Shown: positions 1 through 36,259, counted from the first letter of the stretch. The stretch is DNA of 36,259 nt from Candidatus Cloacimonadota bacterium (GCA_012516855.1 JAAYWB010000020.1:1-36259), one strand, 5' to 3'. Program-made: numbers and translations. Notes: generated by a model not told the origin, from the sequence alone.

Positions 1-26
1 GGGTCAAGCCTGAAATTACGTGGTGG

Positions 27-124
27 GCTGGCGTCGAGCGAGGAATGAGCATCGACGGCAGCAATGAATGATTATTACAATACCTCCCGTCGTCCATGCT
101 CTCTGCGTTCGCTGGACGCCAGGC
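27..124 (-). repeat. B element, copy 1 (98-bp palindromic repeat)
   Basis: It is 98 bases long, the same length as the copies at 5278-5375 and 9267-9364 but in the opposite orientation. By eye it matches them at roughly 85% of positions. The two ends form an imperfect terminal inverted repeat around CTGGCGTC and AGCG. It encodes nothing and is the size of a REP- or MITE-like element. Confidence 0.75.
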
Positions 125-132
125 TCCGAGGA

Positions 133-260
133 CACGTCATCCCGGACGTCACAGAGCTTGCGAGGTGATATTGATCCGGAATCCAGTGTACGAGGGGCTC
201 ACGTTCCCTCGCTATCCTTATGTCACCCTACTGACTCGATCAACCGGCTCGCCCTCCCGG
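133..260 (+). repeat. A-type element, divergent copy
   Basis: It shares the opening CACGTCAT, an internal block reading GGAATCCAGTGT, then CCCTCGCTATC and CTCGATCAACCGG, with the better-preserved copy at 20054-20153. The order of blocks is the same and the spacing is somewhat longer. It is non-coding and directly abuts B copy 1. Confidence 0.6.
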
Positions 261-301
261 TTTGAAAGGGAGCCGTCATTTTGTCGCGGTAAATTAACGG
301 G

Positions 302-2278
302 TCAGAGCAGTCCCCATCTGCGGCGGAAGAAGAGTTCCAGGCAGAAGGAGAGTATGAAGATGGCCAGCACCCACCATTTGCGGTAGAGAGGAATGTCGGC
401 GCGCTGTTCGATGGTTTTGGTTTGGGCCGGCAGGGGCTGAAACTCTTTCAGGGAGCCTGGGCTGAAAAGTTTTCCACCTGTATCCGAACTCAGCCACGAG
501 AGCAGGGGCAGGTTGAAATCGAAATCGCGGGATTCGATGGAGGAATCAGCTATATTGAAGCGCCCGCCGCTCTTTTCCCCACTCACTTTGTCCGCGATCT
601 GGAAGCTGTAGGCGCCGGCTTTGTCCAGGCTGAAGCGGGCGGAATACTCACCTTCGCTTTGGGTTAGGTAATCGCGGAAGACCTCCTTGCCGGAGGCGTC
701 GGTGATGGTAAGCTGGGGATTTAGGTCGAGGCGTAGGGCGCGGATGTCGTCCTGGGCACGGAGACGCAAGTTGATTTCCTCCCCCAGGAAATAGCTGCCG
801 TTATAGATGGCCTCGTAGCCGCTGGGCGAGGTGTTTGCCAGCCAGGTGATGGAGTTGGTCAGCAATTTCTGGTAGCCGCCGCCCGCGCTCTGGAGCTGCC
901 ATTTCCAGAGGTTGAGGAAGGCCAGGGCCAGTGTTTTGCCGTTGCCTGTGGTCCCGACGGCGATGGCGGGGGAGTTTTGGGCGTTGTCTATGCTGCCCAG
1001 CACCTCCGCTCCGCGGGAAGCCGTCACATAGTAATAGTCAAGGGGTGGAACATTTTTCAGTTCCGCGGCGTCGAAACTGAGCATGGGGTATTTGGCGGAG
1101 GCGGGGGTGGGGGAGAGAAACCCCTGGTAGGAAGCGGTGATGTTGGATCTCTGCAGGGGCAGAACCGAGGCCAGTTCAGGCAGAGGCAGGCCCTGCCAGA
1201 GGATGCCCACGCCGCGTTTGTGGGCGGAAGTCACGTAACTGAGCAGGTTTCCAGTCAGTTGGAGGCCGCCTTGGTTGATCAGGACCAGCGCGGCGAGGTT
1301 TTCCACGGGCAGGCTTCCGGCGGCGGCTTCACCGGAATAGGCCTGGCCGTCCCGAATCCGGTAATGCGAGGCTTCCCAGCGGGGATTGGCGCTGATGGCG
1401 TCCAGGGTAAACTTGTTGTCCCAGGCGGGGCTGTCGGAGAGCACCACCACGCGCTGTTTGTCGTTTAGCACCTCGATGGCGCCGGGCCAGTTGTTGTTGT
1501 TTTGTGAGCGTTCGCCCAGGCCGGGGGCGGAGACCTCCACCCGGAAGGGGAAAAAGCCGGTTTTGGGGAAGCGGTGGGTGAAATCAACGTTAGCGGTAAC
1601 CCCGCTTTTCAATTGCACGCTTTGGCTGCCGAGCAGAGAATTCCCCTGCCAGAGCTTCACGGTGGCGGGGCCGTTGTAGTTGGCGGAATTAACCTCGGCC
1701 CGGATGAGGGTGGGCTCGTTGCGGTAAGCCTGGCGGTTGGTGATGGCGCGAACTACGCTCAAATCGGCTTTCTTGGCTGTCGTGGTGTCCGTGATGGCGT
1801 AAAAAGGGCATCCGAGCTGCTTTACCTGCTGCAGAGAAGCGTCGCGCAGCCATCCATCCGAGAGCAGCACCACTCCTTTCACCCGGCTGAAATCGTGCTT
1901 TTTGGCCAGTTCCGCCAGTGCCGGAGCCAGCAGGGTGTTGTCTTTGTCTAGTTCCAGCCCGGTAGCGAAATCGTAATGGTGCAGCTCGTAGCCGGCAGCG
2001 GCGAATTTATCTGCCAGCTCTTTGCCTGGGCCCTTCAGCCAGTTCTTTTTGGCGCCGGAAGCCGGGCCGCTGAGGTCCATGCTGGCGGAGGTGTCGGTGA
2101 GCACCAGGATTTGCTGTTTCTCTTTGAGTGAACGGATGTAATAGAGGATAGGGCTCAACAGCAACAGCAGCAGCACGGACAGGCTCACGAAGCGGAGCAG
2201 AAAGAGCAGCCAGCGCTGGCCGCGCTCCAGCTCGGGCCGGGTGCGCCAGTAGTAGTAGCCCGCCAGCAACAAGGCCAC
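302..2278 (-). CDS. Membrane-anchored VWA-domain protein (BatA-like)
   Basis: This is a predicted inner-membrane protein with two N-terminal membrane segments, the second ending near residue 47, then a von Willebrand A-type domain. The domain opens with a DTSASMD motif near residues 62-68, which fits the metal-binding DxSxS site. A long beta-rich central part follows, then a C-terminal membrane helix and the basic tail RRRWGLL. It is the last gene of a three-gene operon with a lipoprotein and a barrel-like protein. The GTG start used here cuts into the first membrane helix. A CTG at 2300-2302 sits seven bases after an AAGGA and would complete the helix, so the true start may be non-canonical. 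VWA proteins of this layout often work in envelope assembly, but the substrate is unknown. Confidence 0.75.
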   Translation of the reverse strand: MALLLAGYYYWRTRPELERGQRWLLFLLRFVSLSVLLLLLLSPILYYIRSLKEKQQILVLTDTSASMDLSGPASGAKKNWLKGPGKELADKFAAAGYELHHYDFATGLELDKDNTLLAPALAELAKKHDFSRVKGVVLLSDGWLRDASLQQVKQLGCPFYAITDTTTAKKADLSVVRAITNRQAYRNEPTLIRAEVNSANYNGPATVKLWQGNSLLGSQSVQLKSGVTANVDFTHRFPKTGFFPFRVEVSAPGLGERSQNNNNWPGAIEVLNDKQRVVVLSDSPAWDNKFTLDAISANPRWEASHYRIRDGQAYSGEAAAGSLPVENLAALVLINQGGLQLTGNLLSYVTSAHKRGVGILWQGLPLPELASVLPLQRSNITASYQGFLSPTPASAKYPMLSFDAAELKNVPPLDYYYVTASRGAEVLGSIDNAQNSPAIAVGTTGNGKTLALAFLNLWKWQLQSAGGGYQKLLTNSITWLANTSPSGYEAIYNGSYFLGEEINLRLRAQDDIRALRLDLNPQLTITDASGKEVFRDYLTQSEGEYSARFSLDKAGAYSFQIADKVSGEKSGGRFNIADSSIESRDFDFNLPLLSWLSSDTGGKLFSPGSLKEFQPLPAQTKTIEQRADIPLYRKWWVLAIFILSFCLELFFRRRWGLL

Positions 2279-2304
2279 CAGGATGATGACGGCGTAGGTC
2301 AGGT

Positions 2305-3567
2305 TCAGGTCCTTATGTTGACATAGGTTCCAAACGCCAGCCCCTTGGAGGAATATCCCGGATAAAAATGTTCGATGGACTGGATTCCGAAGCCGAACTC
2401 CAAGCCTTTGAAGTTCAGCCCGATGCCAAAGGAAGTGCGCCAGGGGTATGAATCATTGGGTGAACCGTAACCCAGGAAGAAGGACAGGACGGGTATGGGG
2501 CGCAGTTCCGCGCCAAGGGCGATGCGGCCCTGGCGGCTGATCTCTGGGGAATCGCCAAAACCCTGGATGTAGTCTGCGGAAAGGGAGACCTGCTTGGTTT
2601 TGTACATTGCGGCAAGGCGCATTTCCATGGGGAAAACGGTGTTGAAAGGATCGGCCTTCGTCTGTTCGAAAGAGGAGGTGTAATGGGCTTCGGCTTCTTC
2701 ATCCAGCAGGTCCAGCGCGTAGAGGCTGTCCGCCGCGAAATGAAGGTTGAATTCCTCCCTTACCAGTCCCCATCTGATGAAGCCGGGGATGTTGTCCAGG
2801 GTCAAACCCACGCTGAGGTTTTTCACCGGCTCGCAGTGGAGACCGATCAGCCCCTTGGCGCCATAGCCTCCGGCGCCGGCCAGTTGGGTGAGGTCCTGGT
2901 GGATGGTGAGTCCGTCCAGATTGGAGGAGAGGAGGCCTTCAAAGTGTGTGGTGGTGGTGTTTCCGATTCCGGCCAGGGCGCTCACGGCAAAGCCAAAGTC
3001 GATATCCGGAATGTTTTCGGGCAAGGGAATCCGGATGTCGCCCATCCCCACGGTCAGGTCCAGATAGCTGAGCGCCTCCACGTGATTGTCATCCCGTGTG
3101 AATTCGAAGACCTGGCTGCCGTCGCCGTTGCCGTAGAGCAGCAATTCCAGATACTTTTTGTCGAACGCGGCTTTGGCGCCCACACGCACGGAGCTGCTGA
3201 GCGCCACGTTGCCCATCGTGAAACCGAAGAGGGAAACCTGCCCGCCCACGCCGCTGGCGACCCTTTCGTCGATGGCGTCCAGGATCCGCTGTTTGTCCTC
3301 GTCTTCAAGGTATTCCTCGCGGGTGACGAAGTTGTAGAGGTCCAGGTCGAAGGAATTGTTTCCGATAAAGATGCCCGTGTTCAGCCCGGAAAGCCAGATA
3401 TCGCCGACTTCCTTGCTGAGCAGGGCTGGGTTCCAGTAGTTGGCGTCGCAGCCCCGCGCCCGGAGCATATAGCTGTCGGAAAATAGCAGTGACCTGGAGG
3501 TGAAGGTGGTGGCCGGCAACAAGGCGCAAAGCGCGATCAGGGCCGCGAGCAGAGGTATTCGTTTCAC
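2305..3567 (-). CDS. Probable outer-membrane beta-barrel protein (DUF5723/PorV-like)
   Basis: The 420-residue protein starts with a signal peptide (MKRIPLLAALIALCALLPA). It continues with RSLLFSDSYMLRARGCDANYWNPALL, shown here in part as the YWNPA motif, which is typical of the N-terminus of Bacteroidota-type outer-membrane barrels. Alternating hydrophobic beta strands and many glycines run to the end, and the last strand closes with FGTYVNIRT. Its ATG overlaps the stop of the upstream lipoprotein gene by four bases and its own stop lies two bases before the probable start of the VWA gene, so the three are translationally linked. A structural or secretion-associated role in the outer membrane is inferred; family placement is moderate. 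Confidence 0.7.
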   Translation of the reverse strand: MKRIPLLAALIALCALLPATTFTSRSLLFSDSYMLRARGCDANYWNPALLSKEVGDIWLSGLNTGIFIGNNSFDLDLYNFVTREEYLEDEDKQRILDAIDERVASGVGGQVSLFGFTMGNVALSSSVRVGAKAAFDKKYLELLLYGNGDGSQVFEFTRDDNHVEALSYLDLTVGMGDIRIPLPENIPDIDFGFAVSALAGIGNTTTTHFEGLLSSNLDGLTIHQDLTQLAGAGGYGAKGLIGLHCEPVKNLSVGLTLDNIPGFIRWGLVREEFNLHFAADSLYALDLLDEEAEAHYTSSFEQTKADPFNTVFPMEMRLAAMYKTKQVSLSADYIQGFGDSPEISRQGRIALGAELRPIPVLSFFLGYGSPNDSYPWRTSFGIGLNFKGLEFGFGIQSIEHFYPGYSSKGLAFGTYVNIRT

Positions 3568-5105
3568 GGCAGGTCCCCAGAAACCTTAACCTTCGCGGTG
3601 AGCATTCCCCTGATTTGGATGTAATCCGCCGGTGAAGCGTAGATGGTCACCGGAACCAGGCTTTCTTGCAGGCTCATCGAGGCCAGCACGTAAACCCGGG
3701 GATTGCCGAAAACCTGAAGCTCGGTTTCGTTAAGGGTTAGCTGGATGATCTGCGCTCCATTGGCATCCACATCCGGGCCCACATATCCGGATGGTTGCAA
3801 GGTAAGCTGTTTGGAAAAGCAGTAGCTGCCGGGGTCGGTGGGATCGATCTGTTCGGTGTTGCCCACATAGAGGGTGGCGGTGGCGCCCAGGGGGATGCGG
3901 TTCACCACTTCCAGGGTCAGGGCTGCGTCAAGCAACCGGTTCTGAATTTGGTTCTGAGTTTCGGCGGAAACCGTTACTTCAGACGGCCGCTGCATCGTGA
4001 AAACGTGTTCGTGCACGATGAAGTGGCAGGGCATATCAACCTGGTAAGTGCAATGCAGGCGGTTGGTTGAGCTCACGAAACCGGGCACCCCGCCGGAGCC
4101 GCCGTTGATAAGCAGGTATCCGTTCACCAGTTCCACCCGGTTGGGCATGATCTGCATCACCTCGCTGATGCCGTTGGTGAAGCTCAGTTCTGTGATGGAA
4201 GGACCTTCCTGGGTGGCGGCTTCAACCTCAAAGGGTTGCCCGTTGTCATCCAAAACGTTCACCCAGCGCTCCTCGCCGGTTTTTTCGTTTACTGAGTGGA
4301 CCTGGCCGTGGAAAGTGGCGGAAAAGCCGAACTCGTTGTTGAGGTGCAGATAGATTATCGCTTCCTGGAGTCCCACCGCCTGGTCGAAATCCTCAGGATA
4401 ATCGATGTCGATGGTGGCATAGGTCCCGTCCACAGCGCGCTCGTAATTGTAGAGGTAGCCCTCAAAATAGTCGCTGCTGATATTGCTGTTCAGGCGGTAG
4501 CCGCAGGTTCCGACGGGCGTCATGTGTGGTTGGTTGGATTGCACCTGCATGTTGATGCGCAGGTATTCCACCACGGTGCCGGAATTCTGCACCCCCAGTC
4601 TGTAGCCGCTAAGGTCCACGGAGCGCCAGTTCGGGTTGTCATTGCTCGAGATGATCATGGGTGTCCCATCCGGCATGGTAACATCCGGCAGGGTGACCAA
4701 AACCGTGGTTTGCGCCGGGTCGATGAGGTCAATGAAGAATTCCAGCCTGCCGCTTGCCATATGACCATAGGAAATGGCCACCGCTCCGGTGGGGTCGGCG
4801 AGGGAAAGGGCTATTTCAGGGTTGACTCCGGATTGGAGGTTCAGATTATCCTCGGAGCTGTTCGGGTTGAAGGTAACCATGCCGAATTCCGGGGTGGAGG
4901 CCTCTCCAGTCGTGGTGATGGTGAGGATGTCATTGGTCCCCACCACAACGTTTACGCTGTCCACCAGCTCGGAAACCAGGAAACGCTCGTTAAGCAGCGG
5001 AAGCGTCAGGTCCACGTCCCAACCAGGCAACCGCGGTTTCATATTGATGTCACAGGCGCCCAGAAGTAGCATCGCGCCCAAGAAAAGAATCAGTACTTTT
5101 TTCAT
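3564..5105 (-). CDS. Large lipoprotein of unknown function
   Basis: The protein has 513 residues. The N-terminus MKKVLILFLGAMLLLGAC is a lipoprotein signal with the acylated cysteine at residue 18. The mature part is rich in beta-prone sequence, with Thr, Val, Asn and Gly, and has no membrane helices and no recognised catalytic motif. It is the first gene of the operon that continues into the barrel-like and VWA genes, with a four-base overlap. A CTTGACA box lies about 80 bases upstream. The context suggests a periplasm-facing partner of an outer-membrane complex; the product itself is not recognised. Confidence 0.75.
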   Translation of the reverse strand: MKKVLILFLGAMLLLGACDINMKPRLPGWDVDLTLPLLNERFLVSELVDSVNVVVGTNDILTITTTGEASTPEFGMVTFNPNSSEDNLNLQSGVNPEIALSLADPTGAVAISYGHMASGRLEFFIDLIDPAQTTVLVTLPDVTMPDGTPMIISSNDNPNWRSVDLSGYRLGVQNSGTVVEYLRINMQVQSNQPHMTPVGTCGYRLNSNISSDYFEGYLYNYERAVDGTYATIDIDYPEDFDQAVGLQEAIIYLHLNNEFGFSATFHGQVHSVNEKTGEERWVNVLDDNGQPFEVEAATQEGPSITELSFTNGISEVMQIMPNRVELVNGYLLINGGSGGVPGFVSSTNRLHCTYQVDMPCHFIVHEHVFTMQRPSEVTVSAETQNQIQNRLLDAALTLEVVNRIPLGATATLYVGNTEQIDPTDPGSYCFSKQLTLQPSGYVGPDVDANGAQIIQLTLNETELQVFGNPRVYVLASMSLQESLVPVTIYASPADYIQIRGMLTAKVKVSGDLP

Positions 5106-5440
5106 CGGTTCACCATCCTTTCCGCCTTGGCGGGCAGATTTGTATTATTTGCTTCGAAGATACTCTTCTCTGCATCCTGATCTGTTGTCAAGCTTTTTCC
5201 TCGCCTGGGGTGAATTATCTTTCAAACCGGCCTATGCAGGCAAAGATATCGAGGCTGGTTCCGCCTTTCAGTCTGTAGCCTGGCGTCCAGCGGACGTTGT
5301 GAGCATGGATGATAGGAAGTAATGGAAGAGTCATTCATTGCTGACGTCGATGCTTGTTCCTCGCTCGACGCCAGCCTCTCCGCCAACTATTTCTCCTTTT
5401 CTCTCTTCCCAAATTCGCGTAACTTGTGGACACCCCCACA
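5106..5440. other. Intergenic: possible promoter and B element
   Basis: On the minus strand TTGACA (5186-5191) stands upstream of the lipoprotein operon, but the hexamer 17 bases further on (GAAGAG) is a poor -10. B element copy 2 fills 5278-5375. No gene and no clear terminator for the upstream lipoprotein operon or for the propeller gene ending at 5441 is visible. Confidence 0.45.
5278..5375 (+). repeat. B element, copy 2
   Basis: This 98-base element differs from the copy at 9267-9364 at a single position (GCGTCCAG here, GCGTACAG there). Its ends are inverted repeats: CTGGCGTCCAGCG at the left against CGCTCGACGCCAG at the right. It lies just beyond the 3' end of the first propeller gene, in the same orientation as copy 3 beyond the 5' end of the second. 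Confidence 0.85.
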
Positions 5441-7099
5441 CTATTTCAGCAACACCAGTTTCTTGGTTTCCCTGAATGCCCCGCATTGCAGGCTGTAAAG
5501 ATAGACCCCCGCGGGAAGCTTTTCACCGCTTAAGGATATCTGGTGCGTACCGGGGCCGAGTTCATAGCGGGCTACGCTTTGCCCGCGCAGGTTAAAGATG
5601 CTCAGGATGCCTTTCGACCGCTCAGTAATGTCCGCCTTGATCAGCGCGCAGGCGCCCCTGTTCAGGGGATTGGGCCAGGCGTCATGCAGTCTGGCTACTG
5701 CTTCCGGCGCCAGAACATCTTCTATCGATGTGACGTTTCCCAACTTGGCGACAAAGATATCGTTACCTCCGCTTGAGGTTACTGTCTGGCTGCCGAAATT
5801 GGTTGTCCCTCCAAAATACCCGGTCACGTATGTGTTTCCAGCGCCATCGACGACAATGCCATTCCCCCCTTGATTGCTTATCCCTCCAGCTTGGGCAGCC
5901 CAGATCCAGTTGCCGGAGGGGTCCAGCTTAGCGGCGAACATATCTCCGTCATATGCCCCTCCACTTGCAGTCAGGGTATGGCTGCCAAAAGTGGCGGTAC
6001 CATAAAAATGCCCGGTCACCCAAGCGTTACCCTCGCCATCCACGACTATATCATATCCTCTGTCAATGCTTATTCCTCCAGCCTGGACCGCCCAGATCCA
6101 GTTGCCGGAAGAGTCAAGCTTGGCAACAAAGATATCGTCGCTTCCGCTTGAGGTTAGTGTCTGACTACCAAAAGTGGTTGTGTCTCCAAAATACCCGGTC
6201 ACATATGCGTTTCCCACACCATCCACGGCAATGCCATTTCCCTCGTCACTTTCTGTTCCTCCGGCTTTGACCGCCCAGAGCCAGTTGCCTGAAGAGTCAA
6301 GCTTGGCGACGAAACTGTCAAATTGTCCACTTGCTGTCAGGGTATGGCTGCCGAAAGTGGTGGTTTCTTTAAACATCCCGGTCACCCAGGCGTTACCCAT
6401 GCCATCCACAATGATGTTAGTTCCCTCGTCACTTTCTGTTCCTCCGGCTTTGACCGCCCAGAGCCAGTTGCCTGAAGAGTCAAGCTTGGCGACGAAGATA
6501 TCATAGTATCCGTTTGTCGTCAGTGTAACGTTTCCAAAAGTCGCTGTGCCTCCAAAATATCCGGTCACCCATGCGTTTCCCGCACCATCCAGAGCGATGC
6601 CAAAACCCACGTCATATTCTGTTCCTCCCGCATTAACCGCCCAGATCCAGTTGCCGTTTGGATCTAGCTTGGCAACAAAGATATCGCTGCTCCAATAGCC
6701 ATTGGCCGTCAGTGTATGGCTGCCGAAAGTGGCTGCGTATTTAAAATACCCGACCACATAGGCATTACCCGCGCTATCCAGAGAGATGTCAAAACCACAG
6801 TCACGGTCTGTTCCTCCAGCTTGGGCTGCCCAGAGCCAGTTGCCGGAGGGGTCCAGCTTGGCGACAAAGATATCTAAGTCTCCATTTGACGACAGGGTCT
6901 GACTGCCGAAAGTGACGGTGTCAGAAAAATACCCGGTAACATACTGGTTGCCCTGGCTGTCAATTTCTATGGATTCGCCTGCATCCCCGCCTGTCCCTCC
7001 CGCGCCAACCGCCCACAGCCATTGTGGTGCCTGTGCTGTCAAAACAGTCGCTCCACAGAGCAGGACAAAATATAAAAAAAAGCTTGGAACCGTCTTCAT
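5441..7099 (-). CDS. Secreted seven-repeat SBBP-type beta-propeller protein with C-terminal sorting domain
   Basis: A 552-residue secreted protein. The start is placed at ATG 7097-7099, which has GGGAGG just upstream and opens a signal peptide ending TAQA; the open frame upstream lacks any such signal. Seven repeats of about 60 residues follow, each carrying the pattern AGGT, VTGYF, TFGS, IFVAKLD and GNWLWAV, as in SBBP (PF06739) proteins, and fitting a seven-bladed propeller. The C-terminal ~80 residues (WPNPLN, IFNLRGQ, LPAGVYLY, KKLVLLK) form a type IX-style sorting domain, so export to the cell surface is likely. It is a close paralogue of the gene upstream. Ligand and function are unknown. 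Confidence 0.85.
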   Translation of the reverse strand: MKTVPSFFLYFVLLCGATVLTAQAPQWLWAVGAGGTGGDAGESIEIDSQGNQYVTGYFSDTVTFGSQTLSSNGDLDIFVAKLDPSGNWLWAAQAGGTDRDCGFDISLDSAGNAYVVGYFKYAATFGSHTLTANGYWSSDIFVAKLDPNGNWIWAVNAGGTEYDVGFGIALDGAGNAWVTGYFGGTATFGNVTLTTNGYYDIFVAKLDSSGNWLWAVKAGGTESDEGTNIIVDGMGNAWVTGMFKETTTFGSHTLTASGQFDSFVAKLDSSGNWLWAVKAGGTESDEGNGIAVDGVGNAYVTGYFGDTTTFGSQTLTSSGSDDIFVAKLDSSGNWIWAVQAGGISIDRGYDIVVDGEGNAWVTGHFYGTATFGSHTLTASGGAYDGDMFAAKLDPSGNWIWAAQAGGISNQGGNGIVVDGAGNTYVTGYFGGTTNFGSQTVTSSGGNDIFVAKLGNVTSIEDVLAPEAVARLHDAWPNPLNRGACALIKADITERSKGILSIFNLRGQSVARYELGPGTHQISLSGEKLPAGVYLYSLQCGAFRETKKLVLLK

Positions 7100-7136
7100 T
7101 TTTCCTCCCGAAGACCTTTTTTTATTAAGGGGGACA

Positions 7137-7165
7137 CATTGACGTGGTATTGCAAAATGTATCAA
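7137..7165 (-). promoter_or_regulatory. Probable promoter of the first propeller gene
   Basis: TTGATA and TCAATG are separated by 17 bases, about 40 bases upstream of the ATG. The same layout is found at the same distance before the paralogue, where the boxes read TTGACA and TTAATG. Conservation between the two upstream regions is the main support; the -10 is weak. Confidence 0.45.
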
Positions 7166-7282
7166 GCACAAGAACCTTTTCCTTTGAACTAAACCCGGGA
7201 AACAGTGATGAGCAAGGAGGACTATCTTGCTTCAGCCTGACGATACCGGCTGGTCGCTCACAGGTTATCTATACGTGTCCTC

Positions 7283-8935
7283 TCAGTCAGCAACTACCGC
7301 CGTAACGTAGTAAAAGCCAGGCGAAAGCGAGGCCGCGCCGCTATGTGTCCACTGCGGTTGTGTGATTGAGCTATCCTCACCAAATATCGTGAAGGGTCCT
7401 TCAGGACCGGTGGAGCAATAATAGACCAGATAGTGGTCCACACTCACCTGATTACCTGCTGTATCTACTGTAACGTCATCCCAATCCAGCAGGATATCCG
7501 TGCCGTTTGTGCTAATGCTCAGGTTTTCCGGAGCTATGGGGATTCCTGCACTCGTAGTAGCGCCGATCCTGACGACAAAGATATCATAGAATCCGTTTGA
7601 TGTCAGGGTATGGCTTCCGAAAGTGGCTGTGTCTTGAAACTCTCCTGTCAAATAGGTGTTTCCCGCTCCATCCACAGCGATGCCATTTCCCCGGTCCCAT
7701 TCTGTCCCTCCCGCCTTGACAGCCCAAATCCAGTTGCCGGAGGGGTCCAGCTTGGCGGCAAATACATCTGTATCCCATTCGCCACCGCTTGCTGTAAGGA
7801 TATGGCTTCCGAAAGTGGCTATGCCTTCAAAACATCCGGTCACCCAGGCGTTTCCTGCTCCATCCACGGCGATGCCATTTCCCAGGTCCCATCCTGTCCC
7901 TCCCGCTTTGACAGCCCAGATCCAGTTGCCAGAGGGGTCCAGTTTGGTTGCAAAGATATTTAGACCGTCTGCTGTCAGTGTATGGCTGCCGAAAGTGGTT
8001 GTACCTCCAAACTTCCCAGTCACATAGGCATTACCCGCTCCATCCACGGCGATTCCATTTCCCATTACATGTTCGTCGTCTGACGCTCCTGCACGGACAG
8101 CCCAGATCCAGTTGCCAGAGGGATTAAGCTTGGCAACGAATAAATCATCAAGTCCGGTTGCCGTAAAGGTATAGTTTCCGAAAGTGGCTGTGCCTCTAAA
8201 ACGCCCGGTCACATAGGTGTTATCCGCTCCATCCAGGGCGATGCCACGTCCCTCGTCACCTCCTGTCCCTCCTGCTTTGACAGCCCAGAGCCAGTTGCCG
8301 GAGGCATTCAGCTTGGCGACAAAGATATCGCCATACCCAGAGCCATCTGCTGTCAGTGTGTGACTGCCAAAAGTGGCTGTGCCATAAAAAGTACCGGTCA
8401 CGTAAGCATTGCCCGCGATATCCAGGACTATGTCCGTTCCAGATCCACTGGATGCCCCTTCCGCTTGGACAGCCTGGAGCCAGTTGCCATCGGGGTCCAG
8501 CTTGGCGACAAAGATATTGGTATTATAAGTACTTCCGCCTGCCGTCAGTGTATGGCTTCCGAAAGTGGCTGTGTCTGCAAAATACCCGGTCACGTAGGCG
8601 TTACCTGTGCCATCCAGGGTGATATTATTTCCCCTATCATATCCTATTCCTCCCGCTTTTACAGCCCAGATCCAGTTGCCAGATGGGTCCAGCTTGGCGA
8701 CGAAGATATCGTTGCCTCCACTTGCCGTCAGTGTATGGCTTCCGAAAGTGGCGGTGTCTGCAAAACCACCGGTGACATACTGGTTGCCCTGGCTGTCGGT
8801 GGCTATGGATAAGCCACTATCCATGTCAGTTCCTCCCGCGCCAACCGCCCAACTCCAATCGGGCGTCTGCGCACTTAAAACCGCCGCTCCGCAGAGCAGC
8901 ACAAGAGCCAAAAACAAGTTTTGAATCGTCTTCAT
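7283..8935 (-). CDS. Secreted seven-repeat SBBP-type beta-propeller protein ending in a fibronectin III-like domain
   Basis: The start is set at ATG 8933-8935, after GGGAGG and before a signal peptide MKTIQNLFLALVLLCGA ending LSAQ; the in-frame extension upstream is not signal-like. The 550-residue product has seven propeller repeats of the same type as its neighbour (GNWIWAVKAGGT, AYVTG, TFGSHTLT). It differs at the end: instead of a sorting domain it carries a fibronectin III-like domain (APENLSIS, LLDWDDV, YLVYY, YYVTAV) and stops at once after it. It therefore lacks the obvious surface-sorting signal of its paralogue. It may be released, or may have lost its C-terminus in the duplication. 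Upstream regions of the pair are conserved. Confidence 0.83.
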   Translation of the reverse strand: MKTIQNLFLALVLLCGAAVLSAQTPDWSWAVGAGGTDMDSGLSIATDSQGNQYVTGGFADTATFGSHTLTASGGNDIFVAKLDPSGNWIWAVKAGGIGYDRGNNITLDGTGNAYVTGYFADTATFGSHTLTAGGSTYNTNIFVAKLDPDGNWLQAVQAEGASSGSGTDIVLDIAGNAYVTGTFYGTATFGSHTLTADGSGYGDIFVAKLNASGNWLWAVKAGGTGGDEGRGIALDGADNTYVTGRFRGTATFGNYTFTATGLDDLFVAKLNPSGNWIWAVRAGASDDEHVMGNGIAVDGAGNAYVTGKFGGTTTFGSHTLTADGLNIFATKLDPSGNWIWAVKAGGTGWDLGNGIAVDGAGNAWVTGCFEGIATFGSHILTASGGEWDTDVFAAKLDPSGNWIWAVKAGGTEWDRGNGIAVDGAGNTYLTGEFQDTATFGSHTLTSNGFYDIFVVRIGATTSAGIPIAPENLSISTNGTDILLDWDDVTVDTAGNQVSVDHYLVYYCSTGPEGPFTIFGEDSSITQPQWTHSGAASLSPGFYYVTAVVAD

Positions 8936-8971
8936 TTTTCCTCCCGAAGACCTTATTTTTATGCGGGGACA

Positions 8972-9000
8972 CATTAACGCAGTATGATAAAACGTGTCAA
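8972..9000 (-). promoter_or_regulatory. Probable promoter of the second propeller gene
   Basis: TTGACA and TTAATG are 17 bases apart, about 40 bases before the ATG. The flanking bases match the equivalent stretch before the paralogue at 7137-7165, including the GACACATT and CAAGCACAA blocks. Confidence 0.5.
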
Positions 9001-9266
9001 GCACAATAACCTTATCCCATTGAACCAAACTCGGGTAATAGTGATGGGTAAAGGCAAACAAGCGCCCATATATCTCAGAATCCTTATGCCGTTTGTTACT
9101 CCATTTGCCCTTTCGCATCCGCCTCTTTACCACTTCCTCTTAAGTTCCCATTGGGCCGTTGGAAAGTCAATGGGAAGTGAATGGTATGTGAGTGTGATAG
9201 GGAAAATGGAGGACTCACGCAGATTGCATAAGTAGCGGCGGTCACCGAAGCGCCTTTTTCCTTGGA

Positions 9267-9364
9267 GCCTGGCGTACAGCGGACGTTGTGAGCATGGATG
9301 ATAGGAAGTAATGGAAGAGTCATTCATTGCTGACGTCGATGCTTGTTCCTCGCTCGACGCCAGC
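9267..9364 (+). repeat. B element, copy 3
   Basis: It is identical to the copy at 5278-5375 except for one base, and lies in the same orientation about 4 kb away, so the two bracket the paralogous propeller genes as direct repeats. A C element follows within a few bases. Confidence 0.85.
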
Positions 9365-9370
9365 GTGTGG

Positions 9371-9487
9371 TCTGGCCGTTAAGGCCCTTTCCTGTGTTCC
9401 GGAAGCGCCACCCGCCCAATACTCGTATCAAGTGCGGGCATTGTGCGGGAGGCAAGGGAGAGGGATGTAATAGGGCGCTAAGGGTGT
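9371..9487 (+). repeat. C element, copy 1
   Basis: The reverse complement of this stretch matches 20163-20278 over its whole length by eye. Shared blocks include CCCTTAGCGCCC, CCTCCCGCACAAT, ACACAGGA and AGGGCCTT. In both places the C element sits next to a B element in the same relative order. Confidence 0.65.
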
Positions 9488-9580
9488 AGCTGACTGGACA
9501 TTGGGGCGGGCAGGCATGTTATTGGCAGGGTTCTCGTTAGGGATACACTTTGCCGGGCAAGCCGGCGCCGTGATCAATCT

Positions 9581-9626
9581 GGCACAAAGAAAAACGTGGG
9601 AATCACCGGGCGGTGTTCCCACGTTT
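9581..9626 (-). terminator. Rho-independent terminator of the radical-SAM gene
   Basis: The arms AAACGTGGGAA and TTCCCACGTTT pair perfectly, and the inner CACCG and CGGTG extend the stem with one bulge. On the minus strand the stem is followed by TTTTTCTTTG. It lies about 110 bases after the stop of the gene at 9736. Confidence 0.8.
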
Positions 9627-9735
9627 CGGAGGGCATTCTATGTAGGGTCTGTAGGGTATAGACAGTATAAGCGTTTTTTGGGATATGCCAAAAAGAATTA
9701 TTCGCGTCTTGTCGCGGCGGGTTCCCAAAGCCAGT

Positions 9736-10680
9736 TCAGGAGCGCGTTTCAAACCAATCCTGGATTTTTTTCAGGGCTGCCCCGCCGTGGGCTTTGAGAA
9801 GTCGGATTTCGTCGCGGCTGATATTAACCGCCTGCTCCTGCGGGTCGATAGCCAGCACTTTCCTGGCCACCAGTTCCGCCTTCACCAGTTCGCCGAAGGC
9901 GGGATGCCAGGGTCCTCCGGCAATTTCGGCCGGGTCGATGTTCGAGGGAATCCCCTCTTTGATGATGCGAATCCCGGCTGACTCGGCCACGGGATGGTAA
10001 TCCGCGCACTGGCTGACGGCCTCTTCCAGGCTGAGGGGAAGGTAAGCGCCGGAATTGTAAAGCTTTTCCAAAGCGGTGCCGCGGATCACGATGAGAGGAT
10101 AGAGCCGCAGGAGGTGGGGCCTCAGTTCTTCGAGGGCTTTCCGGTTCTCTGACAGGCTGGCTTCCGTCCATCCCGGCAGGCCGGGCATCAGTTGCACGCC
10201 CAGTTCAAAATTCTGGTTTTTCACCCTGAGCGCGGCTTCCAGGGCCTCCCTGCCGCTGTAGCCCCGGCCGGAAGCAGCCAGCACGACATCGTTAAAATCC
10301 TGCACCCCCAGTTCGATGGTGCGGATATTCCACCGCTTGCAGTGGGCCAGGATTTCGTCGCTCACATAAAGGGGATGGGTGGAAATCCGGAAACTGGTGG
10401 AGACGTCACAAACCGCCATCACCGCGCGCAGCAGCCCTTCTCTAAAATGCTCTTCCCAGGCGGTGAAAGTGCCTCCGTAAAAGGCCACCTGCTTGGCCCG
10501 GCCCCGATGGCGCTCCACAAACTTACGCACCCCCTCCATCGCTTGCTCCGGGTCGAAATCCCCGCTACCGGCAAGCTTGTCCTGGTCGCAGTACACACAT
10601 CTGCCCGGACAGCCGCGCATACCCAGAAACACCGGATAGATCAGCGTTCCTTCAGAACCTGCCCGGGGAAATGTTGTCAT
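9736..10680 (-). CDS. Radical SAM protein (Elp3-like N-terminal domain, no acetyltransferase part)
   Basis: This 314-residue protein carries the 4Fe-4S-binding CxxxCxxC motif at residues 24-31 (RGCPGRCVYCDQ). A later YGGTFTAW corresponds to the SAM-binding GGE-type motif, and RISTHP and ELGVQDF are typical of Elp3/COG1243-like radical SAM proteins. True Elp3 proteins continue with an acetyltransferase domain that is absent here, so it is a stand-alone radical SAM enzyme whose substrate cannot be told. The ATG is preceded by GGGAGG seven bases away. It is monocistronic and ends at a strong terminator. A coproporphyrinogen oxidase-like role seems less likely. Confidence 0.82.
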   Translation of the reverse strand: MTTFPRAGSEGTLIYPVFLGMRGCPGRCVYCDQDKLAGSGDFDPEQAMEGVRKFVERHRGRAKQVAFYGGTFTAWEEHFREGLLRAVMAVCDVSTSFRISTHPLYVSDEILAHCKRWNIRTIELGVQDFNDVVLAASGRGYSGREALEAALRVKNQNFELGVQLMPGLPGWTEASLSENRKALEELRPHLLRLYPLIVIRGTALEKLYNSGAYLPLSLEEAVSQCADYHPVAESAGIRIIKEGIPSNIDPAEIAGGPWHPAFGELVKAELVARKVLAIDPQEQAVNISRDEIRLLKAHGGAALKKIQDWFETRS

Positions 10681-10783
10681 TTGTAACCTCCCTCAGTTGT
10701 CAAATATATTGAGCAAAATCCAGACCAATGCCGGCAATATGTTTTTCAGGCCCTGTTTCAATACGGATGGTAAGTAAGACCGA

Positions 10784-10821
10784 AGGGCGACAGAACCACG
10801 CGTTTTGATTTCTGTCGCCCT
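10784..10821. repeat. Perfect 12-bp inverted repeat
   Basis: AGGGCGACAGAA (10784-10795) and its exact complement TTCTGTCGCCCT (10810-10821) are separated by 14 bases. No run of T follows on either strand, so it is not a standard terminator. It lies in the divergent space between the radical-SAM gene and the alcohol dehydrogenase gene. Confidence 0.7.
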
Positions 10822-10894
10822 CCGGGCTAGAGTAGCCGGATCACCCGCCTGATTTGGAAAGAGAGCCTTTTTTGGGATTGCTGCCAGAATTACC

Positions 10895-10923
10895 TTGACA
10901 GCAAAGGCGCGAAAGCTTAGAAA
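10895..10923 (+). promoter_or_regulatory. Probable promoter of the alcohol dehydrogenase gene
   Basis: A consensus TTGACA and TAGAAA are 17 bases apart, and the -10 ends 21 bases before the ATG of the dehydrogenase. The short leader leaves room only for the GAGG ribosome site. Confidence 0.55.
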
Positions 10924-10944
10924 CGCCACAGCGAGGTACACATT

Positions 10945-12033
10945 ATGATCCATCTTCCCACACGAATCTTTTTCGGCGAGGGCGCCCTGCTGAAAGCGGC
11001 GGACCAGCTTTTGAGCCTGGGTAGCCGACCCCTAGTTGTCACGGGGCGTTCCAGCGCCAGACTCAGCGGCGCTTTGGACGAGCTCAGCCTGGTATTGGAC
11101 AGGGCCGGTCTGGCTTGGGAACTTTTTGACCAGGTGGAGGAAAACCCCAGCCTGGATACCGTTCTGGCGGGGGCCAGGCTGCTGCGGGAAAGCGGCTGCG
11201 ACTTTCTGATAAGCATCGGCGGCGGCAGCCCCATCGACGCGGCGAAAGCCATTTCTCTGGCGGCGGCGAATTCCCTGGGGCGCGACGAAATCTACCAGAC
11301 AGGCAAATTCAGGGCAGCCCTGCCCCTGGTGGCCATTCCCACCACTTCCGGAACCGGGACGGAGGTGACGCAGTATTCCGTGCTCACCGACCCCCTCAGC
11401 GGCATCAAAGCTGGCTTTGGGCACGATCTGGCCTTTCCCCGGCTGGCGGTTTGCGATCCGCGCCACACGCTAAGCCTGAACCCGGCCGTTACCCTCAACA
11501 CCGCCCTGGACGCACTTTCCCACCTGCTGGAAGGCATTTATTCAAACAAGCGCGACCCCCTGCTTTACCCCCTCATCCACAGCGGCGCCAAAGCCATCAG
11601 GGACAATCTGCAAGCCGTTCTGGACAATCCGGACGGCCTGCCCGGAAGAACGGAACTGATGAGGGCCTCGCTCTACGGAGGCATCGTCATCGCCCAGACC
11701 AGCACCACCCTGCAGCATTCGCTTGGTTATCCGCTCACCACAGCGTTTGGCCTGCCCCACGGACAGAGCAACGCCATGGTTATGCGCCAGGTTCTGGAGC
11801 TCTATTATCCCGCCCTGGAAGCGGAACTGAACGCCCTCTTCAGGGCTTTGGGCGGTAGCCGAAAAGATTTCGAGGCCTGGCTGGGGAAACTTCCTTTCGG
11901 CAGGAAACTGGAGCTGGACGACGCCTTCATAAAAAAGAGCGTGGGCGAGGTTTTGGCCAGCCGCAACATGGCGAACAACCCCATCGAGGTAAGCGCAGAA
12001 CAGATCAGGGATATCTACCGCGGCCTGAAGTGA
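10945..12033 (+). CDS. Iron-containing alcohol dehydrogenase
   Basis: A 362-residue member of the group III (Fe-dependent) alcohol dehydrogenases, which interconvert alcohols and aldehydes or ketones with NAD(P)H. The nucleotide-binding motif GGGSPIDAAKA lies near residues 92-102, followed by PTTSGTGTEVTQYSV. The metal-binding region is seen in DALSHLLEG and in HSLGYPLTTAFGLPHG, which supply the expected Asp/His ligands. Length is usual for the family. The ATG at 10945 has GAGG upstream. It is alone on the plus strand between oppositely oriented genes. Fermentative alcohol or aldehyde metabolism is likely; the exact substrate (butanol, 1,3-propanediol or other) cannot be told. Confidence 0.9.
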   Translation: MIHLPTRIFFGEGALLKAADQLLSLGSRPLVVTGRSSARLSGALDELSLVLDRAGLAWELFDQVEENPSLDTVLAGARLLRESGCDFLISIGGGSPIDAAKAISLAAANSLGRDEIYQTGKFRAALPLVAIPTTSGTGTEVTQYSVLTDPLSGIKAGFGHDLAFPRLAVCDPRHTLSLNPAVTLNTALDALSHLLEGIYSNKRDPLLYPLIHSGAKAIRDNLQAVLDNPDGLPGRTELMRASLYGGIVIAQTSTTLQHSLGYPLTTAFGLPHGQSNAMVMRQVLELYYPALEAELNALFRALGGSRKDFEAWLGKLPFGRKLELDDAFIKKSVGEVLASRNMANNPIEVSAEQIRDIYRGLK

Positions 12034-12040
12034 CGGCGGC

Positions 12041-12370
12041 TCACCACTTCTTGAAAATGAAAAACACCGCCCCAATGAGGAACAGGAAGCCCACCAGATA
12101 GTTCCAACGGAATTCCTCCTTGAGGTAAAGCACGGAAAAGACGCTGAAAACCAGCAGGGTGATGACCTCCTGGATAGTTTTCAGCTGGTAGGCGTTGAAG
12201 ACCCCGTGCCCGATGCGGTTGGCCGGCACTTGGAAGCAATACTCGAAGAAAGCTATACCCCAGGAGATGAGGATCACAGTGAAGAGCGGGGTGTTCTTGT
12301 ATTTGAGGTGGCCATACCAGGCGAAAGTCATGAAGATATTGGAAATGGTGAGGAGGATGATGGTTTTCAC
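12041..12370 (-). CDS. DUF486-family small membrane protein (DMT type)
   Basis: This 109-residue protein has four hydrophobic segments and matches the DUF486 pattern: FAWYGHLKYK near residues 16-25, AFFEYCFQVPANRIGHG, then QLKTIQE in the middle and YLKEEF before the last helix. Members resemble half-size drug/metabolite transporters, but no substrate is established. It ends seven bases from the convergent dehydrogenase gene. The pyridoxamine kinase gene directly upstream ends two bases before its ATG, so the two are co-transcribed. Confidence 0.85.
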   Translation of the reverse strand: MKTIILLTISNIFMTFAWYGHLKYKNTPLFTVILISWGIAFFEYCFQVPANRIGHGVFNAYQLKTIQEVITLLVFSVFSVLYLKEEFRWNYLVGFLFLIGAVFFIFKKW

Positions 12371-12372
12371 TT

Positions 12373-13230
12373 TTACTCCCTATAATAAGCCTGAAGGTCC
12401 CACTGTATCATGTTTTCCATGGCAATGCCCTCCCTCCAGTCGGCGCCGGGGGGAAGCTCTTCCAGGATGGCGCGGCTCATGATCCTCACCGTTGCCTTGA
12501 GAGAAGTAGGCAGGGAATGCCCGTTCACCAGTCCGGCCAGGAGCAGCGCGGCAAAGCAGTCGCCCGCCCCAGGTTTGTGGCCTGGGCTCACGGCGAAGGG
12601 AAGGCGGCTGAGGCTGTCCTCGGGAGCGTTGTAATGCAGCACTTCAAGTTGACTGGGGTCGGCGGTGGGAACGGAGGTCACCACGATTTGTTCCGGCCCA
12701 GAAGCGGCAATGGCCTGGCACCAGCGCCTCACCTCATCCGGCTCTGCCCGTGGAGTGGGGTCGGCCCCGGCCAGCAGCGCGGCTTCGGTGAAATTCGGGG
12801 TGATGAGTTCCGCTTTTGCCACCAGGCGGCGCATGGCATCCACGAGGGGAGGGCCGAAACAGGAGTAAAGGCTGCCCTGGTCGCCCATCACGGGATCCAC
12901 AGCCACCAGGGTTCCGGGCTGCTTCAGCCGGTCGATGGCTTTGCCCACCAGTTCCGCCTGTTCGGCCGAAGCCAGGAAACCGGTGCTGATGGCGCCGAAA
13001 CGCAGTTCCAGCGCCTCCCAGTGATCCGAGAAGGGCTCAATTTGGCCGCTGAAGTCGATCCAGAGCGGGTTTGGGAAATCCGTATTGGCGGAAAGGATGG
13101 CCGTGGGCAGGGCGCAAACCCTGATCCCCAGCCGGTACATGATGGGGATGAAGGCCATCAGCGAAGTGTGGCCGAAGCTGGAAAGGTCGTGGACCGCCAG
13201 GATCCTCTTGCTGGCTGTGTTTGTAGTCAT
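12373..13230 (-). CDS. pdxY: Pyridoxamine/pyridoxal kinase (PfkB superfamily)
   Basis: The 285-residue protein phosphorylates pyridoxal or pyridoxamine with ATP in vitamin B6 salvage. The start at ATG 13228-13230 follows GAGGAT and begins MTTNTASKRILAVHDLSSFG; the open frame upstream is arginine-rich and not family-like. Typical features are LAVHDLSSFGHTSL at the N-terminus, LPTAILSANTDFP near residue 48, VDPVMGDQG in the middle, and the ribokinase-type C-terminal motif PGHKPGAGDCFAALLL with its catalytic Asp. It most resembles the clostridial-type pyridoxamine kinases rather than E. coli PdxY, so the gene symbol is given loosely. It lies directly upstream of the DUF486 gene. Confidence 0.85.
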   Translation of the reverse strand: MTTNTASKRILAVHDLSSFGHTSLMAFIPIMYRLGIRVCALPTAILSANTDFPNPLWIDFSGQIEPFSDHWEALELRFGAISTGFLASAEQAELVGKAIDRLKQPGTLVAVDPVMGDQGSLYSCFGPPLVDAMRRLVAKAELITPNFTEAALLAGADPTPRAEPDEVRRWCQAIAASGPEQIVVTSVPTADPSQLEVLHYNAPEDSLSRLPFAVSPGHKPGAGDCFAALLLAGLVNGHSLPTSLKATVRIMSRAILEELPPGADWREGIAMENMIQWDLQAYYRE

Positions 13231-13370
13231 ATCTATCCTCGGACAGGGAGTTGCGCCATTCAGGCGGCGGCGACAATTTTGGTCAAGCGGAAAATCCCCG
13301 CCGGAAAAAATGGGATTCGCCCAAGCCCTGATCAGTAAATTAATGGCAGCCCGAGCGGGCAAACTTGTGC

Positions 13371-13399
13371 TTGACACAAAAACGCCATACTGGGATTTG
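13371..13399 (+). promoter_or_regulatory. Possible promoter of the gcvH-gmk-udg operon
   Basis: TTGACA lies about 65 bases before the gcvH start. The hexamer 17 bases later, GATTTG, is a poor -10. The box shares the preceding GC with several other upstream elements in the window. Confidence 0.35.
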
Positions 13400-13439
13400 G
13401 CGTGGAACAGCTTTCAAAGCACAAATACAGGAGGATACA

Positions 13440-13820
13440 ATGCTTGTACCCGATGAACTATACTACACCGAGAGCCACGAATGGGTGAGCGTCAAAGACG
13501 GCATCGCCACCATTGGCATCACAGATTTTGCCCAGCATGAACTGGGGGATATCGTCTTTTTGGAACTGCCCGACGCCGGGGCAAAGGTTTCCGCCGGAGA
13601 GCCCTGCGGCACCATCGAAGCCGTGAAATCCGCCGAGGACCTCATCAGCCCGGTGAGCGGAGTTTTGGAAAACAAAAACCAGGAAGCCGAGGACAACCCC
13701 GAAATCATCAACCAATCTCCCTATGAAGAAGGCTGGCTCTACCGGGTGCGCATGAACAACGAAGAAGAACTGGCCAATCTGCTCACTCCCATAGAATATA
13801 AAAGACTCATTGAGGGCTGA
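13440..13820 (+). CDS. gcvH: Glycine cleavage system H protein
   Basis: The 126-residue lipoyl-carrier protein shuttles the aminomethyl group between the P, T and L proteins of glycine cleavage. The N-terminus ELYYTESHEWV and the lipoylation motif GTIEAVKSAEDL, with the modified lysine at residue 63, are standard. The ATG at 13440 is preceded by AGGAGG. The other glycine-cleavage genes are not in the window. The gene opens an operon with gmk 13 bases further on, an unusual partnership. Free-standing H proteins also serve as lipoate carriers for other enzymes, which cannot be excluded. Confidence 0.95.
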   Translation: MLVPDELYYTESHEWVSVKDGIATIGITDFAQHELGDIVFLELPDAGAKVSAGEPCGTIEAVKSAEDLISPVSGVLENKNQEAEDNPEIINQSPYEEGWLYRVRMNNEEELANLLTPIEYKRLIEG

Positions 13821-13833
13821 CCCCGGCCAGGCC

Positions 13834-14466
13834 GTGATCACCAAAAACAAGAATTTCCTCATCATCCTCTCCGCCCCTTCCGGAGGAGGCAAGAGCTCCA
13901 TCCTGAGAGAAGTGCTGAAAGCCCATCCGGGCATCGACTACTCCGTTTCCTACACTACCAGGCCTCCCCGGGGCCAGGAAAAGGATGGCGAGCACTACCA
14001 CTTTGTGGATGAGCAAAGCTTTCTGGCCCGCCAGGAGGAAGGGGATTTTCTGGAGAGTGCCAGCGTCTTCGGAAACTGGTACGGCACCTCCGTCAGCTTC
14101 ATCCAAAGTCGGCTGGCCGCGGGACGCCACGTGATCCTGGACATCGACGTCCAGGGCGCCGCCCAGATCAGCGCCACCACGATTCCCTACGTGAAGATCT
14201 TCATCGTGCCGCCCTCGATGGAGATTTTGCGCCAGCGCCTCACAGAGCGCTCCACAGATTCGCCCAGGGAAATCGCCAAACGCCTGACCATCGCCCGCCA
14301 GGAGCTGGAATTCATCCCTGCTTACGACTATCTGGTGGTGAACGACCGGCTGTCCGATGCCGTGGCCGACGTCATCGCCATCATTAGGGCCGAGGAAAAC
14401 AGCGTCAGCCGCTACCGGGAGCCGATCGCCGGCTTCCTTGAACAAGGAGAAAAACATGATCGATAA
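13834..14466 (+). CDS. gmk: Guanylate kinase
   Basis: The enzyme converts GMP to GDP with ATP. The P-loop SAPSGGGKSS stands within the first 20 residues. SYTTRPPRGQEKDGEHYHFV is the GMP-binding stretch (given here by its TTRPPR core), and VILDIDVQGA is the second conserved motif. The GTG at 13832-13834 neighbourhood (first base 13834) gives an N-terminus MITKNKNFLIILSAPSG as in other guanylate kinases. A TTG at 13810 would add eight residues and overlap gcvH; neither has a clear ribosome site. Its end overlaps the start of the next gene by 11 bases. Confidence 0.92.
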   Translation: MITKNKNFLIILSAPSGGGKSSILREVLKAHPGIDYSVSYTTRPPRGQEKDGEHYHFVDEQSFLARQEEGDFLESASVFGNWYGTSVSFIQSRLAAGRHVILDIDVQGAAQISATTIPYVKIFIVPPSMEILRQRLTERSTDSPREIAKRLTIARQELEFIPAYDYLVVNDRLSDAVADVIAIIRAEENSVSRYREPIAGFLEQGEKHDR

Positions 14467-14812
14467 AAACATCGAATCCTTTCTGGAGAAAACAGACCTC
14501 AACTACCTTTTCTGCCTGCTCTCCAAACTGGAAGCGCAGAGGCTAACCCAGCTTCCCGTGTTCGTGCGCCAGAAGTTTTCCAAAAAGATATCAGTGCTGG
14601 CTATGGAACACGTGTCATCGAACGAAGTGCCAGATTACTTTGCCGAGATCGAGGAGGCGAACGAAATGATGGCCAAAATGGCATCGCCTTTCGCCGATGA
14701 TGAAGCCGACATGGGCGAAGAGACCTTCGACGATTCCGAGAAACACATCGAAGAACTGATGCACGACAACCTCGACCGCTATTCCGACGACGAAGACGAC
14801 GAAGAAGAATAA
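14456..14812 (+). CDS. Small acidic protein in the rpoZ position (possible divergent RNA polymerase omega subunit)
   Basis: A 118-residue protein with AAGGAG seven bases before its ATG. Residues 1-60 are helical and include SKLEAQRLTQLP and a KKISVLAMEHVSSNEV stretch, which resembles the RAR and VALEEI..GKI blocks of omega subunits. The remainder is strongly acidic and ends DDEDDEEE. In many bacteria rpoZ directly follows gmk, and this gene does so with overlapping frames. The similarity is only by eye, so the function is inferred; the alternative is a lineage-specific acidic protein. The next gene starts nine bases after its stop. Confidence 0.65.
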   Translation: MIDKNIESFLEKTDLNYLFCLLSKLEAQRLTQLPVFVRQKFSKKISVLAMEHVSSNEVPDYFAEIEEANEMMAKMASPFADDEADMGEETFDDSEKHIEELMHDNLDRYSDDEDDEEE

Positions 14813-14821
14813 GCCGTCCCG

Positions 14822-15466
14822 ATGTCCCGCGCCCTGCTGCAACACCTTGAACTGCTGCGCAACCTTGGAGTGACGGAAATCTACCGCCCCGCCCCTGCTG
14901 CCGGTGAGGACGGGCCCGACCTGGAAAGCCTGCGCCAGCTCCACTCCAACTGTCAGAACTGCCCTCTGGGCGCCACCAGGAACCATTTTGTTTACGGAGA
15001 GGGCAACCCCCGCGCCCGCGCCATGCTGATCGGCGAAGCACCCGGAGCCGAGGAAGACCGCACCGGCCGCCCCTTTGTTGGAGATGCCGGCAAACTGTTG
15101 AGCGACATGCTCCGGGCCATCGAACTGAAGCGGGAGGACGTCTATATCTGCAACATCCTCAAGTGCCGCCCTCCCAACAACCGCGATCCCGGGCCGGCGG
15201 AACGCGCCGCCTGCATGCCTTTGCTGCTTGAGCAGATAGAAACCATCCAGCCGCGCATCATCCTCATGCTGGGCCGCGTGGCCGCTCAAACCCTCCTGAA
15301 CAGCAATCTCACCCTGGAAAAGCTCCGCGGCTTCGTGCATACTTTCCAGGGCATCCCCAGCTACGTGACCTACCACCCAGCCGCTCTGCTGCGCAATACA
15401 CACTGGAAACGCCCCGCCTGGGCCGATTTGCAGAAATTCCGCGACCACTACCGCTCCCTGGATTGA
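14822..15466 (+). CDS. udg: Uracil-DNA glycosylase, family 4 (iron-sulphur)
   Basis: The 214-residue enzyme removes uracil from DNA, starting base-excision repair of deaminated cytosine. Four cysteines suited to the family-4 4Fe-4S cluster are visible: C44 and C47 (CQNCPLG), C115 (LKCRPP) and C131. The active-site motif GEAPGAEED is at about 71-79, followed by GRPFVGDAGKLL; the second motif HPAALLRN is near 195-202. The N-terminal leader of about 40 residues before the first cysteine is common in bacterial members. It closes the gcvH-gmk operon. No plus-strand terminator follows; the hairpin at 15522-15550 faces the other way. Confidence 0.93.
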   Translation: MSRALLQHLELLRNLGVTEIYRPAPAAGEDGPDLESLRQLHSNCQNCPLGATRNHFVYGEGNPRARAMLIGEAPGAEEDRTGRPFVGDAGKLLSDMLRAIELKREDVYICNILKCRPPNNRDPGPAERAACMPLLLEQIETIQPRIILMLGRVAAQTLLNSNLTLEKLRGFVHTFQGIPSYVTYHPAALLRNTHWKRPAWADLQKFRDHYRSLD

Positions 15467-15521
15467 GAACCGCCTGATTCCGGTCACCCCCTTTCCCACA
15501 ACCAGTTCCAGATAAAGACAC

Positions 15522-15550
15522 AAAAAAGGCGAGACCTGATCGGCCTCGCC
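15522..15550 (-). terminator. Rho-independent terminator of the VWA/DUF3520 gene
   Basis: GGCGAG (15528-15533) pairs with CTCGCC (15545-15550), and on the minus strand the stem runs into six T residues. It lies about 35 bases after the stop of the gene at 15586. Confidence 0.75.
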
Positions 15551-15585
15551 GGTTCACGCCAAAGGCGTGTTATAGGAGTGGAAGG

Positions 15586-17544
15586 TCAGTCGGGTCTGTT
15601 CTCTTCCATGATCTTTTGGGATTTTTCCATGAGGGTTTGGGCTTTGTCGATGAGGGTGAGGAATTCCTTCCTGTAGCCGTCTGTGTCGGCGCCGAGGTTC
15701 TCAGTTGCGAGGGCGCGCACCATATCCCAGGTCAGGGCGGCCTTGTGTTCGCTGTTTTGCAGCATCATGGCATATCCCACCGCGGCGGCTGAGAAGCCAA
15801 AAGTGTGGGAAACGTCTTTCAGGCCCAGGGTTTTGTTGTAAACTGGGGTTTCCAGGGGGATGGAGGTATCGCCGTCGGGCAGTTTGTAGCGCAGTTTCAC
15901 GGTCATGACCTCGGGCGAGTTGCGCGATTCCTCGGTGATGGTGGTGGTTTGGTATTTGAGGGAGTCGGGGACGGGTATCTCTTCCTTGGAATTGGCGGGC
16001 ACGATCTCATAGATGGCCGTCACGGAATGTCCGGCGCCCAGTTCTCCGGCGTCCTTTGTGTCATCCTTGAAGTCCTCATCGTGCAGCAGACGGTTCTCAT
16101 AGCCGATAAGGCGGTAATATTTCACGTGGGCGGGGTTGAATTCCACCTGGATCTTCACGTCCTTGGCGATGGTGTAGAGGGTGGCGCCAAGTTCGTTCAC
16201 CAACACCTTTTTGGCTTCCATGATGTCATCGATGTAGGCGTAGTTGCCGTTGCCCTTGTCGGCCAGAAGCTCGAGGCGGTCGTCTTTGTAATTGCCCATG
16301 CCGAAGCCGAGCACGGTGAGGAAAACGCCCTTGTTGCGGTTCTCTTCAATGAGTTTGGTCATATCGGCGTTGGAGGAGACGCCGATGTTGAAATCGCCGT
16401 CGGTGCAGAGGATGATGCGGTTGTTTCCTCCGGGGATGAGGTTTTCCACGGCGGTCTTGTAGGCAAGCTTGATGCCCGCTCCGCCGGCAGTGGAGCCGCC
16501 GGCCTCAAGGTTGTTCATTGCGGCGGAGATTTTGGCCTTTTCCTCTCCGGAAGTGGATGGCAGTACCAAACCTGCCGCTCCGGCATAGACCACGATGGCG
16601 ACCCTGTCTTGGGGCCGCAGGTTTTCCAAAAGCAGTTCCATGGATTTTTTAACCAGCGGAAGCTTGTTTGGGTGGTCCATGGAGCCGGAAACATCCAGCA
16701 GGAAGACAAGGTTATTGGCCGGGGCTTTGCTCATGTCGATCTTTTTGCCCTGGAGGCCGATGTGCACCAGGTTGCGCTTCTGGTTCCAGGGACAGATGCC
16801 CATTTCAGTGTAGATGGAGAAAGGCGTTTCGCCCTGGGGCTGGGGATAGTCGTAGTTGAAATAGTTCAGGATCTCCTCCGTCCTGACGGTGTTAGGGGTG
16901 GGCAGCCGGCCCTGGTTGAGCTGGCGGCGCACATTGCTGTAGGTGGCTGTATCCACGTCGATGGAGAAGGTGGAGAGTGGGTCCGCTAGCGGGCTGTGGA
17001 ATATGTTTGGGGTGATGGAGGCGTAATTCTCTGTGTTCCAGTCCGGGGGATACTGGCCGGGTAGCGGGGCCAAGCTGTAGCTGCCGTCACCCATATCCAT
17101 TAAGGACATGTGGACCTCGCCGGTCCGTCCGCCGCGGGTATGGATTTCGCCCACTTTGGTCACGCCTGATTGCAGCTCCACTATCTCCGGCTCCACCACC
17201 GTTTCGGGCACCAGGATCCCCGGTTTGAGGCTGATGTTCAGGATGGCTGTGCGGCCCGTCTTGACGTGGATATTATCACCTTTCCAGAGCTCATAGCCTT
17301 CCAGCGAAGCATTGACAAGGTATTTGCCGGGGATGAGGCCGCGGGCAACGAATTTGCCTTGCGAATCCGAACTCACCACCGCCACCCGCTGATAGTCCAG
17401 ATAGCATTCGATCTTCACATTGGCAAGGGGCTTGCCATCGTGGCTGCTAACCCTTCCCCTGATGGTTCCGGTCTCCTGGCTCTTGGCCAGGCTGAAGCTG
17501 AGCAGCACCGCGACCACCAGCAGGAGCAAAAGTTTCTTGGTCAT
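15586..17544 (-). CDS. VWA domain protein with carboxypeptidase-like N-domain and DUF3520 C-domain (YfbK family)
   Basis: The 652-residue exported protein has a signal peptide (MTKKLLLLLVVAVLLSFSLA) and a carboxypeptidase-regulatory-like beta domain at about 25-110 (GRVSSHDGKPLANVKI, SDSQGKF). A YfbK-type N-terminal segment with TFSIDVDTATYSNVRR follows, then a VWA domain whose metal site is VFLLDVSGSMD. The C-terminal DUF3520-like part includes LRYKLPDGDTS and a helical end. The family is widespread in FCB bacteria and is thought to act at the envelope; no substrate is established. It stands alone, with its own promoter-like box upstream and a hairpin terminator. Confidence 0.88.
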   Translation of the reverse strand: MTKKLLLLLVVAVLLSFSLAKSQETGTIRGRVSSHDGKPLANVKIECYLDYQRVAVVSSDSQGKFVARGLIPGKYLVNASLEGYELWKGDNIHVKTGRTAILNISLKPGILVPETVVEPEIVELQSGVTKVGEIHTRGGRTGEVHMSLMDMGDGSYSLAPLPGQYPPDWNTENYASITPNIFHSPLADPLSTFSIDVDTATYSNVRRQLNQGRLPTPNTVRTEEILNYFNYDYPQPQGETPFSIYTEMGICPWNQKRNLVHIGLQGKKIDMSKAPANNLVFLLDVSGSMDHPNKLPLVKKSMELLLENLRPQDRVAIVVYAGAAGLVLPSTSGEEKAKISAAMNNLEAGGSTAGGAGIKLAYKTAVENLIPGGNNRIILCTDGDFNIGVSSNADMTKLIEENRNKGVFLTVLGFGMGNYKDDRLELLADKGNGNYAYIDDIMEAKKVLVNELGATLYTIAKDVKIQVEFNPAHVKYYRLIGYENRLLHDEDFKDDTKDAGELGAGHSVTAIYEIVPANSKEEIPVPDSLKYQTTTITEESRNSPEVMTVKLRYKLPDGDTSIPLETPVYNKTLGLKDVSHTFGFSAAAVGYAMMLQNSEHKAALTWDMVRALATENLGADTDGYRKEFLTLIDKAQTLMEKSQKIMEENRPD

Positions 17545-17583
17545 CTCTCCTCCTTGGGAATTCAGAATTTGGTTCCAAAACCA

Positions 17584-17612
17584 ATACTTACTGAGGTCGG
17601 AATCCCTGTCAA
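17584..17612 (-). promoter_or_regulatory. Probable promoter of the VWA/DUF3520 gene
   Basis: TTGACA and AAGTAT are 17 bases apart, about 40 bases upstream of the ATG at 17544. The -10 is partial but keeps the TAT core. Confidence 0.45.
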
Positions 17613-17626
17613 CAATTATCTTGAGG

Positions 17627-17646
17627 CCAGCCCGGGAAGGGGCTGG
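17627..17646 (-). terminator. Stem-loop after the propeller gene, weak terminator
   Basis: CCAGCCC (17627-17633) and GGGCTGG (17640-17646) form a seven-pair stem with a six-base loop, eight bases after the stop of the gene at 17654. No good T run follows on the minus strand, so termination may be partial. Confidence 0.4.
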
Positions 17647-17653
17647 ATTTCTG

Positions 17654-19855
17654 TCATTTCATCAGCAGCAGCTTGTGGCTGCGGCTGTTCGTCCCTGTTT
17701 TCAGGCGGGCGAAATAGACGCCGCTGGAAACTTCGTTGCCCCGGCTGTCCCGGCCATCCCAAACATAGCTGTGTTCACCGTCCTTCAGGTTGGAGGAGCA
17801 GAGTTCACGCACAAGCTGACCCCGGAGGTTGTAGATGCCCAGGCTGGTAGGGCCGCTTTCGGGCAGGGTGAACCTGATGGTGGTGGAGGGATTGAAGGGG
17901 TTGGGGAAGTTGCTGAGGCAGGGCAGTTGCGGCGGCACCTGCGCGGGGTCATTTGCTGATGTGGTGGAGGGATGGAAGCGGATGATGCCTTGTCCAAGGC
18001 TGTCCATCCACAGGTTGCCCTGTGGATCCAGCTCGAGCTCTTTGATCCTATTGTATGTCAGGGGCGAATTATTCTCCATAAATGCACTGAATTCAGTGCC
18101 GTCGAAACAGACCAGGCCGGTGTTTTGGGTGGCTCCCCAAACGCGTCCGTCCGGAGCGGCGACCAGATCCAAAAAACAGCGGAAGGGATGGTTTCCGTGC
18201 GAGATGTCCCAAGCTTCCCAAACGCCGTTCAGATAGCTGCAAAGGCCGGATGAGGTGCCTATCCAGAGTTTCCTGTCCGCTCCTATGGCCAAGCATTGGA
18301 CTTGATTGTTCGTCAGGCCGGAGTTCTGGGTGTTATAGATTTCGGTGCTGTCTCCCAGATAAACCAAGCCGCCAGTGGTTGCCAGCCAGGCATTGTTCAC
18401 TCCGTCAAAGGCCATGTCTAACACACCAGGCAGAAGCACTGCCTTTTCTGTCCAGGCTCCCTGCTCCAGCCGGTAAACGCGGGTCTGGTAGTCCTGACTG
18501 GAGATGGTAATCCAGGGTATGCCGTTGCCGTCGAGTCTGAGGAGGTTGAGCGTACCTTCGGGCAGGTTTTGGAAAATGAGGTGGTATCGTGTCCAATTGG
18601 TTCCGTCAAAACTGACGATACCTCCGAAGTAGTTGTCCCTAAACCACATGGTTCCATCCGGGCTGAAGGCCAGCTCATGAGGATTGCGGAGGTAGGAGTA
18701 TTCCGTGCTGTACATGAAAGTCCAGTTATCCCCGCTTTTTTTCGCCAGGGCGGATGTGCCTCCCTGAAAATCGTGCAAGCTCATCCAAAGGTCGCCTTGG
18801 TGGTCGATCGTCAGGCAACCCAAGTTATTGGTGGGCAGAGGTGAGTTCGAGCAGTCGAAAGCGCTCCAGGAGGTTCCGTCATGGATGGCCACCCCGCCGC
18901 CGGTTCCCAGCCAAATCCTGCCCGTGGCGTCTTCCATGATTGCCCGGGTCGAACTCAGATGAGGCACTTGGTTGGGGTCCAGCAATTCCCAGCCGTCCCC
19001 CTGCCTTCTTAGCAGGTATCCTTTTCCATCCCAGGCACGGAAGGCGGCCAGCAGCCTGTTTTGGCTGTCCACCGCCATGTCGGTGACAACGTGCATATTG
19101 TAGGGAGGCTGGGTGAGATCATGGATTTGCGCGCCTCCGGAGTCGATGCTGAACAGTTGGCCTGTGCCGGTTCCCAGCCAGAGACGGCTGCCGTCGTGGG
19201 CAAGGCCGAAGATGTCCTGGTTGGGCAGGCCCAGATCTGACATGGACTGGCTGATCCAGGAAGAATCGGCAAAGTGCGAGATGCCGAAAGTGCCATTGCT
19301 TGTGTTGTACCAGCCCAGCCAGGGAACACCCTGCTGGTCCAGCGCCATGCCCCTGATCACCTGGCCCCAGATGGGGTCGCTGCCCGCGGAGTAGGGCACA
19401 AAGGTTCCCCCCACATAGTGGCAGGCGTAGTCATTTCCGCCGTTATTACCCATCAGCAGCCACAACTCGGTGTCAGACAGGCAAAATATCTCGCGCGCAG
19501 CGTTGGTGGGCAAGCCGCTGTTCTGGCTGTCGAAATACTGCCAGTTTTCACCCTCCACCCGGTAGAGGCCTTTGCTGGTGCCGATCCAGAGGATTCCGGA
19601 GGGAGACACCGCCACAGAAAGGATCAGGTTGTTACTGAGAGGGGAGTTGGATTTGTTGATAAACTGTTTTAGCTGGGTGATGGTGTCGTATCGCACCAAT
19701 CCGGTTGTAGTGCCAATCCACACGTCATCGGCGTGGTGGGCAAAAGAGCGGATCTGACCGCCGTAACTGAAGTATTCCCACTCCCCGCCCTGGGCTGTAA
19801 GCGCCACAGTGCCAAGCAGCAGGACCGCGCAGAGGATGATGGTTGATCGAGTCAT
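17654..19855 (-). CDS. Secreted two-component-regulator-type beta-propeller protein with C-terminal sorting domain
   Basis: The start is placed at ATG 19853-19855, which has GAGG upstream and begins the signal peptide MTRSTIILCAVLLLGTVALTAQ; the open frame before it is not signal-like. The 733-residue product has many short repeats of the form IWIGTSKGLYR, LWLGTGTGQL and WLATTGGLVYL, the Reg_prop type that builds the sensor propellers of hybrid two-component systems. No kinase or membrane domain follows. Instead the C-terminus has LPCLSNFPNPFNPSTTIRF, then FlgD-like LGIYNLRGQLVREL and YVWDGRDSRGNEVSSGVYF, ending SHKLLLMK: a sorting domain. It is a secreted or surface protein of unknown ligand, unrelated in repeat type to the pair at 5.4-8.9 kb. 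Confidence 0.87.
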   Translation of the reverse strand: MTRSTIILCAVLLLGTVALTAQGGEWEYFSYGGQIRSFAHHADDVWIGTTTGLVRYDTITQLKQFINKSNSPLSNNLILSVAVSPSGILWIGTSKGLYRVEGENWQYFDSQNSGLPTNAAREIFCLSDTELWLLMGNNGGNDYACHYVGGTFVPYSAGSDPIWGQVIRGMALDQQGVPWLGWYNTSNGTFGISHFADSSWISQSMSDLGLPNQDIFGLAHDGSRLWLGTGTGQLFSIDSGGAQIHDLTQPPYNMHVVTDMAVDSQNRLLAAFRAWDGKGYLLRRQGDGWELLDPNQVPHLSSTRAIMEDATGRIWLGTGGGVAIHDGTSWSAFDCSNSPLPTNNLGCLTIDHQGDLWMSLHDFQGGTSALAKKSGDNWTFMYSTEYSYLRNPHELAFSPDGTMWFRDNYFGGIVSFDGTNWTRYHLIFQNLPEGTLNLLRLDGNGIPWITISSQDYQTRVYRLEQGAWTEKAVLLPGVLDMAFDGVNNAWLATTGGLVYLGDSTEIYNTQNSGLTNNQVQCLAIGADRKLWIGTSSGLCSYLNGVWEAWDISHGNHPFRCFLDLVAAPDGRVWGATQNTGLVCFDGTEFSAFMENNSPLTYNRIKELELDPQGNLWMDSLGQGIIRFHPSTTSANDPAQVPPQLPCLSNFPNPFNPSTTIRFTLPESGPTSLGIYNLRGQLVRELCSSNLKDGEHSYVWDGRDSRGNEVSSGVYFARLKTGTNSRSHKLLLMK

Positions 19856-19918
19856 TTTTTCCTCGTCTTTGCTTTTATGGTAAAGACAAAAAGCGATCCG
19901 CTCCAAGGCATGCGTGAC

Positions 19919-19947
19919 AACTTTGCGGTGCTTGGAAAATATGTCAA
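19919..19947 (-). promoter_or_regulatory. Possible promoter of the Reg_prop propeller gene
   Basis: TTGACA and AAAGTT are 17 bases apart, about 65 bases before the ATG at 19855. The -35 is consensus and the -10 is poor. Confidence 0.38.
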
Positions 19948-20053
19948 GGGGAAATCGCCTCCGTTACGGCTGGCGCTGTGGATTATTTTCACGGACCCCC
20001 CGGTCATCCCTGTTATTGCCCTTGGCAACATACTACCCCCCAAAAAACAAAAA

Positions 20054-20153
20054 CCACGTCATTCTTGGCTTGACCCTGAATCCAGTGTGCGAGGGCTTGC
20101 GCTCCCTCGCTATCGTTATTCCGCCCTATGGGCTCGATCAACCGGGTTTCCCG
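20054..20153 (+). repeat. A element, best-preserved copy
   Basis: It opens CCACGTCATTCTTGGCTTGA, continues with GAATCCAGTGTGCGAGGG and CCCTCGCTATCG, and ends with GGGCTCGATCAACCGGG. The same blocks in the same order are at 133-260. The opening is shared with 29023-29075 and, inverted, with 1-23. Confidence 0.65.
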
Positions 20154-20162
20154 TCGGCCAGG

Positions 20163-20278
20163 CCCTTAGCGCCCGAGCCTTTCCCCCTCCCACGCCTCCC
20201 GCACAATCCCCGCACCGAATACGGGCATTGTGCGGGAGGAGCTACCCAAACACAGGACAGGGCCTTCACGGCCGGTCA
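20163..20278 (-). repeat. C element, copy 2
   Basis: It is the inverted counterpart of 9371-9487. It contains an internal palindrome, CCTCCCGCACAAT against ATTGTGCGGGAGG, about 20 bases apart. A B element follows 12 bases later. Confidence 0.65.
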
Positions 20279-20290
20279 GCATGGACCCAA

Positions 20291-20370
20291 GCTGGTGTCG
20301 AGCGAGGGACGAGCAGCGAAGGCAGCAACACATCCTGTAGTCCAAGCTCGCAGGCTCGCTGGACTCCAGG
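20291..20370 (-). repeat. B element, copy 4 (shortened)
   Basis: It begins GCTGGTGTCGAGCGAGG and ends CGCTGGACTCCAGG like copy 1, but the middle is about 18 bases shorter and diverged. The terminal inverted repeat is retained. Confidence 0.6.
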
Positions 20371-20431
20371 TTTCCCCGGCAGCGAAGGCAGCAAAGCCGG
20401 TCCGGGCGCGGGATTTGGAAAAGAGCTTGGT

Positions 20432-21277
20432 TTAGAACAGAGAGTAGCTGAAGCCGAGGCCCAGGATTTCCTTCCACTGGATATCCGGGCTTTGTTCCTT
20501 TTCGTAGATAAAATCGAGGTTCAGGTTCAGGCTCAGCATCTTCCAGAGGTTTAAGCTGAGCAGGTTTTCCCACTTGAGGTCGGGCGCTTTCCAGTTGTCA
20601 ACTCCGGCCACTGCGTCGGATTTGAAGAGGGCCTTGTAAGCGCTGAGGCGGCTGTTGTAGCTGGCATTGAGCAGGCCGAAGATCTGTTTGAACTCCACGA
20701 TTCCCTCGATGCCCCCATCCACGGGGATGCCGTCAACTCGGCGGTTCCAGTTTTCGCGGACGGCGCCGCCGATCCGGGCGTTCAGCTTGGTCTTTTCGCC
20801 ATCTACGATGGTCTTCATGATACCGGCGCTTTCGGTGAAGAGGATGGGATTGACCACAATGGTTTTGGTACCGGCCTCATCTAGGAACTGGGAATCCGCA
20901 CGCAGGGATAGGTATGGGTCCACAAAGGTTTTCAGGGTGAACTGCATCAGGGATTCGAAGGCGATCTGGTCGGTGGATTTCTGGGGTTTCTCCCAGTAGG
21001 TTTCACCCAACAGGTCCTCTTTCTGGAGGTGGGTCTGGCCGAAGGCGAGCTTGAGGGTGTTCTTGTTTTTAAGCCACTCGGCCAGATGTTTCTGGGCGGT
21101 GTTGTTCATGGAGGCGGTCCAGGTGATGTTGCTCAGTTCGCTGCCGGCCCAGTTGTCGCTGAACTGGCTTTGGGTGAGGTTCACCATGATGTCGGAATCG
21201 AACTTCCAGGCTTCGGCGAAGAGGAGGGCGAAAGACAGCAGCAGGGCTGCGGCTAGGATAAGTCTGATGTTCTTCAT
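20432..21277 (-). CDS. DUF3078-family exported protein
   Basis: The 281-residue protein has a signal peptide (MKNIRLILAAALLLSFALLFAEA). The mature part opens with WKFDSDIMVNLTQSQFSDNWAGSE, whose SQFSDNWAGGE-like block is a hallmark of DUF3078 proteins of Bacteroidota relatives. Alternating strands to the end (LGLGFSYSLF) fit a small outer-membrane barrel. Function is unknown. The mscS gene ends 13 bases upstream and the two probably share the promoter before mscS. Confidence 0.82.
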   Translation of the reverse strand: MKNIRLILAAALLLSFALLFAEAWKFDSDIMVNLTQSQFSDNWAGSELSNITWTASMNNTAQKHLAEWLKNKNTLKLAFGQTHLQKEDLLGETYWEKPQKSTDQIAFESLMQFTLKTFVDPYLSLRADSQFLDEAGTKTIVVNPILFTESAGIMKTIVDGEKTKLNARIGGAVRENWNRRVDGIPVDGGIEGIVEFKQIFGLLNASYNSRLSAYKALFKSDAVAGVDNWKAPDLKWENLLSLNLWKMLSLNLNLDFIYEKEQSPDIQWKEILGLGFSYSLF

Positions 21278-21290
21278 GTCATTGTTTCCT

Positions 21291-22061
21291 TTAGGCCCAG
21301 ATGCCGGCGGCGGTGAGGGCTTGTTTGATGTTTTCCAGCAGGGATGCCTGGACGGCAGCCATGTCCGTGTTGTTCACATGCGCTCCGATGCCGTATTTGA
21401 TCTCGGCGGCGGAGGCGTCGGCGATGGTGATGGAGGGGGCGGGGTCTTTGAGGACGCGGCTTTCAGCTTCCAGAATGCCTTTGAGGATGTCGCGGGCCTT
21501 GTTCAGGTCGGTTGTTCCGGGCACAACAATGGCCAGCTCGATCTTGCGGGTGGGCATGGCGGAAAAATTGGTGATGGGCCCGCCGACGATGGCGCTGTTC
21601 GGCACGATGATCTTCTTGTTGTCGCTGGTGAGGATGGTGGTGCTGAGGATGCCGATGTCGTGCACCGTGCCGGTTTGGCCGCCAGCAACCACTGTATCGC
21701 CAAGCTTGAAGGGACGCAGCCCGATCAGCATCACCCCGCTGGCAAACTGGCCCAGCGTGCCCTGCATGGACATGCCGATGGCCAAAACGGCGGCGCTGAC
21801 GATGACCATGAATGAGGAAGTTTGCACGCCCAGGCGGTTGAGCGCGGTTAAAACCACGATGAGCAGCAGGACGGCATAGACGATGTTGCCGATGAAGGTA
21901 GCGATGGTCTTGTCCGCCTTACGCTTGAGCATCAGGCCGCAAAGCGCCTTGCTCACGGCTTTGGCTATCCAGTTGCCGACGATGAAGATGACCAGGGCGA
22001 TGGCCAGCTTGATCCCGAAAGCTCCCAGTTTTCCAGGAAGTTCTGCCAGGTTGATATTCAT
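21291..22061 (-). CDS. mscS: Small-conductance mechanosensitive channel, MscS family
   Basis: This 256-residue inner-membrane channel opens under membrane tension and releases solutes on osmotic downshock. Three membrane segments are visible: residues 12-35 (KLAIALVIFIVGNWIAKA), about 55-80 (NIVYAVLLLIVVLTALNRLG) and 84-115. The third is the pore helix with the Ala/Gly-rich AAVLAIGMSMQGTLGQFASG. The beta domain follows with PFKLGDTVVAGGQTGTV and VPNSAIVGGPITN. Size and order match the minimal E. coli-type MscS. It heads a two-gene unit with the DUF3078 gene and has a good promoter about 60 bases upstream. Confidence 0.93.
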   Translation of the reverse strand: MNINLAELPGKLGAFGIKLAIALVIFIVGNWIAKAVSKALCGLMLKRKADKTIATFIGNIVYAVLLLIVVLTALNRLGVQTSSFMVIVSAAVLAIGMSMQGTLGQFASGVMLIGLRPFKLGDTVVAGGQTGTVHDIGILSTTILTSDNKKIIVPNSAIVGGPITNFSAMPTRKIELAIVVPGTTDLNKARDILKGILEAESRVLKDPAPSITIADASAAEIKYGIGAHVNNTDMAAVQASLLENIKQALTAAGIWA

Positions 22062-22116
22062 TCTTATACTCCTTAATGCGGCATTGTCGCCGCGGAATTA
22101 TCTGTGATATATTGCA

Positions 22117-22145
22117 AATATAATCCGGATTTGCTTCATTGCCAA
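22117..22145 (-). promoter_or_regulatory. Promoter of the mscS unit
   Basis: TTGGCA and TATATT are separated by 17 bases, the most standard promoter pair in the window. The -10 is also the start of TATATTTG, which fits the Bacteroidota TAnnTTTG motif. It ends about 55 bases before the mscS ATG. Confidence 0.65.
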
Positions 22146-22192
22146 GATATTCAGCGGATAACTGTCACACAGGTTCAGCTTTTCACGCCGGT

Positions 22193-22273
22193 CTGGAGTC
22201 CAGCGAAAGAATTGAGCATGGACGGCAGGATAACCTGCTGGAGTCAATGCTCGTTCCTCGCTTGACTCCAGCG
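22193..22273 (+). repeat. B element, copy 5 (shortened)
   Basis: The ends CTGGAGTCCAGCG and CTTGACTCCAGCG keep the inverted-repeat form. The interior GAGCATGGACGGCAGG and GCTCGTTCCTCGCTTGA blocks match copies 1-3 with a deletion of about 17 bases. It lies between the glyA terminator and the mscS promoter. Confidence 0.6.
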
Positions 22274-22303
22274 AAAAGAAAAGGGGCGGAGCAGAGTCCG
22301 CCC
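22274..22303 (-). terminator. Rho-independent terminator of the glyA operon
   Basis: GGGCGGA (22284-22290) and TCCGCCC (22297-22303) form a stem with a six-base loop. On the minus strand it runs into CTTTTCTTTTC. It lies 21 bases after the glyA stop. Confidence 0.8.
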
Positions 22304-22324
22304 TTGCCTATATAAAACCCGGGC

Positions 22325-23620
22325 TCAGCCCAGTTCCGGATAAAGCGGAAATTTATCCGTCAGTTCGCGCACCTCGGCCTTCATCGCGGCCAGGTATTCT
22401 TCGTCGGTATGGTTGTCGCGCACGCGTTTGATGAAATCCGCGATAAGCTTCATCTCGTCCACGCCCATGCCCCTGGTGGTCACGGAGGGGGTTCCCAAAC
22501 GCACTCCGGAAGCCACAAAGGGGCTGCGGGTGTCGAAGGGGACGGTGTTTTTGTTGGCGGTGATTCCGGCTTTGTCGAGGGCTTCCTCCATTTTTTTGCC
22601 GCTGGGGCCGCCTTCTTCCTCTGTGCCCATGTTCATCAGCATCAGATGCGTGTCCGTGCCGCCGGAAACCAGTTTCAGCCCGTGCTGGGTCAAAGCCGCG
22701 GCGAGAGCCTGGGCGTTGTCGATGACCTGTTTCTGATAGGCCTTGAATTCAGGCTGGAGAGCTTCGTAAAGCGCGGCGGCTTTGCCGGCGATGGCATGCA
22801 TCAGCGGGCCGCCCTGGATGCCGGGAAACACCTTGCCGTCGATCTCTTTGGCATATTCCTCCTTGCAGAGGATGATTCCCGCCCGGGGCCCGCGCAGGGT
22901 CTTGTGGGTGGTGGAGGTAACCACGTCCGCGAAGGGAACCGGGTTCATGTGCAGGCCGGCGGCGACCAGCCCGGCGATGTGGGCCATGTCCACCATCAGC
23001 TTGGCGCCCACCATGTCGGCGATTTCCCGGAAGCGGGCGAAATCCATCTTGCGGGGATAGGCGCTGGCGCCGGCCAGGATCATCTGCGGTTTGTGCTCCT
23101 TCGCCAGGGCCTCCAGTTCGTCATAGTCGAACTGCTCGGTGTCTTTGTTCACGTTGTAGTGGATGATGTTGTAAAACTGTCCCGAAAAGGAAAGCGGGTG
23201 GCCGTGGGTGAGGTGTCCGCCGTGGGCGAGTTCCAAGGAAAGAACAGTGTCGCCAGGTTTTACGAGGGTGAAATAGGCCGCCATGTTCGCCTGGGAACCG
23301 CTGTGGGGCTGAACGTTGGCGTGTTCGCTGCCGAAAAGCTGTTTGGCGCGTTCGATGGCCAGGCGTTCCACCTCGTCGATGTATTCGCAGCCGCCGTAGT
23401 AGCGGCCATAGAGGTTGTAGTTGATCTTGCCGGTCTTTTTGCTCCAGCGGTAGGGGTATCCTTCAGCGTACTTGTTGGTCAGGACGCTGCCCTGGGCCTC
23501 CATAACCGCCATTGAGGTGAAGTTTTCGGAGGCGATAAGTTCCAGATTCTCGCGCTGGCGCTTCAGTTCCGCCGCTATGACCGCGTAGAGCTCGGGATCT
23601 TGCCTTTGGATGTGTTTCAT
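22325..23620 (-). CDS. glyA: Serine hydroxymethyltransferase
   Basis: This PLP enzyme interconverts serine plus tetrahydrofolate with glycine plus methylene-tetrahydrofolate. The PLP lysine is K240 in [12 protein letters not shown]. Other family marks are LIASENFTS near residue 28, HSGSQAN near 106, [10 protein letters not shown] and [13 protein letters not shown]. It is 431 residues, a little longer than E. coli GlyA. The extra length comes mostly from an insertion near residues 59-74, between NKYAEGYP and [10 protein letters not shown], where E. coli has only two residues. It overlaps rpiB by four bases; rpiB-glyA linkage is common in bacteria. With gcvH elsewhere in the window it points to an active glycine/one-carbon metabolism. 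Confidence 0.96.
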
Positions 23621-24057
23621 TGTTTGTCTCCTTCCAGTAGCTTTATTTTTTCAATTCTGTTTTGGTGCCGGCCGCCTTCAAAGGCCGAGTTCAGCCAGTT
23701 GTTCACTATCTCCAGGGCGTAGGGAACTGCCGTGAAGCGCCCTGCCAGGCAGAGAACGTTGGCGTCGTTGTGGATGCGGGAAAGGCGGGCCAGATCGGTG
23801 TTTGTGCAAAGAGCGGCACGGATGCCCCGGACCTTGTTGGCCGTGATGCTCATCCCGATTCCGCTGCCGCAGATCAGGATGCCGCTTTCGGCTTTGCCGG
23901 CTGCAACGGCTTGGGCAGCGGGGGCGCCGGTGTCCGGATAGTCTATCGAATCCACCGAGTGGGTGCCGAAATCTTCAAACTCGTGTTCCGGAAAGGTCGC
24001 TTTGATGGCTTCCTTGAGTTCGTAGCCGGCGTGGTCGCTCGCAATCGCGATTTTCAT
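23617..24057 (-). CDS. rpiB: Ribose-5-phosphate isomerase B
   Basis: This enzyme interconverts ribose 5-phosphate and ribulose 5-phosphate in the pentose phosphate pathway. The N-terminus [15 protein letters not shown] carries the substrate-binding Asp8-His9. The catalytic cysteine is C63 in [11 protein letters not shown], and [14 protein letters not shown] holds the second conserved histidine. The length of 146 residues is usual. It overlaps glyA by four bases downstream, and the Ptb gene upstream ends just one base before its ATG, so it is embedded in a four- or five-gene operon. Confidence 0.95.
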
Positions 24058-24058
24058 T

Positions 24059-24970
24059 TTAACCTGCCATGAGGCACGAAAGTGCCACGCAATAATATTT
24101 TGAGGCCGCGCTTTCGCTTCTGCTCATCACGACCACGGGTTTCACGGTTCCCTGGATCAGCCCAGCCAGTTCTCCGCCTCCGAAGAGCATCAGGCCTTTG
24201 TAAAAGCTATTGGCGCTTTCCAGGCTGGGAAAGATGAGGATATCGGCATCTCCGGTGATGGGGCTGTCCACGCCCTTGATTTTTCCCGCGGCGGGGTCAC
24301 AGGCCAGAAAAACGTCCAGCGGCCCGTCCACCACGCAGTTTTTGATCTGGCCCCGCTCGGCCATTTTGGAGATGAGAGCGCTGTGCAGGGTGCTTTCCAT
24401 GCCCGGTGAAACCTTTTCGGTGGCGGAAATGAGGGCGACTTTGGGTTTTTCGATCCCGAAGCGCTGGGCCATCTCCACGCTGTATCTCACCATGGCGACC
24501 TTTTGCTCCAGGTCGGGCTGGGGCAGCACCGCCGTGTCGCTGATGAAGAGGAGTTTGGAATATTTGGGCAGCTCCAGCGCGCAGACGTAGCTCATCACCG
24601 CCTTGGGGGGCAGCAGGCCTGTTTCCTTGTTCAGCACAGCTTTCAGGAGCTTGTCCGTTCCCACCAGGCCTTTCATCAGCACATCCGCCTCCCCACTACG
24701 GGTCATTTTTACTGCCTCAATGGCGGCGTCGCCGGGATCGGCCACGGGCCTGATCTCAAACAGGGTGGGGTCGATTCTCTCAGCCGCGCAAACTGCCCTG
24801 ATCCGCTCTTCATCGCCCAGCAGGATGCCCTGGGCGAAACCTTCGGAAACCGCTCTGGCAATGGAACTAATGGTATTTGGGTCCTCCGCGGCGGCCACGG
24901 CTATCCGGGTTTTGGTGCCCAGTCCCCGGACGTGGCGGGCTAGCTCTTCCAGAGAGCGGATGGGTTTCAT
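24059..24970 (-). CDS. ptb: Phosphate acyltransferase (phosphate butyryltransferase-type), paralogue 1
   Basis: The 303-residue protein belongs to the PTA_PTB family, which exchanges CoA and phosphate on short acyl groups. Family features include GILLGDEERIRA near residue 53, SGEADVLMKGLVGTD, LLFISDTAVLPQPDLEQK and VVDGPLDVFLACDPAAG. The end is KPVVVMSRSESAASKYYCVALS. Its paralogue lies directly upstream with a four-base overlap. No butyrate or acetate kinase gene is nearby. The substrate could be butyryl-, propionyl-, acetyl- or branched-chain acyl-CoA, and the pair may have split specificities. Confidence 0.9.
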   Translation of the reverse strand: MKPIRSLEELARHVRGLGTKTRIAVAAAEDPNTISSIARAVSEGFAQGILLGDEERIRAVCAAERIDPTLFEIRPVADPGDAAIEAVKMTRSGEADVLMKGLVGTDKLLKAVLNKETGLLPPKAVMSYVCALELPKYSKLLFISDTAVLPQPDLEQKVAMVRYSVEMAQRFGIEKPKVALISATEKVSPGMESTLHSALISKMAERGQIKNCVVDGPLDVFLACDPAAGKIKGVDSPITGDADILIFPSLESANSFYKGLMLFGGGELAGLIQGTVKPVVVMSRSESAASKYYCVALSCLMAG

Positions 24971-25884
24971 CCCTGCCGCGCTCCCGCCAGCAGGGCCGCC
25001 AGGGCGATGGAATAGAGTTTGGAGCGTTCGCTGTCGCCCCGCGAAGTGAGCACGCAGGGCACCTTGGCGCCCATCACCACGGCGCAGAGCTCGCTGTCCA
25101 TTAGTTTGACAATGGATTTATAGAAGCAGTTCCCGGCCTCGATGTTCGGGAAGAGGATGCAGTCGGCGTCTCCGCAAACTTCACTCTGTACGCCCTTTAT
25201 CAGCGCGCTTTCCTTATCCACGATGAGGTCGAAGCCTAGAGGCCCTTCCACGATCGCGCCTTTGATCTGCCCGCGCTCTGCCATCTTGGCGATGAGGGCG
25301 CCGTCGGCGCAGGAGGGGATTTTGGGCAGGGTTTGTTCAGAGGCGGCCTGGATGCCCACCTTGGGTTTCTCGATGCCCAGGAAGTGCGCCACGCGGATGA
25401 GATAGTTCGTGATGGCTACTTTCTGCTTCAGATCGGGCAGCGGGATGATCGCCACGTCGCCGAAGATGAGCAGTTTGTGGTAGCTTTTGGGTTCCGCCAC
25501 GGTTACGTGGGAAAGGATGGCGCCGTTTTCCATCAAGCCGCGCTCCTTGTTCAGGATGGCTTTCATATAGCGGTCGGTGCTCAGCAGGCCCTTCATCAGG
25601 AAATCCCCTTTGCCGGAATTGATCAAGTCCACGGCTTTGGCGGCCGCGGCTGTGTCTGAGGGCGAGTGCACGATTTTGAACACCGTGGGATCGATCTTTT
25701 CAGCCTCGCACACCTTGAGGATGAGCTTTTCATCGCCCACCAGTATGCCTTCCACCAGGTCCATTTCCACGGCCTGATGCACGGCGCAGATGGTGTGGGC
25801 GTCCACTGCCCAGGCAGCTACGAGGCGCTTGTTCGGAAAAGGTTTCAGGACTTCGATCATCTGGTCCAGTTTGGTGATCTGCAT
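24967..25884 (-). CDS. ptb: Phosphate acyltransferase (phosphate butyryltransferase-type), paralogue 2
   Basis: The 305-residue protein has the same family layout as its neighbour: GILVGDEKLILKV, GKGDFLMKGLLSTD, LLIFGDVAIIPLPDLKQKV, VEGPLGFDLIVDKESA and a final VLTSRGDSERSKLYSIAL. By eye the two are clearly homologous but far from identical, so the duplication is old. It lies first in the ptb-ptb-rpiB-glyA group, 52 bases after the lipoprotein gene. The reaction is the reversible transfer of an acyl group from CoA to phosphate; the acyl chain is not determined. Confidence 0.9.
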   Translation of the reverse strand: MQITKLDQMIEVLKPFPNKRLVAAWAVDAHTICAVHQAVEMDLVEGILVGDEKLILKVCEAEKIDPTVFKIVHSPSDTAAAAKAVDLINSGKGDFLMKGLLSTDRYMKAILNKERGLMENGAILSHVTVAEPKSYHKLLIFGDVAIIPLPDLKQKVAITNYLIRVAHFLGIEKPKVGIQAASEQTLPKIPSCADGALIAKMAERGQIKGAIVEGPLGFDLIVDKESALIKGVQSEVCGDADCILFPNIEAGNCFYKSIVKLMDSELCAVVMGAKVPCVLTSRGDSERSKLYSIALAALLAGARQG

Positions 25885-25936
25885 TAATACTCCATCTATG
25901 TTTTATTTCTTGCGATTCAATTTGGCGAACCGGGCT

Positions 25937-26446
25937 TCACAGCCACAATTGCTTGCTGCGCGTTCGCTGGGCCTGTAGCAGAAGTTCCTGGCTGTTTGGG
26001 TCCAGCAGTTGCAGCGTGATCCGGAGGTTGAGCAGCTTCGATTCCGGTATTTCTTCCAGCCACCAGATTAGCAGGGCGTCGGCCCCGCTTTCCTGGAGCG
26101 AAAGGTCTTGCAACAGGAGACCGATGCTGTCAGCGGAGCTGCTTTCCCCTCCCCGGAACCGCACCAGCCGGATTTTGCCGCTCAGCAGCAATTCCCGTGC
26201 CAGAGCGCTTTCCAGGCCGCTCAGGCAGCTTTGGCAGTTGCCCCTGCGTTCCAGCGGCTGGATCAGCAGCGCGGGCGCCTGTCCTTTTGCCTCAATGTGT
26301 TCGCGTAGCCAGGCGCTGCCGGTGATGTCAGCCGCCAGTTCCCGGGTCAGCAGGGAAACATCCTCTTCGTTCCAGCCGTTCAGACGCCGCTGGGAGCAGC
26401 CCCAGAGGGCAAGTGTGCATAGCATCAGGACCAGAACTTTTTTCAT
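25937..26446 (-). CDS. LpoB-like lipoprotein (penicillin-binding-protein activator family)
   Basis: The 169-residue protein has a lipoprotein signal with the acylated cysteine at residue 17 (LALWGC). The mature part follows the LpoB pattern: GWNEEDVSLLTRELAADI near 24-41, SAWLREHIEAKGQAPALLI, LESALARELLLSGKIRLVRFRGG and a final strand-rich part. In gammaproteobacteria LpoB activates the peptidoglycan synthase PBP1B, but related lipoproteins in other phyla have unknown partners. The gene heads the operon with the Ptb pair or has its own transcript; a TTGACA box lies about 110 bases upstream with a poor -10. No penicillin-binding protein gene is nearby. Confidence 0.72.
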   Translation of the reverse strand: MKKVLVLMLCTLALWGCSQRRLNGWNEEDVSLLTRELAADITGSAWLREHIEAKGQAPALLIQPLERRGNCQSCLSGLESALARELLLSGKIRLVRFRGGESSSADSIGLLLQDLSLQESGADALLIWWLEEIPESKLLNLRITLQLLDPNSQELLLQAQRTRSKQLWL

Positions 26447-26599
26447 TGTTATCTCCCTGCTTTGGACTAATATATCTGCGAGTGAACCGGGATGTCCAGC
26501 CCAGACTCCCGCTTTGTTAAGAAAAAATCATCTTCGCCGGAAGTTTTGATATTTGTCAAGTCCAATTTTCCCTCCGTGTCCGGCTTGGTGATTTTTTCC

Positions 26600-26627
26600 T
26601 TGTCAGAATATGGGCCGCAGATAAAGT
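26600..26627 (+). promoter_or_regulatory. Probable promoter of the SPFH gene
   Basis: TTGTCA and TAAAGT are 16 bases apart, with the -10 ending 31 bases before the ATG. It is in the divergent space between the LpoB-like and SPFH genes. Confidence 0.5.
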
Positions 26628-26657
26628 GAACTAAATTCTAACCTTAAGGAGTGAATC

Positions 26658-28906
<2,249 letters not shown>

Positions 28907-28955
28907 TTCCAGCCAGGCTGGCCCTTTCAGCCTGCGGATCAAGCCTTTGCCATAG

Positions 28956-28990
28956 GGGCGGGATTATTCTTCCCGCCCTTTCTGTTTTCC
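28956..28990 (+). terminator. Rho-independent terminator of eno
   Basis: GGGCGGGA (28956-28963) and TCCCGCCC (28971-28978) form an eight-pair stem with a seven-base loop, followed by TTTCTGTTTT. It stands 50 bases after the eno stop. Confidence 0.88.
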
Positions 28991-29022
28991 CCCTGTCATT
29001 ACGGCATCAAGACAGTTTTCAT

Positions 29023-29075
29023 CCACGTCATTCCTGGCTCGACCCGGAATCCATTCTTGGCGCCGCGGGGTCAAA
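29023..29075 (+). repeat. A-type element, fragment
   Basis: It opens CCACGTCATTCCTGGCTCGA and continues CCCGGAATCCA, as in the A copy at 20054, then diverges. It is the last copy of the repeat family in the window; none is seen inside the island. Confidence 0.55.
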
Positions 29076-29356
29076 CCCACCCTTGACGTAGTGTTTGAAC
29101 GCTGTCACATGGTAGAACATCCTGGGATGGGAAATGGCCGTCGTGGGAAGGATGTATTGAGTGTCGTTGGAAATGGAATCCTCTGATAGTGCAAAATCTG
29201 ATTTTCGTTATCGAAATGAGTGGATAGATATAAGGGAGCTTAAATATTTTTCACAACTCAGCGCTTCAATCAGTATTAGTATTTAGATGGCGGATAGCTA
29301 TCGTAAATACACAGACAGGAATTTGATTAAACCAAAGACCTGTAATAGGAGAAACA

Positions 29357-29608
29357 ATGAAAACAATACTGATAGCTTTAGGGATTGCGACCTACCTTTT
29401 TATACTGATGTGTCTCAGGTTGTATCATAGCTCGGATGAATACAAAGGCAATAGAGACTTGGCTTTGATTCAGGATGTGCTATGGCCGGTCACGTATCTG
29501 CCGGCCTGGGTTGGAGTTCTGTTGCTAGGTCTTTTGGTTATATTAGCGCGTGAGAACCATAAGAGGGAAAGTGAACTGCAGCAATACCCGAGACTTTGGT
29601 CGTTATAA
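29357..29608 (+). CDS. Small two-helix membrane protein
   Basis: The 83-residue product has an N-terminal membrane segment at about residues 3-20 (TILIALGIATYLFILMCL) and a second at about 48-66 (LPAWVGVLLLGLLVILA), followed by a charged tail. The ATG has AGGAG eight bases upstream. It is the first gene of the AT-rich island and lies 226 bases before the sigma-like gene, so it may not belong to the cassette. No family is recognised. Confidence 0.6.
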   Translation: MKTILIALGIATYLFILMCLRLYHSSDEYKGNRDLALIQDVLWPVTYLPAWVGVLLLGLLVILARENHKRESELQQYPRLWSL

Positions 29609-29834
29609 AGAACAAATGAAACTTAGATTTTACTGGTTTGAGCGCATAGCTTATCATGTTGGAGGGAATCAAACAGAAATGTACCCTCCACAGGATGTTA
29701 TATATGATTAAAGACCACCCGAGAAACATCTCTTGTAGTGAACGATTCGATGGTTTAGAAGGCTTACAAAATCTTATAAGTGGGTTGTCATTACGACACG
29801 CCCGGACTGATTGTTCTTTGTAATGGACTGAGAG

Positions 29835-30758
29835 ATGAATTCGCTTGTTATTGATCCTGGCTGCAAACCAACGGCATACATTTTTATTAACTGCTTGGAA
29901 ACAGGGTTTGCCAAGCCAAGAAAAAGCTTGACCGTTTATCCTGAAATATTTTCGCTGGTATTCAGGCGCTCCGAGCGCTGGATAATGGAAAAGCTAATGA
30001 ACAAAAGCTTGGATATTCAAAGCTTTTTGGTCTTGCTTGGCGAATGCACCGATTCAGGTAATTGCGGCTATCAGGTACTGCTAGGCTGGGCTGGAAACAT
30101 CATTCGCTCAAGTTCTGCTCCCAAAGCAGACACAGAAGAGTTGTGCGACACAGTCAGAGGACTGGTCCACTCATTCATTCTGAAGAAAATTCCCACTATC
30201 TCCAATCATATCCAGAATAATAGAGGTGTATTCAATAAATACCAGATTGCCAGATATGTAAAAGTATCATTGCTTAATTACTACAGAAGCCACTGGAAAC
30301 TGGAACTGGGTTTGGAAGCTAGGCTGAAGCGCGAGCAGCAATTTCAGAAACAGCAACAGGACAAAGAGCAAAAATCCCGCTCAGCAGAATATGATCGTTT
30401 GACGGAATTAAAAGAACCAGGCTGGGAAATGCCCAAAGACGATTTGGATCAGGAATTTGTGGTCGAGAGTTTATTGCGCAGCAGGGGAAATCATGTCATT
30501 TATGAACTGATGTCAGGCCTTCCTGGCCGGCTAAAGCGTTATATATTTTTCGCTTATTCCAACCGTGACCCCAATATCTACCCAACTAAAAATCCAGTTG
30601 CCGCCCGTAAGGAGCAAAGCCTGTCAAAGCTGGCCCTTCAGAGTTTTATTACCCGTCACAAGCTTCAGGAATTCGAGATCTACTACTTTTTACGGTCCCT
30701 TCCCGGTCAGATCTTTTTGGCAGAACTCAAACAACAATTTGGAGTTGGCAATGCCTGA
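29835..30758 (+). CDS. Divergent sigma-70-like protein
   Basis: The 307-residue protein is not recognised with certainty. Residues about 105-151 contain VHSFILKKIPTIS and FNKYQIARYVKVSLLNYYRS, which resembles sigma region 2, where the usual form is a YL...LARNLAIDYLR helix. Residues about 214-270 (VIYELMSGLPGRLKRYIFFA, then a Lys/Arg-rich helix) resemble region 4. An Arg/Gln/Lys-rich linker at 160-185 separates them. The helix-turn-helix signature is weak. The start has no strong ribosome site (GACTGAGAG before ATG). The next gene overlaps it by eight bases, as in sigma and regulator pairs. The alternative is an unrelated helical nucleic-acid-binding protein. Confidence 0.6.
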   Translation: MNSLVIDPGCKPTAYIFINCLETGFAKPRKSLTVYPEIFSLVFRRSERWIMEKLMNKSLDIQSFLVLLGECTDSGNCGYQVLLGWAGNIIRSSSAPKADTEELCDTVRGLVHSFILKKIPTISNHIQNNRGVFNKYQIARYVKVSLLNYYRSHWKLELGLEARLKREQQFQKQQQDKEQKSRSAEYDRLTELKEPGWEMPKDDLDQEFVVESLLRSRGNHVIYELMSGLPGRLKRYIFFAYSNRDPNIYPTKNPVAARKEQSLSKLALQSFITRHKLQEFEIYYFLRSLPGQIFLAELKQQFGVGNA

Positions 30759-31878
30759 GACAGACTATCGCAAGCTGTTTGAGCTCTATCTCTTTGAGAA
30801 CAGACTCGTGCGGAAAGCTGTCGCGGATGATGAAGCTGCAGCCATCTTGGCAGGCCTTAGCATTCCGGATAACACCAATGACCAGCAGAAAAAAACCAAC
30901 AGAAAGATCGAGCCGGGAGGCATCTATTGCCACGTGGGTGAGGACTGCTGCCTGGAATACTTGGTCCTGGAACAAAACAATGGCACTTGGCTGGTCTTGA
31001 AAATCTCAGGCTGGATTGACTTTGCTGACCAATACGATCTGATTTTCAGCCACGATGATGAACCCAAAATGATCCAGCTGCGCAACGCGGCTTTCGTCCT
31101 GCCCGATAAAATTGAACAATCACTATATTTGGGCAATGCGGGTGGCGACATTCTGAAGCAGATCAAAACCACTCTGCTGGAGAAAGACCGCGTCGCGGAA
31201 GACAGCAGCGGAGCTGAACTCCCACTCAAATGGAGATTCTTCCAACAGCGCTTTCACAGCATTGAAGCCGACCAGATGCAGCAATATCTGCACCACGACT
31301 GGAAAAACCAGCCCCTGCCGGTTCCGCTACCGCTTCCGGAGTCCTTATGTAAACAAGAAGCAGCACCTAAATCAACGTTGGATATTATGAGATCATGTAC
31401 TCACGGTCTGGATTCCCTGGACAAAGGAGCTCTTGAATGGTACACTTATTTGCATGCAGAAAATCGATTATTATTAGCCACGGCAATCGATCCTAAATAT
31501 GTGTGGTATAATGCTCTAAGCACAGCACTAATAAAAAGTATTCGGAAATTCTTGTCAGGTTCTGTGCCTAATTCTGTCCAAAGGATATCAAAGATAGTAG
31601 AGAACCATGGTATTTCCATCCTCTATACATCTCCCTGGGCTCTGATCTGGCCAGCCTTGAAAGATACGACATGGAATGGCTTCAGTTACTATAAAGTACC
31701 GTCAGGTGACATCATCTTGAAGATCAATCCAATTCTGGTCGGCAAAGAAGCGCAGATCAAGATTAAAGACAAAGTGGTATTCGATGGAGCACTTAAACCA
31801 GTCTTCAGCCTTGGAAGCGATATTACGGACAGCGAAAATGATCTGTCAGATTCTATAAAGATTAAAGTATCACAATAA
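30751..31878 (+). CDS. Unrecognised partner of the sigma-like protein
   Basis: A 375-residue soluble protein. The start at ATG 30751 is inside the end of the upstream gene, with GGAG seven bases before it, and begins MPETDYRKLFELYLFENRLV; the frame upstream of it belongs to the sigma-like gene. No membrane helix or signal is seen. The N-terminal helix (about 5-35) is followed by a beta-rich part (EPGGIYCHVGEDCCLEYLVL, near 55-75), with two adjacent cysteines at DCCLEY. A hydrophobic-beta C-terminus (ILKINPILVGKEAQIKIKDK) follows. Strict overlap suggests a protein that works with, or holds back, the sigma-like protein. No family name can be given. Confidence 0.65.
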   Translation: MPETDYRKLFELYLFENRLVRKAVADDEAAAILAGLSIPDNTNDQQKKTNRKIEPGGIYCHVGEDCCLEYLVLEQNNGTWLVLKISGWIDFADQYDLIFSHDDEPKMIQLRNAAFVLPDKIEQSLYLGNAGGDILKQIKTTLLEKDRVAEDSSGAELPLKWRFFQQRFHSIEADQMQQYLHHDWKNQPLPVPLPLPESLCKQEAAPKSTLDIMRSCTHGLDSLDKGALEWYTYLHAENRLLLATAIDPKYVWYNALSTALIKSIRKFLSGSVPNSVQRISKIVENHGISILYTSPWALIWPALKDTTWNGFSYYKVPSGDIILKINPILVGKEAQIKIKDKVVFDGALKPVFSLGSDITDSENDLSDSIKIKVSQ

Positions 31879-31898
31879 CAAACACAAAAGGAGACGAC

Positions 31899-32339
31899 AT
31901 GTTCCTTCACAAATTCACAAAGGAAGAACAAATCAAGTCATTTTTTGCATTGGTCGCAAAGATAGTCAATGCGGATGGTGTAGTGAGTAACATGGAGAAA
32001 CAAACTCTTGCTGCTTATTCACTCGAAATGAAGCTTAACAAGAAATCAATATCCTCTTCTAAAATGGATGCAATTTTATCACAATCCCATGAAGCAAAAT
32101 CTCTTGATGAATTATTAAAACCATTTCTTAAAGCGAAGGGTTCAGTAAAAAAAGCTCTTATCTTTGAGTTACTATTTGCGGCAATATGTGATTCAGAGTA
32201 TCCAGAAGTCGAGATATTACTGGTGAAAAATATAGCGTATGCTTTAGGGATCAATGACATCTTATTGCATGGATTGCAGTTTATTGTGGAAAACATACAC
32301 AATTACTCAATTCAGGCAGAATTGATTGTAGGAAATTAG
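31899..32339 (+). CDS. TerB-like protein
   Basis: The 146-residue all-helical protein begins with HKFTKEEQIKSFFALVAKIVNADGVVS; the AKIVNADGVVSNMEKQTL block matches the metal-binding TerB signature (helix, ADG loop, then an acidic residue). A second helical half contains LIFELLFAAICDSEYPEVEI, which repeats the ADG-type loop as CDSEYPEVE. TerB-like domains occur in tellurite-resistance and many stress or conflict gene clusters, near membranes. The ATG follows AGGAG with a gap of 20 bases after the upstream stop. The next gene starts eight bases after this stop. Confidence 0.7.
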   Translation: MFLHKFTKEEQIKSFFALVAKIVNADGVVSNMEKQTLAAYSLEMKLNKKSISSSKMDAILSQSHEAKSLDELLKPFLKAKGSVKKALIFELLFAAICDSEYPEVEILLVKNIAYALGINDILLHGLQFIVENIHNYSIQAELIVGN

Positions 32340-32347
32340 GAGGAATA

Positions 32348-33391
32348 ATGCCTTTACCAATCATTGTCCCAATCATCATTGGATTAGGTGGTGTGTACGG
32401 TGCAGGAAGGTCAATAAAAGCTGGTATTGACGTCCATAAGGCAAAGAATATAAACAGAGAAGCTACTGACATTATTTGCCGTACCCAAAAGAAGCAATAC
32501 AGGCATCGTTCATCAGCAAGGAAAGGTCTAAGTGAACTGGCCAAAACAAAAGCGGTAATCCTAGCAGGCTCAATGAAGAACTTCATTAATGAGTTTGAAA
32601 AAATAAAAGACGTCGATTTTAGGCGTAGTGTTGGTCTAGATGAGATGAAAATTATCCATGAATTCATTGGAGACATTAATGAAACAAAAGAACTATCTGA
32701 ATTTGCCACATCTCTTATAACAGGAGGCCTAGCTGGAGCTGGGCTTGGTTCCCTTGTTGCTTTTGGGGCCTATGGGGCGACTACTGCCTTAGCAGTAGCA
32801 AGTACGGGGACAACAATATCAACGCTTAGTGGTATTGCAGCTACCAACGCAACCTTGGCCTGGATTGGAGGTGGGACTTTGGCTGCCGGAGGATTTGGAG
32901 TTGCGGGAGGGGCTGCGATCCTAGGAATAATGGTTGCCGGCCCTGCAATTGCTGTCATGGGTTTAGTCGCTGGAGCTCGGGCATCAAAAATGTTAAATGA
33001 TGCATATTCAAATCTAGCAACGGCCAAAAAAACCAAGAAAAAAGTTGACGTTATTTGTTTGAAACTAGACGAAGTAAAGAATAGGTCTGAACAGTTGAAT
33101 TCATTACTTCGCAGGATAGACGTCTACTTTATCCAATCCATAAATTCTGTTAAGAGTGTAATAGATAAACGCGGAAGTGATTGGAGAGACTATGATGAAG
33201 CATCTAAAAAGAAGGTCTTCCTGAGCGTAAAACTAGCACAATTACAAAAGGCTCTTCTGGATACCCCGATTTTGTTAAAATCAGGTAAACTTTCAATCAA
33301 ATATAATAAATCAATTAGTTATGTCGAACAAGAACTGCAATCACATGAGGTAAGTGGTGCAAAAAAAGGAAATAAAAGAAAAACAGAATGA
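32348..33391 (+). CDS. Glycine-rich membrane protein with basic coiled coil
   Basis: The 347-residue protein starts with a hydrophobic segment (LPIIVPIIIGLGGVYGAG). A charged helical part runs to about residue 115. Residues about 121-211 are a long Gly/Ala-rich hydrophobic tract (GGLAGAGLGSLVAFGAYG, GGFGVAGGAAILGIMVAG) like glycine-zipper membrane segments. A lysine-rich coiled coil follows from about 212 to 260, then a helical C-terminus ending KKGNKRKTE. The ATG follows AGGAGG. The overlap with the next gene and the eight-base gap before it put it firmly in the cassette. It may be a pore or membrane anchor; no named family is recognised. Confidence 0.7.
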   Translation: MPLPIIVPIIIGLGGVYGAGRSIKAGIDVHKAKNINREATDIICRTQKKQYRHRSSARKGLSELAKTKAVILAGSMKNFINEFEKIKDVDFRRSVGLDEMKIIHEFIGDINETKELSEFATSLITGGLAGAGLGSLVAFGAYGATTALAVASTGTTISTLSGIAATNATLAWIGGGTLAAGGFGVAGGAAILGIMVAGPAIAVMGLVAGARASKMLNDAYSNLATAKKTKKKVDVICLKLDEVKNRSEQLNSLLRRIDVYFIQSINSVKSVIDKRGSDWRDYDEASKKKVFLSVKLAQLQKALLDTPILLKSGKLSIKYNKSISYVEQELQSHEVSGAKKGNKRKTE

Positions 33392-34913
33392 TACCGTGCG
33401 AAACATTATTTCTGCCACTACTGGACAGGAAGTAGTTGATCGTTTCGGAAGAGCAGCTTCAGAATATGTCAAGTCCTACAATGGATGGGATCCCAACAAA
33501 GAAAGCCTTTTTAGGGGTCTAAAACAAATATCTCAAAGCCGTATTGACTCCAATTATGAATATCAAAACATAAAGCAACAAGCTGGTTTTTCGGCTGAGG
33601 TTGTTCACGTAAGTCGCGGCAATGCAGAAAGGATTATTAATAACAAACTGAGTAGGTTGGCTAGAACTGAAGATTTGGGGCTGGTTAATGATCCCCAAAC
33701 CGACATACTGGAATTAAACAGCAAAGGACAAATCATACCTGGTTCTGAATCACAAATGAAATTCAAGGGGAGGTTTTCAACTCCGAGAGAGATCAAACAG
33801 AGCGTAAAACAGAATATAAATATATTAGTTAATAATAAATATTACCACAAGTACTCGAAGCAAAAGATATTGATTCCAGGAGAGCAATATAGCTTGCTAA
33901 AAGAAATGACAAGCCAAGAAGCTCAGAAATTGAAAATAAAAGCGAGCGCATTTCGCAAAGAAGGTCTCGAGAAGAAAGCTCAGCTACTAGAAAATAGGGC
34001 TGCCAGACTAGAAGATGTGAATAATAGAGTTAAGAAAAGCCACCTTACCTCTAGAGAGGCGATTTATGCGAGATTATTTCCTAAGAGATTTACTGCAAAA
34101 GAAATATTATCGACATCACATAAGGCAGGCTTGATACAATTGCAAAATGCTGCAATCATTGGGAGTTCAATCTCATTAATCCAGAACATGTCTGCTTACT
34201 ATAAGCATGAAAAAGAACTTAAAGGTGCACTAAAATCTATATCGAAAAATACATTAAACTCAGCTTTAATGGGATATGTCACTGGCGGGGCTGGAACAAC
34301 AATTAAGGCATTGTGCGAAAACTCGCATAAGGCTATTCTGAAAAATGTTTCTAAATCTAACCTACCCGCCATAATTGCTGTATCGGTGGTTGAGCTAACA
34401 AAATCCGTGCGTTCACTGATACTAGGTAATATAGATGGCATTCAGTTTTTAGAGGAAATAGGAGAAAAGGGTAGTGGTTTAGCTGCTTCGTCCATGGGAG
34501 CGGCAATAGGACAAGTTTTATTACCCGTGCCGGTTGTTGGAGCTTTAGTCGGTAGCATGGTTGGATATTCAATGAGTTCAATATTCTACCAACAGACTCT
34601 CTATGCTCTAAAGGAAGAAAGACTTTCTAAAGCCAGAAGAGCAAACATTGAATACTATTGTGAATCAGCTATAAAATACATGGATAAATATGAGGCTTAC
34701 CTAAAGAATGTTTTTAGATCAAGAGCAATTAAGGACAATAAAACTATTAGATTGTTCTTTCAAGAATTTGAGCAAGCAATACAAAAAAATGATATTGAGA
34801 TGTTCACTGCTTCAGTGTGTGACTTAGCATTGCATTTTGGACATGTTTTGCAATTCCAAACTCTTGAAGAATTCAACTGGTTTATGCTTAGTGACGAACC
34901 ACTGAAATTATGA
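33357..34913 (+). CDS. Large protein with GFSAEV nuclease-like N-region and glycine-rich hydrophobic C-half
   Basis: This 518-residue protein starts at GTG 33357, six bases after GAGG; a GTG at 33354 is the alternative. The N-terminal region contains GFSAEV (77-82), then NDPQTDILEL (about 111-120), then SESQMKFKG (about 130-138). E81, D116 and the Q-x-K pair at 133-135 are spaced as in PD-(D/E)xK nuclease folds, but this is a pattern seen by eye, not a proven homology. A basic coiled coil covers about 180-230. Residues about 258-412 are hydrophobic and Gly-rich, with GLAASSMGAAIGQVLLPV and VVGALVGSMVGYSMSS. The end is helical. It overlaps the previous gene by 35 bases and is the last cassette gene. 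Confidence 0.65.
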   Translation: MQKKEIKEKQNDTVRNIISATTGQEVVDRFGRAASEYVKSYNGWDPNKESLFRGLKQISQSRIDSNYEYQNIKQQAGFSAEVVHVSRGNAERIINNKLSRLARTEDLGLVNDPQTDILELNSKGQIIPGSESQMKFKGRFSTPREIKQSVKQNINILVNNKYYHKYSKQKILIPGEQYSLLKEMTSQEAQKLKIKASAFRKEGLEKKAQLLENRAARLEDVNNRVKKSHLTSREAIYARLFPKRFTAKEILSTSHKAGLIQLQNAAIIGSSISLIQNMSAYYKHEKELKGALKSISKNTLNSALMGYVTGGAGTTIKALCENSHKAILKNVSKSNLPAIIAVSVVELTKSVRSLILGNIDGIQFLEEIGEKGSGLAASSMGAAIGQVLLPVPVVGALVGSMVGYSMSSIFYQQTLYALKEERLSKARRANIEYYCESAIKYMDKYEAYLKNVFRSRAIKDNKTIRLFFQEFEQAIQKNDIEMFTASVCDLALHFGHVLQFQTLEEFNWFMLSDEPLKL

Positions 34914-35134
34914 TATGACAGTTAGGAAGATACTTATAACAATCATCTATGTAGCAAAATGCATGTTTAATCTTTTTTGCACCGGCTATGCCATAATTCT
35001 TGTTACTTCCAAGGAATTAGGAATTTAAACAGTGTTGTTCGATTTCCAGCTGTTCAGCAAACGGTAACTATTGGATAGAGAGGTTTATTAGATGATGAAC
35101 ACTATGATAAAACATTGATGATTTAGGGGGTACT
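34914..35134. other. AT-rich spacer between cassette and cupin gene
   Basis: About 220 bases with no open frame and no clear hairpin. A possible promoter for the cupin gene cannot be fixed; only the ribosome site AGGGGG just before its TTG is clear. Confidence 0.4.
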
Positions 35135-35416
35135 TTGAAAGAGATTACAATCAGATACTATACAAGGGAGGAACTGCGAAGCAGGGGTGTTTTTGATCGG
35201 TGGTCAATGTGGGTGAAGATCGTAAGAAAAAATGATTGTGAAGTCCATCACGAAGCTTCAGAAGAGATCTATATCCTTAAAGGCTCTGGTTGTATTGTGA
35301 CCAAAACTGGAGAGGTGCACTACATCAGAGCGGGCAACCATCTCACGATCAGTAGTGGTGTGAGACTAATGTGGCATATTAGCAGGGCCATAACTTATAA
35401 ATCAAGATGTTACTAA
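35135..35416 (+). CDS. Small cupin-domain protein
   Basis: The 93-residue protein starts at TTG with AGGGGG four bases upstream. It holds a single cupin fold: VHHEASEEIYILKGSGCIV matches the first cupin motif with two histidines and a glutamate, and GEVHYIRAGNHLTI the second. The last part (WHISRAITYKSRCY) ends abruptly, so it is near the minimum for a cupin. A ligand-sensing or metal-binding role is likely. The peptidase-like gene follows 10 bases later, so the two are probably co-transcribed. Confidence 0.7.
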   Translation: MKEITIRYYTREELRSRGVFDRWSMWVKIVRKNDCEVHHEASEEIYILKGSGCIVTKTGEVHYIRAGNHLTISSGVRLMWHISRAITYKSRCY

Positions 35417-35426
35417 AGGAGAAAAC

Positions 35427-36095
35427 ATGTTAAAACGACAAGACCGCTTCATGAACAATGAACTCTTGGGGTTCATATCCCGTCCACAGTACGAAAACAG
35501 CTGCTCGATGTCCTCATTGACAGCTGTGATCAATTACCTATTCTCAGACCAGATTGGCATCAAAACAACCAAAGAATGGGCTGAAGAAATTGAAGCCCCG
35601 GACCCGGAAGAACCATTGAGCCCTGGCAACGAAACCATGATGAGTTGGTTTAAACTAGTCTGCGAGCACTACGGAGTGGAAGGAAAGTGTGACTATTTCA
35701 TCTGCGACGAAGACGTGGAGGATTGGGATGACAATCCCAAAGTAATCACCAAATTGAAAAAAGCGATCAAGAGCAAAAAACAGGCATTGATCTATCATTT
35801 GGATAATCACTACAACGTCATAGTCGGATATTTTGAGCATGCTACCGATCCAGATAAAGCTTATGACCCCGACGCTCAATTGCAACGATGGATAGTTCTT
35901 GGGGAACACTCAGACTACAATAGATTGGAAGATTTCCCAGCTATTAATAAAATACTGGAAATTCTTAAACGGGGAGACAGATACAACCTACTTTATGACA
36001 GATGCACGGCGCCCGTCTGGAGCATCAGATGGAGAACTATCCGTCATGATCTGATCAACACGCCCAACCATTGCATCCTTATGTTTGAAAAGTAA
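35427..36095 (+). CDS. C39/papain-like cysteine peptidase
   Basis: The 222-residue protein has no signal peptide or membrane helix. RPQYENSCSMSSLTAVINYL supplies a Gln21 oxyanion-hole residue and a Cys26 nucleophile, separated by four residues as in papain-like enzymes of the C39 type. LDNHYNVIVGYFEHA gives the catalytic His128, with the third residue probably in RWIVLGEHSD. C39 proteases usually process leader peptides next to ABC exporters; none is present here. The ATG follows AAGGAG. It lies 10 bases after the cupin gene. It could instead be a non-peptidase hydrolase such as a transglutaminase-like amidase. Confidence 0.62.
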   Translation: MLKRQDRFMNNELLGFISRPQYENSCSMSSLTAVINYLFSDQIGIKTTKEWAEEIEAPDPEEPLSPGNETMMSWFKLVCEHYGVEGKCDYFICDEDVEDWDDNPKVITKLKKAIKSKKQALIYHLDNHYNVIVGYFEHATDPDKAYDPDAQLQRWIVLGEHSDYNRLEDFPAINKILEILKRGDRYNLLYDRCTAPVWSIRWRTIRHDLINTPNHCILMFEK

Positions 36096-36192
36096 TTCTA
36101 AAGTTAAATAGAGTCACGATTAATACCATTTCGCTTGCATAAATACTAGAATTGATTATCCTGTCTCTGTATTCATATCACTGGAGGTAGTG

Positions 36193-36259
36193 ATGAGAAA
36201 GATTCAAGTAAGCGACACCTTGCCGGCATCAGAACTCAAACGTCGGATGCTAAGTAGCA
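36193..36259 (+). CDS. 5' end of a partial gene, possibly an IS630-type transposase
   Basis: An ATG with GGAGG five bases upstream opens a frame that runs off the window after 22 codons: MRKIQVSDTLPASELKRRML. This resembles the start of IS630-type transposases, where a short leader is followed by a Leu-x-x-Arg stretch. The visible part is too short to be sure. An insertion-sequence end in the 36096-36180 AT-rich gap cannot be confirmed. Confidence 0.4.
   Translation, partial: MRKIQVSDTLPASELKRRMLSS

Follow-up and report, generated by a model that had tools for sequence, protein, structure and literature searches.

A CalpT-type gene pair next to a candidate PDC-M09 phage-defence operon in a Candidatus Cloacimonadota genome

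The window analyzed here, i.e. the whole stretch of 36,259 nucleotides from a Candidatus Cloacimonadota bacterium (GCA_012516855.1 JAAYWB010000020.1:1-36259), carries a compact cassette of five genes directly past the enolase gene. ORF calling recovered all five genes, with the coordinates, overlaps and short gaps that an earlier sequence-only reading had described:

29835-30758, plus strand: g1, 307 aa, in the position of a CalpS (sigma factor) gene, upstream of and overlapping the CalpT-like gene
30751-31878, plus strand: g2, 375 aa from the ATG at 30751, overlapping g1 by 8 nt, homologue of the CalpT anti-sigma factor family
31899-32339, plus strand: g3, 146 aa, 20-nt gap after g2, TerB-domain protein
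32348-33391, plus strand: g4, 347 aa, 8-nt gap after g3, matching PDC-M09A
33354/33357-34913, plus strand: g5, 518-519 aa, 35-38 nt overlap with g4, GTG start behind GAGG, matching PDC-M09B

Shine-Dalgarno-like sequences precede g2, g3, g4 and g5, and chance ORFs are excluded for these genes because their homologues are conserved. Directly past enolase the GC content drops from about 0.58 to 0.36-0.46, and the post-enolase DNA in the two closest relatives is GC-rich and unrelated to the cassette (one relative gives 1.2 kb only), which together place the cassette in a foreign, AT-rich stretch. Since the contig ends at 36259, more downstream genes may be missing. Downstream in the same AT-rich stretch (35135-36095), two more proteins are encoded, one a small cupin and the other, of 222 aa, weakly matching a peptidase C39-like family. 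No usable match to g1, g2, g4 or g5 came from PHROGs, NCBIfam or Pfam, and the weak NheB, thrB and ArsC matches were rejected as composition or coiled-coil matches. Searches of plasmids, phages and viral contigs with g1, g4 and g5 returned no phage or virus match, the sole matches being one Azospirillum and one Ruminococcus plasmid.

Judged by comparison of the predicted proteins, the cassette is a union of two modules, g1-g2 and g3-g5. The second of these is, by the same kind of comparison, a member of PDC-M09, an uncharacterized candidate phage-defence system of PADLOC-DB 2.0, which no paper in the literature searched mentions by name and for which no experiment was found there. The profile matches cover most of the length of both proteins (g4 against PDC-M09A, PDLC04406/04407, E 8.9e-30 and 2.2e-27; g5 against PDC-M09B, PDLC04408/04409, E 5.4e-14 and 1.4e-13), and the two genes are adjacent and overlapping. 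The TerB-like label given earlier to g3 held up, in that the protein scores 24.2 bits against PF05099 (E 4e-5), just under the 24.4 cut-off, and clusters by BLASTP with Megasphaera TerB proteins encoded beside g5 homologues, one of which scores 34 bits; none of the PADLOC families matched g3.

Relatives of g5 were collected by a peptide-pattern scan of 84,980 species genomes, which yielded 53 loci in, going by the titles of the records, Bacillota, Bacteroidota, Pseudomonadota, Spirochaetota, Actinomycetota and other phyla. Locus contents were read from gene calling and profile searches, and the 52 loci with a usable B gene were counted. An A gene accompanied B in 48 of these, a CxxCxxCC (PF03692) protein in 29, a TerB-like protein in 28 and a WYL protein in 20; TerB, CxxCxxCC and WYL were Pfam-confirmed in examples, some of the shorter middle genes being TerB by iterated profile only. 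These frequencies indicate that A and B form a real conserved unit which TerB often joins. The usual order is WYL-B-(TerB)-A-CxxCxxCC, with B before A in 46 of 48 loci, and the placement of TerB varies (before B in Megasphaera, after the CxxCxxCC gene in L027). The TerB-A-B order of the cassette is rare, since A precedes B in only 2 of the 48 other loci, and neither a WYL nor a CxxCxxCC gene was found with it. No CalpT gene was detected near other g5 homologues, no PDC-M09 gene was seen in the CalpT neighborhoods read, and the five-gene combination was met once only. The sequence-only reading had proposed neighborhood co-occurrence as a check on the cassette: A, B and TerB do recur together, but the complete set was found only here, as halves of two known kinds, and what is new at this locus is their join. 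Among 121 neighbors of g5-family loci we found no recurring defence family, and as this survey had no control set, enrichment in defence islands is not claimed.

Several relatives of the operon deviate from this pattern. Minimal versions carrying PDC-M09A (L008 2432-4218, L009 6960-8785 and L010 8391-10216) encode beside it a small protein with repeated 'G...YY/HHINGvk' motifs, as well as a protein of 141-147 aa that matches only the C-terminal end of B and has no nuclease domain. Another operon type (L013 3124-9311, L073 and L076) consists of a 542-aa gene, a gene for an ATP-binding protein of about 1000 aa and then B, without A. A possibly related architecture (L022 3072-8578) has, after a WYL regulator, an LRAT/NlpC-like protein, two dynamin-like GTPases that carry glycine-rich hydrophobic segments and a TerB-like ORF.

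The two hydrophobic, glycine-rich proteins recognized from the sequence are g4 and g5, with the following features:

32726-32983, plus strand: glycine-rich hydrophobic segment of g4, about residues 127-212 (hydropathy peaks at 177-212; low pLDDT at 127-206)
33597-33761, plus strand: putative nuclease active-site span of g5, E82, D117, Q134 and K136 (alignment and model)
34491-34574, plus strand: hydrophobic segment of g5, residues 380-407 (hydropathy above 1.6)

In the alignment of the g5 family, E82, D117, Q134 and K136 are identical in 53 of 53 sequences. Conservation at residues 71-79 is biased because these were part of the search pattern; the four residues lie outside it. The AF2 model of g5 (mean pLDDT 80.6, about 90 or higher over most of the N-domain) has an alpha-beta-beta-beta-alpha-beta topology (H66-95, E101-104, E118-121, E133-135, H144-159, E171-174), placing E82 on the first helix, D117 at the second strand and the QxK residues Q134 and K136 on the third strand. 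These invariant residues and the modeled topology bear out the earlier suggestion of a nuclease-like N-region, and support a PD-(D/E)XK-like domain, putatively a nuclease, ahead of a helical hydrophobic C-terminal half. Whole-model Foldseek searches of g4 and of g5 returned no significant match, so that the PD-(D/E)XK assignment rests on motif and topology. In the AF2 model of g4 (pLDDT 68), long helices flank the glycine-rich hydrophobic segment, the central part being of low confidence. An alpha-pore-forming toxin fold (AhlB/ClyA-like) was considered for g4 because such chains recur among its Foldseek results, and was rejected for lack of a significant match (best E 0.3, TM about 0.2). Common ancestry of the membrane halves of g4 and g5 is not claimed, as hhalign gave only 24.9%, and PDB matches of the profiles to prion and PDCD10 were set aside as low-complexity or coiled-coil noise.

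The sequence-only reading had called g1 sigma-like and g2 its partner, and of the two it is the partner that proved informative, whereas the sigma-like character of g1 was not borne out by its sequence. The g2 product matches the PADLOC family CRISPR-T (E 9.8e-7), aligns by hhalign to eleven CalpT proteins (probability 97.5, E 5e-12; the unrelated g4 gives 0.1%) and is the sole match among 1090 ORFs to an HMM built from these eleven (E 3e-16). By these two independent comparisons, hhalign and HMM, g2 is a homologue of the CalpT anti-sigma family, the similarity covering an N-terminal as well as a C-terminal block; the CalpT alignment itself had a single PDB match, 8b0u_D 'CalpT10' (E 0.012). 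The blocks and a break between them are located as follows:

30751-31236, plus strand: N-terminal CalpT block of g2, residues 1-162 (HMM domain 1, i-E 6e-13, single-sequence search)
31345, plus strand: composition break in g2 at codon 198, GC3 0.63 before and 0.38 after (change-point test, permutation p 4e-4)
31681-31872, plus strand: C-terminal block of g2, region of CalpT10, residues 311-374 (HMM domain 2, i-E 4e-8)

By the same test, g1, g3 and g5 are free of a break of this kind. Falling at the linker, the break in g2 suggests separate histories for its 3' (sensor) half and its 5' half.

CalpL, CalpT and CalpS are the Lon protease, anti-sigma factor and sigma factor associated with type III CRISPR (PMC11417357, PMC12751052). 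CRISPR-T matches, some of them weak, occur in 17 of 123 genomes of the phylum, and we read eleven of the neighborhoods, among them one false match (L109). A related genome (L080) has a type III CRISPR locus in which a gene with a better CRISPR-T match is flanked by an HTH/sigma gene and a SAVED-Lon protease gene, an arrangement that identifies the three as CalpS-CalpT-CalpL. Complete triads are also present in L104, L106 and L107; the genes on either side are kinase- and dehydrogenase-like, and the stretch read around each triad showed no CRISPR genes. CalpL is absent from the window and from the host genome (a draft assembly, 98.8% complete); the same search detects it in 7 of 12 related genomes. 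The motif AAA[D/R] is present in the linker of all seven CalpL-linked CalpT proteins, at residues 203-215, versus none of five unlinked ones, namely four CalpTs without CalpL and g2, in which the linker is extended. Cutting at this motif would give predicted fragments of 23-25 and 10.6-11.3 kDa, close in size to CalpT23 and CalpT10 as published (PMC12751052), and from these sizes AAA[D/R] may be the CalpL cleavage site. The four CalpT-like genes in genomes without CalpL (L102 in G006, L103 in G003, L105 in G010 and L108 in G002) encode longer linkers without AAA[D/R], a CRISPR-free Calp branch inside one genus, and in L102, L103 and L105 a CalpS-like gene precedes them. No type III CRISPR locus was present among the window ORFs read near the cassette. 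The host genome has one on another contig (L118 4310-17091, G000 contig 58), which encodes a GGDD-containing Cas10-like protein, is preceded by a gene for a protein resembling RtcR-type sigma54 activators and is followed by two related proteins of 542-553 aa.

The 307-aa frame of g1 overlaps g2, in line with L080 and L099-L107, where the CalpS gene, in the same order, runs into or adjoins that of CalpT. An identification of g1 as CalpS by sequence was rejected, both hhalign (0.1%) and HMMER (-1.6 bits) showing no similarity to the CalpS set, and the sequence searches detected no homologue. From position, overlap with g2 and size we infer that g1 is a sigma factor; no promoter recognized by it could be identified.

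The supposition that no described system has this gene set has to be revised, as g4 and g5 correspond to the catalogued PDC-M09A/B, which turn up together with TerB across many phyla, and g2 is a CalpT-family protein. From other PDC-M09 loci the cassette differs in its A-B order, in TerB lying directly upstream, in lacking WYL and CxxCxxCC genes and in the CalpT-type pair in front. It resembles the Calp systems in the homology of g2 to CalpT and in the order and overlap of g1 and g2, but the putative effector genes g3-g5 occupy the place where CalpL would be, and CalpL, the AAA[D/R] linker, a CRISPR locus in cis and a recognizable CalpS are missing. The phage-defence systems Shango and Bunzi contain TerB (PMC10952713, PMC10250203), and share this component with the cassette. 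However, g1-g5 gave no match to the ATPase and helicase that accompany TerB in Shango, nor to BnzA/B of Bunzi; in L027 the tail of the CxxCxxCC protein is weakly BnzA-like (E 1.5e-5), possibly a distant domain link only. EACC2-caspase systems, sigma-coupled conflict systems with an ECF sigma factor and DUF1822 (PMC8195603), offer a parallel in concept, the coupling of a sigma factor with a partner inside a conflict system, but the cassette has no caspase or EACC domain and g2 no DUF1822 match.

The reading we prefer, to which we give not quite an even chance, is that a PDC-M09 effector operon (TerB, A and B) is controlled by the CalpT-type sigma/anti-sigma pair g1-g2, the pair having, on the best reading, replaced WYL as the controller. 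Two observations are counted for such control: the 20-nt gap between g2 and g3 with its Shine-Dalgarno sequence, and the upstream position of a CalpT pair in a cassette that lacks the WYL gene found near A/B in 20 of 52 loci. As long as the cell is at rest, g2 would bind and block g1. A signal, probably a protease or partner other than CalpL that acts on the C-terminal part of g2 and on its rebuilt linker, would free g1, which could then drive transcription from the cassette's own promoter. At the membrane, a helical hydrophobic anchor would hold the putative PD-(D/E)XK nuclease domain of g5, with g4 as the glycine-rich helical partner of g5 and TerB (g3) in an accessory role as sensor or adaptor. 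Upon entry of a phage or other mobile element, the products would most likely destroy the invading DNA or kill the infected cell. We infer the defence role from PADLOC candidate status, patchy distribution, foreign composition, the nuclease motif and the CalpT link, and the resemblance to a defence module perceived in the bare sequence has held up, with a regulator pair, a TerB protein and two hydrophobic proteins, one of them nuclease-like.

As the joined set is a single instance, chance adjacency is a serious rival, and we grant it a considerable though lesser than even probability. Two independent modules, a CalpL-less CalpS/T-type pair and a self-sufficient PDC-M09 operon, would then have come to lie in one AT-rich island, the pair regulating genes elsewhere or decaying and the operon simply reading through from it. 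CalpL-less CalpS/T-type genes do stand alone in G002, G003, G006 and G010, PDC-M09 operons elsewhere have WYL or no regulator, and GC3 is 0.48 in g1 versus 0.31-0.33 in g3-g5. Against this, the 3' half of g2 shares the low GC3 of g3-g5, the PDC-M09 copy here comes without a WYL gene, and the junction of g2 and g3 is short and furnished with a ribosome-binding signal. A role outside defence, in which TerB and the glycine-rich proteins answer metal or membrane stress in an envelope-maintenance operon under ordinary sigma/anti-sigma control, seems to us improbable. The names of the Pfam domains TerB and CxxCxxCC suggest metal or redox sensing and many homologous loci sit among housekeeping genes, but the distribution is patchy (5 of 125 genomes of the phylum), the surroundings are an AT-rich island, the nuclease-type residues are invariant in a PADLOC candidate system and, in this analysis, CalpT-family regulators were otherwise seen in CRISPR or CalpL settings. 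Least probable by far is a true Calp system, with CalpL in a missing part of the draft or past the contig end and g3-g5 as CalpS targets. The contig does stop at 36259, and cyclic oligoadenylate is plausible because the host type III locus has a GGDD Cas10-like protein; an assembly of such completeness without CalpL speaks against it, however, as does the absence from g2 of the AAA[D/R] found in every CalpL-linked CalpT examined.

If g1-g2 do control the operon, the locus would represent a transcriptional immune switch linked to a defined effector. On a broader view, which we consider less likely than not, the anti-sigma switch of type III CRISPR exists in a CRISPR-free form, in which the CalpT-like proteins of the genus have lost or replaced the CalpL linker; wired here in cis to a membrane nuclease operon, it would form a sigma-controlled immune module that works without a protease or answers to a different trigger, and whose sensor half can be exchanged. 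For PDC-M09, the analysis supplies the complete set of genes, a predicted active site and a testable regulator, and it suggests that the sigma/anti-sigma switch of type III CRISPR may also occur in CRISPR-independent circuits.
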